DNA from: Methanomicrobiaceae archaeon
GTDB taxonomy: Archaea; Halobacteriota; Methanomicrobia; Methanomicrobiales; Methanomicrobiaceae
Length of the DNA: 64,000 bases
Assembly: GCA_029762625.1 (NCBI GenBank)
Contig: JARVGI010000002.1
Span: 64,772 to 128,771, forward strand
Reading direction: 5' to 3'
Each line of letters begins with the position of its first letter. Positions within the stretch are counted from its first letter, which is position 1. Below the pieces are notes generated by a model. It had not been told where the DNA came from. It worked only from the letters and a program-made list of their open reading frames with translations, and did not search any database. The position numbers and the translations under genes are program-made. Shown here piece by piece: positions 1-64,000 of this stretch.

Positions 1-2
1 TC

Positions 3-1655
3 ATCAAGCGCACCTTCCCCGCCACCCCGGTCATCGCCCTGACCGCGACGGCGACGGCGGCGGTCCGGCAGGACATCTGCGAGCAGCTCCACCTCGATCG
101 CCCGGCGGAGTTCGTCGGCAGCTTCCTGCGCCGCAACCTGCACTACCGGGTCATCCCGAAGAGCAACGCCTATGCGCAGCTCGTCGGTTACCTCTCCGGC
201 CATCGCGGGGATTCGGGGATCGTCTACTGCACGAGCAAAAAGACGGTGGAGGACCTTGCACAGAAACTGAACCGGGACGGCTTCCTGGCGCTGCCCTACC
301 ATGCAGGGCTCGACAGCAGGGTGCGGAGCCGGACACAGGATACATTCATCCGTGATGCTGTGCGCATCATCGTGGCGACCGTCGCCTTCGGGATGGGGAT
401 CGACAAGCCCGACGTGCGCTTCGTCATCCACTATGACCTCCCCCAGACCCTGGAGCAGTACTACCAGGAGACCGGGCGGGCAGGACGGGACGGGGAGAAG
501 AGCGACTGCATCCTTCTGTACTCGCGGGGAGACCGGGCGAAGGTGCAGTACTTCATCGAGAAAAAGAGCAGCGAGGCTGAAAAAAGGGTCGCCCGGAGAA
601 AACTGGAACAGCTGATCGAGTTCTGCGAGAGCAGTACATGCCGGGTGCGCATGCTGCTGCGCTATTTCGGGGAGGAGCTCTCTCCCCCGTCCTGCGGGAC
701 GTGCGACAACTGCCTCGAGCCCCGCCGGACCTTCGACGGCACGGAGATCGCACAAACGGTGATCGCCTGTGTCTCCCAGATCGGCGCCCCGTTCGGTGCA
801 GGCTATATCGCCGATGTGCTGCGAGGGGCGAAGAGCGGGAAGGTGAAGGCACGCGGGCATACCGCCGTCCCCGCATACGGCTCGGGAAGGGGGACGACGA
901 GAGAGCAGTGGACGGAATATATCGGGGAACTCGTCCGCAAAGGATACCTTGCCGTGGAGGGCGACCGCTACCCGGTGATCGTTCTCAACGAGCGGAGCAG
1001 GGAGATCGCCGGGGGACGACTGAATGTGGTGCTGAGCGAGCGGCGCGGTGCCCCCGCGGTGCGGCGCGCATCCGCGGGAGAAGGGTACGATGCGGCCCTC
1101 TTTGCCCTCCTCAAGGACCTGCGGACCGATCTCTCCCGGGAAGAGGGGATCGCCCCGTTCATGATCTTCTCCGACACCACCCTCCGGGAGATGGCGGCGG
1201 TCATGCCCCGCACCCGCGAGGATCTCCTCGCCATCAGGGGGATCGGCGCCCACAAGCTGCGCAAATACGGCGATGCCTTCCTGGCCGCGATCCGGGAGCA
1301 ACGCGAAACCCGCGCGGAAACCTCCGCACCCCCGCAGGGAGGGACCGCGCTTTCCCCCGACTCGATCGCCGAGACCCTTGCCCTCTACCGGCGCGGCTAC
1401 ACCGTGCGGGAGATCGCGGCGGCGAGGGAGATGGCGGAAGAGACCGTGGGAGCCCAGATCGAGGCCATCATTCTAGGCGGAGAGGAAATTTCCCTCGACG
1501 ACCTTGTCATACACGCCAAGAAGGAGGCCATCCGGGACGCCATTGCCCGATGCGGACATGAAAACCTCCGGCTCCTGAAATCGCATCTCGGCGACCGCTA
1601 TTCCTACAACGAGATCCGTTTCGTGCGGGCGTGGGATGCGGTGCGCACAGAGTAA
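3..1655 (+). CDS. recQ: ATP-dependent DNA helicase RecQ (5' end outside window)
   Basis: Superfamily 2 3'-5' DNA helicase for recombination and repair. The reading frame is open from base 3, so the N-terminal Walker A region lies outside the window. The visible part begins just before the motif III sequence ALTATAT. It continues through the second RecA lobe, with motif VI QETGRAGRDG, a four-cysteine zinc site (a Cys near the CRVRML segment, then CGTCDNC), a RQC winged helix and an HRDC domain around EDLLAIRGIGAHKLRKYG. The last ~100 residues (DSIAETLALYRRGYTVREIA) form a helix-turn-helix extension of the kind seen in many RecQ proteins. Identity is secure; only the start is missing. Confidence 0.95.
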   Translation: MKRTFPATPVIALTATATAAVRQDICEQLHLDRPAEFVGSFLRRNLHYRVIPKSNAYAQLVGYLSGHRGDSGIVYCTSKKTVEDLAQKLNRDGFLALPYHAGLDSRVRSRTQDTFIRDAVRIIVATVAFGMGIDKPDVRFVIHYDLPQTLEQYYQETGRAGRDGEKSDCILLYSRGDRAKVQYFIEKKSSEAEKRVARRKLEQLIEFCESSTCRVRMLLRYFGEELSPPSCGTCDNCLEPRRTFDGTEIAQTVIACVSQIGAPFGAGYIADVLRGAKSGKVKARGHTAVPAYGSGRGTTREQWTEYIGELVRKGYLAVEGDRYPVIVLNERSREIAGGRLNVVLSERRGAPAVRRASAGEGYDAALFALLKDLRTDLSREEGIAPFMIFSDTTLREMAAVMPRTREDLLAIRGIGAHKLRKYGDAFLAAIREQRETRAETSAPPQGGTALSPDSIAETLALYRRGYTVREIAAAREMAEETVGAQIEAIILGGEEISLDDLVIHAKKEAIRDAIARCGHENLRLLKSHLGDRYSYNEIRFVRAWDAVRTE

Positions 1656-1721
1656 CCGCTGCGGACGGCCGAAAGGCAACCGCGGCCTCCCGGTGCAGAA
1701 AAAACTCAGGACCCTCCCGTT

Positions 1722-2798
1722 TCAGACCGGCCCGTACGTCGTCGTCCGCTGCCGCAGCGTGAGCCCGAGGTCGTCGACGATGCGCCGCATCTCCTCCGGA
1801 TCGAAGAGGCCGCCCGCCTCCCCGCCGGCGTCGGCGGAGACCGCATCGACGAACATCGTGCCACCGATGTCGTCGGCGCCTGCTCGCAGGAGGAGCGAGG
1901 TCATCTTCAGGCCCACCTTCTGCCAGGGGACCTGGATGTGGTCGAAATTGTCCAGGAACAGGCGTGAGACTGCAACGAGGAGAAGGTCTTCCCGGCCCGT
2001 GGCACCGCGCGGGGCGATGCCCGACGCGAAAAGAGGGGTGTGTTCATGGAGCCACGAGAGGGGGACCAGCTCGGTAAACCCTCCTGTTTCGTCCTGGATA
2101 GCACGCAGTATGGAGAGATGGCGGATGCGGTCTTCCGCCGACTCCACCGATCCGTACATGATGGTGGCCGTTGATGTGATCCCCATCGCGTGAGCCTCTT
2201 TGATGATCCGCACCCACCCGGCGGTGGACACCTTCCGGGGGCAGATGATCTCCCGCACCCGGTCCACCAGGATCTCGGCGGCGGTACCCTGCAGCGTCCC
2301 GAGGCCCGCGTCCCGCAGCATCCGGATCACCTCCCCGGTGGAGATCCCGCTCTGCTCCGCCGCCCATGCGATCTCGTCCGGGCTGCAGGTATGGATGTCC
2401 GCCCGGGGGACGACCTCGCGCACCCAGGAGAGAATGTCCCGGTACGATTCGGCGGTGAAATCGGGGTGGACCCCGGAGAGCAGGCAGATCTCGGTCACCC
2501 CCCGCTCCTTTGCCAGGGCCGCCTGCTCCTGGATCTGCTCTTTGCCATACACGTATGTCCCTTCCGCTCCTTTCGGTTTTCCGAAACCGCAGAAGCCGCA
2601 GATATTCTTACAGATATTGGTGACGTGCAGGTTCTGGTTGCGCACGTAGGTGACCGTGTCCCCGACCTTTTGCTCACGGATGCGGTCGGCGGCAGCGGCG
2701 ATCTCCCATACCCCCCGATCGCTGGTCCGCAGCAGTCCGACCGCCTCCTCCCCGGTGAGGCGGTGGCCTCCAAGTACATCGTCCAGCAGCTGTTTCAT
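1722..2798 (-). CDS. cofH: CofH, radical SAM subunit of FO synthase (F420 biosynthesis)
   Basis: 358 aa radical SAM enzyme that joins 5-amino-6-ribitylamino-uracil with a tyrosine-derived unit; CofG then completes the deazaflavin FO of coenzyme F420. The cluster motif is CKNICGFCGF (CxxxCxxC). Family-typical segments include HTCSPDEIAWAAEQSGIS, LGTLQGTAAEILVDRVREI and MYGSVESAEDRIRHLSILR. The ATG at 2798 is chosen over upstream in-frame codons because GGAGGAG lies a few bases before it. It sits 19 bp downstream of the signal peptidase gene on the same strand. CofG is not in the window. The related MqnC/MqnE families are less likely in a methanogen. Confidence 0.9.
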   Translation of the reverse strand: MKQLLDDVLGGHRLTGEEAVGLLRTSDRGVWEIAAAADRIREQKVGDTVTYVRNQNLHVTNICKNICGFCGFGKPKGAEGTYVYGKEQIQEQAALAKERGVTEICLLSGVHPDFTAESYRDILSWVREVVPRADIHTCSPDEIAWAAEQSGISTGEVIRMLRDAGLGTLQGTAAEILVDRVREIICPRKVSTAGWVRIIKEAHAMGITSTATIMYGSVESAEDRIRHLSILRAIQDETGGFTELVPLSWLHEHTPLFASGIAPRGATGREDLLLVAVSRLFLDNFDHIQVPWQKVGLKMTSLLLRAGADDIGGTMFVDAVSADAGGEAGGLFDPEEMRRIVDDLGLTLRQRTTTYGPV

Positions 2799-2817
2799 GC
2801 ATCTCCTCCCCGATACC

Positions 2818-3507
2818 TCACGACTTTGGTTTTTTCTTCTTTTTGCCCGCAAGAAGATCCTGCGGCGTTTCCCGCATGCGCAGCCATGCCTCGTGCAGGA
2901 TCATGATGACCAGCACCGCCACGGCAACGGGGACGATGTTGAGGGGGAGGTAGCCCACCAGGGGGACGGCAAACAGGGCTTTACCCACGATCCACTCCTC
3001 CCTGACCGGCTCGATGACTCCCACCCCCGGCAGGATCGTGTTCTGGTCCACCACCGGGTTGTTGTCGCCCCGGGTAATGTAGCCGCCCTCCCCGGACCTG
3101 TCGGTCAGTGCCATCGCCCGGTGAATGATGGGATGGACCGAATCCACCCCGTTGGGCCGGTAGATGATCACGTCGCCGTAGACGGGATTTCCATCACGGG
3201 CAGGATACGCGTTGAACCGTCCGCTGCCCGTCCGCATCCCCTCCTCATGCGTGAGGAGATCGCCGAACCGGTTTTCCTCGACGACGAAGACGAGATCGCC
3301 CACCTTCATGTTGGGCACCATGCTTTCCGATTCCACGGCGACCACCGCAGGCCAGGTACCGCTCACCAGAAAGAGCACGAGGGCGATCGCCCCCACCACG
3401 CCGATAACCCAGAGGAGATCGCGGGCGAATGACGCTGCAGGATGGTCGCTTTTCAGCAGTCCCGAGAGTACTGACGGGTCATCGTCCTGCTTCCCCGTGG
3501 GCTTCAT
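2818..3507 (-). CDS. Archaeal signal peptidase I (Sec11-type)
   Basis: 229 aa membrane serine protease that removes Sec signal peptides on the outer face of the membrane. One membrane segment (LLWVIGVVGAIALVLFLVSG) precedes the nucleophile region ESESMVPNMKVGDLV. The downstream His is in HPIIHRAMAL, followed by ITRGDNN, as in archaeal/ER-type Ser-His enzymes. A second membrane segment lies near the C-terminus, ending in a Lys-rich tail. Start ATG 3507 gives MKPTGKQDDD; an in-frame TTG six codons upstream lies too close to a GGGAGGGG stretch to prefer. It diverges from the polymerase gene and probably shares a transcript with cofH. Confidence 0.88.
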   Translation of the reverse strand: MKPTGKQDDDPSVLSGLLKSDHPAASFARDLLWVIGVVGAIALVLFLVSGTWPAVVAVESESMVPNMKVGDLVFVVEENRFGDLLTHEEGMRTGSGRFNAYPARDGNPVYGDVIIYRPNGVDSVHPIIHRAMALTDRSGEGGYITRGDNNPVVDQNTILPGVGVIEPVREEWIVGKALFAVPLVGYLPLNIVPVAVAVLVIMILHEAWLRMRETPQDLLAGKKKKKPKS

Positions 3508-3667
3508 ATCTATCGGTATTGGCAATCCCCTCCCATAATAGTTTGTTACCCCGCATTTTCCCTGCCGGGCAAAACGGCAGCATAATCCGGGGGATGTCAC
3601 CCGCGCGGGCGGGCCGCGGCACCGGCATCGACATCTTTTCTTCACCTCGCACCAAACCATTTCATCG

Positions 3668-5089
3668 ATGCTGAGCGATCAGGAGATCGTGTGCCGGTTC
3701 CTGGATGCCAACCACCAGGTGCACCCGGAGGTAGTGCGGTACCTGCGCGAACACGGGACGCAGTCCATAATCGACCAGATCGTTTCCGGCCTTCCCGCAA
3801 ACTGCCTCGTGGTGGCACCGCAGCATATTCCCGGCTGGAAAACCGAGCGGGACGGCGCACGTTTTCTCGCCGACCCTGATCTCGACGTGCTCGCCGGCAA
3901 AGCGGTATCAGGCATCGAAAAGGCGGATTTCAACGATTTCTACTTCTATTTCCGGGACCGCTACAACCAGCTGGGCGCCCTGATGCGGCCGCGCGTCAAC
4001 CCCCTGCCCATCGAGGCGCTCGCCAGGAACGTCCGGTACCGCGACCAGGAGTGCGGGATCACGGGCATGGTGGTCGAGGTGCGATCTACTGCCAAAGGGC
4101 ACCGCATGGCCGAGCTGGAGGATCCCACCGGCACCATCAACGTGCTCTTCAACAAGGACCGCGACGTGTTTGCGGAGGCGGAAAAGATCGTGCCCGACGA
4201 GGTCATCGGCGTCAAGGGCAAGCTCTCCAGCGACGGCAGCCTTTTTTTCGCCGATACGCTCGTCAGGCCGGACATCCCCATCCAGCACGCCCCTTTCACG
4301 AGCGAGACGCCCGGCACGGCGGTGCTCATCTCGGACGTGCACGTGGGCAGCGACACGTTCATGGAGGATGAATGGCTGCGTTTTTCCGACTGGCTCGACG
4401 ATGCGCGGCCCCAGTACCTGCTCATCGCCGGCGACCTTGTCGACGGCATCGGCATCTATCCGGGGCAGGACCAGGAGCTGACCATCACCAGCATCGACGA
4501 GCAGTACGATGTCTTTGCCTCCATGCTGCGCGATCTTCCCGCGTCCTGCCGGATCGTGGTCTCGCCCGGCAACCACGACGCCGTGCGGGGGTCCGAGCCG
4601 CAGCCCGCACTGCCCGCACGGTTCTGCGAGAAGTTCCCCTCCAATGTCACGCTGGTGGAGAATCCGAGCCTCGTGAGCCTGCAGGGCGTCCACGTGGCGA
4701 TGTACCACGGCCGGTCCTACGACGACCTGATTTCCTTGATCCCGGGCGCCTCCTACACGAGGCCGGAGGAGATGATGGTGGAGATGCTCAAACACCGGCA
4801 CCTCGCGGCCACCTACGGGATGCGGACACCCATCAAACCGGCAAAACAGGACCGGCTGGTCATCGATCCCATCCCCGAGCTACTGCACACCGGGCACGTG
4901 CATATCTGCGGGATGACCCGCTACCGGGGGGTGCTGGGCGTCAATGCGGGTGCATGGCAGGCGCAGACGCAGTTCCAGAAGCAGATGAACATCCAGCCCA
5001 CCCCGGCGCGGGCGGCGGTTGTCGACCTGCAGACGCTCGAGGCGAGATTTTACGATTTCAACGAGCCGGGCGCACCGCGCCCGATCTGA
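3668..5089 (+). CDS. polB: DNA polymerase II (family D) small subunit DP1
   Basis: 473 aa exonuclease/assembly subunit of PolD, the archaeal replicative polymerase. An OB-fold (about residues 120-210: GITGMVVEVRSTAKGHR) is followed by a calcineurin-like phosphodiesterase domain. That domain carries DVHVGSDTF, AGDLVDGIG, SPGNHDAVRG, YHGRSYDD and TGHVHICGM, giving a complete Mre11-like metal-binding set consistent with an active 3'-5' exonuclease. The large subunit DP2 is not in the window. It diverges from the signal peptidase gene across ~160 bp. It lies ~14 kb from the probable origin. Confidence 0.95.
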   Translation: MLSDQEIVCRFLDANHQVHPEVVRYLREHGTQSIIDQIVSGLPANCLVVAPQHIPGWKTERDGARFLADPDLDVLAGKAVSGIEKADFNDFYFYFRDRYNQLGALMRPRVNPLPIEALARNVRYRDQECGITGMVVEVRSTAKGHRMAELEDPTGTINVLFNKDRDVFAEAEKIVPDEVIGVKGKLSSDGSLFFADTLVRPDIPIQHAPFTSETPGTAVLISDVHVGSDTFMEDEWLRFSDWLDDARPQYLLIAGDLVDGIGIYPGQDQELTITSIDEQYDVFASMLRDLPASCRIVVSPGNHDAVRGSEPQPALPARFCEKFPSNVTLVENPSLVSLQGVHVAMYHGRSYDDLISLIPGASYTRPEEMMVEMLKHRHLAATYGMRTPIKPAKQDRLVIDPIPELLHTGHVHICGMTRYRGVLGVNAGAWQAQTQFQKQMNIQPTPARAAVVDLQTLEARFYDFNEPGAPRPI

Positions 5090-5260
5090 CCACCCTGCGC
5101 CTGCGGGAGCGGGGACGGCCTGCTTCCCCCCGGCTCCGGCAGCACGAACGGGAGTGCCGCTCCCGAACAAAACGTTGTATTTTTATCATGAAAGTCGACA
5201 ATTATAGTAAATCTCGATTTCGAGTTCTGTGCATGCAGTAGAACCCGGAGGACACGTTGA

Positions 5261-7288
5261 ATGGATTATTTACTCTATCTTGCACCAGTCTGTGCCCTTG
5301 TGGGCCTTCTCTTTGCCGGATACCAGTTCCTGAATATCCGAAAAGAGGGCGAAGGCACGGAATTGATACAAAAGATCACCGCTGCGATCCACACCGGTGC
5401 GATGGTCTACTTAAATCGCCAGTACCGGGCCATCGCCGTCTTCGTTGTGGCGCTGGCCATCATTATCGCACTTATTCTGCCCAACGGCGCGCTCACCGCA
5501 GGATGTTTCGTCATCGGTGCGGTACTCTCCGCCACGGCAGGGTACATCGGGATGTTCACCGCAACGAGCGCGAACGGGCGGACTGCAAATGCCGCCCGGC
5601 GCGGCATTGCGGATGCCTTCAAGGTGTCGTTTGCGAGCGGTACGGTGATGGGCATGTCCGTCGTCGGCCTCGGGCTCTTCGGGCTCTCCGTCTGTTTCAT
5701 CGCCCTCGGCTTCATCCTGCCGGAAATGGCGGAGGCGACCCTCGTCAACATCCTTGCAGGGTTCTCGCTGGGTGCGAGTTCTATCGCCCTCTTCGCCCGT
5801 GTCGGCGGCGGTATTTTCACCAAGGCAGCTGACGTGGGCGCCGATCTCGTGGGAAAGGTCGAAGCCGGCATTCCCGAGGACGACCCCCGCAACCCCGCCG
5901 TGATCGCCGACAACGTGGGCGACAACGTTGGCGATATCGCCGGCATGGGTGCCGACCTCTACGAGAGCTACGTCGGCTCCATCCTTGCCACCATGCTCCT
6001 CGGCGCGGCGACCGGTGCTCTGCATCCCGATATTCCGGTGGCCAGCTTCATCGCCTTTCCGCTGATCCTTGCAGCGCTGGGAATCATCGCCTCCATCGTT
6101 GGTACGTTCTTTGTCCGCACCAGCAAGACCGAGAGCAGCGCCATCCACAGCGCCTTCAACCGGGGCCTGCTCATTGCCCTCGCCCTCGTGGTGGTCATCA
6201 CCTACGTCGCCTCCGATTTCCTCCTGGGAGACTTCGGGTTCGGCGTCTTCGTAGCCACCGTCGGCGGTCTGATCGCCGGGTTCCTCATCGGGCAGATCAC
6301 CGAGTTCTATACATCGTTCGAGCGCTCCCCCACCCTCGCCATCGCTAAGTCCTGTGAGACCGGTGCCGCCACCAACATCATCACCGGCTTTGCCAAGGGC
6401 ATGGAGTCCACGATCTTTCCCGTGATCATCATCTCCATCGCCATCTACCTTGCCTACACCTTTGCAGGCCTCTACGGCATCGCCCTCGCCGCGGTGGGCA
6501 TGCTTGCCACGCTCGGTATCTCCCTTGCCGTGGACGCCTACGGCCCGGTGGCGGACAATGCCGGCGGCATCGCCGAAATGTCCCACCAGCCCCCGGAGGT
6601 ACGCAAGATTACCGATACGCTCGATGCGGTCGGCAACACCACCGCGGCCATCGGCAAGGGATTCGCCATCGGGTCCGCGGCGCTCACCGCGCTCGCGCTC
6701 TTCTCCTCCTACGCCATCGCGGTGAACCTTACCGAGATCAGCGTCCTCGAAACCCCCGTCTTTATCGGGGTGCTCATCGGGGCGATGCTGCCCTTCCTCT
6801 TCTCCTCCATGACCATGCTGGCGGTCGGCAAAGCGGCCTACCAGATTGTTCTCGAGGTCCGCCGCCAGTTCAAGGAGATTGCAGGCCTGATGGAGGGCAC
6901 CGCCGAACCCGACTATGAGACCTGCATCGCCATCTCCACCACGTCCGCGCTGCGGGAAATGATCCTCCCGGGGCTGCTCGCCATCGCCGCCCCGGTGATC
7001 GTGGGCCTGGTCCTCGGCCCCGGCGCATTGGGCGGCCTTCTCGTCGGATCGCTTGCCGCGGGATTCATGCTGGCCATCACCATGGCCAATGCGGGTGGTG
7101 CCTGGGACAACGCCAAGAAATTCATCGAGCAGGGCAATCTGGGCGGCAAGGGCTCCGATGCCCACAAGGCTGCGGTGACCGGCGACACGGTCGGCGACCC
7201 CTTCAAGGACACCTCCGGCCCCGCCATCAACATCCTGCTCAAGCTGATGTCCATTGTGGCAGTGGTCTTCGCTCCCCTGTTCCTCTAA
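5261..7288 (+). CDS. hppA: Membrane-bound ion-translocating pyrophosphatase
   Basis: 675 aa, about 16 membrane helices; couples pyrophosphate hydrolysis to H+ and/or Na+ export. The catalytic loops are present: [20 protein letters not shown] and [26 protein letters not shown] has Ala where K+-independent enzymes have Lys, so this belongs to the K+-dependent subfamily. DLYESY carries the Glu typical of Na+-pumping or Na+-regulated members; ion choice cannot be settled from sequence. GGAGG precedes ATG 5261, and AT-rich promoter-like sequence lies ~60-90 bp upstream. Monocistronic, followed by oligo-T. Confidence 0.96.
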
Positions 7289-7302
7289 TTTTTCCCCTTT
7301 TT
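7289..7302 (+). terminator. Oligo-T terminator after hppA
   Basis: Two T5 runs separated by C4 directly after the hppA stop codon, the usual archaeal intrinsic termination signal. No stem-loop is needed or seen. Confidence 0.5.
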
Positions 7303-7665
7303 CCAACCGCGTGTGTGTATTCGCGTGACGCCTGTGCCCATATCAGGAGCACGCGTCTTGTACGACACCGGGGAGCTTTCCCGGCAGCAAAATTGCATCC
7401 GGGCTCTGGTCGCGGTCAGCAGCAATGCCTATCCCGGCCGGATATGCCATACGCACCCGTTTCCGAATCTATGAAGGCCGCCTTTGCGTTGAGCAACTGG
7501 CGGTTCGGTGTACCGCAGACCCGGTGTCAGCGTCACGCGGGAGTCAGGGGAATTCTCTGCGGCGGGATCGTTCCATCACAGGACAGCAGCTACACCTGAA
7601 TTGCAGCGGGCCGGGGAACACTCTTTTTCACCACTTCCACCCATAGGTAGGAGAGAGGACATACC
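7303..7665. other. Intergenic region without a recognisable gene
   Basis: No ORF with homology-like features or a good ribosome binding site. A 10-bp inverted repeat (CGCGTGACGC at 7322-7331 and its complement at 7530-7539) spans much of the gap; this may be chance. The gpmA ribosome binding site is at the right edge. Confidence 0.5.
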
Positions 7666-8418
7666 ATGTACACACTCGTACTGCTCCGGCACGGTGAGAG
7701 CACGTGGAACCGGGAGAACAGGTTCACCGGATGGACCGACGTCGATCTCTCCGAGAAGGGGGTGGAGGAAGCCCACGAGGCGGCGCGGCTGCTTGCCGCC
7801 GAAGGGTATACCTTCGACGTGGCCTACACCTCGGTGCTCAAGCGGGCCATCCGCACCCTCTGGATCGTGCTCGATGATATGGACCTGATGTGGCTGCCGG
7901 TGCTGCGGTCGTGGCGGTTGAACGAACGCCACTACGGGGCGCTTCAGGGGCTCAACAAGGCCGAAACCGCAGAGAAATTCGGCGATGAACAGGTGTTTGT
8001 CTGGCGCCGCAGCTACGATATCCCGCCCCCGGCACTCGAACCCGGCGACCCCCGCACCCCCGCAAACGACCGCCGCTACGCCGATCTCTCCCCTGCGGAG
8101 CTGCCGCGTACCGAGTGCCTCAAGGACACGGTGGAGCGCTTCCTGCCCTACTGGCGCGATGAGATCGCACCCGCAGTCCGGGCAGGAAAACGGGTGCTCA
8201 TCGCCGCACACGGAAACTCCCTGCGGGCGCTGGTCAAGTACCTGGACGATATCTCCGATGAGGAGATCCCCCACCTCAATATCCCCACCGGCATTCCGCT
8301 CGTGTACGAGCTGGACGATGCTCTGCAGCCCATCCGCCATTATTACCTCGGCGATGCCGAGGCGGCGGCCGCCGCCGCGGAAGCGGTCGCCCGGCAGGGA
8401 ATGGCGCAAAAAGAATAA
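7666..8418 (+). CDS. gpmA: 2,3-bisphosphoglycerate-dependent phosphoglycerate mutase
   Basis: 250 aa histidine phosphatase superfamily enzyme interconverting 3- and 2-phosphoglycerate. The phosphohistidine motif is [12 protein letters not shown] (His9), followed by the dPGM-specific [14 protein letters not shown]. The second His is in [17 protein letters not shown]. Full length compared with bacterial GpmA. Preceded by GGAGAGAGGACATACC. Many archaea use the unrelated cofactor-independent ApgM, so a dPGM suggests past acquisition from bacteria. Followed by T7. Confidence 0.95.
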
Positions 8419-8423
8419 TCCCC

Positions 8424-8430
8424 TTTTTTT
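8424..8430 (+). terminator. Oligo-T terminator after gpmA
   Basis: T7 run 5 bases after the gpmA stop, in a convergent gap before the RNase III-like gene. Confidence 0.5.
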
Positions 8431-8464
8431 GTCCCGTGAAATCGGGTCTCCGCTCGTGTGGGGT

Positions 8465-8923
8465 TTAGATCTCGCAGCGAAGCCCGATCGTTTCGAGCAC
8501 CTGCGAGGCCGCGCCGATACCCCCGTCAAGGTACACGGCGCCGATCAGCGCCTCCATGCACTCGGCGAGCACGCGCCCCGACCTCCAGACCGCCTGCGCC
8601 TCCTCCCCCTTACCCCAGTACACGTAGTCTTCGACCGACATCTGTTCGGCGAGCCGCCGCAGGACGGTCATGTTGACGCAGTTGGTCTTTTTGGTGGTGA
8701 TCAGCCCCTTGTCGTGCTCCCCGACAGCGACGAGGGACTGGATGACCACCACGTCGATGACCGCATCGCCGAGGGTGGCGAGGGCGTCCATGTGTGCCGC
8801 GGGACCGAAGCCCTGCTCCCCGGCATAGGCGAGCCTGGTCAATGCGCGGGTGAGCAGTCGGGGGTCGGTGAACGAGTATCCCATCGCCCGTTCGAGACCG
8901 GAAGCGTCATGCGGAGGGTGCAT
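8465..8923 (-). CDS. Stand-alone RNase III-like domain protein
   Basis: 152 aa consisting only of an RNase III fold, without a dsRNA-binding domain. The N-terminus GLERAMGYSFTDPRLLTRAL matches the RNase III opening helices. The signature region reads LATLGDAVID where active enzymes have LEFLGDAVL, so the first catalytic Glu is Ala. The second site LAECMEALIGAVYLDGG keeps the final Glu and has Glu in place of the usual Asp. ATG 8923 is chosen (a GTG lies one codon upstream); the next ATG would cut the first helix. It lies 24 bp downstream of the cyclophilin gene. Nuclease activity is uncertain. Confidence 0.8.
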   Translation of the reverse strand: MHPPHDASGLERAMGYSFTDPRLLTRALTRLAYAGEQGFGPAAHMDALATLGDAVIDVVVIQSLVAVGEHDKGLITTKKTNCVNMTVLRRLAEQMSVEDYVYWGKGEEAQAVWRSGRVLAECMEALIGAVYLDGGIGAASQVLETIGLRCEI

Positions 8924-8947
8924 CACGATCGAAAGGCGAGGGAAAAC

Positions 8948-9436
8948 TCAGAGGACCTCAGCGCGATCGATGACCGCTTTTTTGACAGGCCGGTCCGCAC
9001 GGTCGGTTTTCAGAGCGCCGATGGCATCCACCACGTCCATGCCCTCGACCACCTTCCCGAAGACGGGGTGCGCATACGGGGTGGAGGGATTGTCCCAGTC
9101 GAGATAGGTATTGTCCATCAGGTTGATGAAAAACTGGCTTCCCCCGGTGTTGGGCTGTCCGGTGTTGGCCATGGCGAGGGTGCCCCGGACGTTGGAGTGG
9201 CCCTTCACCTTCTCGTCGGGGATGGTGTAGCCGGGCCCGCCCGTGCCGTCGCCTTTCGGGCACCCCGCCTGGATCATAAAGTCCCTGATCACGCGGTGAA
9301 AACCGATCCCGTCATAAAAACCTTCCCGGATCAGTTTTTCGAAATTTCCTGCAGTGACGGGCATATCGTCAAAAAGCTCGATGACGATGTCCCCCATGTT
9401 CGTGTGCAGTGCCACCTTCGAGGTAGTATCACTCAT
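8948..9436 (-). CDS. ppiB: Cyclophilin-type peptidyl-prolyl cis-trans isomerase
   Basis: 162 aa cytoplasmic cyclophilin. Active-site segments are FHRVIRDFMIQAGCPKGDGT, GTLAMANTGQPNTGGSQFF and HPVFGKVVEGMDVVD, with the catalytic Arg in FHRVI. No signal peptide. ATG 9436 is preceded by GGTGA; an in-frame GTG three codons upstream is the alternative. Probably co-transcribed with the downstream RNase III-like gene. Confidence 0.95.
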   Translation of the reverse strand: MSDTTSKVALHTNMGDIVIELFDDMPVTAGNFEKLIREGFYDGIGFHRVIRDFMIQAGCPKGDGTGGPGYTIPDEKVKGHSNVRGTLAMANTGQPNTGGSQFFINLMDNTYLDWDNPSTPYAHPVFGKVVEGMDVVDAIGALKTDRADRPVKKAVIDRAEVL

Positions 9437-9574
9437 CTGTTTCACCGTACTCTATGGATTGGTCGCAGGAGGCAAAAAAAGAGCCCCGGCAGAGATCCCC
9501 CCGCCCCATATTTATCCATGGCGAAAAATATTAATCTCTCATCACCAAAGTGAGCCTCAAAGGAGCATGGAAGG

Positions 9575-10219
9575 ATGACCCGGGAGCGAGCGATGCACGT
9601 GATCTACAGCCTTCAGGGGCTGGTGCTGCTCTTCTCCCTTGTCATGTTCATAACAGGTGATCTCGGCCATGCGGCATCGGCTGCATTCGTCTTTGCCGTC
9701 ACCCTCATTCCCTATGCCCTCGAACAGCGGCACGAGGTGGTGTTCGAACCGCCGGTATACCTCGCCATATTCGCCGCCGTCTACCTGCACGGGCTCGGGG
9801 ATCTGATGGGCTTCTACGACGACCTCCACCCGTTCTTCGACAAGATCGCCCACGTTACCTCCGCCGGCATCATCACCATCCTCGCACTGGTGCTCGTGCT
9901 GCTCCTCGACCGCTACAACCGCCACCCGCTCGAGGGGAGGATCATCTTCATCGGCATCGTCAGCATGACCATCGCACTGGGGGCAATCTGGGAGGTCGCG
10001 GAGTTTGCCGTCGACAATATACTGGCCACCAATCTCCAGCTGGGGCTGGACGACACCATGCTCGATCTGTGCTTCGATATCATCGGAGCGCTCGTCGCGG
10101 GTACCGCCGGGTACCTCTACCTGGCCACCCTGCCAAGAAAACAGCTGGAAGGACGTTTTTTCCAGGAGCGGGGCGTACCGAACCTACCCGCAGACCACGG
10201 TGCGGCGGAGGGGAGGTGA
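9575..10219 (+). CDS. Integral membrane protein, DUF2238/YjdF-like
   Basis: 214 aa with about six membrane segments and a soluble tail. Conserved-looking polar positions fall in or near helices: LHPFFDKIAHVTSAG, IWEVAEFAVDN and LDDTMLDLCFDIIGALVAG. This D-x-x-H / E-x-x-E / DT-x-x-D pattern is that of the YjdF (DUF2238) family, whose function is unknown. GGAGCATGGAAGG precedes the start. Divergent from the cyclophilin gene. Family assignment is from motif memory; function not inferred. Confidence 0.7.
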   Translation: MTRERAMHVIYSLQGLVLLFSLVMFITGDLGHAASAAFVFAVTLIPYALEQRHEVVFEPPVYLAIFAAVYLHGLGDLMGFYDDLHPFFDKIAHVTSAGIITILALVLVLLLDRYNRHPLEGRIIFIGIVSMTIALGAIWEVAEFAVDNILATNLQLGLDDTMLDLCFDIIGALVAGTAGYLYLATLPRKQLEGRFFQERGVPNLPADHGAAEGR

Positions 10220-10272
10220 TCGCACACGAATATCCCGACGTCGGGACCGGTGGTGTGCGGGTGCGGCGTGAG

Positions 10273-10680
10273 TTATTCCCTGCCCTGTCCCGACGCTCCG
10301 CACGCATCCCGTATGGTGCGGGCGAGCGCGGCGCAGCTGTCCGCCAGTCCTTCTTCTTTGGAGAGATACCGGGTGAGCACCCCGTCGAAGAGCGAGGGGA
10401 TGAAAGTGTCCAGTGGCATTGAGGTAAACAGGATAAACGGCACGGTCGTGTCCTGTGCCCGGAGCAGTGCATGGAATTCGATGCCGTTCACCGGCTGCAT
10501 GAGATAGTCGGAAACGACCGCTTCGAAGGTCCGCGTTTCAAGCAGCGCCAGTGCTTCAGGGACAGAACGCGCCACATGTACTGTAAACCCGCCGTTTCGC
10601 TCAAGAGAGAGTCTGACAATCACCAGGAGAGAGGGATCATCATCGACGACGAGAATGCTTGTCTTCGATGCTCCGGGCAT
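10273..10680 (-). CDS. Single-domain response regulator (receiver only)
   Basis: 135 aa CheY-like receiver without output domain. Acidic pocket ILVVDDDPS (Asp13-15), phosphoacceptor Asp58 in VVSDYLMQPVNG, Thr86 in ILFTS and Lys108 in LSKEEG are all present, so phosphorylation should be possible. ATG 10680 has GGTGA five bases upstream. No partner kinase is adjacent; the nearest kinases are at 37.6 and 46.2 kb. The receiver resembles the one fused to the 37.6 kb kinase. Confidence 0.88.
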   Translation of the reverse strand: MPGASKTSILVVDDDPSLLVIVRLSLERNGGFTVHVARSVPEALALLETRTFEAVVSDYLMQPVNGIEFHALLRAQDTTVPFILFTSMPLDTFIPSLFDGVLTRYLSKEEGLADSCAALARTIRDACGASGQGRE

Positions 10681-10881
10681 GCAGGTCACCGGAATGGGGG
10701 ATGGAAAGGGGAGCGGGGGAAAGTCTCCCCGGGTCTTTTCATATTTTGACAGGGTTATCAGTAGACTCCAGTACAGTTGGAAATATCCAATGGTACTGAA
10801 ATCTACCTTTCAGGTAGAAGAGGTCGGTATAAAAATGTTGTGAATTGATGCCCGGACGAAGGAATGCATCCTATCCTGCAT

Positions 10882-11577
10882 TCATTCGGTCCGGCGATTT
10901 CCGGGCAGCGCAGGGACGCAGACGCTTGCCGCCGTCTCGATCAGCCCGGCAAGAAGCCCCGCCACCCTCCTGCCCACCGCAGTCAGGGTATAGAAGTCCC
11001 TCCGCTCGGCGATGAGGCCCATGGTAACAAGGGAAGCGAGATCATGCTCCTTTACGGCCTCCGTCCCACCGTAGAGCCGGCGGTATGCGCGTTCGGAGCG
11101 CTGCCCCTGCTGCAGGAAGAGGAGGAAGAGCAGCACACCCTCGTTGCCGATTAAAAAGCGGACGTCGCTGCGGTTGTCCTCGTAGACCTCGAGCGGGGTT
11201 ATCGATTCGGGAAGATCTTCCTCCACCGCAGCAACCCGCCGTTCGTCCTCCTCCAGCATATCGCCGAGAATCTCCTCCTGGTTCATCAGCCCGACCGCAG
11301 CGACAAACCGGATCAGGCTGTCGGTGACCTCCCTGCCACATGCCGTCAGGTGGTAGCCTCCGCTCCCCCGGGCGATGATCCCGTCCTGCACGCACCGGCG
11401 GATGTAGGGGAGCACCGAGAGGGAAATGGTGTCGGCGATATCCCATATCCTGGGCAGCGGTTTTTCGCCCTCGTGCAGAGAGAGCAGGATCATCAGGCAG
11501 GCGTGCGAAAAATAGTGCGACTGGAATGTGGAGCGGTTGTTCTGGTAGAGCTCTGTAGCACTGATCGCACCGGTCAT
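10882..11577 (-). CDS. Duplicated winged-helix protein, putative regulator
   Basis: 231 aa built from two similar ~100-residue halves. Each begins with a Tyr-x-x-Asn-Arg-Ser element (YQNNRS near residue 11, YEDNRS near 133). Each then has a helix-rich segment, a strand-wing ending in Leu-Thr-Ala (GYHLTACGREV / FYTLTAVGRRV) and a closing helix. This looks like two tandem winged-helix domains in one chain, i.e. a built-in dimer that could bind DNA. A TATA-like box ~28 bp upstream of ATG 11577 suggests a leaderless transcript. No family name recognised. Confidence 0.7.
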   Translation of the reverse strand: MTGAISATELYQNNRSTFQSHYFSHACLMILLSLHEGEKPLPRIWDIADTISLSVLPYIRRCVQDGIIARGSGGYHLTACGREVTDSLIRFVAAVGLMNQEEILGDMLEEDERRVAAVEEDLPESITPLEVYEDNRSDVRFLIGNEGVLLFLLFLQQGQRSERAYRRLYGGTEAVKEHDLASLVTMGLIAERRDFYTLTAVGRRVAGLLAGLIETAASVCVPALPGNRRTE

Positions 11578-11598
11578 GGATACACACGGATTGGTAGC

Positions 11599-11611
11599 TG
11601 CTTATAAAAAA
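11599..11611 (-). promoter_or_regulatory. TATA box of the duplicated winged-helix gene
   Basis: Read on the minus strand the sequence is TTTTTTATAAGC, centred ~28 bp before ATG 11577. This is the expected archaeal spacing for a leaderless start. Confidence 0.55.
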
Positions 11612-11679
11612 GTAATGCATGCCCCACCCCCGGATCCGCAGGGTGTCCCGAATCACCCGCCGGCGAGAGGGGGATCGTA

Positions 11680-12258
11680 TCAGCCGGTATCCTGCAGGTG
11701 TTCCAGAAACATGCAATGCAGGCGGGTATCGCCCCCCAGTTCGGGGTGAAAGGCAAGCGCCATGTGGGGGCCGGACCGCACCGCCACGATGCCGCGGTCG
11801 ACGCTCCCCAGTACGGTTGTCCCCGGGCCGACGCGGGTGACCGCGGGGGCGCGGATGAACACGGCATGGAAGGGAGCGTCAAGCCCCGTGATGGGGACAT
11901 CAGCCTCGAATGATTCCCGCTGGCGGCCGAAGGCGTTGCGTTCGACGGTCATATCGATGTGGCCAAGAGGAGTGATCCGGGGATCGTCCACCGCCACGGC
12001 AACCAGCACCATGCCGGCGCAGGTGGCGAAGATCCCCCCTTCGAACGTCTCGATGGGCCGCCGCATCGCGTTTTTGTCCACGAGACGGCAGATGGTCGTG
12101 GATTCGCCCCCCGGAATGGCAAGCCCGTCGAGGTCCGCGATATCCCCGGCGTGCCGTACAGCCGTCACCCCCCCTGCGCCGTCAAGTGCATGCCGGAACG
12201 CGAGAATATGCTCGCTCACATCGCCCTGCAGGGCTAACACGCCGATCCTAACGCCCAC
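11680..12258 (-). CDS. pdxT: PdxT, glutaminase subunit of PLP synthase
   Basis: 192 aa class I glutamine amidotransferase that feeds ammonia to PdxS for de novo pyridoxal 5'-phosphate. Motifs: [20 protein letters not shown], catalytic Cys in [10 protein letters not shown], and the His-x-Glu pair in FHPELGGD. The GTG start at 12258 lies inside the end of pdxS, an 11-base overlap that implies translational coupling. Last gene of the purA-to-pdxT run. Confidence 0.95.
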
Positions 12259-13144
12259 GGTACTGCAGCACCTCGTCTTCCCGGAGGGTGTGGATGTCGA
12301 TGCCCGGCATGGCCTCGCCGAGCCCTCTGCTCACCCGGGCCAACACACCGGGATCGTCGAAGTTGTTGACCGCCTCCACGATGGCGCGGGCCATCCGCTC
12401 CGGGTGTCTGGAGAGGAAAATGCCTGAGCCTACGAAGACGCCGTCCGCCCCCATCTGCATCATCAGGGCGGCGTCCGCAGGCGTGGCGATGCCGCCCGCG
12501 GAGAAATTGACCGTCGGAAGGCGTCCCATGCGGGCGCACTCGGCCACCAGCGCGGCCGGAGCCTCGATGGTGCGGGCGCGGTCCATCCGCTCCTGCGCAC
12601 TCATCCCCTGGAGCTGGCGGATCTCGCCCATGATAGCCCGCATGTGCCGAACAGCCTCCACCACGTTGCCGGTGCCAGCCTCCCCCTTGGTGCGGATCAT
12701 GGCGGCGCCCTCGTCGATGCGGCGGAGGGCCTCGCCGAGGTTCCGGGCACCGCAGACGAACGGCACGGTGAATTTTGTTTTTTCGATGTGGTATTCCTCA
12801 TCCGCGGGGGTGAGGACCTCGCTCTCGTCGATCATATCGACCCCGACGGCTTCGAGCACCTGCGCTTCTACCATGTGCCCGATCCGGACCTTGCCCATCA
12901 CCGGGATGGAGACCGCGTCGATGATCTCGGCGATGATCTGCGGGTCGGCCATTCTGGCCACACCGCCCATTTTCCTGATATCGGCGGGAACCCGTTCGAG
13001 CGCCATGACGGCCACCGCGCCTGCTTCCTCGGCAATCCTTGCCTGGTCGGCGTTCACCACATCCATGATGACACCGCCCTTCTGCATGGAGGCAAAGCCC
13101 CGTTTGATAAGCTCGGTGCCGAATTTTAACTCCTCGAGCTTCAT
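12248..13144 (-). CDS. pdxS: PdxS, PLP synthase lyase subunit
   Basis: 298 aa (beta/alpha)8 enzyme making PLP from ribose 5-phosphate, glyceraldehyde 3-phosphate and ammonia; forms a dodecamer with PdxT. Recognised by [40 protein letters not shown] (Schiff-base Lys in VMGKVRIGH), and [20 protein letters not shown] (second Lys). ATG 13144 directly abuts the cbiB stop codon (TAAATG), and the 3' end overlaps pdxT. Confidence 0.97.
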
Positions 13145-14068
13145 TTACCATAGATATGTCGGTACAATGGTAATAAACACGAGGGTGGTGCCGAAAAGGA
13201 GGGCGGCGAGCAGGGTCGCGGCCCGGACCGCCGCGACGATCTCCGCTCCCGCCTCCTGAAGGCTCCGCGCATCCTCGCCGATCACGTACCCCCCCGGCTT
13301 TTCGAATCTGATTCCCACCCCGCCGGCCATCACGGCCATGGGAATGCCCCCGTTGATCCCGGACCGCTTGCGGGCATCGCGCCGCCACATCCGCAGGGCG
13401 GGCTGCAGCCTTCCCTTCGTCGCAAAATACAGCAGGAGGAAAAGGCCGGTCAGGCGGGCGGGCACAAGGTTGAGCAGGTCGTCGAGGCGCGCCGGAAACC
13501 ACCCGAGAAGGGCACGTTCGTCTTTGTAGCCCAGCATGGCGTCCATCGTATTCACCGCACGGTAGAAGGCCGCCCCCCCGAGGCCGAAGAGGGTGTAGAA
13601 AAAGAGCGGCGAGACGATACTGTCCACCAGGTTTTCGGTCATGGACTCGTACGCCGCCGATCGCACCCCCTCCTCGTCGAGGGTGCCGGTGGCGCGGGAG
13701 ACGAGATAGCCCACCTTCTCCCTGCCTCCCTCCATCCCCCCTTCGAGGGCCCGCTCGACCGCACCAACATGCTCCTCAAGACAGCGCCATGCAAAACAGA
13801 GCTTGAGCAGCACGGGCCCGGTGACGAGGAGGAGGAGCGGGGGCGCGAGCATGTCGACGAGCAGGAAGGGGAGGGCAAACAGCGAGGCGGTTGCCAGGGC
13901 GCCCACGACGCCCGCACTGCGCTGCAGCGGCGCCGGATAGCGCCCGGGCTGTCCCCACCACCCGATGAACCTGCCAAGGTGGGCGGTGGGGTGAAACGCG
14001 TTCGGCGGGTCGCCGAAGATCCGGTCCACCGCCAGCGAAAGCCAGAGGATCAGCGCCGGGAAAGCCAT
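13145..14068 (-). CDS. cbiB: Adenosylcobinamide-phosphate synthase CbiB/CobD
   Basis: 307 aa integral membrane enzyme that attaches the aminopropanol-phosphate arm to adenosylcobyric acid. Typical segments: LAVDRIFGDPPNAFHPTAHL near the N-terminus, YLVSRATGTLDEEGVRSAAY, ESMTENLVDSIVSPLFFY and FRAVNTMDAMLGYKDE-like AVNTMDAMLGYKDERALLG. Several hydrophobic helices and full length. It overlaps the upstream gene by 19 bases and its stop abuts pdxS. Corrinoid synthesis fits a methanogen. Confidence 0.94.
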   Translation of the reverse strand: MAFPALILWLSLAVDRIFGDPPNAFHPTAHLGRFIGWWGQPGRYPAPLQRSAGVVGALATASLFALPFLLVDMLAPPLLLLVTGPVLLKLCFAWRCLEEHVGAVERALEGGMEGGREKVGYLVSRATGTLDEEGVRSAAYESMTENLVDSIVSPLFFYTLFGLGGAAFYRAVNTMDAMLGYKDERALLGWFPARLDDLLNLVPARLTGLFLLLYFATKGRLQPALRMWRRDARKRSGINGGIPMAVMAGGVGIRFEKPGGYVIGEDARSLQEAGAEIVAAVRAATLLAALLFGTTLVFITIVPTYLW

Positions 14069-14574
14069 GCAACGAGGACCGCGCCCGAGAGCGCCGCAAC
14101 GGCCGCATAATTGAGGAGATCAACCCTCTCGACCATCCAGGCACCGTACATGATGCCCGCGGCAAGAAGGAGGGGCACGATCAGCACTGGAAATGACCGC
14201 TCCGGTTCGGGCGAGGGGATCCCGACGGGCGGCACCTCGAGCACCGGTTCCTGTTTTTTGACGAACCTGCTGACAAACACGCCGATAGTGCCCCGGTGCA
14301 TGCCGTAGCCGGTGATCACGGCGAGATCGAACGACCCTTCGAACGCGTTCTCGTACAGGGGGATACGGAACTCCTGCCGTTCCCTGAGATAGAGGTTCTC
14401 GTGGAAAAATTCCGTGAAAGAAGCTGAATTGTCGGAGGAGAGGGTGAGGTGGACGGGAGGACCGTGGTTGACGATGTCGAGGACCAGGGTATCGCCCGCA
14501 GAAATCTCAACCCGGGAAGGCACCTCGACACTGTTGATCCCCCGGCGGTTGATGTCGATCTCTGCCTGCACCAT
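14050..14574 (-). CDS. Conserved membrane-anchored protein of unknown function
   Basis: 174 aa. The first ~120 residues look like a beta-rich soluble domain (INSVEVPSRVEISAGDTLVL, VHLTLSSDNSASFTEFF). A Pro-rich linker (VPPVGIPSPEPER) is followed by two close membrane segments (VLIVPLLLAAGIMYGAW and YAAVAALSGAVLVAWL) and a basic end. ATG 14574 has GAGG five bases upstream and lies 7 bp after the Trm112-like gene. Membership of the operon is clear; the function is not. Confidence 0.75.
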   Translation of the reverse strand: MVQAEIDINRRGINSVEVPSRVEISAGDTLVLDIVNHGPPVHLTLSSDNSASFTEFFHENLYLRERQEFRIPLYENAFEGSFDLAVITGYGMHRGTIGVFVSRFVKKQEPVLEVPPVGIPSPEPERSFPVLIVPLLLAAGIMYGAWMVERVDLLNYAAVAALSGAVLVAWLSRR

Positions 14575-14581
14575 TGGTTCC

Positions 14582-14779
14582 TCAGCACTCCTCGTCGGTC
14601 CGGGGGAGAAGAACGGGAATTCCTTCATGGATAGGATATTCCACGTCGCAGGCGGCGCAGTAGAGCACCCCCTCGAGGATCTCCTCCTCACCGTCGCCTC
14701 GTTCCTTGATCTCGTCCACCCGGAGATCAAAGTCCCCCTTGCAGACCGGGCAGCAGAGGATTGCCATGGTCGACCGCAT
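14582..14779 (-). CDS. Trm112-like zinc protein
   Basis: 65 aa with CCPVCKGDFDL and LYCAACDVEYPIHEGIPVLL, i.e. CPxC...CxxC plus the HEGIPVLLP ending of the Trm112/UPF0434 family. Archaeal Trm112 proteins stabilise and activate several RNA and protein methyltransferases; that role is inferred here. ATG 14779 overlaps the purA stop (TGATG); a second ATG at 14767 (MAILCCPVC) is the alternative start. Confidence 0.82.
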   Translation of the reverse strand: MRSTMAILCCPVCKGDFDLRVDEIKERGDGEEEILEGVLYCAACDVEYPIHEGIPVLLPRTDEEC

Positions 14780-15789
14780 CACAGCTCATCCCTCAGGTCG
14801 ATGATCTGCGAAATGTCGGGACCGGTGGAGATCAGCCCGACCGGAGCGCCGATGTCCGCTTCCGCCTGCTCGATAAACTCCCGGGCTTTTTTCGAGAGCC
14901 GGTCCGCTGTCGTCAGCCCGAAGCAGTCGGGGTCGATATGGTCGATGCCGGTGATCGCTGCAACAGTGCAGCCGTTGATCATGGCCGAGTAGCGGGCCAT
15001 CTCGCCGTCCCAGACGCCGATGCGGCGCTCCCGGTGGGTGACGGTGCCGTATTCGACGATTCCAAGTCGGTGTGACTCCTCGCGGGTCATCTCGGTGCCG
15101 AACGGCCCCTCCCCCACCCGCGTGGGATAGGCCTTGAAAACCACGATGACGTCGTCGATCCGGGTGGGGCCGACGCCGTTGTCGGCGGCGATCTGGGAGG
15201 CCGAGGTGTCCTTGCTCGTCACGAAGGGGTAGGTCCCGAAATAGAGGGAGATGCCGAACCCCTGAGTTCCCTCCAGGATGACGTTCTCTCCCCGGTCGAG
15301 GGCTCCGTTTACCTCCTCGGCCACGTCGGTGATGAAATCCGCGAGCTCAGGCACATCTTTGGCCTGCCGTGCGATCCGCATCACCCGGTCGACATTGGCG
15401 GGCCCGCACCCGGTGCCCGTCGAGCCGATGGTCTTGGCGAGATGCGAATCCCCGCGATCACGTCTGATATGGTCCTCTTCGATGATGCTGCACCGCTTGT
15501 CGACAAAGATCCGATCGGCCACCCCGAGCTCGTTCACCTCCTGGAGGAACACCCGGGGATCCACGAGCACACCGCTCCCGATGCAGAGCAGGGCTTCGGG
15601 GTAGACGAATCCGGAGGGCACCATGCGGATACCGTACTCCCGCTCTCCCGCCTTGACAGTGTGGCCGGCATTCGGCCCCACCCCACCCCGGGATATAACC
15701 GAGGGGCGGTCATGATATGCGATGTGTGCAACGATCTTTCCTTTCCCCTCGTCACCAAAAAAACCGCCGACAACTATTGTACAGCTCAT
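14779..15789 (-). CDS. purA: Adenylosuccinate synthetase (short archaeal form)
   Basis: 336 aa, the short archaeal type versus about 430 in bacteria. Converts IMP, aspartate and GTP to adenylosuccinate. Motifs: [20 protein letters not shown] (P-loop and catalytic Asp), [52 protein letters not shown], and GIDHIDPDC in place of the NKxD base-recognition loop. First gene of the purA-to-pdxT run. ATG 15789 chosen; an upstream in-frame ATG would add ten atypical residues. Confidence 0.95.
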
Positions 15790-15953
15790 TGTTGTATCAT
15801 GTAGGGTGGAGCGTTTCATAGCAATAAAGATTGATATGTGAAGTTAACCCGCAGAACACCTCCGGCGCACAGGAAGCGGCATGATGCCAGATCGCCTTCA
15901 AAAAAAACAATCATAAAGGTTTTTTTTCTCACGTTACTCTCTCTGCATCTTTT

Positions 15954-15975
15954 TTGCAGTAGAAATCAAGGGGTC
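15954..15975 (+). repeat. ORB-like element A (degenerate)
   Basis: GCAGTAGAAATCAAGGGGTC matches the 16.2 kb element at CAGT-GAAAT-AAGGGGT with a few mismatches. The dyad half is weak, the A-rich spacer and G string are present. Confidence 0.4.
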
Positions 15976-16224
15976 ATGGCGCTCCTGCACATCGCGGCGG
16001 AGCGAAGCCCTGTACTCCAATTACCACGCATCTTCGCCTTACCACGGAGAAATGTTCGCTTTTAAAGGATATGCATAGGATATACATTATTGGGAATCCC
16101 GGCCCGCGGTGGAGCATTCGTACCGCTCTTCTGGGAACGTCTCACGAGCGGATCGCCAGACGGGCTTTGTGTATGGTAGTGACAGCAACGTGGGTCGGTC
16201 TATCGAAACCTCGCGCTTTTCCGA

Positions 16225-16251
16225 CATCTCCAGTGGAAATAAAGGGGTTCG
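16225..16251 (+). repeat. ORB-like element B
   Basis: TCCAGTGGAAATAAAGGGGT shows the dyad TCCAGTGGA, an A-rich spacer and a G string, the layout of archaeal origin recognition boxes bound by Orc1/Cdc6. It is nearly identical to the element 78 bp upstream of orc1. Confidence 0.7.
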
Positions 16252-16334
16252 CCCGGCCTTTTGCATGACCGAGGGGAATACGCGCACAATCGAACAATGG
16301 TCCGGAAATATAAAATTATATGTCTGATTGTATT

Positions 16335-16350
16335 AAAAAATGATAAAAAA
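16335..16350 (-). terminator. Oligo-T terminator of the orc1 operon
   Basis: On the minus strand two T6 runs occur 8 and 18 bases after the aminotransferase stop, an archaeal-type terminator for the orc1-Lrp-aminotransferase transcript. Confidence 0.6.
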
Positions 16351-16358
16351 TAATGCCC

Positions 16359-17516
16359 TCACAGTCCGGTCAGGAACGCCTCCATGCGATCGAGGCCAAC
16401 CCGCAGGTTCTCGCGGGATACCGCATAGGCGCACCGAAGGTAGCCCCCGGCGGAGGTTCCGAACGCCCGTCCCGGTACCACCGCGACCCCCTGTTCGGTC
16501 AGCAGGCGCTCGGCAAATTCGAGATCGGAAAGACCGGTTTCCGCAACCGAGGGGAAGGCGTAGAACGCCCCTTTGGGCATATGACAGGGAAGACCGATGC
16601 GGTTTAAGCCACGGACGAACAAGTTCCGGCGGATGCAGTACTCCCGCACCATAGCATCGCGTTCCCTGCTGCCGCGCCGGAGCGCCTCGATCGCCGCCAC
16701 CTGGGCCATCGCGGGAGCGCACATCATGACATACTGGTGGATCTTCATCGCCGCGTCGCAGATTTCCTTCGGCGCGCAGAGGAACCCGATCCGCCACCCG
16801 GTCATGGCATAGGCCTTGGAAAACCCGTTGAGCGTGATGGTCCGCTCCCGCAGGTCGTCCACCGTCACCGCAGACGTATGGGAGCCCTCGTAGGTGAGCT
16901 CCGCGTAGATCTCGTCGCTGATCAGCAGCAGGTCGTGGTCCACGATGACCTCGGCGATCGCCCGGTAGTCCGCATCCCGCATCACCCCGCCCGTGGGGTT
17001 GTTGGGGAAATTGATCACCACGGCCTTGGTCTTCGGGGTGACCGCCTCCGAGAGAGCATCCGCGGTCAGCCTGAACTCGTCCTCCCCGCGGCACTGCACC
17101 GGCACCGGGGTCCCGCCGGCGAGCATCACGCAGGGCGAGTAGGCCACAAACGAGGGTTCGGCGACGATCACCTCGTCCCCGGGATCGACGACCGTCCTGA
17201 TGGCGACGTCGAATGCTTCCGAGACCCCGCTGGTCACCATGATCTCCGTCTCGGGGCTGTACAGGATGGAAAAGCGGTCGTCGAGATAGCGGGCGATCTC
17301 CCGGCAGAGTGCGGGCATCCCCCGGTTGGCGGTATACGACGTCGAACCCTGCTCGATGGAATAGATCGCCGCCTCACAGATGTTCCACGGGGTGGCGAAA
17401 TCGGGCTCTCCCACCCCGAGGGAGACGATATCTTCTCTGTCCTGGACCAGGTCGAAAAATTTCCTGATCCCGGAGGGGGGAATGGCCCGGGCCTGCGCGG
17501 CGACGAAATCTCTCAT
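16359..17516 (-). CDS. Class I/II PLP-dependent aminotransferase
   Basis: 385 aa fold-type I aminotransferase. DIVSLGVGEPDFATPWNI at the N-terminus, INFPNNPTGGVM, LLISDEIYAELTYEG, the PLP-binding Lys in LNGFSKAYAMTGWRIGF, and the carboxylate-binding Arg in LRCAYAVSRENL. Probably acts on aspartate or another amino acid; substrate cannot be read from the sequence. It starts 9 bp after the Lrp-type regulator and ends the orc1 operon. PLP made by PdxST nearby is its cofactor. Confidence 0.92.
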   Translation of the reverse strand: MRDFVAAQARAIPPSGIRKFFDLVQDREDIVSLGVGEPDFATPWNICEAAIYSIEQGSTSYTANRGMPALCREIARYLDDRFSILYSPETEIMVTSGVSEAFDVAIRTVVDPGDEVIVAEPSFVAYSPCVMLAGGTPVPVQCRGEDEFRLTADALSEAVTPKTKAVVINFPNNPTGGVMRDADYRAIAEVIVDHDLLLISDEIYAELTYEGSHTSAVTVDDLRERTITLNGFSKAYAMTGWRIGFLCAPKEICDAAMKIHQYVMMCAPAMAQVAAIEALRRGSRERDAMVREYCIRRNLFVRGLNRIGLPCHMPKGAFYAFPSVAETGLSDLEFAERLLTEQGVAVVPGRAFGTSAGGYLRCAYAVSRENLRVGLDRMEAFLTGL

Positions 17517-17525
17517 GGTATCACA

Positions 17526-18023
17526 TCAAAGGGAGATAGGAAGGCGGTCGCCTCCTCCCCGCTCGAAAAACGTATGCCCGTTTTCCTTGTAGGTCTTCAT
17601 GATGAGGATCGTCGCCGTTTCCCGGATATGGTCCATGGGGGCGATCTGCTCGGCCACAAACGAGGTGATCTCGTGGATGTTTCTGCCCACGACCATCACC
17701 TGGAGATCGTACACGCCGGAGATGAGGCGGAGGCTGCGCACCTGTGAAAACCGCGCAATGCGCTCGGCGATTTTGTCGTACCCGAAATCGCGTTCGGGGC
17801 TGACCTTCAGCTCGATGATCGCCGCGACCTCGGGCTCTCCGGCCTTCTCCCAGTCCACCATGGCCCGGTACTTGCGGATCACCCCCTGCTCTTCCAGAAT
17901 GCGGATCCGCGCGGCGACCTCCTCTTCGGAGAGATCGGCCATTTCAGCCAGGTTGCGTACCGGGAGGTTGCTGTCGTCCTCGAGTATTGTGAGCAGTATC
18001 CGGTCTTTCTCGTCCATTGCCAT
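17526..18023 (-). CDS. Lrp/AsnC family transcriptional regulator
   Basis: 165 aa: N-terminal helix-turn-helix (MDEKDRILLTILEDDSNLP, LAEMADLSEEEVAARIRILE) followed by the RAM/ACT-like effector domain (AAIIELKVSPERDFGYDKIA, GVYDLQVMVVGRNIHEITSF). Such proteins sense amino acids, which suits the aminotransferase immediately downstream. ATG 18023 overlaps the orc1 stop (TGATG); another ATG lies two codons later. Confidence 0.93.
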   Translation of the reverse strand: MAMDEKDRILLTILEDDSNLPVRNLAEMADLSEEEVAARIRILEEQGVIRKYRAMVDWEKAGEPEVAAIIELKVSPERDFGYDKIAERIARFSQVRSLRLISGVYDLQVMVVGRNIHEITSFVAEQIAPMDHIRETATILIMKTYKENGHTFFERGGGDRLPISL

Positions 18024-19306
18024 CACCTGAATAACGTTTTAAATCGAGCCGTATCGATTTCATTCAATCGTTCGTCATTGAGCCGGGTGTCCTTGAGGAG
18101 GGTGTCCCAGATCTTTTTGGTCCCGGTGCCGAACGACATCTCCTTGGTCCTGCCGTAACGGCCCCTGCTCACCACGCGCGCGTTGATCACGCCGAGCATG
18201 TTCAGCTCGGAGATGAGATCGGTGATGCGGCGGTGGGTGAGCACGTCGAGGTCCAGGATCCGTGCCACTTCGCGGTAGACCTGCGCGACCTCCCCCGTCG
18301 TGAAGACGTCCTTGTTGAGCTTGGTCAGAAAGAGCATCGAATAGAGGACCGCTTTGCTCTGTGTCGGGAGGGTGGAGACGCACTCGATGAGACTGTCGGT
18401 CTCGATCCGCTGCATCGCCGCCCTCACATTGGTCTCGGCGACCCGGTCCGTGTTCTCCCGCTCCGCAAGCTCCCCCGAGACGCGGAGGAGATCAAGCGCC
18501 CTGCGCGCGTCCCCGTGCTCCTGCGCGGCGAGGGCTGCACAGAGGGGGATGACCCCGTCATCCAGTGCTCCCTCGACAAACGCCACGTCGGCCCTCTGCT
18601 GGAGAATGTCCACGAGCTGCATCGCGTTGTACGGCGGAAAGACAATCTCCTCTTCGGAGAGCGAGGAGAGCACCCGCGGGTCGAGGAAATCGGTGAACCG
18701 GAGATCGTTGGAGATCCCGATGATGCTCACCTTCGAATCCTTCAGGTCGGAGTTGATGCGGGTAAGGTTGTAGAGCGTCTCGTCACCGCTCTTTTTCACC
18801 AGCTTGTCGATCTCGTCGAGGACAATGACATGCACCCCGCCCATCGCCTCCATCTGGTTTTTGAGCTCGGCATACACCTGGTCGGTGGGCCACCCGGTCA
18901 TGGGGATGCTGGTCCGGGGGCGATCGCTCGCACGGGCATCGGAATCATCAAGATAGTTGGCGATCTGGGCGAGCACCCGGTACTGGGTATCGATCACCTC
19001 GCAGTTGAGGTGGATGACATGGGAGGGAGTACCCATTTCATTGCTGGCATTCTCCAGTTCGCGTCCCACGTACCGCACGCAGGCGGTCTTTCCAGTCCCC
19101 GTTTTCCCGTAGATAAGAATATTGGAGGGCGTCTCATCCCGGAGGGACGGTGCGAGGATCGAAGCGATGGAATCGATCTGCGGCTTTCGGTGGGGAAGCA
19201 CATTCGGGCGGTAGGAATGGCGGAGCACTTCCCGGTTTTTGAATATGCTCGTATTATGGAGGAACTTTTTAAACAATCCCATTGAGGGGCTTTCTTCATT
19301 GGACAT
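18023..19306 (-). CDS. orc1: Orc1/Cdc6 replication initiator
   Basis: 427 aa AAA+ ATPase that marks and opens archaeal replication origins by binding ORB repeats. Walker A ILIYGKTGTGKTACVRYVG, Walker B VIVLDEIDKLV, sensor 1 SIIGISNDLRF, arginine-finger/initiator region FTDFLDPRVLSSLSEEEIVF, sensor 2 GDARRALDLLRVSGELAE. A C-terminal winged helix follows (TGEVAQVYREVARILDLDVL, HRRITDLISELNMLGVI). ATG 19306 has GGAG five bases upstream. First gene of an overlapping operon with the Lrp-type regulator and aminotransferase. ORB-like repeats lie just upstream. Confidence 0.96.
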   Translation of the reverse strand: MSNEESPSMGLFKKFLHNTSIFKNREVLRHSYRPNVLPHRKPQIDSIASILAPSLRDETPSNILIYGKTGTGKTACVRYVGRELENASNEMGTPSHVIHLNCEVIDTQYRVLAQIANYLDDSDARASDRPRTSIPMTGWPTDQVYAELKNQMEAMGGVHVIVLDEIDKLVKKSGDETLYNLTRINSDLKDSKVSIIGISNDLRFTDFLDPRVLSSLSEEEIVFPPYNAMQLVDILQQRADVAFVEGALDDGVIPLCAALAAQEHGDARRALDLLRVSGELAERENTDRVAETNVRAAMQRIETDSLIECVSTLPTQSKAVLYSMLFLTKLNKDVFTTGEVAQVYREVARILDLDVLTHRRITDLISELNMLGVINARVVSRGRYGRTKEMSFGTGTKKIWDTLLKDTRLNDERLNEIDTARFKTLFR

Positions 19307-19383
19307 ATCTACTCCAGAGCGCACGTGGAAAGCACGGTACCACCAATGCACGATCCAGTATATGTGATCATCTGAATCCTATT

Positions 19384-19407
19384 AACCCCTTTGTTTCCAG
19401 TGGAGCC
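19384..19407 (-). repeat. ORB-like element C
   Basis: On the minus strand CTCCACTGGAAACAAAGGGG: dyad TCCACTGGA, A-rich spacer and G4. Closest match in the window to the archaeal ORB pattern; 78 bp upstream of the orc1 start. Confidence 0.75.
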
Positions 19408-19502
19408 GGCCCGTGCAGAAGAAAACCTGCTACCTCGATAGACACGGGATTTGAAGCACTCATCGGGGAATTATCGACTCTACTGGAGGGGTGGTGAAGG
19501 CC

Positions 19503-19526
19503 CACCCCATCATTTCAAGTGGAGAG
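19503..19526 (-). repeat. ORB-like element D (degenerate)
   Basis: On the minus strand CTCCACTTGAAATGATGGGG keeps CTCCACT-GAAAT and the G string with mismatches. Same orientation as element C. Confidence 0.5.
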
Positions 19527-19530
19527 ATAT

Positions 19531-19553
19531 GATGAGAAGACCTTCTTCTCATC
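19531..19553. repeat. Perfect inverted repeat inside the putative origin
   Basis: Arms GATGAGAAGA and TCTTCTCATC with a CCT loop. Located between the left- and right-facing ORB-like elements; could be an additional protein site or unwinding landmark. Confidence 0.6.
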
Positions 19554-19705
19554 AATATCAAAACAGGAGAAGACTCATTGATCAGTCTCTCGTTCATGGT
19601 ACTTAAGGGATCCGAATCGCGATCAGATCCCGCGGGGGGCTCGCGGTAGGGGGAAGGCAAGAGGTTTGGCTTCTGCCATGATGCGAGGCGGTCATGCGCT
19701 CGACT

Positions 19706-19729
19706 GGCTCCACTGGAAATGAAAGGGTC
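19706..19729 (+). repeat. ORB-like element E
   Basis: CTCCACTGGAAATGAAAGGG in the plus orientation, inverted relative to elements C and D and ~30 bp before the moaB promoter. Confidence 0.7.
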
Positions 19730-19738
19730 TCCCTCTCC

Positions 19739-19747
19739 GTATAAACC
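19739..19747 (+). promoter_or_regulatory. TATA-like box for moaB
   Basis: CGTATAAAC lies ~55 bp before the moaB ATG, leaving room for a leader with the GAGG ribosome binding site. Confidence 0.4.
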
Positions 19748-19798
19748 AATCCCCGGACCAACCACTATCCTCATCAGATCTCCCGCCAATGAGGATGC

Positions 19799-20287
19799 AT
19801 GGATCCGAGCCATATCAGGGATATTCCCCTCGCTGTCGCAGTAATCACGGTCTCCACGAGCCGTGATACATCCACTGACAGGAGCGGTCCGGTTATCAGG
19901 GATCTTCTCTCCTCCGCGTCCATCCCGGTGGTGCGGTCCCGCATCGTTCCCGACGAGATCGAGGAGATTCGTCGTGAGCTCTTCGCCTCGCTCGAAGTTG
20001 CCAACTGCGTGATCTTTTCGGGGGGGACAGGTCTCACCCCCGACGACTGCACCATCGAGGCAGTCGAGCCCCTCCTCGAAAAAATCATGCCGGGATTCGG
20101 CGAACTCTTTCGTTCGCTCAGCGTCAGGGATATCGGCACCCGTGCGATGCTCTCCCGCGCCCTTGGCGGAGTGACCCGGGGCAAAGCGGTCTTCTGCATC
20201 CCGGGATCGACCGGGGCCGCGGACCTTGCTGTCCGGGAACTGATCATCCCGCAGCTTGCCCACATCCTGACCCACGCATCGCACTAA
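19799..20287 (+). CDS. moaB: Molybdenum cofactor biosynthesis protein MoaB/MogA family
   Basis: 162 aa MPT-binding domain that adenylylates molybdopterin during molybdenum/tungsten cofactor synthesis. VAVITVSTSRDTSTDRSGPV, VIFSGGTGLTPDDCTIEAVE and FCIPGSTGAADLAVREL are the family signatures. GAGG lies 6 bases before ATG. Methanogens need this cofactor for formylmethanofuran dehydrogenase and formate dehydrogenase. Its promoter abuts the putative origin. Confidence 0.93.
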   Translation: MDPSHIRDIPLAVAVITVSTSRDTSTDRSGPVIRDLLSSASIPVVRSRIVPDEIEEIRRELFASLEVANCVIFSGGTGLTPDDCTIEAVEPLLEKIMPGFGELFRSLSVRDIGTRAMLSRALGGVTRGKAVFCIPGSTGAADLAVRELIIPQLAHILTHASH

Positions 20288-20291
20288 CGGG

Positions 20292-20804
20292 TCAGCGGTA
20301 GACGTCGAGGAGGGCGACCCGCTCCCGGACCAGTTCGGGAAGACGTCCCTCCCCGACGGTCGCCAGTTCCTCGCGGGAAATCCCGAAAAGATCCATCAAG
20401 CGACGTTTTTTTGCATCATCCAGGTCTTCCCAGTCTTCCTCGACGAAACGGAGAAGGCCACGGAGGGCGTCGCGTGCGCCGGGCGAAGGCGGGCAGATGC
20501 AGACGTACCCCGCGTTGTCACCGCTGTGAATGCCGAACCGCACGGCGTCCAGCACCTGCCTGCTCCCCGCGGCATAGAGCAGGGATTCCATCTCAAATGA
20601 ATTTGCAATCGGGCTTTCTTCGAAAAAGGAACGCTGTGCATGATCGAGGGCGGCGGTGACATGAGCGTTTCCGGCCATATGCGCGGCATTGAACACCACG
20701 ATCCGCACCCCGAAGCGGTCGGCGATCTCCCGTATGTGCGCGAGGAAATCGGCTTCGTCATCCACCGAAAACCGGGCCTGTGCGATATCGCAGTCCACCT
20801 TCAT
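20292..20804 (-). CDS. KEOPS complex subunit Cgi121
   Basis: 170 aa. IVVFNAAHMAGNAHVTAALD, the aromatic helix AQRSFFEESPIANSFEMESL and LYAAGSRQVLDAVRFGIHSG match the Cgi121 pattern (conserved hydrophobic helix plus YASGxRQI). KEOPS makes the tRNA t6A modification together with Kae1, Bud32 and Pcc1; Cgi121 binds the tRNA CCA end. ATG 20804 has GGTGA five bases upstream; a GTG at 20813 overlapping the hel308 stop is the alternative. C-terminal ~60 residues extend beyond the core. Confidence 0.82.
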   Translation of the reverse strand: MKVDCDIAQARFSVDDEADFLAHIREIADRFGVRIVVFNAAHMAGNAHVTAALDHAQRSFFEESPIANSFEMESLLYAAGSRQVLDAVRFGIHSGDNAGYVCICPPSPGARDALRGLLRFVEEDWEDLDDAKKRRLMDLFGISREELATVGEGRLPELVRERVALLDVYR

Positions 20805-20809
20805 CTCCG

Positions 20810-22957
20810 TCACCCGAAAAAAGACAGGGTCTTCTGCCCTACATCCTCGTATTCGTCATCCTCGTCCCCGCCATCCGGCCTGCCGAGCTGCTCGAAGATC
20901 GATTCCGCGGTCTTCTGGCCCAAAATCGTGCTGATGCGCTCCATGCCGGCAGCGCGAAGCGCCTCGGGGGAGGTGATGTTGTTGTTGAAGAGCCGGCGGG
21001 CGCGCACCCGCCCGATCCCCCGCAGGCGGATGAGGGGCAACAGCTCCCGCTTGATCCCGTGCTTGACCCGCAGATCGGTCTCCCCGATGGGACCGGCACA
21101 TGCCGGCGCTGCCATGCCGGCAATCCTGCCCGCGGCGTGGATCAGCCACCCGATGCCCTCGACCGTATTGTAGATGTCCCCGGGGCCTACGTTGTAGCGC
21201 TCGCAGAGTGCGGCTTCGCCGACCTCCCCCATCCAGTCGGCGATGAGCATCGCCGTCTTCAAACTGCGGAAGTAGCTCTCGCCGTCGTCCCACGAAAATT
21301 CCACCCAGAGGTCGTCCTCGTGGGCTTCGACGAACTGCTCCAAGACGGCCAGGTCCTGTTTTCGCACGTAGAGGGTGTACATGTCGGGGGTGGCGCACAG
21401 CAGCTGGAGCAGGCCAATTTCGGACCAGTGCTCGTGGGACCGCAAAGCGTCGCTGATCATCTCTGCCCCGCGGGGATCGATGTAGAGGCGGGAGACAAGG
21501 GTGCCGTAGGACGTGGCGTGCAGCAGTCCGCCCACATCGGTGATCATCTCGGCGCCGTTGAGGAACGCGGTTACGGATTCGACGATCCTCGAGAGATGGC
21601 GGTTGTTCTTTTTCTGGTGCACGTAGAATGTCTTTTCCAGAAACCCGATCAGGTCCTCGCTCGACGAGACGAACCCGGTGGCGATCAGGGAGAGAATGTG
21701 GGTGGTGAGCGCCGATTCCGAGGCGCACTTCGACTGGATCCCCTCCGCCGGCGCCTCGATATACGCGGCGAACAGGTCGTCGACCGCCCCGCGTTCCTTT
21801 GCGATGAGCACCGCTTCGCCGTAGGGGTCAAGGCGAGGCCTTCCTGCGCGGCCCGCCATCTGCCGGTACTCTCTCACCGGGATGGGCCGCATGCCCTCTC
21901 CGGCCTGGAAGCGGAGATGGTCGCGCACCACCACCCGTCGGGCGGGGAGGTTGAGGCCTGCTGCCAGGGTGGGCGTGGAGGAGATCACCTTGATCCGGTT
22001 CTTCCTGAATCCCCGCTCGACGATATGGCGCTGCTTTTTCGAGAGTCCGGCATGGTGAAACGCCGCCCCTTTCGCCACGCAGGCAGCGAGCACCTTGCCC
22101 ATCTCCGTTTCGGCCGCCGCTTCGAGCTCTCGGCCCAGCGCATCGAGCGCCGGGTCGTCAATGGCCAATGCCGACGCCGCGCGTTTGGCAAACCCCTCCG
22201 CGTTCTTGCGGGAGCTGACGAAGACCAGGCATTGTCCACCTTCGGCGATGGTATCCAGGCAGAGGTTGATGTCCTCGTATCTGGAGGGGGTGGCGATTGC
22301 CTTCTCGCCGTCGGCGAAGTGCACGGTATCCCGGTAGCAGACCCCTTCGCGCAGGTCGACGGGGCGCCATTCCGAGGTGATCAGTTCCGCATCCAGCCAT
22401 GCGGCGAGCTCTTCGGGGTTGCCGATGGTGGCGGAGAGGGCGACTATCTGCATGGCGGGATTGAGGGTGCGCAGTTTGGTAATCACCATCTCGAGGGTCG
22501 CCCCCCGGTCCTCGGAATCGATCAGGTGCACCTCGTCGACCACGAGCAGGGAGATCTCCCGCAGCCAGTGGGTCGCATTGCGCAGCAGGGAATCCACCTT
22601 TTCGCTGGTGGCAATGATGATGTCGTTTCGTCCCAGGTACTCGTCCCGTCGGTCGTAGTCGCCGGTGGCGATCCCCACCGACGCCTGCTTGCCGTCAAAC
22701 TCGCCGTATTTTTCGCTGGCGAGCGCTTTCAAGGGGACGATGTAGAGGCACCGCCCCCCGCCGGTGATGTGGTGGTGCATGGCCATCTCGGCGACGAGGG
22801 TCTTGCCGCTCGCCGTGGGGATGGCGATGAGAAGGTTGGCCCCCGAAAAAAGCCCCGCCCCGATGCACTCCTCCTGCGGGGGGTAGAGGTCGGTGATCCC
22901 CCGTTCTCGGTACTGCTGCACCAGGTGGGCCGGTACCGGCAAAGATTCGATTTTCAT
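20810..22957 (-). CDS. hel308: ATP-dependent DNA helicase Hel308
   Basis: 715 aa Ski2-like 3'-5' helicase acting at stalled forks. Q motif YPPQEECIGAG, motif I AIPTASGKTLVAEMA, motif II LLVVDEVHLID, motif III VALSATIGNPEEL, motif IV-V region ISSTPTLAAGLNLPARRVVV, motif VI REYRQMAGRAGRPRLDPYGE. A ratchet domain and a C-terminal helix-hairpin-helix (LIRLRGIGRVRARRLFNN) follow. ATG 22957 gives the usual KIESLPVP start. It is followed without gap by the cgi121 gene. A TATA-like element lies near 23080-23095. Confidence 0.96.
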   Translation of the reverse strand: MKIESLPVPAHLVQQYRERGITDLYPPQEECIGAGLFSGANLLIAIPTASGKTLVAEMAMHHHITGGGRCLYIVPLKALASEKYGEFDGKQASVGIATGDYDRRDEYLGRNDIIIATSEKVDSLLRNATHWLREISLLVVDEVHLIDSEDRGATLEMVITKLRTLNPAMQIVALSATIGNPEELAAWLDAELITSEWRPVDLREGVCYRDTVHFADGEKAIATPSRYEDINLCLDTIAEGGQCLVFVSSRKNAEGFAKRAASALAIDDPALDALGRELEAAAETEMGKVLAACVAKGAAFHHAGLSKKQRHIVERGFRKNRIKVISSTPTLAAGLNLPARRVVVRDHLRFQAGEGMRPIPVREYRQMAGRAGRPRLDPYGEAVLIAKERGAVDDLFAAYIEAPAEGIQSKCASESALTTHILSLIATGFVSSSEDLIGFLEKTFYVHQKKNNRHLSRIVESVTAFLNGAEMITDVGGLLHATSYGTLVSRLYIDPRGAEMISDALRSHEHWSEIGLLQLLCATPDMYTLYVRKQDLAVLEQFVEAHEDDLWVEFSWDDGESYFRSLKTAMLIADWMGEVGEAALCERYNVGPGDIYNTVEGIGWLIHAAGRIAGMAAPACAGPIGETDLRVKHGIKRELLPLIRLRGIGRVRARRLFNNNITSPEALRAAGMERISTILGQKTAESIFEQLGRPDGGDEDDEYEDVGQKTLSFFG

Positions 22958-23103
22958 CCAAACCCCGTTGATTCCACTGCACAATGCGGTTTCATCGCGC
23001 GCATTTGAAAACTGCGCTCACAGATCTCTTACGTCCTCCAGTTGCAACGCTCCCGTAGCCGGAATGGCGTTATGCGGGATTATATTGCGTTATACACCGG
23101 CAG

Positions 23104-23649
23104 TCAGTAGTAGTACTCGAGGATGTCGGTTTTCGCTTCTTTCTTTTTTCTATCCAGAAACGAAAAGACCGTCTCATGGGGCAGACCCTCGAGCAGCATA
23201 TCCACGGCGGCCCGCGCCACCTTCAGCTGCTCGGGCATCCCGATCAGGGCGATAGTCTTGCCGTGGACGGAGATTGCCGCCCCGGTCATGTCTTCGATCT
23301 GCGCGCGAGCCCTGCCGCCTTTGCCGATGATCCGCCCGCGGATCCGTTCCATCTGCTTGGTGGTCGTGCAGACGCCGGAAAGGTCGATGATCTCCAGGAG
23401 CATGTCCTCGTCCTCAAGGAGCAATAACGCCCTCTCAGGGGAAAATCCACGGTTGATCGCTTTGATGATTTCGATGGTCCTGAGCACCGACAGGGCGTCC
23501 TCGCCTTCCACGGTTACGGTCCCCTCTGCGCTGTCGATGGCAAGCTCCGTGCCTGTCTTCTCCTCGATCAGCCCTTTTGTTGCGCCGCCTTTTCCGATAA
23601 TCACCGCAATGCGGCTTGCGGTGACCTTTACTTCCTGTATCGTCGTCAT
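23104..23649 (-). CDS. KH-domain RNA-binding protein, Pno1/Dim2-like
   Basis: 181 aa with two KH domains carrying GxxG loops, IAVIIGKGGATKGLIEE and IRGRIIGKGGRARAQIEDM. In archaea this family is the counterpart of eukaryotic Pno1/Dim2 (Krr1-like), a small-subunit rRNA processing factor, and its gene is commonly next to rio1, as here. ATG 23649 has GGTGA five bases before it; an ATG four codons upstream lacks a site. Last gene of the tyrS-rio1-KH run. Confidence 0.9.
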   Translation of the reverse strand: MTTIQEVKVTASRIAVIIGKGGATKGLIEEKTGTELAIDSAEGTVTVEGEDALSVLRTIEIIKAINRGFSPERALLLLEDEDMLLEIIDLSGVCTTTKQMERIRGRIIGKGGRARAQIEDMTGAAISVHGKTIALIGMPEQLKVARAAVDMLLEGLPHETVFSFLDRKKKEAKTDILEYYY

Positions 23650-23668
23650 GGTATTCACCATCCCGGGA

Positions 23669-24445
23669 TCATGGTTCGAACCGTCCGGGCCCCACGATCT
23701 CCTGAAATATCTCCTTTTCTTCCCGCACTGCACAGTGTTTCGCGAAAAACCGGTTGATGTTTTTGATATCCCGGACCAGGAAGGCCAGTGCCCGCGGGTG
23801 GTCGGGGGTGACCGCCTGGCCCATATCGATGAGATACGGTTTCTCGTGATAGAGAATGTTGAACTCCGAGAGGTCGGCATGGATAAGCCCGGCCGCGTTG
23901 AAGAGCGTATCGATATAGCCGAGGATCCGGGCGTAGCATTCGGCGGGGTCGTCGAGGTCCGCGAAGCGCAGCTGTGGATAGGGCCGCTCTTCTTCGCCCA
24001 AAAACTCCATGAGCAGGATGTTGCGGTCGAAGGCAATCGGTTCGGGCACGGGGATGCCGGTCTCACGCGCCCGGGATATATTGGCGTACTCCTTTTTGGT
24101 CCAGGCAAAGACGATCTCTTTTCTGGATTTCCTGATAGAGGAGAAGCGGGGATCACCCACGATGTACTCGCTCATCCCCTTGAAGTTCGCCGATCGTATG
24201 CGGTAGATCTTGATGGCGATGGCCGCTCCGTCCTTTTCCCCGTAGAAGACGTTGGCTTCCTTGCCGGTGGAGATGGGCCCCCCGATGACCGAGATGTACT
24301 TTTTGTGGACCAGACGGTAGAGGGCGAGAAGCGTGACCTCGTCGAAGACGTTGTTCAGCACTTTCATCTGGTCGGCGTCCCTGATGCGGACGCCCATCTT
24401 CTCGACTTCACGGTCGAATTTATCCTGCAATGAATCCAGACTCAC
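23669..24445 (-). CDS. rio1: RIO1-type serine protein kinase
   Basis: 258 aa atypical kinase for late small-ribosomal-subunit maturation. Flexible ATP loop GGPISTGKEANVFYGEKDG, Lys in IAIKIYRI, catalytic loop GLIHADLSEFNILYHE, metal-binding LIDMGQAVTPDHP. The GTG start at 24445 has GAGGG seven bases upstream and is kept because the N-terminus fits the family. Between tyrS (9 bp) and the KH gene (19 bp). Confidence 0.95.
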   Translation of the reverse strand: MSLDSLQDKFDREVEKMGVRIRDADQMKVLNNVFDEVTLLALYRLVHKKYISVIGGPISTGKEANVFYGEKDGAAIAIKIYRIRSANFKGMSEYIVGDPRFSSIRKSRKEIVFAWTKKEYANISRARETGIPVPEPIAFDRNILLMEFLGEEERPYPQLRFADLDDPAECYARILGYIDTLFNAAGLIHADLSEFNILYHEKPYLIDMGQAVTPDHPRALAFLVRDIKNINRFFAKHCAVREEKEIFQEIVGPGRFEP

Positions 24446-24454
24446 GGTGTCCCT

Positions 24455-25399
24455 CTATTCGTTCATGTAGGCGCATGCGTCGGCGAGGAGCTCGATAAGC
24501 CCCTCGGCGGCCGCGTTCTTGAGGTCCATCGGGTGCACCTCTCCTGCGGCATATGCCTGCTCGAGCGCCTCATAGGCGACAAAGTCGCGGTCCCCGCCGA
24601 ATTTCTCCGGGCGCCGCAACGAAACGGTGCCGAGGCGGGGGAGGACGTGGTACTGCAGCAGCTGCAGCACCGGGTTGTTCTCCACCTCGGGCGGGCAGAA
24701 CGCTTTTTTGATCTTTTTCCTGATGAGGTCCTCTGTATCGGCGATGGAAATATAATTGCCTGCCGATGAGGACATCTTCGTGCCGTCCAGGCCGTTGAGG
24801 ATGGGGGTATGGATGCAGACCGGCGCGGGCATCCCGAGGGAAGGGAGGTACTCCCGGGCGAGCATGTGGATCTTGCGCTGGTCGATGCCGCCGACCGCAG
24901 CGTCCACCCCGAGGGTGGCGATGTCCACCATCTGCATGATGGGATAGATCATCTGCGAGACGGAGGGCGCCTCCATCTGCCGCCCCACCTCGTCCATGCT
25001 GCGCCGCGCCCGGTTGAGGGTGATCTGCTGGGAGAGCTCGAGCACCCGCAGCTCGTAGTCGGGGTTGAGCTGCACCTCGGATCCGAGCACGAACTCGACG
25101 TCGGTCAGGCCCACTGCCTCAAAACAGCGCCGGTTGTAGTCGGCGAGTTCCCGCACCTCCTCCATCGTGCCCTTTCTGTTGAGGAACGCGTGCAGATCGG
25201 CGAGGAGCACCACGACCTCGAACCCCGCATCCCGCAGGTCCATGAGTTTGTTGATGGTCACCAGGTGCCCGAGATGGATCTCCCCGCTCGGCTCGTACCC
25301 CGCATAGACGCTCTTGTTCCCTTTCTGGATGAGTGCCTGCAGTTCGTTGTCGGTGATGACCTCAACGGTGTTGCGCGTGGCGAGTGCGTAAGCGTCCAT
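24455..25399 (-). CDS. tyrS: Tyrosyl-tRNA synthetase
   Basis: 314 aa, the compact archaeal/eukaryotic form. HIGH-type motif in GEIHLGHLVTINKLMDL, tyrosine pocket YAGYEPSG, GGIDQRKIHMLAREYLP, and the KMSSS loop in LDGTKMSSSAGN. ATG 25399. A TATA-poor 37-bp gap separates it from the GAPDH stop, so it may be read from the GAPDH promoter. Confidence 0.96.
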   Translation of the reverse strand: MDAYALATRNTVEVITDNELQALIQKGNKSVYAGYEPSGEIHLGHLVTINKLMDLRDAGFEVVVLLADLHAFLNRKGTMEEVRELADYNRRCFEAVGLTDVEFVLGSEVQLNPDYELRVLELSQQITLNRARRSMDEVGRQMEAPSVSQMIYPIMQMVDIATLGVDAAVGGIDQRKIHMLAREYLPSLGMPAPVCIHTPILNGLDGTKMSSSAGNYISIADTEDLIRKKIKKAFCPPEVENNPVLQLLQYHVLPRLGTVSLRRPEKFGGDRDFVAYEALEQAYAAGEVHPMDLKNAAAEGLIELLADACAYMNE

Positions 25400-25436
25400 T
25401 AACAAATTATGGGAAATGGAGGGAGTTAATGGTTCT

Positions 25437-26459
25437 CTAGATGGCGGTAAAGGAGATCGCCTCGTTGGTCATTCGAATGGATTCCTCCGCATCCTCCACC
25501 GTCCCCATCATGGCGCGGATGGCATCGACGTTCTCAACAATCACGTCTGCTTCCTGGTGGATGGCCTGGAAGAGATAGAGCTCGGTATCGTTGACCACGG
25601 ATACCGATTCCTCGTAGATGGCATTCTCCCAGAGATCGGCCCTCGGGCGGCCCATGTCGAGGATGTACTCCTTCAATTCCGCTGTGCTCGTGATCCCGGT
25701 GCCCTTCCGCACCAGTCCCATGCGTGGGTGTTCTTCGATCAGGGCGAGGATATCATCGCGGGTGGCGGCTTTCTCGAGATCGATCTGCACGGTGTGCATG
25801 TGCATGAAGGTGGTGGGCACGATCATGGCGAGGGTGACGATATCGATATGCGGGAGGACTGTCTGGACATCGGGTCCGTGATGGCTGGGAATGGTCGGCG
25901 GGTTGAGCACCACGGCATCCACCGGACCTTTCTTGATCTGGCCGGGGTCTGAGCCGCGACGCACCATGACGGCCCGAACCTTTCGCGCCCCGTACGCTTT
26001 GTCCACGGCATTGATGATACGGCAGAGCCCGGTGGTATTGCAGGAGACCACCCGTGCGTACTGCCGGTTGAGGGCTTCTTCGTAGTTGCACGACGCGTTA
26101 AAAGAGAAATCCGCCACCTCGTGCTTTTCCCCTCCCTGCCAGATGGCCTTGACGTTGAAGAGGTCGTAGAGCGGTTTGTTTTTTACGCCTATGCCGCCGG
26201 GTGTGGCATCTACCACCACATTGGCGCGCTTGAGCATCTCCTCCACGTCGCCGGCCACCTCGATGCCCGCGCGATCGAATGCAGGCTTGTTCTGGATGTC
26301 TGCGATGAAGAGGGGATATCCCCGCCTGTTGGCGATGTATGCTTCCGCGCTGGGTTTTGTCTTGGAGACGCCGACCACTTCCATGTCGGGCTGTGCGGCG
26401 ACCGCATCGGCGACGCGCTTGCCGATGGTGCCGTACCCGTTTACTGCGACCTTAATCAT
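25437..26459 (-). CDS. gap: Type II (archaeal) glyceraldehyde-3-phosphate dehydrogenase
   Basis: 340 aa phosphorylating GAPDH. Rossmann start KVAVNGYGTIGKRVADAVAA; catalytic Cys in VVSCNTTGLCRI; the archaeal-type segment RRGSDPGQIKKGPVDAVVLN. Works with GpmA in gluconeogenesis/glycolysis. ATG 26459 begins MIKVAVNGYG; the longer ORF upstream is out of family. Divergent from the UbiA gene over 260 bp. Confidence 0.96.
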   Translation of the reverse strand: MIKVAVNGYGTIGKRVADAVAAQPDMEVVGVSKTKPSAEAYIANRRGYPLFIADIQNKPAFDRAGIEVAGDVEEMLKRANVVVDATPGGIGVKNKPLYDLFNVKAIWQGGEKHEVADFSFNASCNYEEALNRQYARVVSCNTTGLCRIINAVDKAYGARKVRAVMVRRGSDPGQIKKGPVDAVVLNPPTIPSHHGPDVQTVLPHIDIVTLAMIVPTTFMHMHTVQIDLEKAATRDDILALIEEHPRMGLVRKGTGITSTAELKEYILDMGRPRADLWENAIYEESVSVVNDTELYLFQAIHQEADVIVENVDAIRAMMGTVEDAEESIRMTNEAISFTAI

Positions 26460-26721
26460 ACAATCGATGTCATACGGAAAGGAGTGTAATAAAGGTTGCT
26501 GCCGCACCCGGGGCCTACGGTGGCAGGATAAATCCCCTGAAGGGTACGGATTTCGCATTTACGCGCATGGGCGGAGGATTTTTCCGGCTCACTCGCGGGC
26601 AGCGGGGGACCGGCCTATATCGTATCGGGCATACGGCATCGATAGAGGTGATACCGCCACCTCGCGTGCGCTCTCTTCAAATGAGCAGATCCTATATGTT
26701 CAGAGGTGTAATGGATCTGTA

Positions 26722-27561
26722 ATGGATAATGCTGCGGCATATATCAAAATGCTGAGAATAGGAGACTGGATCAAGTTCTACCCGGTCTTTCCCCTCGCAG
26801 GGGCGCTCTGCGCCTGCGGCATCGCGCCCGAGCTTATACCGGTTCTGATAATTTTTATGTGCATTACCGGATACGGCTTCGTGGTCAACAATTTCTATGA
26901 CGTGGAGATCGATCGCAGCCATACGGGAAAGGTCGAGAAGAACACCAACCCTCTCGTGAACGGGACCGTGAGCAGGGAGGGAACTCTCGTCCTCATGGCC
27001 GTGCTGGTGGCCCTCCCTCTCTGCATCGCCGCAGTGATGAGCGTTGCCGGTCTCATATTCTGCCTGATCTGCATCGGGGCCCTCACCGTCTACTCGGCGC
27101 CGCCGTTCCGGTTCAAGGACCGTTTTCTGGTCGATATTCTCACCCACGGGCTGATGTTCGGCGGCCTGCCCGTACTCGCCGGCTACGCCCTCGCCGGCGG
27201 AACGCTCGCATCGCCCGATCCCCTCCTGGCGGGCTGCGCCCTGATAGGGACGCTGGTGTGCTTCGAGGCTTTGGTCGCCCACCAGATATGCGATTACTGG
27301 GAGGACAGGGATTCGGCGACGACCACGGTGGTGCACCTCGGACACAGGATGGGCGGGATCCTTCTCGGCAGCATGATGGCAGTCTCGATCGCCGCACTGG
27401 AGCTTGTTGCGCTCGCAGTACCCCTTGACACATTACTGCATGCGGGGGTGCTGGTCACCCTCGCTGCCTATCCCGCCCTCAGCTGCAGGCAGGAGGTCAT
27501 GGTCCAGATGAAGAGCACCTACTCCCGGGTGCTCGTGGCCTGTATGAACCTGCAGCGCTGA
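26722..27561 (+). CDS. UbiA-family prenyltransferase
   Basis: 279 aa integral membrane enzyme, about 8-9 helices. First Asp-rich motif VVNNFYDVEIDRSHTGK and second DYWEDRDSATTTVVHLGHRM are both present. YSAPPFRFKDRF follows the usual central position. Related enzymes make archaeal ether lipids (DGGGP synthase) or quinone/haem-like products; the substrate here is not clear. A tiny ATG-GAT-CTG-TAA reading frame with a better ribosome site (GAGGTGTA) ends just before this start. Confidence 0.85.
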   Translation: MDNAAAYIKMLRIGDWIKFYPVFPLAGALCACGIAPELIPVLIIFMCITGYGFVVNNFYDVEIDRSHTGKVEKNTNPLVNGTVSREGTLVLMAVLVALPLCIAAVMSVAGLIFCLICIGALTVYSAPPFRFKDRFLVDILTHGLMFGGLPVLAGYALAGGTLASPDPLLAGCALIGTLVCFEALVAHQICDYWEDRDSATTTVVHLGHRMGGILLGSMMAVSIAALELVALAVPLDTLLHAGVLVTLAAYPALSCRQEVMVQMKSTYSRVLVACMNLQR

Positions 27562-27565
27562 AACC

Positions 27566-27573
27566 TTTTTTTT
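27566..27573 (+). terminator. Oligo-T run after the UbiA gene
   Basis: T8 just after the stop codon. It may end the prenyltransferase transcript or allow read-through into the small ORF behind it. Confidence 0.4.
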
Positions 27574-27584
27574 GGGAGACGCGG

Positions 27585-27692
27585 ATGAAGCGGAGCGTTC
27601 CCGAAATCAGGGCCGAGGAACTTGCAGGCGCCCTTGCGTTCTCCCTCCTGCTGGCCTGGTTTCTCTGGCGGTTCTGGCCGTATCTCTCCTGA
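27585..27692 (+). CDS. Candidate 35-aa membrane miniprotein
   Basis: ATG with GGGAG six bases upstream, encoding MKRSVPEIRAEELAGALA and one hydrophobic segment rich in Leu and Trp (LLLAWFLWRFW), ending PYLS. A short amphipathic head plus one helix is typical of small membrane proteins. No homologue recognised; it could be a chance ORF. Confidence 0.4.
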   Translation: MKRSVPEIRAEELAGALAFSLLLAWFLWRFWPYLS

Positions 27693-27774
27693 TACACGAC
27701 TGATGTTCCCTCTGCTGCCGGACCTCCCCCTTCCATGCTTCCATGGTATGCTCCGGCACCATGCAGTGTGGCGC

Positions 27775-28218
27775 TCACCCGTGCACCCTGCCGGGCCGGA
27801 CGATGTCGGCGAGCCCGGCAACCACTACCACCACAAAGACGACTACTTTGATGAAGGGTGCAAACACCGCAAACATGGAAAATACCGCTATCCCGGCGAT
27901 TGTATCCACCATCAGAAAGATGCGGATCAGGAACTCCACCAGGAGCACCGCCCCGCCCGCGTTGAGGAAGGGGGCGGCGATATTGACCGGAAAAGGGAAT
28001 ACGGTAAAGATTTCGGCGACGAGAAAGGTGAGCGAGAAGAGGAGGACCAGCCAGACGTTGTCGGTGAGAAATGCGGCGATGGTGCGCACCGGTGTGATCT
28101 CCGTAGTGCCGGCAAGCCAGTTCAGCACCACGACCACGATGAGGAAGACGGCGATGCCGATGATCCGGTGGAGGACCAGCCAGGGGAGGGGTTCCCGATC
28201 ATGCCCTGCCGTGACCAT
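27775..28218 (-). CDS. Small integral membrane protein, unknown family
   Basis: 147 aa with four strong hydrophobic segments (about residues 18-36, 55-75, 85-105 and 115-140) and little else. GGAGGCTGCA precedes ATG. No conserved catalytic motif seen. Stands alone between divergent plus-strand neighbours. Confidence 0.7.
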   Translation of the reverse strand: MVTAGHDREPLPWLVLHRIIGIAVFLIVVVVLNWLAGTTEITPVRTIAAFLTDNVWLVLLFSLTFLVAEIFTVFPFPVNIAAPFLNAGGAVLLVEFLIRIFLMVDTIAGIAVFSMFAVFAPFIKVVVFVVVVVAGLADIVRPGRVHG

Positions 28219-28335
28219 TGCAGCCTCCTCCGTGACGTCCTCCCATGGTGCGCATGATATGGTACAGTTACGCGCCCCCCCTATATAGGCATGCAGTGGC
28301 GATACCGTTTTGGCGTCTGCCGGTCATGGAGGGTC

Positions 28336-28767
28336 ATGGCACGTGCTGATCGCGCGGTGGAGAATTTCCGGCAGGGCTGTAACTGCTCGCAGGCGGTGCT
28401 GACGGCCTTTGCAGAGGATTACGGGATGGATGAGACGACGGCGGCACTGGTTGCCCGGGGGTTCGGCGGCGGGATGGGCCGCACCGGTGGCGTCTGCGGG
28501 GCGGTGAGCGGTGCGGTGATGGTGATCGGGCTGTCCACCCGCGCGATCGAGGATGCCGGCGAGGGAAAACAGCAGGCCTACGCACTGGTGCGAGAGTTTT
28601 TCCGCCGTTTCGGCGATCGGCACCCGTCGATTGAGTGCAGGGCCATGCTGGGCTATGATATTGGCGACCCCGAGATGTACGTCCTCATCAAGGACCACAA
28701 TCTCTTCGAGACGGTCTGTGCCGGGGTCATCAGGGATGCCTCGGAGGTTCTCGAGGAGATCCTCTGA
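28336..28767 (+). CDS. C_GCAxxG_C_C family redox-type protein
   Basis: 143 aa. Cysteines fall as in the family named for its motif: FRQGCNCSQAVLTAF, GGGMGRTGGVCGAVSGAVM, a Cys in SIECRAMLG and one in ETVCAGVI. The protein is thought to bind metal or an electron-transfer partner; function not established. ATG 28336 has GGAGGG three to eight bases upstream. Confidence 0.9.
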   Translation: MARADRAVENFRQGCNCSQAVLTAFAEDYGMDETTAALVARGFGGGMGRTGGVCGAVSGAVMVIGLSTRAIEDAGEGKQQAYALVREFFRRFGDRHPSIECRAMLGYDIGDPEMYVLIKDHNLFETVCAGVIRDASEVLEEIL

Positions 28768-28807
28768 TACCATGGAACGGTACTGCGATAAAGGAGAGGA
28801 ATGAGGT

Positions 28808-29488
28808 ATGGAGGTCTACGTGGGCACAAGCGGGTGGTACTATGAATGGAACGAGGAGAAGTCGCTGGACTGGTTTTTGGAGCATTCCGGCCTGAATACG
28901 GTGGAGCTCAACGCCAGCTTCTACCGGTTCCCCTATCCCAACATGATCAAATCGTGGGTGGAAAAGGGAGCCGACCTCTCCTGGTCGGTGAAGGTGCACC
29001 GTTCGGTCACCCACTCCCACCTCTTCAATGAAGAGGGGTTTGCGGTGTGGGAGAAGTTTCGGGACGCGTTTTCTCCCCTGGACGATCTCATCGACTTCTA
29101 CCTCTTCCAGGCCCCGCCCCGGTTCGACGACGCGGACCGTCTCATCGATTTCGTGAAGGAGACCGGGCTCGGCGACCGGTGCGCCGTGGAGGTGCGCAAC
29201 TCCGATCTGCTGGGCGACGACGATCGCTGCGCCAGCATCGCCGAGCGTGCCGTGCTGGTCTCGGTCGATTCCCCTGATTTCCAGAACCGTATCTTTTCTG
29301 GCCCCCTCCTCTACCTGCGGATGCACGGGCGGGATGACTGGTACAAGCACGATTACACCGGGGAAGAACTGGAGGATACGGCGTCGATCATCCGCGACCG
29401 GAACCCCGAACAGGTGCACGTCTTTTTCAACAACGACCACGCGATGCTCGACAATGCCCGTGCGATGACCCGTATTCTCGCAGACTGA
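28808..29488 (+). CDS. DUF72 domain protein
   Basis: 226 aa TIM-barrel-like protein. VYVGTSGWYYEWN at the start, NTVELNASFYRFPYPNMIKS, FSVKVHRSVTH-like WSVKVHRSVTHSH, FLFQAPPRF-like YLFQAPPRFDD and YLRMHGRDDWYKHDYTGEEL are typical. Biochemical role unknown. GGAGAGGAATGAGGT precedes the ATG; 40 bp from the upstream gene, likely one transcript. Confidence 0.92.
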   Translation: MEVYVGTSGWYYEWNEEKSLDWFLEHSGLNTVELNASFYRFPYPNMIKSWVEKGADLSWSVKVHRSVTHSHLFNEEGFAVWEKFRDAFSPLDDLIDFYLFQAPPRFDDADRLIDFVKETGLGDRCAVEVRNSDLLGDDDRCASIAERAVLVSVDSPDFQNRIFSGPLLYLRMHGRDDWYKHDYTGEELEDTASIIRDRNPEQVHVFFNNDHAMLDNARAMTRILAD

Positions 29489-29510
29489 ACGCGCGGCAAC
29501 CGGTGTGCAC

Positions 29511-29868
29511 ATGACACCCCCGCCAGGGAATTCGTTGCACCCGAAGATGAGGGCCGGGTGGCGGGCCTGGCTGGAGGAACACCACCGGCGAGAGGAGGGG
29601 GGTCTGGCTGATCCGCGACAGGAAGGGGGCGGGAAACACGGGGGTGACCTACAATTGATCGGTCGGAGAGGCGATCTGTTTCGGGTGGATCGACAGCAAG
29701 CCGAACTCACTCGATGACCGGCGGACGATGGTATGAGTCGCCCCGCGCAGGCGGGGGATCCTGGAGTGGTGCCTCGCAGCGAAGCGGCCGGAGACGCGGG
29801 CACGGCGGATCGAGGAGACCGCACGGCTGGCGCAGGAAAACGTGCGGGCACACCAGTGGCGCACCTGA
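29511..29868 (+). pseudogene. Decayed YdeI/OmpD-associated family gene
   Basis: The first frame reads LHPKMRAGWRAWLEEHHRRE. At a G6 run the family sequence continues one frame over as VWLIRDRKGAGNTGVTYN, then a TGA, SVGEAICFGWIDSKPNSLDD, then another TGA. The same frame ends with AKRPETRARRIEETARLA and a natural stop. The middle ~80 residues of the normal protein are missing. One frameshift, two nonsense codons and an internal deletion make this a clear pseudogene. It lies between intact genes. Confidence 0.8.
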
Positions 29869-29881
29869 GACCGCTCGCAGG

Positions 29882-29918
29882 GTTAGAAATAAATACCAAT
29901 ATGTTACATCTTTCTAAC
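29882..29918. promoter_or_regulatory. Operator-like inverted repeat with TATA box
   Basis: Arms GTTAGAAA (29882-29889) and TTTCTAAC (29911-29918) enclose an AT-rich stretch with AAATAAATA, a TATA-like box ~65 bp before the first gene of the ABC cassette. A repressor such as the Xre-type protein encoded at the end of the cassette could bind it. Confidence 0.5.
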
Positions 29919-29957
29919 AAAGTGTGAGAAATATCCCACAGGTTGCAGTGATCAACG

Positions 29958-30380
29958 ATGGCAGCAGCACAGAACACGTGGCAGAGGAGCCGCGGGTGGA
30001 TGACCGCTATGTTCCTCTTCGGGGCCGTCCTCCTCGCAGTCGGGCTCTTCCAGATGCTCACCATGCCCGCCGGGGCGCCGGGCACCATCGCCGACTACTC
30101 GATCGCCGCGGGGTTCGTTATGATGATCCTCGCCGGGGCACGGATGCTCCGGGGGGAGTCCCGCTCTATGCAGGACGAGCGGACGAAACGGATCGGCGCA
30201 TGGGGCCTCTCCTACTCGTGGTTCCTGACATTCCTGGCAATGAATGCGGTCTTCTGGCTCGACCACCTCGGGATCGCCTCGCCCGATGCGGGCACGCTCT
30301 CGGTGGCATTCATCCTGGTGATGGGCCTCTCTGCGAAACTCTTCCAGAGCTACCTCTTCGGAAAGGGGGATGTGGCGTGA
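29958..30380 (+). CDS. Four-helix membrane protein, DUF2178-like
   Basis: 140 aa with four hydrophobic segments and a central cytoplasmic motif RSMQDERTKRIGAWGLSYSW. That DER-x-x-x-I pattern after two helices is typical of DUF2178-type archaeal proteins, which often neighbour a small HTH regulator. First gene of the cassette; its stop overlaps the ABC ATPase start (GTGA). Confidence 0.65.
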   Translation: MAAAQNTWQRSRGWMTAMFLFGAVLLAVGLFQMLTMPAGAPGTIADYSIAAGFVMMILAGARMLRGESRSMQDERTKRIGAWGLSYSWFLTFLAMNAVFWLDHLGIASPDAGTLSVAFILVMGLSAKLFQSYLFGKGDVA

Positions 30381-31309
30381 ACGTCATCGAGACATCGTCC
30401 CTCGGCAAGGCCTTCGGAGGACGGGTGGTGCTGGACGGCGTCAGCTTCGGCGTGAAGAAGGGGGAGGTCTTCGGGTTCCTGGGCCCCAACGGCGCGGGCA
30501 AGACCACCACACTGCGCCTGCTCCTTGGCCTGCTCGAGCCCGGCGAGGGCGAGGCGCTCGTCTTCGGGGATCGGCTCGCCGACCGGGAGGACCTCCGCCG
30601 CTGCGTCGGCGTCCTGCTCGAGAGCAACGGGCTCTTCGACCAGCTCTCCGCCCGCGAGAACCTGGACTACTACGGACGCCTCTATGGTGTTCCCGATCTC
30701 GCGCAGCGCATCAGTGACATCCTCGCACTCACTGGGCTTGAAGAGCGCGCCGATTCGGCGGTCGGCACCTTTTCGACGGGCATGAAGCGCAAGCTCGGTC
30801 TGGGCCGGTCGCTCCTCCATGAACCGGAGATCCTCTTTTTGGACGAGCCCTCGTCGGGGCTTGACCCGGAAGCCCAGCGGATGGTCAGGGAACTCATCAC
30901 CGAGGTGTCACGGCATGAATCGGTCACCGTCTTTCTCAATTCGCATAATCTGGACGAGGTGCAGCGGGTCTGCGATACGGTGGCCATCCTGGATCGCGGC
31001 CGGATACGGGCCTATGATCGGGTCGCCGCGCTCCAGGAGAACCGGGGCGGGGTGCATTTTGCTCTCACCCTTGCGGATGCCGGCGACGCATCCCGCGCAG
31101 AGGGTATTCTCGCCGCCATGGAGGAGGTGCGCGACTACCGGATCGAGGACGGCGTGATCACTACCGTGCTCCCGGAGGGCGCCGCCCCGGCGGAGGTGCT
31201 CGCCCGGATGGTCAGGGAGGGCATCCTCATCGAAGAAGCAAGGAAAACCCGCCGCTCTCTCGAGGAGATCTATCTCGACGCGGTGGGACCCGCAAAGGGA
31301 GCAGCATGA
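30377..31309 (+). CDS. ABC transporter ATP-binding protein
   Basis: 310 aa of the DrrA/NatA exporter class. Walker A FLGPNGAGKTTTLRLLLGLL, signature GTFSTGMKRKLGLGRSLL, Walker B EILFLDEPSSGLDPEAQRM, H-loop FLNSHNLDEV. A C-terminal ~90-residue domain follows, as in this class. GTG start 30377 overlaps the previous stop, preceded by G5. Pairs with the permease whose ATG overlaps its end. Confidence 0.92.
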   Translation: MNVIETSSLGKAFGGRVVLDGVSFGVKKGEVFGFLGPNGAGKTTTLRLLLGLLEPGEGEALVFGDRLADREDLRRCVGVLLESNGLFDQLSARENLDYYGRLYGVPDLAQRISDILALTGLEERADSAVGTFSTGMKRKLGLGRSLLHEPEILFLDEPSSGLDPEAQRMVRELITEVSRHESVTVFLNSHNLDEVQRVCDTVAILDRGRIRAYDRVAALQENRGGVHFALTLADAGDASRAEGILAAMEEVRDYRIEDGVITTVLPEGAAPAEVLARMVREGILIEEARKTRRSLEEIYLDAVGPAKGAA

Positions 31310-32004
31310 ACCCGATGCTCACGGTGGCCCGCAAGGAGATTGCCCAGCTCCTCCACAGCCGGATGTCCATGATATCAACCGCGTTCCTGGCGATATTCTT
31401 CGCATTTACCGCCGCCCCGGCGGTTACCATGGACAGCGGAGGCCTCGCGGTCCTCGACCAGCTCCTGTTTTCGATGGTCATGGTAATCGGGCTTTTTGCT
31501 GGCTATATCTTCGCATCCCAGATCTTTTTGCGCGAGAAGCAGCAGGGCGTCATCGAAACCCTCCTCTGCACCCCCCTCACCGTGCGGCAACTCTGGGCCG
31601 GCAAGGTGCTGGGCGTCACTCTCCTCGCCTGGGCGATGGCCATGGGTGCCGCCCTCCTCATCGTCGGGTTTTCCCGCGGCAGCGACGGGGTGCTCCTGCT
31701 CCCTTCCGCGCCGGTCATCGTCCACCTTGCGGTGGCGGTGCCCCTGTTCATCGCAGCGGGAACGGGCCTGCTGGGCCTGGCCCAGTTCATTCTGGGCATG
31801 CGCCAGGTCCAGATCGTCAATGTCGCGGTAATCTTCGTCCTCATCTTTCTGCTCACCATGACCCAGCAGCTGGTCAATCCGGACGCCGGCATCACCTGGC
31901 CGGTGGCGGGCGCATCCTTCCTCGCGGGGCTCGCTGCGCTGGGAGGCGTGTGGGCGACGGGGAGATGGTTGAACACGGAGCGGATCGTGACCAGCCTGCC
32001 CTGA
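31306..32004 (+). CDS. ABC-2 type transporter permease
   Basis: 232 aa with six membrane segments. [20 protein letters not shown] at the N-terminus and [20 protein letters not shown] are the ABC-2 permease hallmarks (ExxxGxxExLLxTP). ATGA overlap with the ATPase gene. Substrate unknown; such pairs export lipids, peptides, drugs or Na+. Confidence 0.85.
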
Positions 32005-32014
32005 GGGGGCCCGG

Positions 32015-32218
32015 ATGAAGACACATATCAGGGAGTTTCGGGCGAGAAAGAACCTGACGCAGGCTGAGCTTGCCGAACTGGTCGGAGTGCGCAGGGAGAC
32101 GATCGTCTTTCTGGAGAAGGGCACCTACAACCCTTCGTTGCGTCTCGCCTATCATGTCGCACAGGCGCTGGATGCAGGCATCGAGGATATCTTTTCGTTT
32201 GACGACGAAGAGGATTGA
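32015..32218 (+). CDS. Xre-family HTH regulator (YozG-like, short)
   Basis: 67 aa made of one helix-turn-helix: [40 protein letters not shown], ending [10 protein letters not shown]. These short regulators frequently accompany DUF2178-like membrane proteins and transporters. 10 bp after the permease; likely autoregulates the cassette through the 29.9 kb repeat (inference). Confidence 0.9.
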
Positions 32219-32319
32219 GCGTTGCAGACAAGCACCGCATCCGCTCTCGGCAGGGCGGTGGTGCGTGGATATCAGGATTACAAAGAGGTTCGCTTCAGTA
32301 TTCGAGAGAAACAGGAGGT

Positions 32320-32592
32320 TTAGTAGAATCTCCTGCTGCTGTTGAAGTCCCTGCGGGGCCGGGGCGGGCGAGCTTCGTCGATCCGCAGTGTCCGGCCAGC
32401 AAATTCGGTTCCGTTCAACGCTTCCATTGCTTTTTCTGCTTCTTCAACGGTTTCAAATTCAACGAAACCGAATCCTTTGCGCTCGATGACACGAACGTCT
32501 TTGACATCGCCGTAACTTGAAAATAACTCTTTTAATTGAGCTTCATCTACAGAGTATGTCAGATTGCCGACATAGAGTTTGGGATTTTCCAT
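32320..32592 (-). CDS. Single-RRM RNA-binding protein
   Basis: 90 aa RNA recognition motif. RNP2 KLYVGNLTYSV and RNP1 RKGFGFVEFETVEEAEKAM, then LNGTEFAGRTLRIDEARPP and a short Arg-rich tail (RRDFNSSRRFY). Resembles cyanobacterial/bacterial Rbp proteins. AGGAACGG lies just before ATG, and AT-rich sequence with GATATAGAT lies upstream. RRM proteins are uncommon in archaea, so transfer from bacteria is plausible. Confidence 0.93.
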   Translation of the reverse strand: MENPKLYVGNLTYSVDEAQLKELFSSYGDVKDVRVIERKGFGFVEFETVEEAEKAMEALNGTEFAGRTLRIDEARPPRPRRDFNSSRRFY

Positions 32593-32938
32593 TTCCGTTC
32601 CTCGTTCCTATCTATATCGTAACCCATTATCAATTAAGTTTGGGTCACCGGCATCACATACGCGTATCGCAGCAACGCGGTACGGCCCTCAGCGCGCTTC
32701 CATGTACCGGGTACGCGAGCCCCCTCCCCCCCTCTACCGCGGATGCCGGGGGCACCCCCCGCAGGGGTCAGCGGGGTGCAGGAGCAGGAGGAGGCCTGCG
32801 CCTCGTGCGGGCATGCGGCAGACTTCCGGCATGAAACCGATGTAAATACTTTCAAATCTTGAAAAGATAGCAGAATAACTTCGAATTTATTCGAAGTCAG
32901 GGCATGTTTTATCTGCTCGGGTACGCTACCATCAACTG
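32593..32938. other. Intergenic region with palindromes
   Basis: No supported gene. Left part carries the RRM gene promoter. The right part is AT-rich (32840-32900) and includes TTTCAA-ATC-TTGAAA and a near-perfect 20-bp palindrome at 32878-32897, ~50 bp upstream of the DUF333/chagasin gene. Confidence 0.5.
32878..32897. promoter_or_regulatory. Palindrome upstream of the DUF333/chagasin gene
   Basis: Arms ACTTCGAAT and ATTCGAAGT around TT. Position and AT-richness suggest an operator or a promoter-proximal hairpin. Confidence 0.45.
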
Positions 32939-33586
32939 GTGAATACTGTGAACAGGATTGTGCTGTACGGCATTGCCGCACTGGCAGCCATCTGCCTTCT
33001 CGCTGCGGCGCTGTGGGTGGTCTACGCCCCGGGAAAGGAGATCGCGGAGAGTGGAGGCGAGGCAGGCCTCGCCAACCCCGCCGCCGTCTGGTGCGTGGAG
33101 ATGGGCTACCGCCACGAGATACGGACCGATGCGGACGGCAACCAGTACGGCGTGTGCATCTTCCCCGACGGCACCGAACGGGACGCCTGGGAGGCTTACT
33201 ATGAGGTGCACTCTGGAGGGGCACCCCCGCTCGATGCATCCGCCGGGGAGGGTGGCTTGGTCGTCCTCACCGCAGCTGATGACGGAGAGACGGTGTCGTT
33301 TGAGGCGGGCCGGGTGTTTGCCGTCCGCCTTGAGGAGAACCCGTCCACCGGGTATAGATGGACATTGAACGCGACCAAAGGATTAATCCTGGACAACGAT
33401 CGCTTCGATCCCGCTTCCGGCGACGAAGGGCTCGTGGGGGCGCCCGGTGTGCACACCTGGACCTTCCACGGGGAGCAACCGGGCACGTATCGTATCGAGG
33501 GCGTCTATGTCCGGCCCTGGGAGGAGCCGACGGAAGCGGATGAGCGGTTCACTCTCACCGTCGAGATCGTTTCGCGCGAGGGGTAA
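32939..33586 (+). CDS. Membrane-anchored DUF333 plus chagasin-like inhibitor fusion
   Basis: 215 aa. One N-terminal membrane segment (IVLYGIAALAAICLLAAALW) puts the rest outside. Residues ~45-90 are a DUF333 unit (NPAAVWCVEMGYRHEIRTDA, DGNQYGVCIFPDGTERDAWE). Residues ~105-212 are an I42/chagasin-like domain with NPSTGYRW, PGVHTWTFHGEQPGTY and the RPWE loop, the cysteine-protease-inhibitor contact motifs. Start is GTG (32939; another GTG at 32948), without a clear ribosome site. The two-domain combination is unusual. Confidence 0.85.
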   Translation: MNTVNRIVLYGIAALAAICLLAAALWVVYAPGKEIAESGGEAGLANPAAVWCVEMGYRHEIRTDADGNQYGVCIFPDGTERDAWEAYYEVHSGGAPPLDASAGEGGLVVLTAADDGETVSFEAGRVFAVRLEENPSTGYRWTLNATKGLILDNDRFDPASGDEGLVGAPGVHTWTFHGEQPGTYRIEGVYVRPWEEPTEADERFTLTVEIVSREG

Positions 33587-33593
33587 AACCCCA

Positions 33594-34463
33594 TCACGCC
33601 CCCTCCTCGAAGATGAGGACCGGCTCTCCCACGGCATTTTTTAAAACAAGCCGCCCCCCCTCGATCTCTGCCGTAGCTGCGCACGCGAGCGCCGCAAGGT
33701 AGGCCGATTCCTGCTCCATGACTCCCGCAGGCTCGGCACAGTACATCAAGGTGGTGGCGACGTGACCGGTGCGTATCACATTCCCTTCCTGCGTGAAGTT
33801 CGTGGCGTACCGGTTACAGCCTGCCGATCCCTCGAGGTCGCCGTCGTCGCCGAAGAACGCGGTGATGCTCGTTGTCTCGAGCACCGGGCGGACCTCGCCG
33901 GGAGCGGTTGCTAGGGAGACCAGGTGCCATGCGGTGCCGTGCAGGTCCAGCTGCCCGACGGGTGCCTCCCCCGCCCCGAATACGAGCAGTACCTCTCCTT
34001 CGTCGTCCTTCACATAGAGCTCATGGGCAGCGAAGGAGAAGGCGGCCGCACGCTCCAGCGCGGTAAGAAACTCGATCTCCTGGCGCATCACGCCGGGCGG
34101 ATCGAGACAGTAGATCTCCGTCCATGCCAGCTCGCTGACCTGGAGGGCGTCGCCGTCGACGGCGTAGCGCGCAGTGTAGTGGTTGCAGCCGGTAGTGCCG
34201 GAGAGCTCTTTTTGGGAATCGTTGAAAACCGCGGTGATATCGGTCCCCTCGAGCACCGGTTGGCCCGCACCGGTCTCGTTGCGGTACGATATCAGGCGCC
34301 ACGTGGTGCCGGAGAGTTCCCCGGCATGCGGCGGGGTGGGAGTACCGTCGGGCGTGGGCGCATAGACCGGGTCACCCCCGCCAGGCACCGTACAGCCGCA
34401 GGCACAGGCGGTGAGAAGAAGGAGAATCGCAGCACAGCACCGGATAAGTACATTGGATGTCAT
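33594..34463 (-). CDS. Lipoprotein with two META (HslJ-like) domains
   Basis: 289 aa. Signal region CCAAILLLLTACACGCTVPG with lipobox-like Cys, then a Pro/Thr linker and two META domains. Each has GTTW/GTAWxLxS, an SGTTGCNHYTARY or GSAGCNRYATNF motif, and YCxDPPGVM/YCAEPAGVM followed by QE. META domains occur in HslJ and related surface stress proteins. GAGGAATACG precedes ATG; TATA box ~37 bp upstream. Convergent with the DUF333/chagasin gene, 7 bp apart. Confidence 0.88.
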   Translation of the reverse strand: MTSNVLIRCCAAILLLLTACACGCTVPGGGDPVYAPTPDGTPTPPHAGELSGTTWRLISYRNETGAGQPVLEGTDITAVFNDSQKELSGTTGCNHYTARYAVDGDALQVSELAWTEIYCLDPPGVMRQEIEFLTALERAAAFSFAAHELYVKDDEGEVLLVFGAGEAPVGQLDLHGTAWHLVSLATAPGEVRPVLETTSITAFFGDDGDLEGSAGCNRYATNFTQEGNVIRTGHVATTLMYCAEPAGVMEQESAYLAALACAATAEIEGGRLVLKNAVGEPVLIFEEGA

Positions 34464-34496
34464 CGTATTCCTCGGTGTGGGGTATCAACAGGGGGG

Positions 34497-34504
34497 ATAT
34501 AAAA
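34497..34504 (-). promoter_or_regulatory. TATA box of the META lipoprotein gene
   Basis: TTTTATAT on the minus strand, 34-41 bp upstream of ATG 34463. Confidence 0.55.
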
Positions 34505-34539
34505 TGCTTTTCCGGGAGACGTCACTGCCGGGAGAGGGT

Positions 34540-36714
34540 TCAGGGCCGCCTGCGCCGCAACAGGACAAGGGGGAGCGAGAGGAGCGGTGCTGCGGTGAGC
34601 GGGCTTTTTTGTGCCGGGGGGACGGGTGAATCGGGCTCTTCGGGGGGTGCCGGCGGCCGGGAGGGAACAGGAGACGGGGCCGGTACGGGGGCGCTGGCAA
34701 CCTGTCGTTCTTCTCCGCTCGTCTCCCGGGACGGGGTATCCGGCATGCAGACGACAGCGATACAGGAACAGCCCGGGCATTTCACCCGGAACCAGGCCAT
34801 GCCCTCTCGCTCCCCGACAAACGCAGCGGGCAGCTCCTCCCAGGCGCCGTCATGGAAGCGGAGCATCTCGACGCCCGCCGGGGAGCACCCCTCGCCGGTC
34901 AGCCATGATGCGGGGAGCGCAAAGGTGAACCAGACTGCTTCGACCTCTTCGTCGCCGAGCCGGTAGAATGTCACCGCAGTGCACGCGTAGAGGGTGGCGT
35001 CCAGGTGATCGAGCGCTGCGGGGATCCTGCACTCGCTCGCCGTCACCAGCACGGAGTCGACCGGTGTCGTGACCCTGATGGTCACCGCCTGCAGGGCTCC
35101 CGACCTGAGCGCCAGCGTGCGGTTCTCGCCCGGCACGAGATCCGCGGCATACGCCGCAGCGGTGGAGGAAACCCCTCCCTCGCCGGACTGCGGGGCCCGG
35201 GGAGCCGGGGCAGGCTCACATGTCGGTTCGGGCGTGGCTGGTGTCGTGGGCGCGGGGGTTGCCGGCGCAATGACCGTGAATCCGGCGGCGAGCGTGTCTT
35301 CCTGGCTGTCGGTGTTCCTGACGATCACGTCCCGGGCGCCGGGCAAGGCGCCCTCGAGGTCGAGGGAGCAGGTGATATGGGTGCCGTTGATGTACACCAC
35401 ATCGCCGGCGCAGAGGTCGGGGGCGCCGGACCTGCGAAATACGGCCTGCGGTGCGGGGAGGAACCCGGATCCCGTGATCCTGACCACGGCCAGTACGTCA
35501 CCCGAGACCCCCTCATCGGGCGAAATTGCGGTGATCTGCGGCGGCTCGTGGGTGACGGCAAAGCCGTCGATGAGCACCCCCTCCTTCCCGTCGTCGTTCA
35601 TCACCCGCACATCCCACGTCCCGGTGTCCGCTGATGAGAGGTTGAAGGTGCAGGTGATGGTCTCCGCCGAGAGGCGGGTGGCATTGTCCCCCGGGATGGT
35701 GGTTGCGCCCTGTTGCAGGCTGACTGCCGGATTGCTCTGGAAATCGCTGCCGCGTACGGTTGCGGTCACGCAGGAGGACCCGCTCGTCGCCGAGGAGGGG
35801 GTGATCCCGGTCACTGCCGGGGCCGGCGGTATCCGGTAGATGTGGACGCAGGCGCCGCTCGCCGAGGTCACGTAGACGCGGTTTTCGGCGCCGGTGGCGA
35901 TCCCGCAGGGATCGGTGCAGGCAAATGCCTCCACACAATCGCCTGCCTGCGAAAAGATCTGCACGCGGTCGTTGTCCCGGTCGGTGACGAAGAGAAAACC
36001 GGAGCGGTTCACCGCCAGATCGTAGGGGTGGTTGAAGTCGCCCTCTGCAGTGCCGGCGATGATGTCAGAGGGCCATTTCCGGAGAAATGTGCCGTCCGCC
36101 GAAAAGACCTGGATGCGGTGGTGATTCGTGTCCGCGACGAACACCTCGCCTGCTGCCACCGCGATGCCGGTGGGATTCCAGAACTGGCCGGTGCCGCTGC
36201 CGGCACTCCCTATGGTGCCTTCCAGCGCATACGTGGTATTGTAGACGCTGGTCCGGTCCAAAGCCCAGTCGGTGCAGAGGGTCCGTGAGGCCTCGTCCAC
36301 CGCAATACCCTTTGCATTCCCGGGAAAGGGATGGGTGGCGAGATGCGCTCCCGAGGGAGTGAATATTTTGAGTTGTTTATTCTGGTTGTCGGCGACGTGC
36401 ACCATGCCGCTGCCGTTCACCGCCACGGCGTAGGGGAACATGAACTGGTCGTCGCCTGATCCGAACGATCCCCAGCTGGTGACGAAGGTGCCGTTCGCCG
36501 AAAAAACCTGGATGCGGTGGTTGTAGGTATCGGCCACGTACACAAAGCCGGAGTCACTCACGGCGATGCCGTAGGGATTGGTGAACTCTCCCCCGGCGGT
36601 GCCGGATCCCACGAACGACGATTCGAGAGCGTGGGTATCCGCCGACGCGGGAGCGATGAGCAGCGCCACGGCGAGGAAGACCGAAAAGAGTGGGACAGCG
36701 GGGCGTGTATGCAT
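34540..36714 (-). CDS. Secreted NHL-repeat/IPT surface protein with PGF-pre-PGF-like domain
   Basis: 724 aa. Signal peptide (VFLAVALLIAPASA), then six NHL repeats (PYGIAVSDSGFVYVADTYNH, RIQVF-xxxGTF) forming a beta-propeller to ~residue 290. Two IPT/TIG domains follow (ITPSSATSGSSCVTATVRGS; ISPDEGVSGDVLAVVRITGS), then a Thr/Pro/Glu linker. A ~150-residue domain resembles the PGF-pre-PGF type (ALRSGALQAVTIRVTTPVDS; VEMLRFHDGAWEELP). A Pro-rich stalk ends in a Leu-rich helix and RRRRP, like an archaeosortase sorting tail. Likely adhesion or cell-surface role. Confidence 0.85.
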   Translation of the reverse strand: MHTRPAVPLFSVFLAVALLIAPASADTHALESSFVGSGTAGGEFTNPYGIAVSDSGFVYVADTYNHRIQVFSANGTFVTSWGSFGSGDDQFMFPYAVAVNGSGMVHVADNQNKQLKIFTPSGAHLATHPFPGNAKGIAVDEASRTLCTDWALDRTSVYNTTYALEGTIGSAGSGTGQFWNPTGIAVAAGEVFVADTNHHRIQVFSADGTFLRKWPSDIIAGTAEGDFNHPYDLAVNRSGFLFVTDRDNDRVQIFSQAGDCVEAFACTDPCGIATGAENRVYVTSASGACVHIYRIPPAPAVTGITPSSATSGSSCVTATVRGSDFQSNPAVSLQQGATTIPGDNATRLSAETITCTFNLSSADTGTWDVRVMNDDGKEGVLIDGFAVTHEPPQITAISPDEGVSGDVLAVVRITGSGFLPAPQAVFRRSGAPDLCAGDVVYINGTHITCSLDLEGALPGARDVIVRNTDSQEDTLAAGFTVIAPATPAPTTPATPEPTCEPAPAPRAPQSGEGGVSSTAAAYAADLVPGENRTLALRSGALQAVTIRVTTPVDSVLVTASECRIPAALDHLDATLYACTAVTFYRLGDEEVEAVWFTFALPASWLTGEGCSPAGVEMLRFHDGAWEELPAAFVGEREGMAWFRVKCPGCSCIAVVCMPDTPSRETSGEERQVASAPVPAPSPVPSRPPAPPEEPDSPVPPAQKSPLTAAPLLSLPLVLLRRRRP

Positions 36715-36900
36715 ATATGGGGGTAAATTTTCCCCTGATAAATTCCTTCTTGTTTCTTCTCGGGCTGTCTGAGAGTAGAGATTCTCAAATCGGCCCTCTC
36801 CGGGGAGGATACCCGGCTGCTTCGGTGACCGGGATGGGTCCGGGCATCCATAGTTCGATTATTATTGAAAGGAGTTGACGGCACCCGTGAGGTGCGCGGG

Positions 36901-37148
36901 ATGGCATATGGAGCTATTGATCGGATGCGCCAGGAGGGTGACCTGAAAGGCCTCTTCGGCGTGCTCGAAGGCGAAGACCAGCATAAGCGCAGGATGGCAA
37001 CCGAAACCCTCTGCACGTTCTGCAGTCCGGAGGCAGCAGAGAAGCTTGCGCAGCTGAAGTTTCGGGACACGATCAGCGTGTCCGTGACGTTGCAAGCCGC
37101 GGGCATGCGCAGGTCGTTGCACTCCTGAAAGCGCGGGAACGTCCCTGA
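36901..37148 (+). pseudogene. Frameshifted small HEAT-repeat protein
   Basis: ATG 36901 (GAGGTG upstream) opens GDLKGLFGVLEGEDQHKRRM and SPEAAEKLAQLKFRD, HEAT-like helical repeats. In the same frame this runs into non-HEAT sequence and stops at 37128. One frame over, from about 37069, it continues as HDQRVRDVASRGHAQVVALL and ends KARERP at 37148, a good HEAT continuation. A single-base indel at GGGACACGATC explains this. Either a decayed gene or a sequencing error. Confidence 0.6.
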
Positions 37149-37628
37149 CCGGGCGGCCTGGGTGGCCCGGGACTGCAGGGAGAATGCCGGTCACCCATTG
37201 CATGCCGGGGCGTGAGCACCACCCCGGATATGACCGGCATACATCCCTGCTCCGCCAGTGGTCCTCATGGCCGAAAACCCGCGGCAAATCTGTTTCTTGC
37301 AGCCCTGCAACCTGTGGTGCACCGAAAGGGTATGCCGCGTCCCCTCGTGCCGCACTCCACCCGATGCCTCCGATAGCGTGCGTTGTGCGTATGACACGGC
37401 ACCGTGTTCTTGGAACATGCGGTCCTTCGGGCAGATGCGGGGCGGAAAGGAGTGAACGGCCCATCTCCATGCTCCGGATGCGAGTACATCGGTTTGCCGC
37501 AGATCTGCATGGGCCGTCTCGGCCACGTCGCCGACGACGCACGGAGAGGTTTCGTCACCCTGCAGTGCGGCGCAGGAGGAGATCCGGTCTCCGTATCCGC
37601 CGCACCTGCCGCAGCGCGCCGGGCGCAG
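37149..37628. other. Intergenic region without a supported gene
   Basis: About 480 bp. Several open frames on both strands lack ribosome sites and recognisable domains; one Cys-rich frame around 37290-37400 was judged a chance ORF. No RNA gene or repeat recognised. Confidence 0.5.
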
Positions 37629-40511
37629 TCAGGGGTTGTGGACACGCGTTCTGGCAATGCCGGCCGGAACCACGATTTCAAAGCGCGCTCCCTCCCCTTC
37701 CCTGCCGCATTCGTGTATGGAAATGCCGGTGATGGAGAGTATCTCCTTTGCCAGAAAGAGGCCGTATCCTTTGTGTTTGCCGACACCCTTGCGGAAGATC
37801 TCCTCCTTCATCCCGTCAGGAATGCCCCTCCCGTCATCCTCCACGAGGATCACGGCACCGCCGTCCCTCCACCGGACAGAAACCCGGATCTTCGACACCT
37901 TCTCCCCGTGCTGGATCGAATTGCTGATCAGGTTAAAAAAGATCTTTTCCAGCATCGGATCGGCGAACACTTCCAGTGTGCCGGTCTCGATGGAGAGATC
38001 GATGGGGCCGAGGGGGATACTGCCGCGCACCCGCTCCACCGTCTGCTTGACGTTCTGCCATGCCGGCTGCTTCACGCCCATGTCCTCATAGTCACGGGTA
38101 AACGAGATCTGGCCTTCGATACGGTAGGTGAGCTGTTCGATGAGGTCGATATACCGCTGAATTTCTGGTGTTTCCGGCGCTTCATCTTTGAGCAGGGTGA
38201 CGTAGGCCAGCAATGCCGTGATCTGGTTGAGGATATCGTGGCGGGTGATGCTGGAGAGCAGCTGCAATTTGGCATTCGCCTGTGCGAGCGACTGTTCCAG
38301 CTGTTTCAGATCGGTGATGTCACGGGCGACGTAGCAGAGCGTGGTCACCCGGGGATCCTCCCTGTGCAATGGCACGATGGCCACGTCAAGCCAGCGATCG
38401 ATCCCGGGGTAAAAAAAGGTGAACCTAGTCATTTTTCCTGAATCAAAGACTTTATAGGCCATTTCTGTCGCCCGTTCGACCACCTCGGCGGGGAGCAGCT
38501 CTTCGAAGGTACTGTCCTGCAGGGATGCACGATCCCTTCCCAGCAGCCGCGCCACATAAGGGTTGACGTAGGTGATCCGGCAGGCACGGTCGATGATCAT
38601 GACCGCTTCCTCCACGCTCTCCACCAGGGTCCTGAACCGGCGTTCGCTCTCCTCAAGCGCTTTTCGTGCCTTGAGGCGTTCAGTGATGTCCCTCCCCACG
38701 GTCTGGACGCCTGTGACCCTGCCGTTCTGCACAATGGGGGATTCGCTGACCTCGAGCACCGCGGCAGACCCGTCTCTGCGCCGGAATTCGATCACCTCGC
38801 CCTCGATCGTCTCGCCACGCGATACCGCATCATAGCAGCTTTGCCACGCAGCACTGCTTGAATCGAGCACATATTCTCCGCACTCTCCCCCGATCATTTC
38901 TTCCGGCGTATACCCGAGGATCCGCTCCACTGCAGGGGATATGAACGTGATCCCTCCCTGATGGTAGCAGGTATAGATCATATCCGAGCTGCGCTGGGCA
39001 ATGGTGCGGAACATCTCCTCGCGTGCCCTGAGTTCCTCCTCAGCCCGGATCTGGTCCCTGAGGTCGCGGGCGATCGAGCAGACCACGGGCTGGTCGTCCA
39101 CCATCACCAGAGATGCCCTGATCTCCACCGGTACCACATCGCCGCCCCTGGTGCGCAGGACGGTGCGAATGACGCTGGCCTTGCTTTTTTCTACCCCCCT
39201 CCATTCTTCATCACAGGACGAGGGGGGGAGTTCGGGACTGATGTCAGGAATCCGCATGTCCAGGAGCTCCTCGCGAATGTAGCCGAGGAGGCTGCAGGCA
39301 GCGTCGTTGACGTAGATGAACCGTCCGTCTTTTCCGAACCAGAAGATCAGGTCGGCGGCCTGATTGATGGAGTACTGGATCATCCGCAGCAGATCCTGCG
39401 ATCGTCTCCGCTCGGAGATATCGAGCGTGGTCTCCACCGCCCCCTTTACCTCTCCCGCATCATCGAGCACCGGGTACCCGGCGACAAACCATACCCTCCC
39501 GTCCGGGGTGGTCATCTCTGCCCTCTGCGGTTGTTTTGTGCGGATCGCCCTCTCCACGGGGCATCCGAAGCAGGGCATGTCGCGCTGGTGCCAGAGTTCG
39601 TAGCAGGCGTGTCCCACGAGCTCTTCGGGCTTCATGGCGATCGATTCCGCTGCCGCCCTGTTGGCCCAGAGGATGCGCAGGCTCGTGTCCTGGAAGGTGA
39701 TGTTTTCGCTCACCGAGTCGAGGATGATCCTCTTCTCCTCCTCACTCGCCCTGAGCGCCGCTTCCGCCTCCTTGATCTCGGTGATGGGCACGGCGACCTG
39801 GAGGGCGGCATATACCGCTCCCTTCTCGTCCCTGAGCGGTGTGGTGATCACCTCGAAATAGAATTTTTCTCCCGCTTTCCCGGTGAATACCCGCTCAAAC
39901 AGGGTCCGGTCGACCTTTTCATCAAAGATCTGTCGGATCGCGCATTCAGGGCATGCATCGCCCCTCCCATGGAGGGCGCGGTAGCAGGGTTCTCCCTCCG
40001 TGTCTCCGCAGATCTCCCTGGTTACGCTGTTGGTCCAGAGTACATGGAACCCGGGATCGATGATAGCCAGGCAGGCGCCGATATTCTCCGAGACCTGTTC
40101 GAGACGGTTTCTTTCTTCTTCGAGTGATTTCTCCGTTTCATGCTGGTGGACCGCCTGCTGGATCTTGTGGGCCAGTTCGGTGAACTGTGCGGTGGGATCG
40201 CCCCCTTTCTGCACATAAAAATCCGCGCCGCTGTTCAGCGCTTCGATCACCACATCCTCCCGTCCCCTGCCGGTGAAGATGATGAATGGTATCGTGCTTC
40301 CCCGTTCTCTCAATTCCTTGAGGAATTCGATACCGTCCATGCCCGGCATCTGGTAATCGGAGACCACGACATCAAGCGTGCCTTTCTCGAGAAGTTCGAG
40401 ACCTTCCTGTGCCGATGATGCGGTGTACACCCGGATGCCTCCCTGTCGCTCAAGAAAGAGTGTGCTGATATCGAGCAGCATCGGTTCGTCATCGACGAGC
40501 AGTACATCCAT
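37629..40511 (-). CDS. Hybrid histidine kinase: receiver, five PAS, HATPase
   Basis: 960 aa cytoplasmic sensor without membrane segments. Receiver (1-120): LLVDDEP, phosphoacceptor Asp52 in VVVSDYQMPGMDG, Thr80, Lys102. Then five PAS domains to ~750. The first two carry cysteine clusters (CYRALHGRGDACPECAIRQI; CYELWHQRDMPCFGCPVERA). Kinase core: LLSSITRHDILNQITALLAY (phospho-His), N box FFNLISNSIQHG, G box VEDDGRGIPDGMKEEIF and GKHKGYGLFLAKEIL. ATG 40511 has a TATA box ~45 bp upstream; the open frame continues far upstream but only as antisense of the phosphorylase gene. Divergent from that gene. Confidence 0.92.
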   Translation of the reverse strand: MDVLLVDDEPMLLDISTLFLERQGGIRVYTASSAQEGLELLEKGTLDVVVSDYQMPGMDGIEFLKELRERGSTIPFIIFTGRGREDVVIEALNSGADFYVQKGGDPTAQFTELAHKIQQAVHQHETEKSLEEERNRLEQVSENIGACLAIIDPGFHVLWTNSVTREICGDTEGEPCYRALHGRGDACPECAIRQIFDEKVDRTLFERVFTGKAGEKFYFEVITTPLRDEKGAVYAALQVAVPITEIKEAEAALRASEEEKRIILDSVSENITFQDTSLRILWANRAAAESIAMKPEELVGHACYELWHQRDMPCFGCPVERAIRTKQPQRAEMTTPDGRVWFVAGYPVLDDAGEVKGAVETTLDISERRRSQDLLRMIQYSINQAADLIFWFGKDGRFIYVNDAACSLLGYIREELLDMRIPDISPELPPSSCDEEWRGVEKSKASVIRTVLRTRGGDVVPVEIRASLVMVDDQPVVCSIARDLRDQIRAEEELRAREEMFRTIAQRSSDMIYTCYHQGGITFISPAVERILGYTPEEMIGGECGEYVLDSSSAAWQSCYDAVSRGETIEGEVIEFRRRDGSAAVLEVSESPIVQNGRVTGVQTVGRDITERLKARKALEESERRFRTLVESVEEAVMIIDRACRITYVNPYVARLLGRDRASLQDSTFEELLPAEVVERATEMAYKVFDSGKMTRFTFFYPGIDRWLDVAIVPLHREDPRVTTLCYVARDITDLKQLEQSLAQANAKLQLLSSITRHDILNQITALLAYVTLLKDEAPETPEIQRYIDLIEQLTYRIEGQISFTRDYEDMGVKQPAWQNVKQTVERVRGSIPLGPIDLSIETGTLEVFADPMLEKIFFNLISNSIQHGEKVSKIRVSVRWRDGGAVILVEDDGRGIPDGMKEEIFRKGVGKHKGYGLFLAKEILSITGISIHECGREGEGARFEIVVPAGIARTRVHNP

Positions 40512-40551
40512 GATCGCGTCCCCGGAGAAGTATGCGAAGAATAGATGTGCT

Positions 40552-40564
40552 CCATTTTTATATG
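40552..40564 (-). promoter_or_regulatory. TATA box of the hybrid kinase gene
   Basis: CATATAAAAATGG on the minus strand, ~41-53 bp before ATG 40511. Confidence 0.5.
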
Positions 40565-40745
40565 TATGCAGCGATACTCCTCCCGGTGCAGGGAGAAGCA
40601 TGGTGCGTATGCGAGCGGCACCGGCCACCGCTCTCATTGGCGGTGCAGGACTGGCTTTCCGGGCCTTCTGTGTCGTCATCCGGAGGCGGAGAACAGTATT
40701 GATCATCGGAGACCCGCCCATTGCTCTCGCAATCGGGTGATTGCC

Positions 40746-42899
40746 GTGCAGGAGATAGACAGGGAACGCTTTGCCCACATTCCGGAGAGGCTTTCGGGAC
40801 TGGTCGATCTCGCCTATAACCTCTGGTGGAGCTGGCATCCTGCAGCGAAGATGCTTTTCAAGCAGCTCAACCGGCAGGCCTGGAAGGAGAGCATCCACAA
40901 CCCGGTGAAGATGCTGCAGCATATTCCCCCGGAGTATCTCGAGGCGGCCTGTGCGGATCCGGAATATCTCCACCGCTATGATATCATCATCGACCGTTTC
41001 AGGCGCTACATGGACAGCCGCGTATCGTGGTACGGGGACGAGATCAGCGGTGAGCATTCCTCTGCGATTGCCTATTTCTCCGCCGAATACGGTCTCCAGC
41101 ATTCGCTCCCGTTTTTTGCGGGCGGTCTCGGCTTTCTGGCGGGCGACCACCTCAAGGAGTGCAGCGATCTCGGGCTTCCCATCATCGGCGTGGGGTTCAT
41201 GTATGCGCAGGGCTATCTCGACCAGGATATCAGCACCGACGGTTGGCAGGAGAGCATCGAGGAGCTGATCGACCGCGACGCCGCTCCCATCACCCGCGTG
41301 CTCGGTGGTGACGGGGGCCAGATTGTCGTGCAGGTCCCGCTCATCGATCCCCCCATGTACGTCGCCGTCTGGAAGGTCCAGGTGGGGCGCGTCCCTCTCT
41401 TTCTGCTGGATACCGATATCGACCGCAATCTCCCCGAGTACCGGAAGATCTCCCACCGCCTCTATATTGGTGACCGGGAGCAGCGGCTCCGGCAGGAGAT
41501 CGTGCTCGGTATCGGAGGATGGCGCGTGCTCCGGCATCTCGGGATCGCCGTCTCCGCGATCCACCTCAATGAAGGGCACCCCGCATTCGCCCTGCTCGAG
41601 CTGATCAGGGAGTCGCGGGAGGCGGGGATGGAGAGCGAGGAGGCCATGGAAACGGTGCGGAACAGAACCGTGCTTACCACCCATTCCTCGGTTCCGGCGG
41701 CGATCGACACGTTCCCGGCAGACCTGATCGAACCGTACTTCAGATCCTACCTCCGGGCCGTCGGCATGGGGAAGGCGGACTTTTTCGCTCTCGGGGAGCG
41801 CCCGGGGTACCATGACGCGGGGTTCAACATGACCGCCTTCGCCCTGAGGGCGACAGGCCACCACAACGCGGTCAGTAAGAAACACGGTTCGGTGGCGCGC
41901 CAGATGTGGCGGGAGCTCTGGCCCGAGATCCCCGAGGACTTCGTGCCTATCGACTCCATTACCAATGGCGTGCACCTGCCCACCTGGCTCAATGCGAGAA
42001 TGGAGAGGCTCTATAGCAAGTATACCGGGGGAACATGCCCGTACTGGAAACAGGAGCACGATAACCCGGCGCTCTGGGCGTTGATCGACGAGATCCCCGA
42101 CGGCGAGCTCTGGGAGCAGCACACCTGGCTCAAGAACAAACTGTTCAACCGGATCAAGGAGAGAAAACGAAGGAAATGGGCGGAAGGGCTCGACGATCCC
42201 CTCAACCTGGTCGCAGAGGGGCTGATGCTCGATCCTACGGTTCTCACGCTCGGTTTTGCACGACGTTTTTCGGCCTATAAGCGCGCCGATCTTATCTTTT
42301 ATGACCGCGAGCGTCTCAAGGCGACCCTCAACAATCCCCTCAGGCCCGTCCAGATTGTCTTTGGGGGGAAGGCGCATCCCGATGATACCGAGGGCAAGAA
42401 GATCCTCCAGAGCATCTACCGGTATGCGCAGGACCCGGCGTTCGGGGGACGGATCGCGTTTCTCGAGGACTACGGTGAACAGTCAGCCCAGTACATGGTC
42501 CACGGTGTGGACGTCTGGCTCAACAACCCTCTTCCCCCCTGGGAGGCCTGCGGAACAAGCGGGATGAAGGCGGCGATGAACGGGGTGCTGAACCTGAGCA
42601 TCCTCGATGGCTGGTGGATCGAAGCCTACAATGGCCGCAACGGCTGGGCGTTTGGCGATCAATCCCCGCCGGTGGATCGCGACGCCGCCGATGCGGCCGC
42701 GATCTACGATCTGCTCGAGAAGGAGATCGTCCCCCTCTATTACCGGCGGTCGCTCGACAATATTCCTCACGAGTGGGTGGCGATGATGAAGGAATCGATA
42801 AAGAGCATCACACCCGCGTTCTGCTCCCGGCGGATGGTCAAGGAGTACGTGCAGCGCTCCTACCAAAACGTGCTTGCGTACAGGCCCCCCTCCTCCTAG
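40746..42899 (+). CDS. glgP: Alpha-glucan (glycogen) phosphorylase, GT35
   Basis: 717 aa of the short archaeal/bacterial phosphorylase type. LVDLAYNLWWSWHPAAKMLF at the start, AYFSAEYGLQHSLPFFAGGL, HLNEGHPAFALLELI, FARRFSAYKRADLIF, and the PLP lysine in ACGTSGMKAAMNGVLNLSIL. Releases glucose 1-phosphate from storage glucan. GTG 40746 has GGTGAT at the right distance; GTG 40737 is possible. Divergent from the hybrid kinase over 230 bp. No other glycogen gene in view. Confidence 0.94.
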   Translation: MQEIDRERFAHIPERLSGLVDLAYNLWWSWHPAAKMLFKQLNRQAWKESIHNPVKMLQHIPPEYLEAACADPEYLHRYDIIIDRFRRYMDSRVSWYGDEISGEHSSAIAYFSAEYGLQHSLPFFAGGLGFLAGDHLKECSDLGLPIIGVGFMYAQGYLDQDISTDGWQESIEELIDRDAAPITRVLGGDGGQIVVQVPLIDPPMYVAVWKVQVGRVPLFLLDTDIDRNLPEYRKISHRLYIGDREQRLRQEIVLGIGGWRVLRHLGIAVSAIHLNEGHPAFALLELIRESREAGMESEEAMETVRNRTVLTTHSSVPAAIDTFPADLIEPYFRSYLRAVGMGKADFFALGERPGYHDAGFNMTAFALRATGHHNAVSKKHGSVARQMWRELWPEIPEDFVPIDSITNGVHLPTWLNARMERLYSKYTGGTCPYWKQEHDNPALWALIDEIPDGELWEQHTWLKNKLFNRIKERKRRKWAEGLDDPLNLVAEGLMLDPTVLTLGFARRFSAYKRADLIFYDRERLKATLNNPLRPVQIVFGGKAHPDDTEGKKILQSIYRYAQDPAFGGRIAFLEDYGEQSAQYMVHGVDVWLNNPLPPWEACGTSGMKAAMNGVLNLSILDGWWIEAYNGRNGWAFGDQSPPVDRDAADAAAIYDLLEKEIVPLYYRRSLDNIPHEWVAMMKESIKSITPAFCSRRMVKEYVQRSYQNVLAYRPPSS

Positions 42900-42915
42900 T
42901 GGACCCCGGGCGCGT

Positions 42916-43932
42916 TCACTCCGGATCCCTGTACGGCGGGACCTCTTCGAGCAGGATGTGGTAGGCGGCCACCCCCAATGTGACGAGCAGCGGGCCCAGG
43001 ATGATCCCCACGATCCCCAGCAGGGCGAGGCCGCCGAAGATCCCGATCATCATGAGCACTGCATTGATGGCAACCCTCCCCCCCATCATCTGCGGCCTGA
43101 AATAGAAATCCGCCACTCCCGATATGAGAGGGTAGCCGAGGAACACGATGATCAGCGCTCCCCGGGGATCGCCGATGGCGAGGGCGTAGAGGGCGAGGAT
43201 GATGATGAGGATCTGAGGGCCGAGAAAGGGAATCAGCTGGAATAACCCGGAAAGCGCGGAGAAAAAGAGAATATTGCCGTATCCAAGCAGGAAAAAGACG
43301 GGAATTGCCAGAAAAAAGGTGATGGATGCCACCTCGAGGTTCACCACGTAGACGGCGTAGAGGGTGTCGACGGTGATGGTGGCGAGCTTCGATGCCGACC
43401 GGCGTGTCCGGGCCGGAAGACGGCAGATGAGGTCGTCCCAGACGCGGTCTCCCAGGAGCATAAAGAGGTAGAAGGACAGCAGCATCAAGAAGAGCTGGAG
43501 CAGGAGGAACGGGAGGCCGAGGGCTACCCCGGAGACCCCTGATTCGACGAACCGCACCAGGGCGGCGGCGCGCTCTGCTATCTGTTCGGGGGTGAGGGGC
43601 ACCATCGCGGGATCGATCTCCACATTCCTGATGCCCGCAACGATTGCCCGGAGCAGCTCGAAGAGGAGATCGAGGTTGCCGGCGATCAGCGAGACCATGG
43701 CGAGGAAGAGCCCGATAAGGACTGCGGCGGTGACTGTGGTGGTCACGGTTGCAGCAGCCCAGGGCTGCATCCGGGCGCAGAGGCGCCGCTGCAGGGGCAT
43801 GGCGACCACGGCGAGCGAGAGGCTCAGGATGAGCGCGGTCAGGAGCGGAAACGCCACGATGAGAATGACGAAAAAGATCGCGCCCACGAGAATGAGAGAG
43901 CGGGTATCCGCCCGCCGCCGCTCCGGTGTCAT
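42916..43932 (-). CDS. AI-2E family transporter (PerM-like)
   Basis: 338 aa, about 8 membrane helices with a helical soluble segment after the third (ELLRAIVAGIRNVEIDP). LFQLIPFLGPQILIIILALY, LGYPLISGVADFYFRPQMMG and LLGIVGIILGPLLVTLGVA are the family's C-terminal signatures. Members export autoinducer-2, indole-type compounds or Na+/Li+ in exchange for H+; substrate here unknown. ATG 43932 preferred to TTG 43944. Convergent with glgP. Confidence 0.9.
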   Translation of the reverse strand: MTPERRRADTRSLILVGAIFFVILIVAFPLLTALILSLSLAVVAMPLQRRLCARMQPWAAATVTTTVTAAVLIGLFLAMVSLIAGNLDLLFELLRAIVAGIRNVEIDPAMVPLTPEQIAERAAALVRFVESGVSGVALGLPFLLLQLFLMLLSFYLFMLLGDRVWDDLICRLPARTRRSASKLATITVDTLYAVYVVNLEVASITFFLAIPVFFLLGYGNILFFSALSGLFQLIPFLGPQILIIILALYALAIGDPRGALIIVFLGYPLISGVADFYFRPQMMGGRVAINAVLMMIGIFGGLALLGIVGIILGPLLVTLGVAAYHILLEEVPPYRDPE

Positions 43933-44007
43933 AGCATCAAGCAATTAGGTTCTGGAACATAAAAATGCGCACATTTTCTCTCACCCGGAGGGTACGCCGA
44001 TTTCCGC

Positions 44008-44505
44008 TCATGCATCCAGGTACAGCGCCTGAATCGCTACGACTTCGGTGCTGTCCGCGGCCGCGGCATACGCCTCGAGGGGTTCGGCGTTGACCTCCAG
44101 AAAGCGTACCCCCCAGCCGAACTGCCCCAGAATGCGTTCCGCCTGGCCGCGCTCGCCGAGAATTACCAGCGCGGCGGCAAGCGCTTCGACCGAGGTGAGC
44201 CGGAACGGGCGCCCGAAGTTGACCGGGTTTGCCGCCACGAGGAAGGGGAGTGCACGCCTGCGTTTCCATGCCCGGACGGCACCGGTGTCCAGTACCTCCC
44301 AGGAGCAGTCGAGCGCGGTGATGGAGGGGGCGTCCCGGTCCGCGGGGGAGAGGGCTTGGGCTGCGGTGGGGTCGAGGAGAAGGGTATTCTTCGGCACCTT
44401 CCGGAGCGAAGGCACAATGGTGATCAGATCCTTTCGCGCCAGTTTTTTGACCGTACATTTCCGGGGGTCGCAGGTATTGTCCCGGTACGCGAAAAGCGGT
44501 ATCAT
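44008..44505 (-). CDS. tsr3: Tsr3-like 16S rRNA aminocarboxypropyltransferase (DUF367)
   Basis: 165 aa. Starts with the RLI-like segment FAYRDNTCDPRKCTVKKLAR, then LLLDPTAAQALSPADRD, ALDCSWEV, RRALPFLVAANPVNFGRPFR and LTSVEALAAALVILGE, matching Tsr3. It transfers the aminocarboxypropyl group of SAM to an rRNA pseudouridine late in small-subunit maturation. Divergent from the next gene with only 31 bp between starts. Confidence 0.92.
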   Translation of the reverse strand: MIPLFAYRDNTCDPRKCTVKKLARKDLITIVPSLRKVPKNTLLLDPTAAQALSPADRDAPSITALDCSWEVLDTGAVRAWKRRRALPFLVAANPVNFGRPFRLTSVEALAAALVILGERGQAERILGQFGWGVRFLEVNAEPLEAYAAAADSTEVVAIQALYLDA

Positions 44506-44536
44506 CTATGTGAGGTAAGCGCCCACGTATCTATCA

Positions 44537-45373
44537 ATGTACGTACTGCTCTGCCCCTGCATTCTCGATCCCGGACTCCGGGCCCGCGGCATCACCCGCC
44601 AGTCCGATCTCGATTGCTTCTCCCGCTGCCTCGAGCGGTGCAGGCATTTCGGCATCGAGACCGTGCCCCTCCCCTGCCCCGAGACCATGTATCTCGGGCC
44701 GGATCGCGCGCCGGGGAGCTTCGAGGAACGCCTCGAGACCCCGGCGTTCGCCCGTCTCCTCGACCGCTGCGAGGAGGAGGTACAGGCCCATATCGCCCGG
44801 CACGGGGATCCGCTCAGCATCGTCGGCGTGGACTCTTCGCCGGTATGCGGGGTGACATCCACCTACCGCACGGATGAGCGGGAGCCCGGACGCGGCGCGT
44901 TTCTCTCCCGGTTTCCCGAGCAGAAGGCGATGGAAGTGAAAGATTTCGCCCGCTACAAGGTGTATCTCGCAGCCCCCCTCTTTTCCGAGGCAGAGCAGAT
45001 GTACAACCGGGCCCTCCAGGACGATCTCTCCGCCCATTTCTTCGAGGTCTACCTGCCCCAGGAGGTAGGGGATACGAGTCATACCCGGGAAAAAGACGAG
45101 CACACGGCCATATTTGCGCAGCACATCGCTGCGCTCGACGAGGCGGATATGGTGGTCGCCGTGGTGGACGGTGCCGATGCCGATTCGGGGACGTCGTGGG
45201 AGATGGGCTACGCGTTTGCGCGGCGAAAGCCCGTGATCTCCCTGAGGACCGATTTTCGCTGTGCGGGGCACCACGAGCTGGTTAACCTCATGCTGGAGGA
45301 GTCGTCGATCGTCGTGACGGACAGAACCGTGCTTCCGGCGGCGCTCCAGTCCCCGCGTATCCGGGAGCGCTGA
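44537..45373 (+). CDS. Two-domain protein: Cys-rich DUF523/COG5418-like plus nucleoside 2-deoxyribosyltransferase
   Basis: 278 aa. N-terminal ~125 residues are Cys-rich (LLCPCILDPGLRARGITRQS, LDCFSRCLERCRHFGIE) with PLPCPETMYLGPDRAPGSFE and IVGVDSSPVCGVTSTYRT, resembling DUF523/COG5418 proteins. The C-terminal ~140 residues are a nucleoside 2-deoxyribosyltransferase fold: KVYLAAPLFSEAEQMYNRAL, ALDEADMVVAVVDGADADSG, then TSWEMGYAFARRKPVISLR with the catalytic Glu. Possible nucleotide salvage or clean-up. Shares a 31-bp divergent promoter region with tsr3. Confidence 0.82.
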   Translation: MYVLLCPCILDPGLRARGITRQSDLDCFSRCLERCRHFGIETVPLPCPETMYLGPDRAPGSFEERLETPAFARLLDRCEEEVQAHIARHGDPLSIVGVDSSPVCGVTSTYRTDEREPGRGAFLSRFPEQKAMEVKDFARYKVYLAAPLFSEAEQMYNRALQDDLSAHFFEVYLPQEVGDTSHTREKDEHTAIFAQHIAALDEADMVVAVVDGADADSGTSWEMGYAFARRKPVISLRTDFRCAGHHELVNLMLEESSIVVTDRTVLPAALQSPRIRER

Positions 45374-45809
45374 ACGGAAGGCGGGCAGGCAGGCGGTGGG
45401 GGTGCTGTCGGCCCGCCCTCTTCCGATCAGGAGTCCCTTCCCGGTCTTGCACGCATGGATGGTCCCGGGGGCATTCGCCGGCGCCCACCCAACGGCCCCG
45501 CATGCGCTCCGGTCATCGCAAGGGGGTTGATGAATGCACCCTCCGGATACACACAGGCGGGTACGGGGCAGTGCTGCCGACACTGCACGGTGCGTGATCT
45601 CGTACAGGGCCCGCTCCAAATAACGGAGAGGAAATCGCCCCTGAAGGCAAATTTGGGGAGATCAAAGTGGCGCCCTTTCCGGCTGCCGGGCGCCGCAGAA
45701 CAGTGATGGTATGGATAATCCCTTCAAAAATCGGTGAATAATCAGATCGGGGACAAATCGATGCGTTTTATAGTGGAATAGTGTTACGCTCTTTGAGCGG
45801 GTGAACGGC
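45374..45809. other. Intergenic region upstream of ArsR gene
   Basis: About 430 bp. GGCGGGC (45380-45386) and GCCCGCC (45411-45417) could form a weak hairpin after the upstream gene. A 58-codon Cys-containing frame at 45531-45704 was not accepted. AT-rich promoter sequence with GTTTTATAG at 45765-45773 lies ~40 bp before the ArsR ATG. Confidence 0.5.
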
Positions 45810-46157
45810 ATGGTGGATGACGATCCGGTATCCTTCCCGGACAACGGCAGCGATGAACGGGCACCAGCCCTGTCTGCCATGTTCCCCGAGACGGCAATCG
45901 AGCGCGCGAGCACCCTCTGTTACGCGCTCTCGAACCCCATCCGGATGAAAATACTCCTCCTTCTTGCATCCCGCACGTATTGTGTCCATTCGATCAGGGA
46001 TCTCTTTGCGATAAGCGATTCCAGGCTCTCCTATCACCTGAAAATTCTCCGTGACTGCGGCCTGATCGAAGGCAGCAGGGACGGAAAATGCATCAATTAT
46101 GCGACCACCCCGCAGGGGATGGAAATCTGCCGGATGTTCGGGTCATTCCGGTGGTGA
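45810..46157 (+). CDS. ArsR-family winged-helix regulator
   Basis: 115 aa. ALSNPIRMKILLLLASRTYC, IRDLFAISDSRLSYHLKILR, DCGLIEGSRDGKCINYAT are the helices and wing of an ArsR/HTH_5 domain. A Cys (YCVHS) and a few others could sense redox or metal. GGGTGA five bases upstream decides ATG 45810 over GTG 45801. No regulated operon is adjacent downstream; the kinase gene is convergent. Confidence 0.88.
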   Translation: MVDDDPVSFPDNGSDERAPALSAMFPETAIERASTLCYALSNPIRMKILLLLASRTYCVHSIRDLFAISDSRLSYHLKILRDCGLIEGSRDGKCINYATTPQGMEICRMFGSFRW

Positions 46158-46180
46158 GGGGCGGCGCGAACCTGGCTCTC

Positions 46181-48838
46181 CTATTTTGTTTTGTACTTGT
46201 CCATCAGGAGCGCCAGCCGCTCCGGCACTGCTCCGGCATCATCGCCGGTTTCATGCGCGGCCCTGTCGGGGATATCGGAGTACATGCCTTTTTTTAACAG
46301 GAACCGGAACGAAACACCATCCCCGGGCCGACCGGCGACGCGGTCCTCAACCCAGATCTCTCCCCCGTACCGGGAAACCAGCGTCCGCACGATGTAGAGC
46401 CCGAGCCCCTTGCCGCTCGTGGATTTGCATCCCCGCTGGAAACGGTCGAAAATAACGGTCTTCATCGCATCGGGTATCCCCGGGCCTGTATCCTCGATGA
46501 TCACCTCGATCTCGCTGCGGTGCTCCTCCGCCCTGATGAACACGACCACCTCATCGCCGCCGAACTTTATGCTGTTGCCGATTAGGTTGGCAAATATCTC
46601 TGTGATGAGGTCGTCCGCGAGCACGGTATATCCCCCGGGATTGTAGTGGATGCTGTGGTCGGGGTAGCGATCGACCTCCTTTCTGATCACCTCGTCGAGG
46701 TTCATCGGCTTTAACTGGGGTTTTTCCTCGTGCAGGCGGCGTATGGTGGAGACGTGGTCGGTGATCTCGATAGCCCTGCTGATGCTTTCCATCAGTTTCC
46801 CGGCAAACTCTCTCGGTTTTCCGGCAATCATCTCGGTGAGCATATCCGCGTACATGACCGAGACGGTATTGGCGTTCTTGATATCGTGGGTGAGGATGTC
46901 GAGGTAGAGATTTGCCTTCTCGTAGGACTCCTCCAGCTCCTGCTGGAGCAGGCCGCGGTAGATGGCGGTCCCGATCTCTTTGCCCGCCGTGATGAGCGTG
47001 TGCTGCTCCTCCGCGGAAAATCGCCTGCCGGTTCCCGATGAGGAGAGGAACAGCACGCCGACGACGGATCCCCCGCCGGAGAGCGGGACCCAGGAGACCT
47101 GCGTGCGCGTACCTGCATCTTCCGTGATCGTCTCATTGAACGCGGGAACCCCTTCCTGGAAGATGGAGGCAAAAGGCGCCCCGTCCAGCGGGAGCAGTTC
47201 GGAAAATGCGCCATTCGTGTGTTCTTTTCCAGCGGTGCAGGCCAGCACCGCATACCGCTCCTCGCCGTCAAGCAGGTAGATCGCCCCTTTCTCCATCCCG
47301 AGCACCGCAACGATCCGGTGCAGCGCATGCACAAGGAGATCGTAGAGCGTCTCCACGGACCCGGCGGCGGATATGATCTCATTGATGGCGGTGAGCTGGC
47401 GGTTGCGGCGCCGGATTTCCTCCTCATGCTCGCTGCGCTCGATGGTCGACCCTACTGCATCTGCCGCGGTTTTCAGGGCGTCGATTTCAGGTTTGTGCCA
47501 GGTACGCTCCTCCGAGCAGTCTTCGAAGACCAGAAAACCCCAGCATTGCCCTGCAACGGATATGGGCAGCACCGCAAAGGAGAGGACGTTGCGGGACGAA
47601 AAGAGGGCGGCGAGATCCGCGGACAGGTCCCGCACCGCGCCCGTGAGCACATGACCGAGGGTCAGGGCGGTTTCCCATTGCACCAACTCCTCTCTCTCCC
47701 AGAGCGATTTTTCGTCGATGGCGTTCTCCGGGAGTGCATGGAGCGAATGTTCTGTCCAGAGGTACCGGCGTGACTGCTGGTGGGCTTCGCTGCCGTTTTC
47801 GATCAGGTACACCCTGCTCGCTCCCGTGCCCCTCCCGAGCGCCTTCAATACCTCTTCGATATCGGTCTCCCACGACGGGGTGCGGTGGAGCCTGCCCGAG
47901 GCGATCATGACCGATTCGCATATCGCATCGTGCCGGGTGATGCGCTCTTCCATAAAGCAGCGCTCCAGCACGCTGATGAGAATATCGCCGACCATTTTCA
48001 GGTGATCGCGGTACTGGTGGAATGCTGTCAGACCACCCTGGTCCGATTCAAATCCGAGGAACCCCTGGATGGTCTTTCCCCTGAGGGGGAGTACGAGGCT
48101 CTGGCGGTGCCGGGTGGCATTGTGGGTGTGGATGATTGCGGGCTGCTTTGCAACCTCGCCCGTCCATGGAGAACCGGCGATCCGCACCCCCGCAAGGCTC
48201 CGCGTGGGTGCATCCCGGTGGGCAAACCACTCGAAACTCCCTCTGGTTCCCGTGCGGTCGCCATTGATGAGGGTGAGGTAGCAGGAGTCGGCACCGGCGC
48301 ACGTCCCCAGGTCACGGATGATTGCGGTGATCCTGCGGTCGAACTCGGGGGGTGCAGCGTCGACGAAGGAGGTGGAGATACGCGCCATTATCTCTTCAAA
48401 CGCGTGTTTCCGGCTGCTCTCCTCTTCGGCCTGCACCTTGCCGCTGACGAATGAGACGATGTCGATGCGCCCTCCGGCAAGCGTGCCGGTGGTGATGGGA
48501 GCGCTTTTTACCTCAATCCACTCGTCTTTCCTTCCCCGTGGCACGAAATGGTAGACACCCGCGTGGAGACGCTCATTGCGGTCGATAGCACTGAAAAGAT
48601 CGTGTAAGAATGATGCGGTTTCTTCGATGAAGGGAGCGATGTAGGATGTGATCAGCTCGCGGTACTCCATTCCCGTCGCCTTTTCCCTCGAAATGCCGGA
48701 GAATTCCTCCATCGCGACATTGAGCCAGCGAATTTTGCCCTGTTCGTCGCTCAGGAGCATCGGGATGTCGATTTCATCCTGCAGGTTGAAAAAGAAGGCC
48801 AGATCGCCGAAATCACTGCTTCTGGATGCTCCCGACAT
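46181..48838 (-). CDS. Sensor histidine kinase with PAS and three GAF domains
   Basis: 885 aa, soluble. N-terminal PAS (IDIPMLLSDEQGKIRWLNVA), then three GAF-type modules: around CAGADSCYLTLINGDRTG, GRGTGASRVYLIENGSEAH, and VAVLGMEKGAIYLLDGEERY. Kinase core: LYLDILTHDIKNANTVSVMY (phospho-His), IFANLIGNSIKFGGDEVVV, IEDTGPGIPDAMKTVIFDRF, GKGLGLYIVRTLVSRYGG. No receiver domain attached; the receiver-only protein at 10.3 kb could be a partner (speculative). GGAGTGA ~10 bases before ATG. Confidence 0.92.
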   Translation of the reverse strand: MSGASRSSDFGDLAFFFNLQDEIDIPMLLSDEQGKIRWLNVAMEEFSGISREKATGMEYRELITSYIAPFIEETASFLHDLFSAIDRNERLHAGVYHFVPRGRKDEWIEVKSAPITTGTLAGGRIDIVSFVSGKVQAEEESSRKHAFEEIMARISTSFVDAAPPEFDRRITAIIRDLGTCAGADSCYLTLINGDRTGTRGSFEWFAHRDAPTRSLAGVRIAGSPWTGEVAKQPAIIHTHNATRHRQSLVLPLRGKTIQGFLGFESDQGGLTAFHQYRDHLKMVGDILISVLERCFMEERITRHDAICESVMIASGRLHRTPSWETDIEEVLKALGRGTGASRVYLIENGSEAHQQSRRYLWTEHSLHALPENAIDEKSLWEREELVQWETALTLGHVLTGAVRDLSADLAALFSSRNVLSFAVLPISVAGQCWGFLVFEDCSEERTWHKPEIDALKTAADAVGSTIERSEHEEEIRRRNRQLTAINEIISAAGSVETLYDLLVHALHRIVAVLGMEKGAIYLLDGEERYAVLACTAGKEHTNGAFSELLPLDGAPFASIFQEGVPAFNETITEDAGTRTQVSWVPLSGGGSVVGVLFLSSSGTGRRFSAEEQHTLITAGKEIGTAIYRGLLQQELEESYEKANLYLDILTHDIKNANTVSVMYADMLTEMIAGKPREFAGKLMESISRAIEITDHVSTIRRLHEEKPQLKPMNLDEVIRKEVDRYPDHSIHYNPGGYTVLADDLITEIFANLIGNSIKFGGDEVVVFIRAEEHRSEIEVIIEDTGPGIPDAMKTVIFDRFQRGCKSTSGKGLGLYIVRTLVSRYGGEIWVEDRVAGRPGDGVSFRFLLKKGMYSDIPDRAAHETGDDAGAVPERLALLMDKYKTK

Positions 48839-49295
48839 AAACGGCGCTCACTCCTGACGTATGAATGGATATGAGGGGCCCGGGGTATATCAGTTTTGCT
48901 TCTTATATGCTCATCATGCATAACGACCGAAGCTGTGCGGTGGCGGCGTGAGAACGGTGATAATCCGGACGCGCCGGTGGAAGGTGCTCCCGGGGCTTCA
49001 GCTCCCGGCGATGCATGCCGCCAGCTATTCCGCGTGCGCGCTGACAAAAGATGTGGGGGAGGGGCACCGTTTGGTTGAACGTGTGCGCGTGTGTGTGTGT
49101 GGACAACGGGTGGGGTGTGGTGCGGTCCCACCATGGATGTGATTGAGAGGTGCCCGGTGCCCTTCTCCCCCGAGAAGGTGTGAAGTGTGGTTGCCTGTCT
49201 ATGGTGCCTCGTCATCCGGGCCCGGTTCCCCAATCGGGCACCGGATGCAGATCGCATCCCTTCTCCTGTCGAGTAGTGTAGAGATTCCAGAGCAG
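48839..49295. other. Intergenic region with a GT-rich simple repeat
   Basis: No supported gene. Contains a short GT-dinucleotide run at about 49085-49103 and ordinary GC-rich sequence; the AT-rich right part leads into the regulator promoter. Confidence 0.5.
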
Positions 49296-49325
49296 TCACC
49301 TGATCTGGTGATCACATGTTGTGAT
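49296..49325. promoter_or_regulatory. Two adjoining inverted repeats before the HTH-PAS gene
   Basis: TCACC-TGATCT-GGTGA (49296-49311) runs straight into ATCACA-TGT-TGTGAT (49311-49325). A TATA-like TTTAATATAA (49330-49339) follows at once. The layout suggests a regulator site overlapping the promoter of the HTH-PAS gene. Confidence 0.55.
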
Positions 49326-49441
49326 TAATTTAATATAACAGTTTCGTCTAATGCCTTGCATTAATGCTGACATTGGCGCTGTCGACATTGTCATCATTAA
49401 CGAAATCAATAAGTAGGCACCATGTGAATCTTTATACACGA

Positions 49442-51142
49442 ATGAGCAGTTTTCCTGTGGAATTGCCGAAAATTCTTGATATATTAAAGGCCAATCCCAG
49501 AGGTATGTCGGTGAGCGATATTGCGCAGGAACTCGGCGCAAACCGCAATACCGTATCCCGTTATCTGGATATGCTCCTTATTTCGGGCGAGGTTGAGATG
49601 AGGGCCTACGGGAAGGCCAAGGTCTTTTTTCTCTCGCAGCGCGTACCCATCTCCGCGATGCTGAATTTTTCCTCGGACATGGTAATCGTCCTCGACCAGG
49701 ACCTCCGGGTCGTCCAGGTCAATACCACGCTCTGCGAGTTTATCGGCGCGACGCGCGAGGAGATTCTCAACACCACGCTCAGGGAATCGCCGCTCGTGAT
49801 GTTCGACCACCCCGTGATCATCGAAAAAATCAGGGATGCAATGGCCGGCAGGGAGATTGCGGAGAACCTGCGGTTCCTGCGGGTGGACGGAGAACTCTTT
49901 TTCCGGTTCAAAATCGTCTCCACGGTCTTCAATGACGGATCGCCGGGCGTGACGCTGATCCTTGAAGACATCACCGAGCAGCAGACAGCAGAAGAGGCCC
50001 TCCGCACAAGCGAAAGTACGTACCGGACGCTCGTCGAGGAGATCAATGACATCATCTGGAATATCGACGATGAGAGCCGGTTCACCTTTGTCAGCCCCCG
50101 TGTCCGCGAGGTGCTGGGCTATTCCCCGGAGGAGATGCTCGGACAACCGATCCGCGACTTCATGGTCGACGCCGGGGACGCCGGCGCACCGCAGGTCTTT
50201 TCTCCGGGCGCGCAGGCGCCGGGGGAGAGCTCGTATGCCGAGTACGTCATGCGCCATAAGGACGGCAGGCCTGTTCCCATGGAGACCAGCTGGCGCCCCA
50301 TTCTCGATGAAATCGGGGACCCGGCCGGGTTCCGGCTCGTGAGCCGTGATATCACGGAACGGAAGCAGGCCATGAGTCGCGTGCGGCAGTGGAAATCGTT
50401 TCTCCATTCCATCGTCCAGAATATTCCCGCCGTGGTGCTGGTCAGGGAAATGCGTGAAGGCCGCTACGTGTTTGTCAACAGGGTGGCGGAAACCCTGTTC
50501 GGGGTGACCCGGCAGGATACCGGGGGACTGCGCGGGGACGAGATCTTTTCTCCCGCACTCGCTGGTGTGCTGGCAGAGGGAGACCATGAAGTGGAGAATA
50601 CGGCGTCCGCCGTGGATATCGGGGAGAAGGAACTCGCACTGCCCGCATGTGGCACGAAACCATTCCATATCCGCAAGATCCCCATCTTCAACCCGGCAGG
50701 CGACATCAAGTACATCCTCACCATTGCCGAAGACATCACCGGGCGGAAACAGGTCGAGGGGCAGATCCTTGCAGAGCGCGATCGCGCCGAGCGCTATCTG
50801 GATTCTGCCGGCGTGATGATCGCGGTTGTGGATGCCGGCGGGCGGATCAGCAGGATGAACCGACAGGGGTGTGCCGTCCTCGGCTACGCGGAGGAGGAGC
50901 TGCTGGGGCAGGACTGGTTTTCCACGCTCATCCCCGACCGCCTGCGCGACGAGCTGAGGGCGAATTTCAGGCGGTTCATCTCCGGGAACGGGCGGCAGTC
51001 CGAAGACGAGGTGGGGACGGTCATCACCCGCACCGGCGAGGAGCGCATCATCCGGTGGCACAACACCCTGCTCCGGGATGCGGAGGGAAGGATCGTGGCC
51101 ATGGTCTCGGCAGGGGACGACATCACCGGTCACGCTGCCTGA
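49442..51142 (+). CDS. HTH-PAS sensory transcription regulator
   Basis: 566 aa. N-terminal winged helix (LDILKANPRGMSVSDIAQEL, ANRNTVSRYLDMLLISGEVE) then four PAS domains (VIVLDQDLRVVQVNTTLCEF; TFVSPRVREVLGYSPEEMLG; a third around NRVAETLFGVTRQDT; a fourth with GYAEEELLGQDWFSTLI). There is no histidine-kinase or HATPase domain, so signal sensing is coupled directly to DNA binding, a design common in Methanomicrobia. ATG 49442 matches the family start; an in-frame ATG at 49364 lies ~28 bp after the TATA box and would give a leaderless, 26-residue-longer product. Confidence 0.85.
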   Translation: MSSFPVELPKILDILKANPRGMSVSDIAQELGANRNTVSRYLDMLLISGEVEMRAYGKAKVFFLSQRVPISAMLNFSSDMVIVLDQDLRVVQVNTTLCEFIGATREEILNTTLRESPLVMFDHPVIIEKIRDAMAGREIAENLRFLRVDGELFFRFKIVSTVFNDGSPGVTLILEDITEQQTAEEALRTSESTYRTLVEEINDIIWNIDDESRFTFVSPRVREVLGYSPEEMLGQPIRDFMVDAGDAGAPQVFSPGAQAPGESSYAEYVMRHKDGRPVPMETSWRPILDEIGDPAGFRLVSRDITERKQAMSRVRQWKSFLHSIVQNIPAVVLVREMREGRYVFVNRVAETLFGVTRQDTGGLRGDEIFSPALAGVLAEGDHEVENTASAVDIGEKELALPACGTKPFHIRKIPIFNPAGDIKYILTIAEDITGRKQVEGQILAERDRAERYLDSAGVMIAVVDAGGRISRMNRQGCAVLGYAEEELLGQDWFSTLIPDRLRDELRANFRRFISGNGRQSEDEVGTVITRTGEERIIRWHNTLLRDAEGRIVAMVSAGDDITGHAA

Positions 51143-51162
51143 AACCCAGATTTTTATTGTTG

Positions 51163-52680
51163 CTACAGGAGCGTTGCATGGGTGTAGCGCATACATTCGG
51201 CGGCAGGTGCGAGCCCGTCCTCTTTCATGACCGAGACTGCGCCGTGGCCCCCGCAGACGATGCACCGTCCGCCTGATCCCGGGATTGATGATTTCGTCAC
51301 CGCGGCGAGTTCTGCGAGGGCTTTTCGCTCTTTGCGGGCGCGATCGCTGTCCACGTTGACGGAGGTGATGAGGAAGTCCGCGTGGGAATTGTACCGCCGC
51401 CGCGCTTCGGTCAGGCTTCCGAAGTCAAAGAGACTGTCAGCGGTAAACATCAGCCCGGTACCGGGCGAGAAGAGGAACACCTGCCCGTACAGGTGGCCGC
51501 CGAGGCTCTCCAGCACCTCGAAATCAATGCCGCAGATGCTTATCCTGTCGAGGACGAAAAAGATCGAGCGCATGCGGCTTCCTGCCGGGGGGAAGAGTTC
51601 GACCGCCTCAGGCGGGGAGAAGCGCGAGAAGAGGTTGATCATGGTGGTGTACACCTCTTCGAGGATGGAGTCCTGGCTTGCAGAGCCGTAGGCCCGGTTC
51701 GCCTCCCTGATGATCTCCTGCGTGCCTCTGTGCATGCACGCCGGAGCGGCAAAGAGCCCGCCCGCGCCGCAGTGGTCGGCATCGGCGTGGGTGATGATGA
51801 TACGGGTGATGCGGGAGCCGTCGCCGAGGCCCATCGCCTGGAGCATGCGCAGCACGTCCGCATGGTAGATGCCGTAGCCGGTGTCCACCATCACCTGCTC
51901 GTCGGCCCCGTCGAAGAGAAAAATATTCCCTCCGCCGGGCATCTGGAAGCAATAGAGGGTGGTAGCCGCATCGATGTCGATGCGCTGCACGTCGCAGTAA
52001 AAGCCCTCGCCGGTGGTGTTTTTGAGGGTTGTTCCGGTCTGCAGGATATTGTCAAACACCTCGAGGGGATCTTTGCCGAGCCCGCAGAGCTCCTGGACGA
52101 TGTGGTTGATGTCGTGGAGAAACGAGAGGAGAAATTCTTCCTCCGCGCATCCAATGATGGTGCGCAGCTTCTGCGCCAGCTGGATATAGAAGATGGTGGT
52201 GTCGAGCCGCTCGCCGGTGGTGTCGTACTCAAGGATCTCCAAGGGATAGCGCGATTTGAGCCGGTTGAGGAGCTCGTCGGCGACCCTGCTCTCGGTAAGG
52301 TTCAGGCTCACGGTCACCCGGTCGGGGTGCTGTCCGGTCTCGTCGAAGTCGATGAAGGCGATGTTGGCGTTTGCCGCGGTGGTGTAGCCGAGAAACGCGA
52401 ACAGCGCCCCGGGCCGGTGGGGGAGGTGGACGTGGAATGTGAGGAAACTGAGGTTGCCGAGCGTCGTCTGCAGGTAGCCGATTGCAGCGAGCTCCTCCTC
52501 GATCGCCGCGTAGGCCGGTGCCGGACACCTGACCTCGAAAAAGACGGTCTGCGGGTCGATCCGCCGGTCGTACTGGATCCGTGAGATATTGCCGCCGTAG
52601 CGCTTCATGATCTCCGCCGCACGGTGCAGCGCCCCGGGCTGGTTGGGCATCCGGGCGATAAATGAATGGGCATCAGGCAT
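51163..52680 (-). CDS. ACT-ACT-metallo-beta-lactamase fusion protein
   Basis: 505 aa. Two N-terminal ACT-like domains (FIARMPNQPGALHRAAEIMK, ~1-75; FHVHLPHRPGALFAFLGYTT, ~80-155) suggest amino-acid sensing. A helical linker follows to ~residue 225. The metallo-beta-lactamase fold then has NIFLFDGADEQVMVDTGYGI, the metal motif ITHADADHCGAGGLF (HxDxDH, with Ala), and a later His in SLGGHLYGQVFLFSPGTGLM and Asp in FTADSLF. The reaction is unknown. It overlaps the methyltransferase gene by 8 bases. Confidence 0.85.
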   Translation of the reverse strand: MPDAHSFIARMPNQPGALHRAAEIMKRYGGNISRIQYDRRIDPQTVFFEVRCPAPAYAAIEEELAAIGYLQTTLGNLSFLTFHVHLPHRPGALFAFLGYTTAANANIAFIDFDETGQHPDRVTVSLNLTESRVADELLNRLKSRYPLEILEYDTTGERLDTTIFYIQLAQKLRTIIGCAEEEFLLSFLHDINHIVQELCGLGKDPLEVFDNILQTGTTLKNTTGEGFYCDVQRIDIDAATTLYCFQMPGGGNIFLFDGADEQVMVDTGYGIYHADVLRMLQAMGLGDGSRITRIIITHADADHCGAGGLFAAPACMHRGTQEIIREANRAYGSASQDSILEEVYTTMINLFSRFSPPEAVELFPPAGSRMRSIFFVLDRISICGIDFEVLESLGGHLYGQVFLFSPGTGLMFTADSLFDFGSLTEARRRYNSHADFLITSVNVDSDRARKERKALAELAAVTKSSIPGSGGRCIVCGGHGAVSVMKEDGLAPAAECMRYTHATLL

Positions 52681-53425
52681 GGCTCGCGTCCCTCCTTGGC
52701 CGGATCAGGTACATCGCCCACCCGAGGTGTTCTCGCCCGAATGCAAGGTATTCTTCCTGCACGCGGTGGAAATAGTCAAGCACCTCCCCACGGGAGGGAT
52801 GGCCGGGATAGCCCTCGAGCCACGCGAGGCAGGATCGCCAGATCCCGGACTCATAGGCGTCCCAGTCTTCGGTGGCGGAGCGCACCACCGCCGCCAGTTC
52901 AAGGCCCCGTTCACGCACCATGCAGAGCAGTTCGTACTCCGTCGGGATCTCGCCCCATTCCCGTGCGAATTCGGGGGGGACCCGTTCGACCCGCCAGTAC
53001 CGGTCCCCCAGGATGATGGCGCCGGTGCCGTGCACCATGCTGCCGAGCGCATCGAGTGCCGGCCCGGTGCCGCCCCAGATGTCGGATGCCCCGAGGGCGA
53101 CGGCCACATCGTAGGGCGCGTCCTGCGGTGCGAAGAGGGATGCGTCCATGCAGCGGATATCCACCTGCCCTGCAGCGTTCACCTCCGCGAGCCTTGTTTC
53201 CGCCTGGCGGCATGCCTCCTCCCTGATCTCGATGCCTGTTCCGGCAATGCCGAATGCGTTTGCCCAGAGTGCGAGGACGGTCCCGTTGCCGCAGCCGCAT
53301 TCCACCACCCTCGTGCCCGGCGAAAGCCCGGCCAGCGTTCCCATGGCCAGCACCTTCTCCGGGGTGGTGGGGTTCATGATCGCCAGCGGTCCCTGTGAGA
53401 TGGTGAGCAGGTCGAGGTGGTGCAT
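52673..53425 (-). CDS. SAM-dependent class I methyltransferase
   Basis: 250 aa. Motif I VVECGCGNGTVLALWANAFG, motif II GTGIEIREEACRQAE, later DVAVALGASDIWGGTGPALD and a Rossmann C-terminal half. The opening segment ISQGPLAIMNPTTPEKVLAM resembles methyltransferases that act on small molecules. GGAAGGATACCC precedes ATG. Translationally coupled to the ACT-MBL gene by the overlap. Confidence 0.88.
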   Translation of the reverse strand: MHHLDLLTISQGPLAIMNPTTPEKVLAMGTLAGLSPGTRVVECGCGNGTVLALWANAFGIAGTGIEIREEACRQAETRLAEVNAAGQVDIRCMDASLFAPQDAPYDVAVALGASDIWGGTGPALDALGSMVHGTGAIILGDRYWRVERVPPEFAREWGEIPTEYELLCMVRERGLELAAVVRSATEDWDAYESGIWRSCLAWLEGYPGHPSRGEVLDYFHRVQEEYLAFGREHLGWAMYLIRPRRDASHA

Positions 53426-53970
53426 GGGTATCCTTCCGGGGAAATCGTGCCGGTGGGGGCACGGGGGGTTTCATAAAGATACTGTCGAGAGATCCAAAAA
53501 AGGTTCCATCCACTCTCCGGCGGACAGGTCCACCGGAATTCTTTCCGTGCGTGACGGCGCATCTCCCGCCAGATGGGCCTCCAGCGCATTCCACCACCCG
53601 AGGAGTCGTGTGGCATTGCGGTATGGTGAAGCCCGGTATGCAATTTCGCGGTACGGCTAACCCGCAGGTACCGGAAAAATATACTTTTCGGGAATAATGG
53701 AACCGCCGAATCGGCCACAATAAATGCACATTATTAATATTCCAATATCGGCAAAATTGATACTATTTGCGTTAAATATTCGCTAATTGTTCTTAAAATT
53801 GATTTTTATGAAATATATATGGTTTTCCTAGAGCACTTGCTGTAAATACCATTAAACGCCTCAAATCGATTAAAAACGTCATCTGAGAAATTATATCCCC
53901 CAAAATATTGTATCCTCCCTTTAAAAAAAAGGAATAGTAATTATACTACCGGCAGCGAATAATTCACGTA
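53426..53970. other. AT-rich intergenic region before the DASS transporter
   Basis: No supported gene. From about 53690 to 53945 the sequence becomes strikingly AT-rich (runs such as CCTTTAAAAAAAAGG at 53917-53931), unlike the surrounding GC-rich DNA. No ORB-like repeat seen. A TATA-like AATTATACT lies ~30 bp before the transporter ATG, consistent with a leaderless transcript. Confidence 0.55.
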
Positions 53971-55494
53971 ATGAAGAAAACTATAGGAAAATTTCTTGGT
54001 GTTCTCGTTTTCGTCCTCATCATCCTGTTTCCGAGCGATCCTTCCACCTTTCCTATAGAGGCAAAGTATGTCGCGGCCGCAACCTCCCTGATGGTCGTCT
54101 GGTGGGTGACCGAAGCGATCCCCATCCAGGCGACGGCGCTGATCCCCGTCGTGCTGTTCCCCCTTCTCGGGGTGCTTTCCGCCTCCGAGGTGACCGCCGC
54201 ATACGGCGACAAGATTATCTTTCTTTTTATGGGTGGTTTCATCATTGCCATGTCCATGCAGCGCTGGGGGCTGCATGAACGCATCGCCCTGTTCATTATC
54301 GATAGGATGGGCACCAGTCCGCGGCAGCTGATACTGGGGTTCATGGTGGCCACGGCGTTTCTTTCCATGTGGATCTCGAATACCGCCACCGCCATGATGA
54401 TGATCCCGATCGCCATCGCCATTATCGCCACCGTCCTCCCCAAGATGGAGATGAACCTTGAGGAGATGAGCGATGAGCAGCGTGATTTCTCCGAGTGCCT
54501 CGTCATCTCCATCGCCCATGCGGCGACCATCGGCGGGATCGCAACCATCATCGGGACTCCCCCGAACGGCATCTTCATCGCCCAGCTGGAGACGATCTTT
54601 CCCGGCGCTCCGACAATCGACTTTTTCACCTGGATGAAGTTCGGCGTGCCGCTGGCAATCGTATTCATTCCCTTTTCGTGGCTGTGGCTCACCTACGGGC
54701 CCTATCGCCACATGCCGAAAACGATCTCCCACGGCAAGGAGATCATCCGGGAGCGCATGGCGGAACTCGGTGCCATGAGCCGGGGAGAGAAATGGACGGC
54801 TCTCGTCTTCTCCCTCACCGCACTGGCGTGGATTTTCCGGACCTCGAAGGACATCGGGGCCTTCACCATCCCCGGGCTGAACACCATATTCCCGGCAATC
54901 GATGACTCGACCATCGCCATATTCGGGGCGATCCTTCTCTTCCTCCTCCCCGTGGACCGCGAGAAGGGCATCTATACCATGAACTGGGAATGGGCCAAGA
55001 AGATCCCCTGGGGGATCCTGATCCTGTTCGGCGGAGGGATCGCTCTCTCAAAGGCCTTCATCTCCAGCGGGCTTGCCGGCGTTATCGTCGAGTACCTGGC
55101 ATCCTTCCACGCCCTGCCGATTATCGCCCTGATCATTCTGGTGGGCATCATGGTCTCCCTGCTCACCGAGGTCACGTCGAATACGGCAATCGCCTCGGTG
55201 ATGATGCCCGTGATGGCCGTCACCTCGGTCTCGCTGGGGATGCATCCCTACATCCTCATGATCACCGCCGCGCTCGCCGCCTCGATGGCGTTCATGCTCC
55301 CGGTGGCAACCCCCCCCAATGCGGTTGCCTACGGGACGGGGTACATCTCCATGCGGGACATGATCCGCAGCGGCTGGGTGATCAACTTCATCGGCATCGG
55401 CCTCACTACCATATTCATGTTCACGGTCATTATGTGGGCGCTGGGTTTTACCGCCGAGGTACCGGTCTGGGCTGTACCCGCCGTCGCCCCGTAA
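53971..55494 (+). CDS. DASS/SLC13-family anion:sodium symporter
   Basis: 507 aa with about 11-12 membrane segments. The two SNT signatures are MWISNTATAMMMIPIAIA and EVTSNTAIASVMMPVMAV. MLPVATPPNAVAYGTGYISM and the loop GGIATIIGTPPNGIF match the family. Family members import di- and tricarboxylates, sulfate or similar anions with Na+; the substrate is not determined. No ribosome binding site, TATA ~30 bp upstream. Confidence 0.93.
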   Translation: MKKTIGKFLGVLVFVLIILFPSDPSTFPIEAKYVAAATSLMVVWWVTEAIPIQATALIPVVLFPLLGVLSASEVTAAYGDKIIFLFMGGFIIAMSMQRWGLHERIALFIIDRMGTSPRQLILGFMVATAFLSMWISNTATAMMMIPIAIAIIATVLPKMEMNLEEMSDEQRDFSECLVISIAHAATIGGIATIIGTPPNGIFIAQLETIFPGAPTIDFFTWMKFGVPLAIVFIPFSWLWLTYGPYRHMPKTISHGKEIIRERMAELGAMSRGEKWTALVFSLTALAWIFRTSKDIGAFTIPGLNTIFPAIDDSTIAIFGAILLFLLPVDREKGIYTMNWEWAKKIPWGILILFGGGIALSKAFISSGLAGVIVEYLASFHALPIIALIILVGIMVSLLTEVTSNTAIASVMMPVMAVTSVSLGMHPYILMITAALAASMAFMLPVATPPNAVAYGTGYISMRDMIRSGWVINFIGIGLTTIFMFTVIMWALGFTAEVPVWAVPAVAP

Positions 55495-55498
55495 CTCT

Positions 55499-55506
55499 TC
55501 TTTTTT
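55499..55506 (+). terminator. Oligo-T terminator after the DASS gene
   Basis: C-T6 tract beginning 5 bases after the stop codon. The rest of the ~290-bp gap to the next gene holds nothing recognised. Confidence 0.45.
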
Positions 55507-55787
55507 CCCTGCCGGACGCGAGAGAGATCATTCTTTATTCCTGTGCAGCTGATACAGGGTATGAAACCGGGTGCAATCCAGCCTGGCGATTTCTCGGAAG
55601 GGAGTGGTGTGGAAGGGCGCCGCCCGACAAAGAGGGATCCGCCCGTATCGCAGGGGGGGGATCCGGACGCCGGCGCCGAACACTCCGCCGCCCCGTCCCG
55701 CAAGAAAAAGGATTTCAGGGGATCGGGCCGCCTGCACTTTCGTGATGGCGGCGATGCCGATATCTTCGATTCGACAAAACCATAGCG

Positions 55788-56192
55788 TCAGGGTATGTGC
55801 ATGACGTCCCCGCCTGACCGGGGGACAATTTCTCGCTCCCCGCGGTACTGCTGGACGATGCCGATCACCCGTACGCGGTCACCCTCCCCGATGTCGACCT
55901 CAGCGGCGATGGGCGAGGGAAGAAACACCGTGGTGGTGTTGACGGTAAGGAGGAGGTGGCCTCCTGCCGCGGTGGCACGCACCCTCGTGACCACACCCTC
56001 AAGGATCACCAGATCCCCTTCCTGCGATGCAGGGGAAAAGGGGGATGAGAACACCTCTTTTCCTATGACTTCCAGCGTTATCGCCGATACAAGGACGATT
56101 GCAGCCACCCCGGCAAGCAGCAGCAGCGCCATGCGCTCCTCCCGTTCAAGCATGCACTTCTGTTTGTTTTCATCGCACTTTAGTCGATACAT
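55788..56192 (-). CDS. Membrane-anchored OB-fold protein
   Basis: 134 aa. One N-terminal membrane segment (MALLLLAGVAAIVLVSAITL) follows a charged head (LKCDENKQKCMLEREER). The rest resembles an OB-fold nucleic-acid-binding or stress (YdeI/tRNA_anti-like) domain: DLVILEGVVTRVRATAAGGH, EGDRVRVIGIVQQYRGEREI. ATG 56192 sits 5 bp from the operator palindrome; ATG 56153 is an alternative. Divergent from the small winged-helix gene. Confidence 0.7.
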   Translation of the reverse strand: MYRLKCDENKQKCMLEREERMALLLLAGVAAIVLVSAITLEVIGKEVFSSPFSPASQEGDLVILEGVVTRVRATAAGGHLLLTVNTTTVFLPSPIAAEVDIGEGDRVRVIGIVQQYRGEREIVPRSGGDVMHIP

Positions 56193-56197
56193 TCTTA

Positions 56198-56214
56198 TGT
56201 TAACAGCGTTAACA
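56198..56214. promoter_or_regulatory. Perfect palindrome between divergent OB-fold and winged-helix genes
   Basis: TGTTAAC-AGC-GTTAACA, perfectly symmetrical, in the 30-bp gap between the two starts and beside the TATA-like AATATAT (56212-56218). Expected operator for the winged-helix protein controlling both promoters. Confidence 0.65.
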
Positions 56215-56222
56215 ATATATGT

Positions 56223-56456
56223 ATGAGTGAGGTGAAGCTCCCGCCCTCCTCGAAGAGGATCATGAACATCCTCGAGGAAGACGGCCAAATGACTCACAAA
56301 GAACTGGTGAACAGAAGCCATCTCGCACCACGTACGGTGCGCTATGCCCTGAAGAAGCTCAAAGAGAACAAGCTTATCCAGGAGAAGTTCAACTTCAGGG
56401 ACGCACGGCAGATCATTTACCAGTTGAAGTCCGCACCAGCACAGGTGCACGCATAA
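56223..56456 (+). CDS. Small winged-helix transcriptional regulator
   Basis: 77 aa: a single MarR/HTH_20-like domain, KRIMNILEEDGQMTHKELVN, RSHLAPRTVRYALKKLKENK, LIQEKFNFRDARQIIYQL. Such short archaeal regulators bind palindromic operators as dimers. Its own start lies 8 bp from a perfect palindrome. Leaderless or nearly so. Confidence 0.88.
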   Translation: MSEVKLPPSSKRIMNILEEDGQMTHKELVNRSHLAPRTVRYALKKLKENKLIQEKFNFRDARQIIYQLKSAPAQVHA

Positions 56457-56463
56457 GCATCCA

Positions 56464-56745
56464 ATGAACAAGCACGACACAGCATCCGAATCTGGCGTGG
56501 TGCACCGTATCGTCGGTGGCTGCGCCTGCAGCGACCGTGAGGTCGCGCTCCGCATCGGCCTTGCATGCGACGCCGTCGGCGAGCATATGAAGAGGAAACT
56601 GCGGGGAGAGATGATCGATGTCTCGGAGGAGTACGGCCCGGTCGTCGACCTTGCCGCAGGAGCGGCACACGCAGGCGGCGATGTCGCTGCTGCGCTGGGC
56701 ACCCTGTTCCCCTGCGAGGTTCAGCCCCGCCGCCTCCTCGCGTAG
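56464..56745 (+). CDS. Hypothetical protein, 93 aa
   Basis: Codon use with frequent G/C in third positions resembles neighbouring genes, favouring a real gene. VGGCACSDREVALRIGLACD, then GEHMKRKLRGEMIDVSEEYG and a Gly/Ala-rich segment. No domain recognised. Begins 7 bp after the winged-helix gene and overlaps the 3' end of the convergent phospholipase D-like gene by 25 bp. Ribosome site is weak. Confidence 0.55.
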   Translation: MNKHDTASESGVVHRIVGGCACSDREVALRIGLACDAVGEHMKRKLRGEMIDVSEEYGPVVDLAAGAAHAGGDVAAALGTLFPCEVQPRRLLA

Positions 56746-58394
56746 AGCAGCACGAGTGCAAACAGCACCCCTGCTGCGATTGCCATCCTGATCTCCACGG
56801 GACCGATCCCTCCAGTACCGAACGGCGCAGACGATGCGCCTGCGTGCCAGTCGTCCTCGAAGACGGCGGTGTAGTAGGCGCCGATGTCGGGGTGCTCGAG
56901 GATCACTCCCGCTTCGCGGTTGAAGCACGGCGAGTTCTCGTTCCAGTTGATACTGCTGACGAGTACACGGGTGCCGTCAACGATAACACCTTTATTGTGA
57001 ATTTTCACCACGTTGTTCGCGTCGAGATCGGCACACCGTGCCTCTAAGGGGAGAATCTCTCTCTCGGCGATACCGTTGATGAACGCCGCCATCTCGTCAT
57101 TGTCATTGTCCCCTTCGATGTTGTAGTAGAAGGAGTCGAGCAGCACCCGGACCTGCACGCCGCGCCGTGCGGCGTCGATGGCGGCGTCGAGGAAGGGGTT
57201 GGGCGCGTTTGCGCTCCAGTTGCTGATGTAGGCCTGCTCGATATCGATGCTCGATTCCGCACCGGCGATGAGTTCGGGGACGAGATGGCTGGTATCGGGG
57301 GAGAGCACCGCCGTCACCCGGACGCCCGAGACGGTCACGGGTGCGAATTCAGGCTCGAAGGCTCCCCCTGGCCAGACGTCCACCGTGGAGACCGCCCCCC
57401 GGTACGGGGTAATGTCGCCGCCGGCGGCATCATGGGCAAACACCTCCCCGAAATAGGCTGCCACCCGCGCATCTTCGAGATAGGCCCCCCAGCCGCGATT
57501 GCCGCGCTCCCCGGCCGCGGGGAACCCGGTGGGCTTGAGATTTTCACTGGTGATGAAGACCCCTTTATCGTCCACGATGCAGTATTTTGCATGATCGAAC
57601 CGGTATTTCGCGTGCGCCGCATCGGTGGTCCCCATCTGCAGCACCGATGCGCCGCAGTCGGCGAGTGTCCGGGCGATGCCCTTCTCCTCATCGGAGATAC
57701 CTCCCACCGGCCCTCCCTCGAGCAGCACGGTTACCGCCACCCCCCGGCGCCGGGCGTCCTCCAGCATGCCGGCGATGCCGGGGTCGGTGAATTCGTAGAC
57801 ATTGAAGCGGATGGACGATTCCGCTCCTGATAGTGTTGCATCGAGCACATCCCGCGCGCAGTCGGGGGAGACGAATGCCACGACCGTGATATCATCGAAC
57901 GTCGCGGGGGCAAAGCGCGACTGTCCGAGGAGGAGGGGGCGGGGGTCCCAGACCCCGTCCTCCAGAAAATGCACCTGTCCCTCCCGGCAGCAGACGTCCC
58001 CCGGCCATGCGATCTGCTGGATCACGCGTTCATTCCGTGCGAGAACCAGTTCATCCGCCGTATTTGCCATGCGGAAATCGCCGCTGCGGATGACATCGGG
58101 GACGGCTGCGGAGGTGTCGAACAGCTCGTAATCCGGAGAGACCCCGTGGACGCAGCGGTATGCCTCCCCGTCGCGGGCGATCACCAGTGAGGCGTCGATC
58201 GATGCCCCGGTCGGGAAGCGGATACTCCCCTCTCCGTCCCGGATGGTGACGCCGGTGAGCGACCCCGTCCCCTCGAGGATGAAATACTCATCCGCCTCCC
58301 CTTTCAGGTAGGTGTCCGGGCAGAACTCGGTGATCTGCAGGGCCGAGGCGGCGGGCAGCAGGAGTGCGACCATAAGCAGGCAGGCATAGCGCAT
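56721..58394 (-). CDS. Secreted phospholipase D-like protein with membrane anchor
   Basis: 557 aa. Signal peptide (LLMVALLLPAASA), an N-terminal lamin-tail-like domain (LQITEFCPDTYLKGEADEYF), then two PLD repeats. HKD1 is His268-Lys270-Asp275 (FDHAKYCIVDD) and HKD2 is His466-Lys468-Asp473 (KIHNKGVIVDG). A C-terminal helix (IAAGVLFALVLLYA) with RRRRG anchors it outside the cell. Likely a phosphodiesterase (nuclease or phospholipase) at the surface; substrate unknown. Confidence 0.9.
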   Translation of the reverse strand: MRYACLLMVALLLPAASALQITEFCPDTYLKGEADEYFILEGTGSLTGVTIRDGEGSIRFPTGASIDASLVIARDGEAYRCVHGVSPDYELFDTSAAVPDVIRSGDFRMANTADELVLARNERVIQQIAWPGDVCCREGQVHFLEDGVWDPRPLLLGQSRFAPATFDDITVVAFVSPDCARDVLDATLSGAESSIRFNVYEFTDPGIAGMLEDARRRGVAVTVLLEGGPVGGISDEEKGIARTLADCGASVLQMGTTDAAHAKYRFDHAKYCIVDDKGVFITSENLKPTGFPAAGERGNRGWGAYLEDARVAAYFGEVFAHDAAGGDITPYRGAVSTVDVWPGGAFEPEFAPVTVSGVRVTAVLSPDTSHLVPELIAGAESSIDIEQAYISNWSANAPNPFLDAAIDAARRGVQVRVLLDSFYYNIEGDNDNDEMAAFINGIAEREILPLEARCADLDANNVVKIHNKGVIVDGTRVLVSSINWNENSPCFNREAGVILEHPDIGAYYTAVFEDDWHAGASSAPFGTGGIGPVEIRMAIAAGVLFALVLLYARRRRG

Positions 58395-58441
58395 GGCGAT
58401 CAGAGTTATGGGAACGCCCGTTCTATAATGTGACGAAATGC

Positions 58442-59038
58442 ATGTCTGATCCCGCGCCCCGTGTGGTCAAAATCGGGGGAAGCCTGACCGACCGCTTTCC
58501 CCGGCTCATCCCCGCCATTGCAGAAACCGCACGCCCCCTGCTCATCGTCCCGGGAGGCGGCATCTTTGCCGACGTCGTGCGTGCAGCGGGGCTCAACGAA
58601 GAATGCTCGCACTGGATGGCCATTGCGGCGATGGACCAGGTCGGTTGGTGGATCGCTTCATTCGGCGTGGAACCCACCGACCGCATCGGTATGCCTGAAC
58701 AACCTTCAGTCCTGCTTCCCTATACCGAACTGCGGCGCTGGGACCCTCTGCCCCACTCGTGGGAGATCACCTCCGACGTCATTGCCGCCTGGGTCGCTTC
58801 CCGGCTCGGGCTCGATCTCCTCCTGCTCAAGTCGGTCGACGGATTGTATTCCGGCGGCAGGCTGGCAGAGGTGGTGACGTCGCCGATCACCTGCCCCGAG
58901 GTGGACCCGCTCTTTCTTCCCTTCGTGTTCGCACACAAAATCCGGGTGCAGGTGGTCAACGGCAGGCACGACGACCGGGTCGCCGCGGCCCTGCGCGGAA
59001 GCCCGGTCAGGGGGACGGTTATTCATCCAAGATTTTAA
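58442..59038 (+). CDS. mfnE: MfnE-like amino acid kinase family protein (methanofuran biosynthesis)
   Basis: 198 aa kinase of the amino acid kinase fold. VVKIGGSLTDRFPRLIPAIA, LLIVPGGGIFADVVRAAG, HWMAIAAMDQVGWWIAS, WEITSDVIAAWVASRLGLDL and LLLKSVDGLYSGGR are the nucleotide and substrate loops. MfnE phosphorylates the aminomethyl-furan phosphate of methanofuran synthesis; the match is by family pattern and by the neighbouring zinc-ribbon and aEF-1beta genes. ATG 58442 preferred to GTG 58430. Confidence 0.82.
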   Translation: MSDPAPRVVKIGGSLTDRFPRLIPAIAETARPLLIVPGGGIFADVVRAAGLNEECSHWMAIAAMDQVGWWIASFGVEPTDRIGMPEQPSVLLPYTELRRWDPLPHSWEITSDVIAAWVASRLGLDLLLLKSVDGLYSGGRLAEVVTSPITCPEVDPLFLPFVFAHKIRVQVVNGRHDDRVAAALRGSPVRGTVIHPRF

Positions 59039-59082
59039 TATCCGTGAGACAGAATCTGTAAGAGAATTCAGGAGTTTTTATC

Positions 59083-59244
59083 ATGGCATTTGAGAAATGT
59101 TCTTCCTGCAACGCTCCTCTCTCCGAAGAGGGATGGACAAAATTCGTGTGTCCCGGCTGCGGAACCGTGATCTGCCGCTGTCAGCGCTGCAGACACCAGA
59201 GTATCCCGTACGAATGCGGGAAATGCGGATTCAGGGGGCCGTAA
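59083..59244 (+). CDS. HVO_2753-type small zinc-finger protein
   Basis: 53 aa with four CxxC pairs: CSSCNAPL, FVCPGCGTVICRCQRC and ECGKCGFRGP, i.e. two zinc ribbons. The family is widespread in euryarchaea and sits next to aEF-1beta. GGAG lies nine bases before ATG, and the stop is 2 bp before the aEF-1beta ATG. Role unknown; probably RNA or ribosome related. Confidence 0.92.
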   Translation: MAFEKCSSCNAPLSEEGWTKFVCPGCGTVICRCQRCRHQSIPYECGKCGFRGP

Positions 59245-59246
59245 CC

Positions 59247-59504
59247 ATGGGAAATGTGGAAATGATCATCAAAATCATGCCCGAATCGCCGGACATTGAT
59301 CTCGCTGCGATGACAGCAATCATCCGGGAACAGGTACCGCAGACGCGTGATGTCAAGGAAGAACCGATCGGTTTCGGCCTCAGTGCCCTTAAAGTGCTGG
59401 TCGTCGTCCCTGACGAGGCGGGCAGGCCCGATGAGGTTGAAGCCACACTCAAGGCCATTGAGGGCGTCGAAAGCGTCGAGGTCATTCACACCTCGCTGTC
59501 CTGA
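59247..59504 (+). CDS. ef1b: Translation elongation factor aEF-1beta
   Basis: 85 aa guanine nucleotide exchange factor for EF-1alpha. GNVEMIIKIMPESPDIDLAA, EEPIGFGLSALKVLVVVPDE and VEATLKAIEGVESVEVIHTS span the entire compact archaeal form. ATG 59247 follows the zinc-finger stop after 2 bp with G5 upstream. Confidence 0.95.
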   Translation: MGNVEMIIKIMPESPDIDLAAMTAIIREQVPQTRDVKEEPIGFGLSALKVLVVVPDEAGRPDEVEATLKAIEGVESVEVIHTSLS

Positions 59505-59517
59505 AGGCGCAATCGCT

Positions 59518-59541
59518 CCCTTTTCTGGAAAACATTTTTTT
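59518..59541 (+). terminator. Oligo-T terminator between aEF-1beta and mdh
   Basis: T4 and T7 runs (59518-59524 area and 59535-59541) in the short convergent gap. Confidence 0.5.
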
Positions 59542-59596
59542 CCGGCTATTCGAAGACCGGAAACCCCGGTGAATGCCCGCGGTTCGGGTTCGCTGG

Positions 59597-60550
59597 CTAC
59601 TCCGCCCGTTCGATACGGGCGAACACGTCGTCGCTGATGGCCCGTATCGTTTCCACCGAGTGCCTGAACGCCGCAATTTCGTCTTCGTGGATGCGGATAG
59701 GTACCGGAAATGCGCCCTTCTGATTGATGCGCGCCGGCACGCCGATACAGACATTGCCGATATCATGCACTTCCGTCCGAACATAGCTCGAAACGGTGAG
59801 GATGCGTTTTTCGTTGCCGAGAATTGTCCGCACAAGCGTTCCAATCGCCTCGCCCGGCCCATAAATCGTGGCGCCGATCTTGCGAATGATGTTTTCGCCT
59901 GCGGTGCGCACATTCTTCACCATCTCCTCGGCAGGAAGGTCCGCAAACGTCGGGAGGTTGTTCACGGTGATGCCGCCGATAGTGGTCGCCGACCAGAGGG
60001 GCACCATGGTTTCGCCATGCTCGCCGATGATACGCGTGTGCACCTCGCTCACATGGACATCAAAATAGCTGGCAATAAGTGCTTTCAGGCGCATCGAATC
60101 CAGATGCGTCCCCAGCCCGAACACCTGACGCGCTTCGAGCCCCGAATACCTGAGCGCCACGGCGGTCATCACGTCCACGGGGTTGGTGATCATCAGGAGA
60201 ATGGCATCGGGAGCGATTGTTCCTATGTCCCGGGCGATTTCGGAGACGAGATGGCCGTTTTTATAGGCGAGATCGTTTCTGCTCTGGCCCGACTGACGCG
60301 GTGTCCCTGCGCTCACGATCACGATGTCCGATCCCCGCAGATCTTCTCTGTCCGTAGTCCATGAGAGATCGAGGTTTCTTCCTTTTGCGGCGAACGAATC
60401 ATAAAAATCGCGGGTCAGTCCCTCGAGGATATCCTCCCTGCCCTGCCTGCCGATCAGCAGCAGCTCAGTCACGTGAGGAATTCCCGAGACGGTATGGGCT
60501 GCAAACCTACCTACGTTGCCTGTCGCTCCGATAATGGTTACTTTTGCCAT
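59597..60550 (-). CDS. mdh: Malate dehydrogenase
   Basis: 317 aa LDH/MDH superfamily enzyme. VTIIGATGNVGRFAAHTVSG, IVIVSAGTPRQSGQSRNDLA with the Arg that selects oxaloacetate, ITNPVDVMTAVALRYSG, and the catalytic pair in IGEHGETMVPLWSA. IGRQGRED in the cofactor pocket lacks the usual acidic residue, in line with NADP-using archaeal forms. Part of the reductive partial TCA pathway in methanogens. ATG 60550; upstream ORF extension rejected. Confidence 0.94.
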   Translation of the reverse strand: MAKVTIIGATGNVGRFAAHTVSGIPHVTELLLIGRQGREDILEGLTRDFYDSFAAKGRNLDLSWTTDREDLRGSDIVIVSAGTPRQSGQSRNDLAYKNGHLVSEIARDIGTIAPDAILLMITNPVDVMTAVALRYSGLEARQVFGLGTHLDSMRLKALIASYFDVHVSEVHTRIIGEHGETMVPLWSATTIGGITVNNLPTFADLPAEEMVKNVRTAGENIIRKIGATIYGPGEAIGTLVRTILGNEKRILTVSSYVRTEVHDIGNVCIGVPARINQKGAFPVPIRIHEDEIAAFRHSVETIRAISDDVFARIERAE

Positions 60551-60887
60551 ACAAGAGTCCTGTGGGGACACATCCTCGGTTGACACCACGTGCCCGCGTT
60601 CAACCGGAAATCCGTTCTCCACCCCGCGCCCCCATGGGCGCCGAACGTCCACGGTAAGTCTGCTCCCTTCCGGGCCTGAACCGGTCCCCGCGGCAACAGG
60701 TCGCAGCTCCCTCCGGAGCTTTGATCCCTGTCCGTCGACCTCATGGGACGAGGCTTCTTCGGCGGGATATACCGGCATCCGGCAGGTCGCCGGAGCCTTC
60801 CTCGGATTTCGCCCCCTGCATACCGGCGGTTTCAGGTGACAGGTGACGTCGAACCACCCGGGCTAGTCCCCGGTACATATTCGTCGC
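60551..60887. other. Intergenic region without a supported gene
   Basis: About 340 bp of GC-rich sequence; the open frames are extensions or antisense. A tandem AGGTGAC pair lies near 60835-60848. Probable mdh promoter at its left edge. Confidence 0.45.
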
Positions 60888-61919
60888 CTAAGGGATAAAA
60901 ACCTCCCCGCCGATGCGTTGTTTCCAGTCATCAAGGATTGATTTCACCCGTGCCCGCTGACTCTTTTCAAAGAGATCGAGAGCCGTGAGATCGACATCGG
61001 GGGGCAGCACGGCGGGGAGCTGCCGGAAATCACCCTGGTAGACCTCGATATGCTGGCTCCCTCCTGTGCTTTCTGCGATCTTTCGCGGTTCCGTGACCAC
61101 GGGATGCGCTTTCATCTCCTCGTAATCGTAGAGGATGTCGATTCCGTCGATATCGATATGTTCCCTGTTCACCCGGACGTTGTAGGCGGTCCAGTAGGCG
61201 GCGGCATACCAGGCATCGTTGAAGATGATGTGCGGGACGTCGAGAAAAGCCGCTATTATGCCGAGTTTTCCCGCACCGCTCAGCGCGTCGACGAACGTCG
61301 TTGGCTGGAAATGCCTGACCTTGACGCCGACGGAGATGACTTTGGGATCGTAGCCCCGGGGGAATTCAATGTGCATGACCGACTGTTGCTTGTAGATGAC
61401 AACCGGCTCTTCCTGCGTGAAATAGACGTTCGCCCTGACATCACATCCCGCGAGGAGCTCGTTTTCATCGGGGAGACCGTCGAGATCGACGTCAGAAAGG
61501 CCGGGAACGACGTTCCGGTCCTTCACCACCCCTCTGATTTCGGGGACCTCCTCGACGAGCCGCCGGGCGACCGGTGCCGTTACCGCCTTTGAGAGCAGTA
61601 CCAACGATTTTTCGGGCAGGTAGGGCGGATTTGACATGGCAAAGCCGGGATGGACGAGGGGGACCCCCACCGATTTCAGGGGGGCGTGTTCCTCGATAGC
61701 CCCCTCCTCCCTCATGATGATGTACACGTGGGCGATCACGGCATCGATGAACCGTTTGCCGCACGAGCAGACGGGCGGCACGGACGTATGGGTGAGGGGG
61801 GCGTTCTTGTTGATGGTTCTGGCCTCGCAGTGATTGCAGGGTGCAAAAACATCGTTGAGGCTGTCGATGAGTTCGTGGGCATATTGCACGCAGTCCTCTC
61901 CGCACACGGGGCATTTCAT
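60888..61919 (-). CDS. Zinc-ribbon plus Rossmann-like protein, unknown function
   Basis: 343 aa. N-terminal zinc sites CPVCGEDC, FAPCNHCEA and VCSCGKRF. A central region follows (MSNPPYLPEKSLVLLSKAVT, then LSDVDLDGLPDENELLAGCD). The C-terminal half resembles a class I methyltransferase-like fold: FVDALSGAGKLGIIAAFLDV, IIFNDAWYAAAYWTAYNVRV, YQGDFRQLP. Conserved-looking and complete, but no family recognised. TATA ~27 bp upstream of ATG, suggesting a leaderless transcript. May act on RNA or a small molecule. Confidence 0.7.
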   Translation of the reverse strand: MKCPVCGEDCVQYAHELIDSLNDVFAPCNHCEARTINKNAPLTHTSVPPVCSCGKRFIDAVIAHVYIIMREEGAIEEHAPLKSVGVPLVHPGFAMSNPPYLPEKSLVLLSKAVTAPVARRLVEEVPEIRGVVKDRNVVPGLSDVDLDGLPDENELLAGCDVRANVYFTQEEPVVIYKQQSVMHIEFPRGYDPKVISVGVKVRHFQPTTFVDALSGAGKLGIIAAFLDVPHIIFNDAWYAAAYWTAYNVRVNREHIDIDGIDILYDYEEMKAHPVVTEPRKIAESTGGSQHIEVYQGDFRQLPAVLPPDVDLTALDLFEKSQRARVKSILDDWKQRIGGEVFIP

Positions 61920-61941
61920 GAGTGAGCATGGGGGGAGGTGG

Positions 61942-61949
61942 TATAAAGG
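61942..61949 (-). promoter_or_regulatory. TATA box of the zinc-ribbon/Rossmann gene
   Basis: CCTTTATA on the minus strand, 23-30 bp upstream of ATG 61919. Confidence 0.5.
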
Positions 61950-61984
61950 ATTTTATTAAGCGGCCGCACGGTGCCGCACCGGCA

Positions 61985-62902
61985 TCACCGGGAGGGATGG
62001 CCTTCGGCGTTCAGCTCCCGTTGTGCCTGCGCAAGAAGGGCTTTCTTTTCTTCGTCGACCGGAGGAAAGGTGAGATCGAGCGACCGGATGGTGCTCGTGA
62101 GGATGGTTGCCACCGCGGTGCGGGCGATCCACTTGCGGTCGGCGGGAATCACGTACCAGGGCGCCCATTCCGTGCTCGTCGCGCCGATGGCCTCTTCATA
62201 TGCCGCCATGTACGCATCCCAGAAGCGGCGTCCCCTCAGGTCGGAGGCGGAAAACTTCCACTGCTTTTCCGGGTCGGTGAGCCGCTCCATGAACCGCTCT
62301 TTCTGCTCTTCTCTCGATATGTGCAGGAAAAATTTCAGGATTACGACGCCGTTTCTCACCAGGTAGCGCTCGAGCATTGCGATATCCTCGTAGCGCTGGT
62401 TCCAGAAGGCCGCGTCGATACGCAATCCGGGGGGGAGCTTGTGCCGGTCCAGCAGGCCGGGGTGCACCCGCGCCGCGGTTACGTCCTCGTAGTAGGAACG
62501 GTTGAAGATCCCGATCATGCCCCGCTCGGGGAGCACCTGCACGTAGCGCCAGAGGTAGGTGTGGTCGAGTTCCATGGTGGAGGGCTCCTTGAAGCTCCAG
62601 ACCCTGCATCCCTGGGGGTTCACGCCGGTCATGACGTGTTTGATGGTGCCGTCTTTGCCCCCGGCATCCATCGCCTGGAGAATGATAAGCACGGAGTAGC
62701 GGTCGCCTGCCCAGAGCAGCTCCTGCGCCTCTGCCAGTTCACGCCGGTTTCTCTCCAGGAGTATCTCTGCCTGCCGTTTCAGGACCTTCTTCTCGAGCTC
62801 CTTCATCTCGCCGGTTTTTGGAAGGGTCGTGGGCATTTCCCGCAGGCTGACCCGGCTCCCTGCGGGAACTTTCAGCGTTGCAACGCTCTCCCTCGTGAAC
62901 AT
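61985..62902 (-). CDS. ppk2: Polyphosphate kinase 2
   Basis: 305 aa PPK2-family kinase transferring phosphate between polyphosphate and nucleotides. Walker A LQAMDAGGKDGTIKHVM, lid region FNRSYYEDVTAARVHP, HISREEQKERFMERLTDPEK, YVIPADRKWIARTAVATI. ATG 62902 with GGAGAGAAAAGAGC upstream; the longer frame is unsupported. With the membrane pyrophosphatase it points to active (poly)phosphate energy use. Confidence 0.93.
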   Translation of the reverse strand: MFTRESVATLKVPAGSRVSLREMPTTLPKTGEMKELEKKVLKRQAEILLERNRRELAEAQELLWAGDRYSVLIILQAMDAGGKDGTIKHVMTGVNPQGCRVWSFKEPSTMELDHTYLWRYVQVLPERGMIGIFNRSYYEDVTAARVHPGLLDRHKLPPGLRIDAAFWNQRYEDIAMLERYLVRNGVVILKFFLHISREEQKERFMERLTDPEKQWKFSASDLRGRRFWDAYMAAYEEAIGATSTEWAPWYVIPADRKWIARTAVATILTSTIRSLDLTFPPVDEEKKALLAQAQRELNAEGHPSR

Positions 62903-63109
62903 GCTCTTTTCTCTCCACCGTGATTGCCCGGAAAAAGGCACGACCCTGCATCAGGCGGGATATTCGGGAGGTCCGCGGGCGGCGCCCGCATGATGACGCA
63001 TATCGGCTCGCCGGTGCCCGCCATCCGGAAAGCGGGGGGATGGGTGTTTTCTGTGTCATTGCTATCCCCTTCTTGCCCGCACTGCCACTCGCCCATGATG
63101 TTCGTGCCT

Positions 63110-63673
63110 TTATATGCCGATGGGGAGGATCAGGCTATTTTCCCTCTCCTCCTCTTTTTGTTCGGCGATATCCAGCGCGGTGAGGAATTTCGATTCCAGC
63201 ATGAGAAGGGATTCGGGCACCACCAGGCCCTGGGCGAGGAGGATGCCGCCGACATCCCTGAGACCCTCCATCAAGCGTGCAGCCCAGACATGTTCGATGA
63301 GAATCAGTGCTGCTGCGCTCTCCGGCGGTATTGTATGGACGATGGTTCGTATCTCAGTCGCCGAAAGCCCGAAATCATGCTGGATATCGGGGCATTGTGC
63401 GCTGCCCGGGCCACCGGGGCACACCTTTCTGACACGGTCGCCGAGGCCGAGGAGGTCCCCGATCAGCGTGGCATACGGCATCGCCGCCTCTTCACTGAGC
63501 TCGCGGGCGTCAAGCTCGGAGATCGTACCCTCTGCATCCTTGCGGATGAAGAGCAGATCGATCAAACGGATAATTCTCCTCTCCCGGATAACGCGCAATT
63601 TCCTGAGGATACTGGCGTAAAATTCCGGTTCTGTAAATCCAATGACGATCATCTGTATCGGACCGAATACCAT
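63110..63673 (-). CDS. DUF6325/DUF1269-like protein
   Basis: 187 aa. IVIGFTEPEFYASILRKLRV, RIIRLIDLLFIRKDAEGTIS, and ESAAALILIEHVWAARLMEG, DVGGILLAQGLVVPESLL match the pattern of these membrane-associated proteins of unknown function. Most relatives are a little shorter; here a Cys-containing loop (KVCPGGPGSAQCPDIQHDFG) is inserted. ATG 63673, with an internal ATG at 63652. Confidence 0.75.
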   Translation of the reverse strand: MVFGPIQMIVIGFTEPEFYASILRKLRVIRERRIIRLIDLLFIRKDAEGTISELDARELSEEAAMPYATLIGDLLGLGDRVRKVCPGGPGSAQCPDIQHDFGLSATEIRTIVHTIPPESAAALILIEHVWAARLMEGLRDVGGILLAQGLVVPESLLMLESKFLTALDIAEQKEEERENSLILPIGI

Positions 63674-64000
63674 GATTCACCCACTCCCTGTGCTTCTTGC
63701 ATCCTCAATTTGTTCGAAATTGCAACCCGTATCGCCTGCAATAGCAGCATTCTTCTCATTTGCGGCCTGCATGGTGCTACCTGCCAGGCGATTTCTGCGG
63801 ATGGTCATCCTCTCAGTCGCCGCACGTCTGTTTCAATCCCTGCATCGTTGGGTGGAGATGCCCGTTCCGGGGTGCACGTTCGCTCGTGAAATTCCCCGGG
63901 AAAAATGCTCAGATCGGTGAGGGAGAGAGGGCGCCCGTGGGAGGGATTTTATCTATCCCGATATATAATATTTTTCACCCCGCTGCTTTTTCCTGTTCGC
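63674..64000. other. Intergenic region at the right edge
   Basis: No supported gene. Ends with GATATATAATATTTTT (63957-63975), a strong TATA-like stretch that may serve a gene beyond the window; GGGATTTTATCTATCCC nearby is a short inverted repeat. Confidence 0.45.

Follow-up and report, generated by a model that had tools for sequence, protein, structure and literature searches.

The window analyzed here is a stretch of 64,000 nucleotides (contig C21, positions 64772-128771) from a 2.2-Mb genome assembled in 28 contigs. Its Orc1 protein is 97-98% identical in MAGs labelled Euryarchaeota archaeon and Methanoculleus sp., and to judge from sequence the source organism is a Methanoculleus-like member of the Methanomicrobiales. 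An intergenic gap at 19307-19798 separates an orc1/cdc6 initiator gene from a divergent moaB-like gene. The features of the gap and its surroundings are listed here in order along the window.

15955..15974, plus strand: second, weaker downstream ORB (3 mismatches)
16229..16248, plus strand: downstream ORB (0 mismatches), 3.06 kb from the orc1 ATG and 110 bp past the end of the aminotransferase ORF
16359..17516, minus strand: aminotransferase-like gene (ORF); the downstream ORB lies past its 3' end
17526..18026, minus strand: Lrp/AsnC-type regulator gene, between orc1 and the downstream ORBs; NCBIfam matches all below equivalog cut-offs
18023..19306, minus strand: orc1/cdc6 initiator gene, start ATG at 19306; the mechanical ORF begins at GTG 19351
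19379..19385, minus strand: TATA-like box TTAATAG, putative orc1 promoter (from position and conservation)
19385..19404, minus strand: ORB1, TCCACTGGAAACAAAGGGGT, 0 mismatches to the Methanomicrobia ORB motif; adjoins orc1
19504..19523, minus strand: ORB2, TCCACTTGAAATGATGGGGT, 0 mismatches to the same motif
19524..19708, no strand: core between the inward-facing ORB2 and ORB3, local AT peak at 19525-19584; probable unwinding region
19530..19554, minus strand: inverted repeat forming a hairpin with an 11-bp stem and an AGG loop, located 6 bp inside ORB2
19600..19607, minus strand: TATA-like element CTTAAGTA, 84 bp inside ORB2; invariant in three congeners
19709..19728, plus strand: ORB3, TCCACTGGAAATGAAAGGGT, 1 mismatch to the same motif; opposite orientation
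19799..20287, plus strand: moaB-like gene oriented divergently from orc1, with matches to Pfam MoCF_biosynth and NCBIfam TIGR00177 that both exceed the cut-off
22962..22981, minus strand: weak ORB-like site in the hel308 leader (3 mismatches)

The orc1 product, scanned as ORF 18023-19351, matches NCBIfam NF001625 at 594 bits against a cut-off of 501 and contains the Pfam domains Cdc6_C and Cdc6_lid. The solved structures nearest to it by sequence are 2qby_A (Cdc6 homolog 1; 358 bits) and 2v1u_A (337 bits), both of them solved with DNA. By these matches, the gene that adjoins the gap is an initiator gene of the Orc1-1 type, as in origins of the oriC1 type. The order orc1-Lrp-aminotransferase is preserved in the 19 sequences compared; the gene at 16359..17516 we take, from its sequence, to be aminotransferase-like, and the gene beyond the downstream ORBs, likewise from its sequence, to be purA-like. 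Two further, distant Orc1/Cdc6 paralogs occur on contigs C25 (28% identity) and C26 (26% identity), so that a second origin with other boxes is possible; a single ORB with 1 mismatch (L034:11024-11043, G000:C26) lies about 4 kb from the paralog at 5872-6996. In families f13, f17, f20 and f22, Orc1 matches start only at query residues 81-132 within open frames of about 500-700 codons, which perhaps hold an insertion such as an intein. The first part of the contig (G000:C21:1-10000, L081) has a GC content of 0.43 compared with about 0.60 in the other stretches sampled on C21 and is probably an acquired island.

A preliminary description of this DNA had placed three ORB-like elements in the gap, with dyads of opposite orientation facing inward around a core. 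All three were located again in their places, and the opposed polarity of ORB2 (-) and ORB3 (+) was confirmed. The dyad as it had been written holds for two of the elements; the middle one has TCCACTTGA instead, and the third (19709-19728) terminates in AAAGGGT. Measured against the Methanomicrobia ORB of Ori-Finder 2 (PMC4164010, in the part of that source available to us), the three differ at 0, 0 and 1 positions, and the motif of the clade therefore stands next to orc1/cdc6, as in oriC1-type origins. ORB2 is kept in three congeners with 0-2 mismatches, and ORB3 is partly eroded in G001.

Such sites are far from randomly scattered, as they would be if the origin proposal were mistaken. The window contains 6 ORB matches at up to 3 mismatches, compared with 0.07 expected from 100 shuffles. 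At the same threshold the whole genome contains 11, the reversed control pattern matching nowhere, and 6 of the 11 fall inside 7 kb around orc1 (window 15955-22981); the remaining five lie far from orc1, one of them a 0-mismatch site on C11. A first, looser pattern gave 50 sites at up to 3 mismatches against 73 for its control, so that only its best sites are meaningful. Among 14 complete relatives, the 60 looser-pattern sites include 47 at no more than 10 kb from orc1 (a manual tally, in which the distance of one site runs over the start point of a circular record), and the reversed pattern gave 12 matches in all; in 25 further genomes, drawn from 44 searched with the omission of G053 (orc1 split), G027 and 17 others, the proportion near orc1 is 117 of 140. 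Within the complete set, G036 is without any looser-pattern match and G041 without one near orc1; each has two weaker ORBs (2-3 mismatches) upstream of orc1. In 94 of 108 genomes a plus-oriented ORB precedes the orc1 match by 120-420 bp, and the common order among relatives, some of which lack one or more members, is ORB(-), core, ORB(+), ORB(+), orc1. Beyond the order, 20 genomes were compared out of 82 from other families of the phylum. With up to 4 mismatches allowed, 11 of them show the same polarity, minus distal and plus proximal, and two of these 11 have the haloarchaeal ORB motif; in the stretch around orc1, five of the 20 were without an ORB and one had only a 4-mismatch ORB.

Several outlying sites were also recorded. 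The weak site at 22962-22981 has counterparts at the hel308 start in G001, G003, G014, G030 and G039, and plus sites at -3.8 to -5.0 kb in four genomes of genus g12 may be compared with it. On C11, a tandem ORB pair (L033:5671-5690 and 5741-5760; G000:C11:317670-317759) lies between convergent genes, which from their sequences we take to be PPDK-like and acyl-CoA synthetase-like, with no orc1 match nearby; G002:C24 carries a pair with both of its sequences. The C11 pair is possibly a titration site or a remnant origin.

The core had been described as moderately AT-rich, and the enrichment is real but modest: the 185 bp between ORB2 and ORB3 are 47% AT compared with 39% for the window, and the best 60 bp reach 65%. 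The polarity of an oriC1-type layout is thus accompanied by only modest AT enrichment. In 12 of 19 sequences, one of the six most AT-rich 60-bp windows sits between -159 and -318 relative to orc1, a range chosen after inspection; in the window this peak lies inside ORB2, and the nearer peak of G004 falls on the side of the ORB that faces orc1. An inflection of GC skew at orc1, also anticipated in the preliminary description, is present in G014 and roughly so in G003. In G014 (complete, same family), the sign agrees with an origin at orc1 in 19 of 20 coarse samples. Nine finer samples, of which those at 2,239 kb and 2,313 kb have small values opposite to the expected sign, place the main change at 2,253-2,267 kb, with orc1 at 2,271 kb, and the opposite change is near 1.17 Mb. 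In G003 the sign flips between 2,130 and 2,250 kb, with orc1 at 2,193 kb, and the other arm is mixed. Sampled stretches of C21 itself and of G055 showed no clear trend, which leaves the relatives as the source of the skew evidence; analysing the four-fold sites of each strand separately brought out no clear signal.

Because of the clustering of ORBs, the recurrent layout and the skew change in relatives, we conclude that the gap 19307-19798 is the predicted chromosomal origin, oriC1-like, of this Methanoculleus-like archaeon, with a probability of about 0.87; the sites and their order, orientation and conservation are observed, and their function is inferred from them. The ORB motif itself and the skew in G014 and G003 likewise support the original proposal of an origin upstream of orc1, as do the family of the adjacent initiator, the AT peak in the core and, described below, the coupling of ORB1 to a TATA-like box, the downstream ORBs and the hairpin statistics. 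Weighing against it are the absence of a skew signal in C21 and G055, the five distant sites, the eroded ORB3 of G001 and the six outgroup genomes with no ORB or only a 4-mismatch one. Orc1 from the adjacent gene would bind ORB1-ORB3, and ORB2 and ORB3, their dyads face to face, would flank the site of MCM loading and duplex opening, as at known origins.

ORB1 probably has an additional role. Its G-string runs into the TATA-like box of orc1, an arrangement found directly after ORB1 in 74 of 84 genomes and, as a control, after the distal plus ORB in 4 of 94 (the pattern was written after examples had been inspected). This juxtaposition implies autoregulation, most likely repression of the gene by its own product, as the position suggests: Orc1 on ORB1 would cover the orc1 promoter. 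The same juxtaposition, together with the proximity of ORB3 to the likely moaB TATA at 19740-19747, could be taken to mean that the ORBs are only operators for orc1, and perhaps moaB, with replication starting elsewhere or independently of an origin, as in Thermococcus kodakarensis, where replication is reported not to depend on Cdc6 or an origin (PMC5663688, in part). We regard this as very unlikely: autoregulation alone would call neither for ORB2 nor for an inverted ORB3 on the far side of an AT-rich core, the skew changes at orc1 in both relatives, and an AT-rich region between two inverted ORBs is the minimal oriC1 of Haloarcula hispanica as dissected by plasmid assay (PMC3936714, in part).

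A different challenge comes from the other side of orc1. The preliminary description did not include the two ORBs at 15955-15974 and 16229-16248, which lie between the purA-like and aminotransferase-like genes and are kept with their flanks in both congeners. An inverted ORB occurs 3.0-4.1 kb downstream of the orc1-match start in 12 of 14 complete relatives, nine of them at 3.04-3.29 kb, and within 5 kb in 20 of the 25 further genomes; G028 has up to four downstream ORBs. Where measured, it sits about 75-320 bp past the end of the aminotransferase match, even when purA has moved away (G008, G013 and G054). Downstream ORBs are missing from G036 and G041 of the complete set, from four g14 genomes and from G006 (short contig), and among the 20 outgroup genomes scattered weaker matches were found in 7, none at a constant place. 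In several g12 genomes (G035, G040, G045, G055 and UBA206) the downstream ORBs form an inward-facing pair that resembles a small origin, with the minus box at about 3.06 kb and the plus box at about 3.28 kb. Two inverted ORBs at near-constant distance, with the g12 arrangement, raise the prospect of a bipartite origin, or of opening in the purA-aminotransferase gap (15820-16358) itself, with Orc1 at both clusters and orc1-Lrp-aminotransferase looped, in the manner of bipartite bacterial origins. In Helicobacter pylori, the two parts of oriC flank dnaA. The strongest AT tract in the 15 kb around orc1 is in fact outside the core, at 16306-16355 beside the downstream ORB (0.80 at +2953), and AT blocks in the downstream gap are conserved among congeners; the tract at 16306-16355, which is T-rich and comes directly after the aminotransferase-like gene, may be a terminator. 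Against this, the two downstream ORBs of the window point in the same direction and leave the AT tract unflanked, the AT peak of G055 (2946) is outside its facing pair, two complete f5 genomes and the four g14 genomes are without downstream ORBs while keeping the upstream ones, and oriC2D of Haloarcula alone has no origin activity (PMC3936714). A divided or downstream opening site is therefore improbable, and a bipartite origin is the chief alternative to titration. Titration is favoured in view of the downstream ORBs described in Methanomassiliicoccales and in haloarchaea, in which a region of 11 ORBs restrains oriC2; by analogy with oriC2D of Haloarcula, the inverted boxes some 3 kb away most likely act as a sink for surplus Orc1 and would thereby limit re-initiation. 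With only two ORBs, placed after two further genes rather than 11 directly downstream of the initiator gene, they do not form an oriC2D-type cluster and stand outside that class, though they may work like it.

The hairpin noted earlier in the core proved to be a perfect 11-bp stem with arms at 19530-19540 and 19544-19554, and an 81-nt piece containing it folds with a z of -3.7. The core block is conserved in three congeners, and in G001 the inverted repeat is altered on both arms together, from TGATGAGAAGA/TCTTCTCATCA to ATATGAGAAGA/TCTTCTCATAT. Other genera have compact inverted repeats in the same place but with different letters. The 45 bp inside the distal plus ORB were folded as single-stranded DNA and compared with dinucleotide shuffles, with averages by genus, in 94 of 108 genomes representing 21 genera, the other 14 genomes being without a plus ORB at -420 to -120. 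The mean z was -1.58, and 12 of the 21 genera fell below -1.5, compared with 0, 0 and 1 of 21 in the three 45-bp segments that follow and 0 of 21 on the opposite side of the ORB (12/21 against 1/84; Fisher p 1.8e-9, genera treated as independent). Seven of the 13 genera uninspected when the idea arose were below -1.5 (g13, g15, g17, g18, g20, g28 and g30), the others being g4, g14, g16, g19, g21 and g32. Values were near 0 in g3, g4, g8, g14, g16 and g21 and intermediate in g2, g19 and g32. The other ORBs are without such a hairpin (inside the minus ORB, 2 of 21 genera; inside ORB1, 0 of 17; either side of the downstream ORB, 0 of 9). Outside the order, 12 ORBs were tested and 4 gave z between -2.2 and -4.0, three of them in f8 and the fourth in f14. 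Several controls there were also low, to -3.3, which weakens this evidence; the element is perhaps present in some other families of the phylum as well.

Stems such as TGATGAGAAGA (g1), GAAAACAGG (g11), GATACACC (g12), ATGAACTTCACG (g13) and AATCTATC (g17) are similar within g1, g11 and g12 and unrelated between genera. Covariation of the g12 stems is partial. In an alignment of 27 of 31 g12 sequences (four near-identical ones omitted), cells changed on both sides numbered 13 compared with 7.5 +/- 2.0 in shuffles (3 of 500 as high), and the covariation score was equalled in 6 of 500; three other measures showed no excess over shuffles, namely pairs with changes on both sides (340 of 500), the number of pair types (447 of 500) and that of paired cells (52 of 500), and the covariation term of RNAalifold on that alignment was only -0.34. 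At least one genome in 11 of the 12 genera with a hairpin below -1.5 has moaB in the upstream stretch, g5 being without it. A role for moaB only is unlikely, since moaB occurs with no hairpin below -1.5 in four genera (g14, 2 of 4 genomes; g16, 3 of 4; g21, 2 of 2; g32, 1 of 1) and the distance to moaB is variable.

What the hairpin does may be approached from its company and its variation. In 14 of 28 groups the best TATA-like octamer toward orc1 falls between -86 and -76 from ORB2, compared with 5.3 +/- 2.0 in 200 shuffles (largest 11) and with 2 of 28 on the reverse strand, the interval having been picked after the data were inspected; this core element may be a promoter or a motif of the unwinding region. 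A de-novo core motif gave only weak pieces (log-likelihood 71.4 against 48.0-51.5 for four shuffled sets, width 16), its best sites lying, as read by eye, between -48 and -56 in ten groups out of 28; it was not used as evidence. The near-fixed distance of the TATA-like element could indicate a short origin RNA that would start near -57 from ORB2, under a TATA-like element at -84, and include the hairpin at -31 to -7, but the interval is post hoc, and the strand asymmetry expected of an RNA is absent: there are 12 G-U and 9 A-C cells in 73 stems, the mean energy difference is -0.14 kcal/mol, and the orc1-ward strand is favoured in 10 of 24 groups. We consider an origin RNA unlikely, and the lack of a G-U excess or strand preference favours a role at the DNA level. 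An operator for a dimeric regulator, its sequence drifting with the protein and with a possible third, direct copy about 33 bp away, is a stronger contender that stops somewhat short of an even chance. It would account for stems that are alike within a genus and unrelated between genera, and a lag of 33 is the best direct-copy lag in g1, g11, g15 and g32. Nevertheless, the g12 half-sites GATAC/GTATC are spaced 4 to 11 bp apart (read by eye), unusual for a fixed dimer, and the direct-repeat signal is weak (mean z 0.88 at lag 33, 5 of 21 genera above 1.5, with lag 28 at 0.75). Most likely, the hairpin is a DNA-level element beside the unwinding region that would tune its opening, either through a partner protein that recognizes the hairpin or by cruciform extrusion. 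More speculatively, and rather doubtfully, most Methanomicrobiales genera examined could possess a third origin element, a hairpin selected for shape that lies just inside ORB2, at a distance of a few base pairs, and is accompanied by a TATA-like element some 82 bp from ORB2, such that opening depends on extrusion or on a structure-reading protein.

The opening of archaeal origins and the limits on their re-initiation are known mainly from Sulfolobus and haloarchaea. The hairpin, the promoter-fused ORB1 and the fixed downstream ORB offer testable handles on both in methanogens, and the turnover of hairpin sequence from genus to genus is itself unusual. The overall layout is a known one, to which a hairpin of kept shape and initiator sites beyond orc1 may add timing control. 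The titles and abstract openings of open-licence literature, among the matches listed, describe neither a hairpin inside ORB2 nor Methanomicrobiales ORBs 3 kb downstream. Loading of MCM between opposing ORBs has been described in review, in the part available to us (PMC6742236), and the closest parallels are haloarchaeal. Haloarcula hispanica oriC1 has an extra inverted repeat directly inside its ORBs that acts as an enhancer (PMC3936714, in part); in the sections of that report available to us, the repeat is G-rich with one half at each ORB, whereas the element described here is a compact hairpin of mixed composition, at ORB2 only and with a genus-specific sequence, and the two outgroup genomes with the haloarchaeal ORB motif have no compact hairpin inside the plus ORB (z 0.5 and 0.3). 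The oriC2/oriC2D system of the same species shares ORBs on the far side of the initiator gene (PMC3936714). Its 11-ORB downstream region restrains oriC2 (PMC3936714; PMC3528665; review PMC4010727; each in part), and a two-ORB construct gave an intermediate plasmid level (PMC3936714); those 11 ORBs directly follow cdc6E, whereas the two here lie about 3 kb from the start of orc1, with two further genes in between. The Methanomassiliicoccales origin (Ca. M. alvus) also has ORBs upstream and downstream of orc1/cdc6.1 (PMC4153887, Table 2), but it belongs to another taxonomic order and its tabulated distances are shorter, with no hairpin in the parts of the report examined. Helicobacter pylori oriC shares a bipartite organization of initiator boxes (PMC6742236, in part), but within a bacterial DnaA system, whereas the unwinding site here is probably upstream of orc1. 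Sulfolobus oriC1, as presented in the portion of PMC12141716 available to us, is comparable in its ORB2 and ORB3 inverted around an AT-rich core and in having an additional core element, essential there; that element, ucm, is a sequence motif bound by UBP, whereas the element described here keeps its structure and not its sequence.
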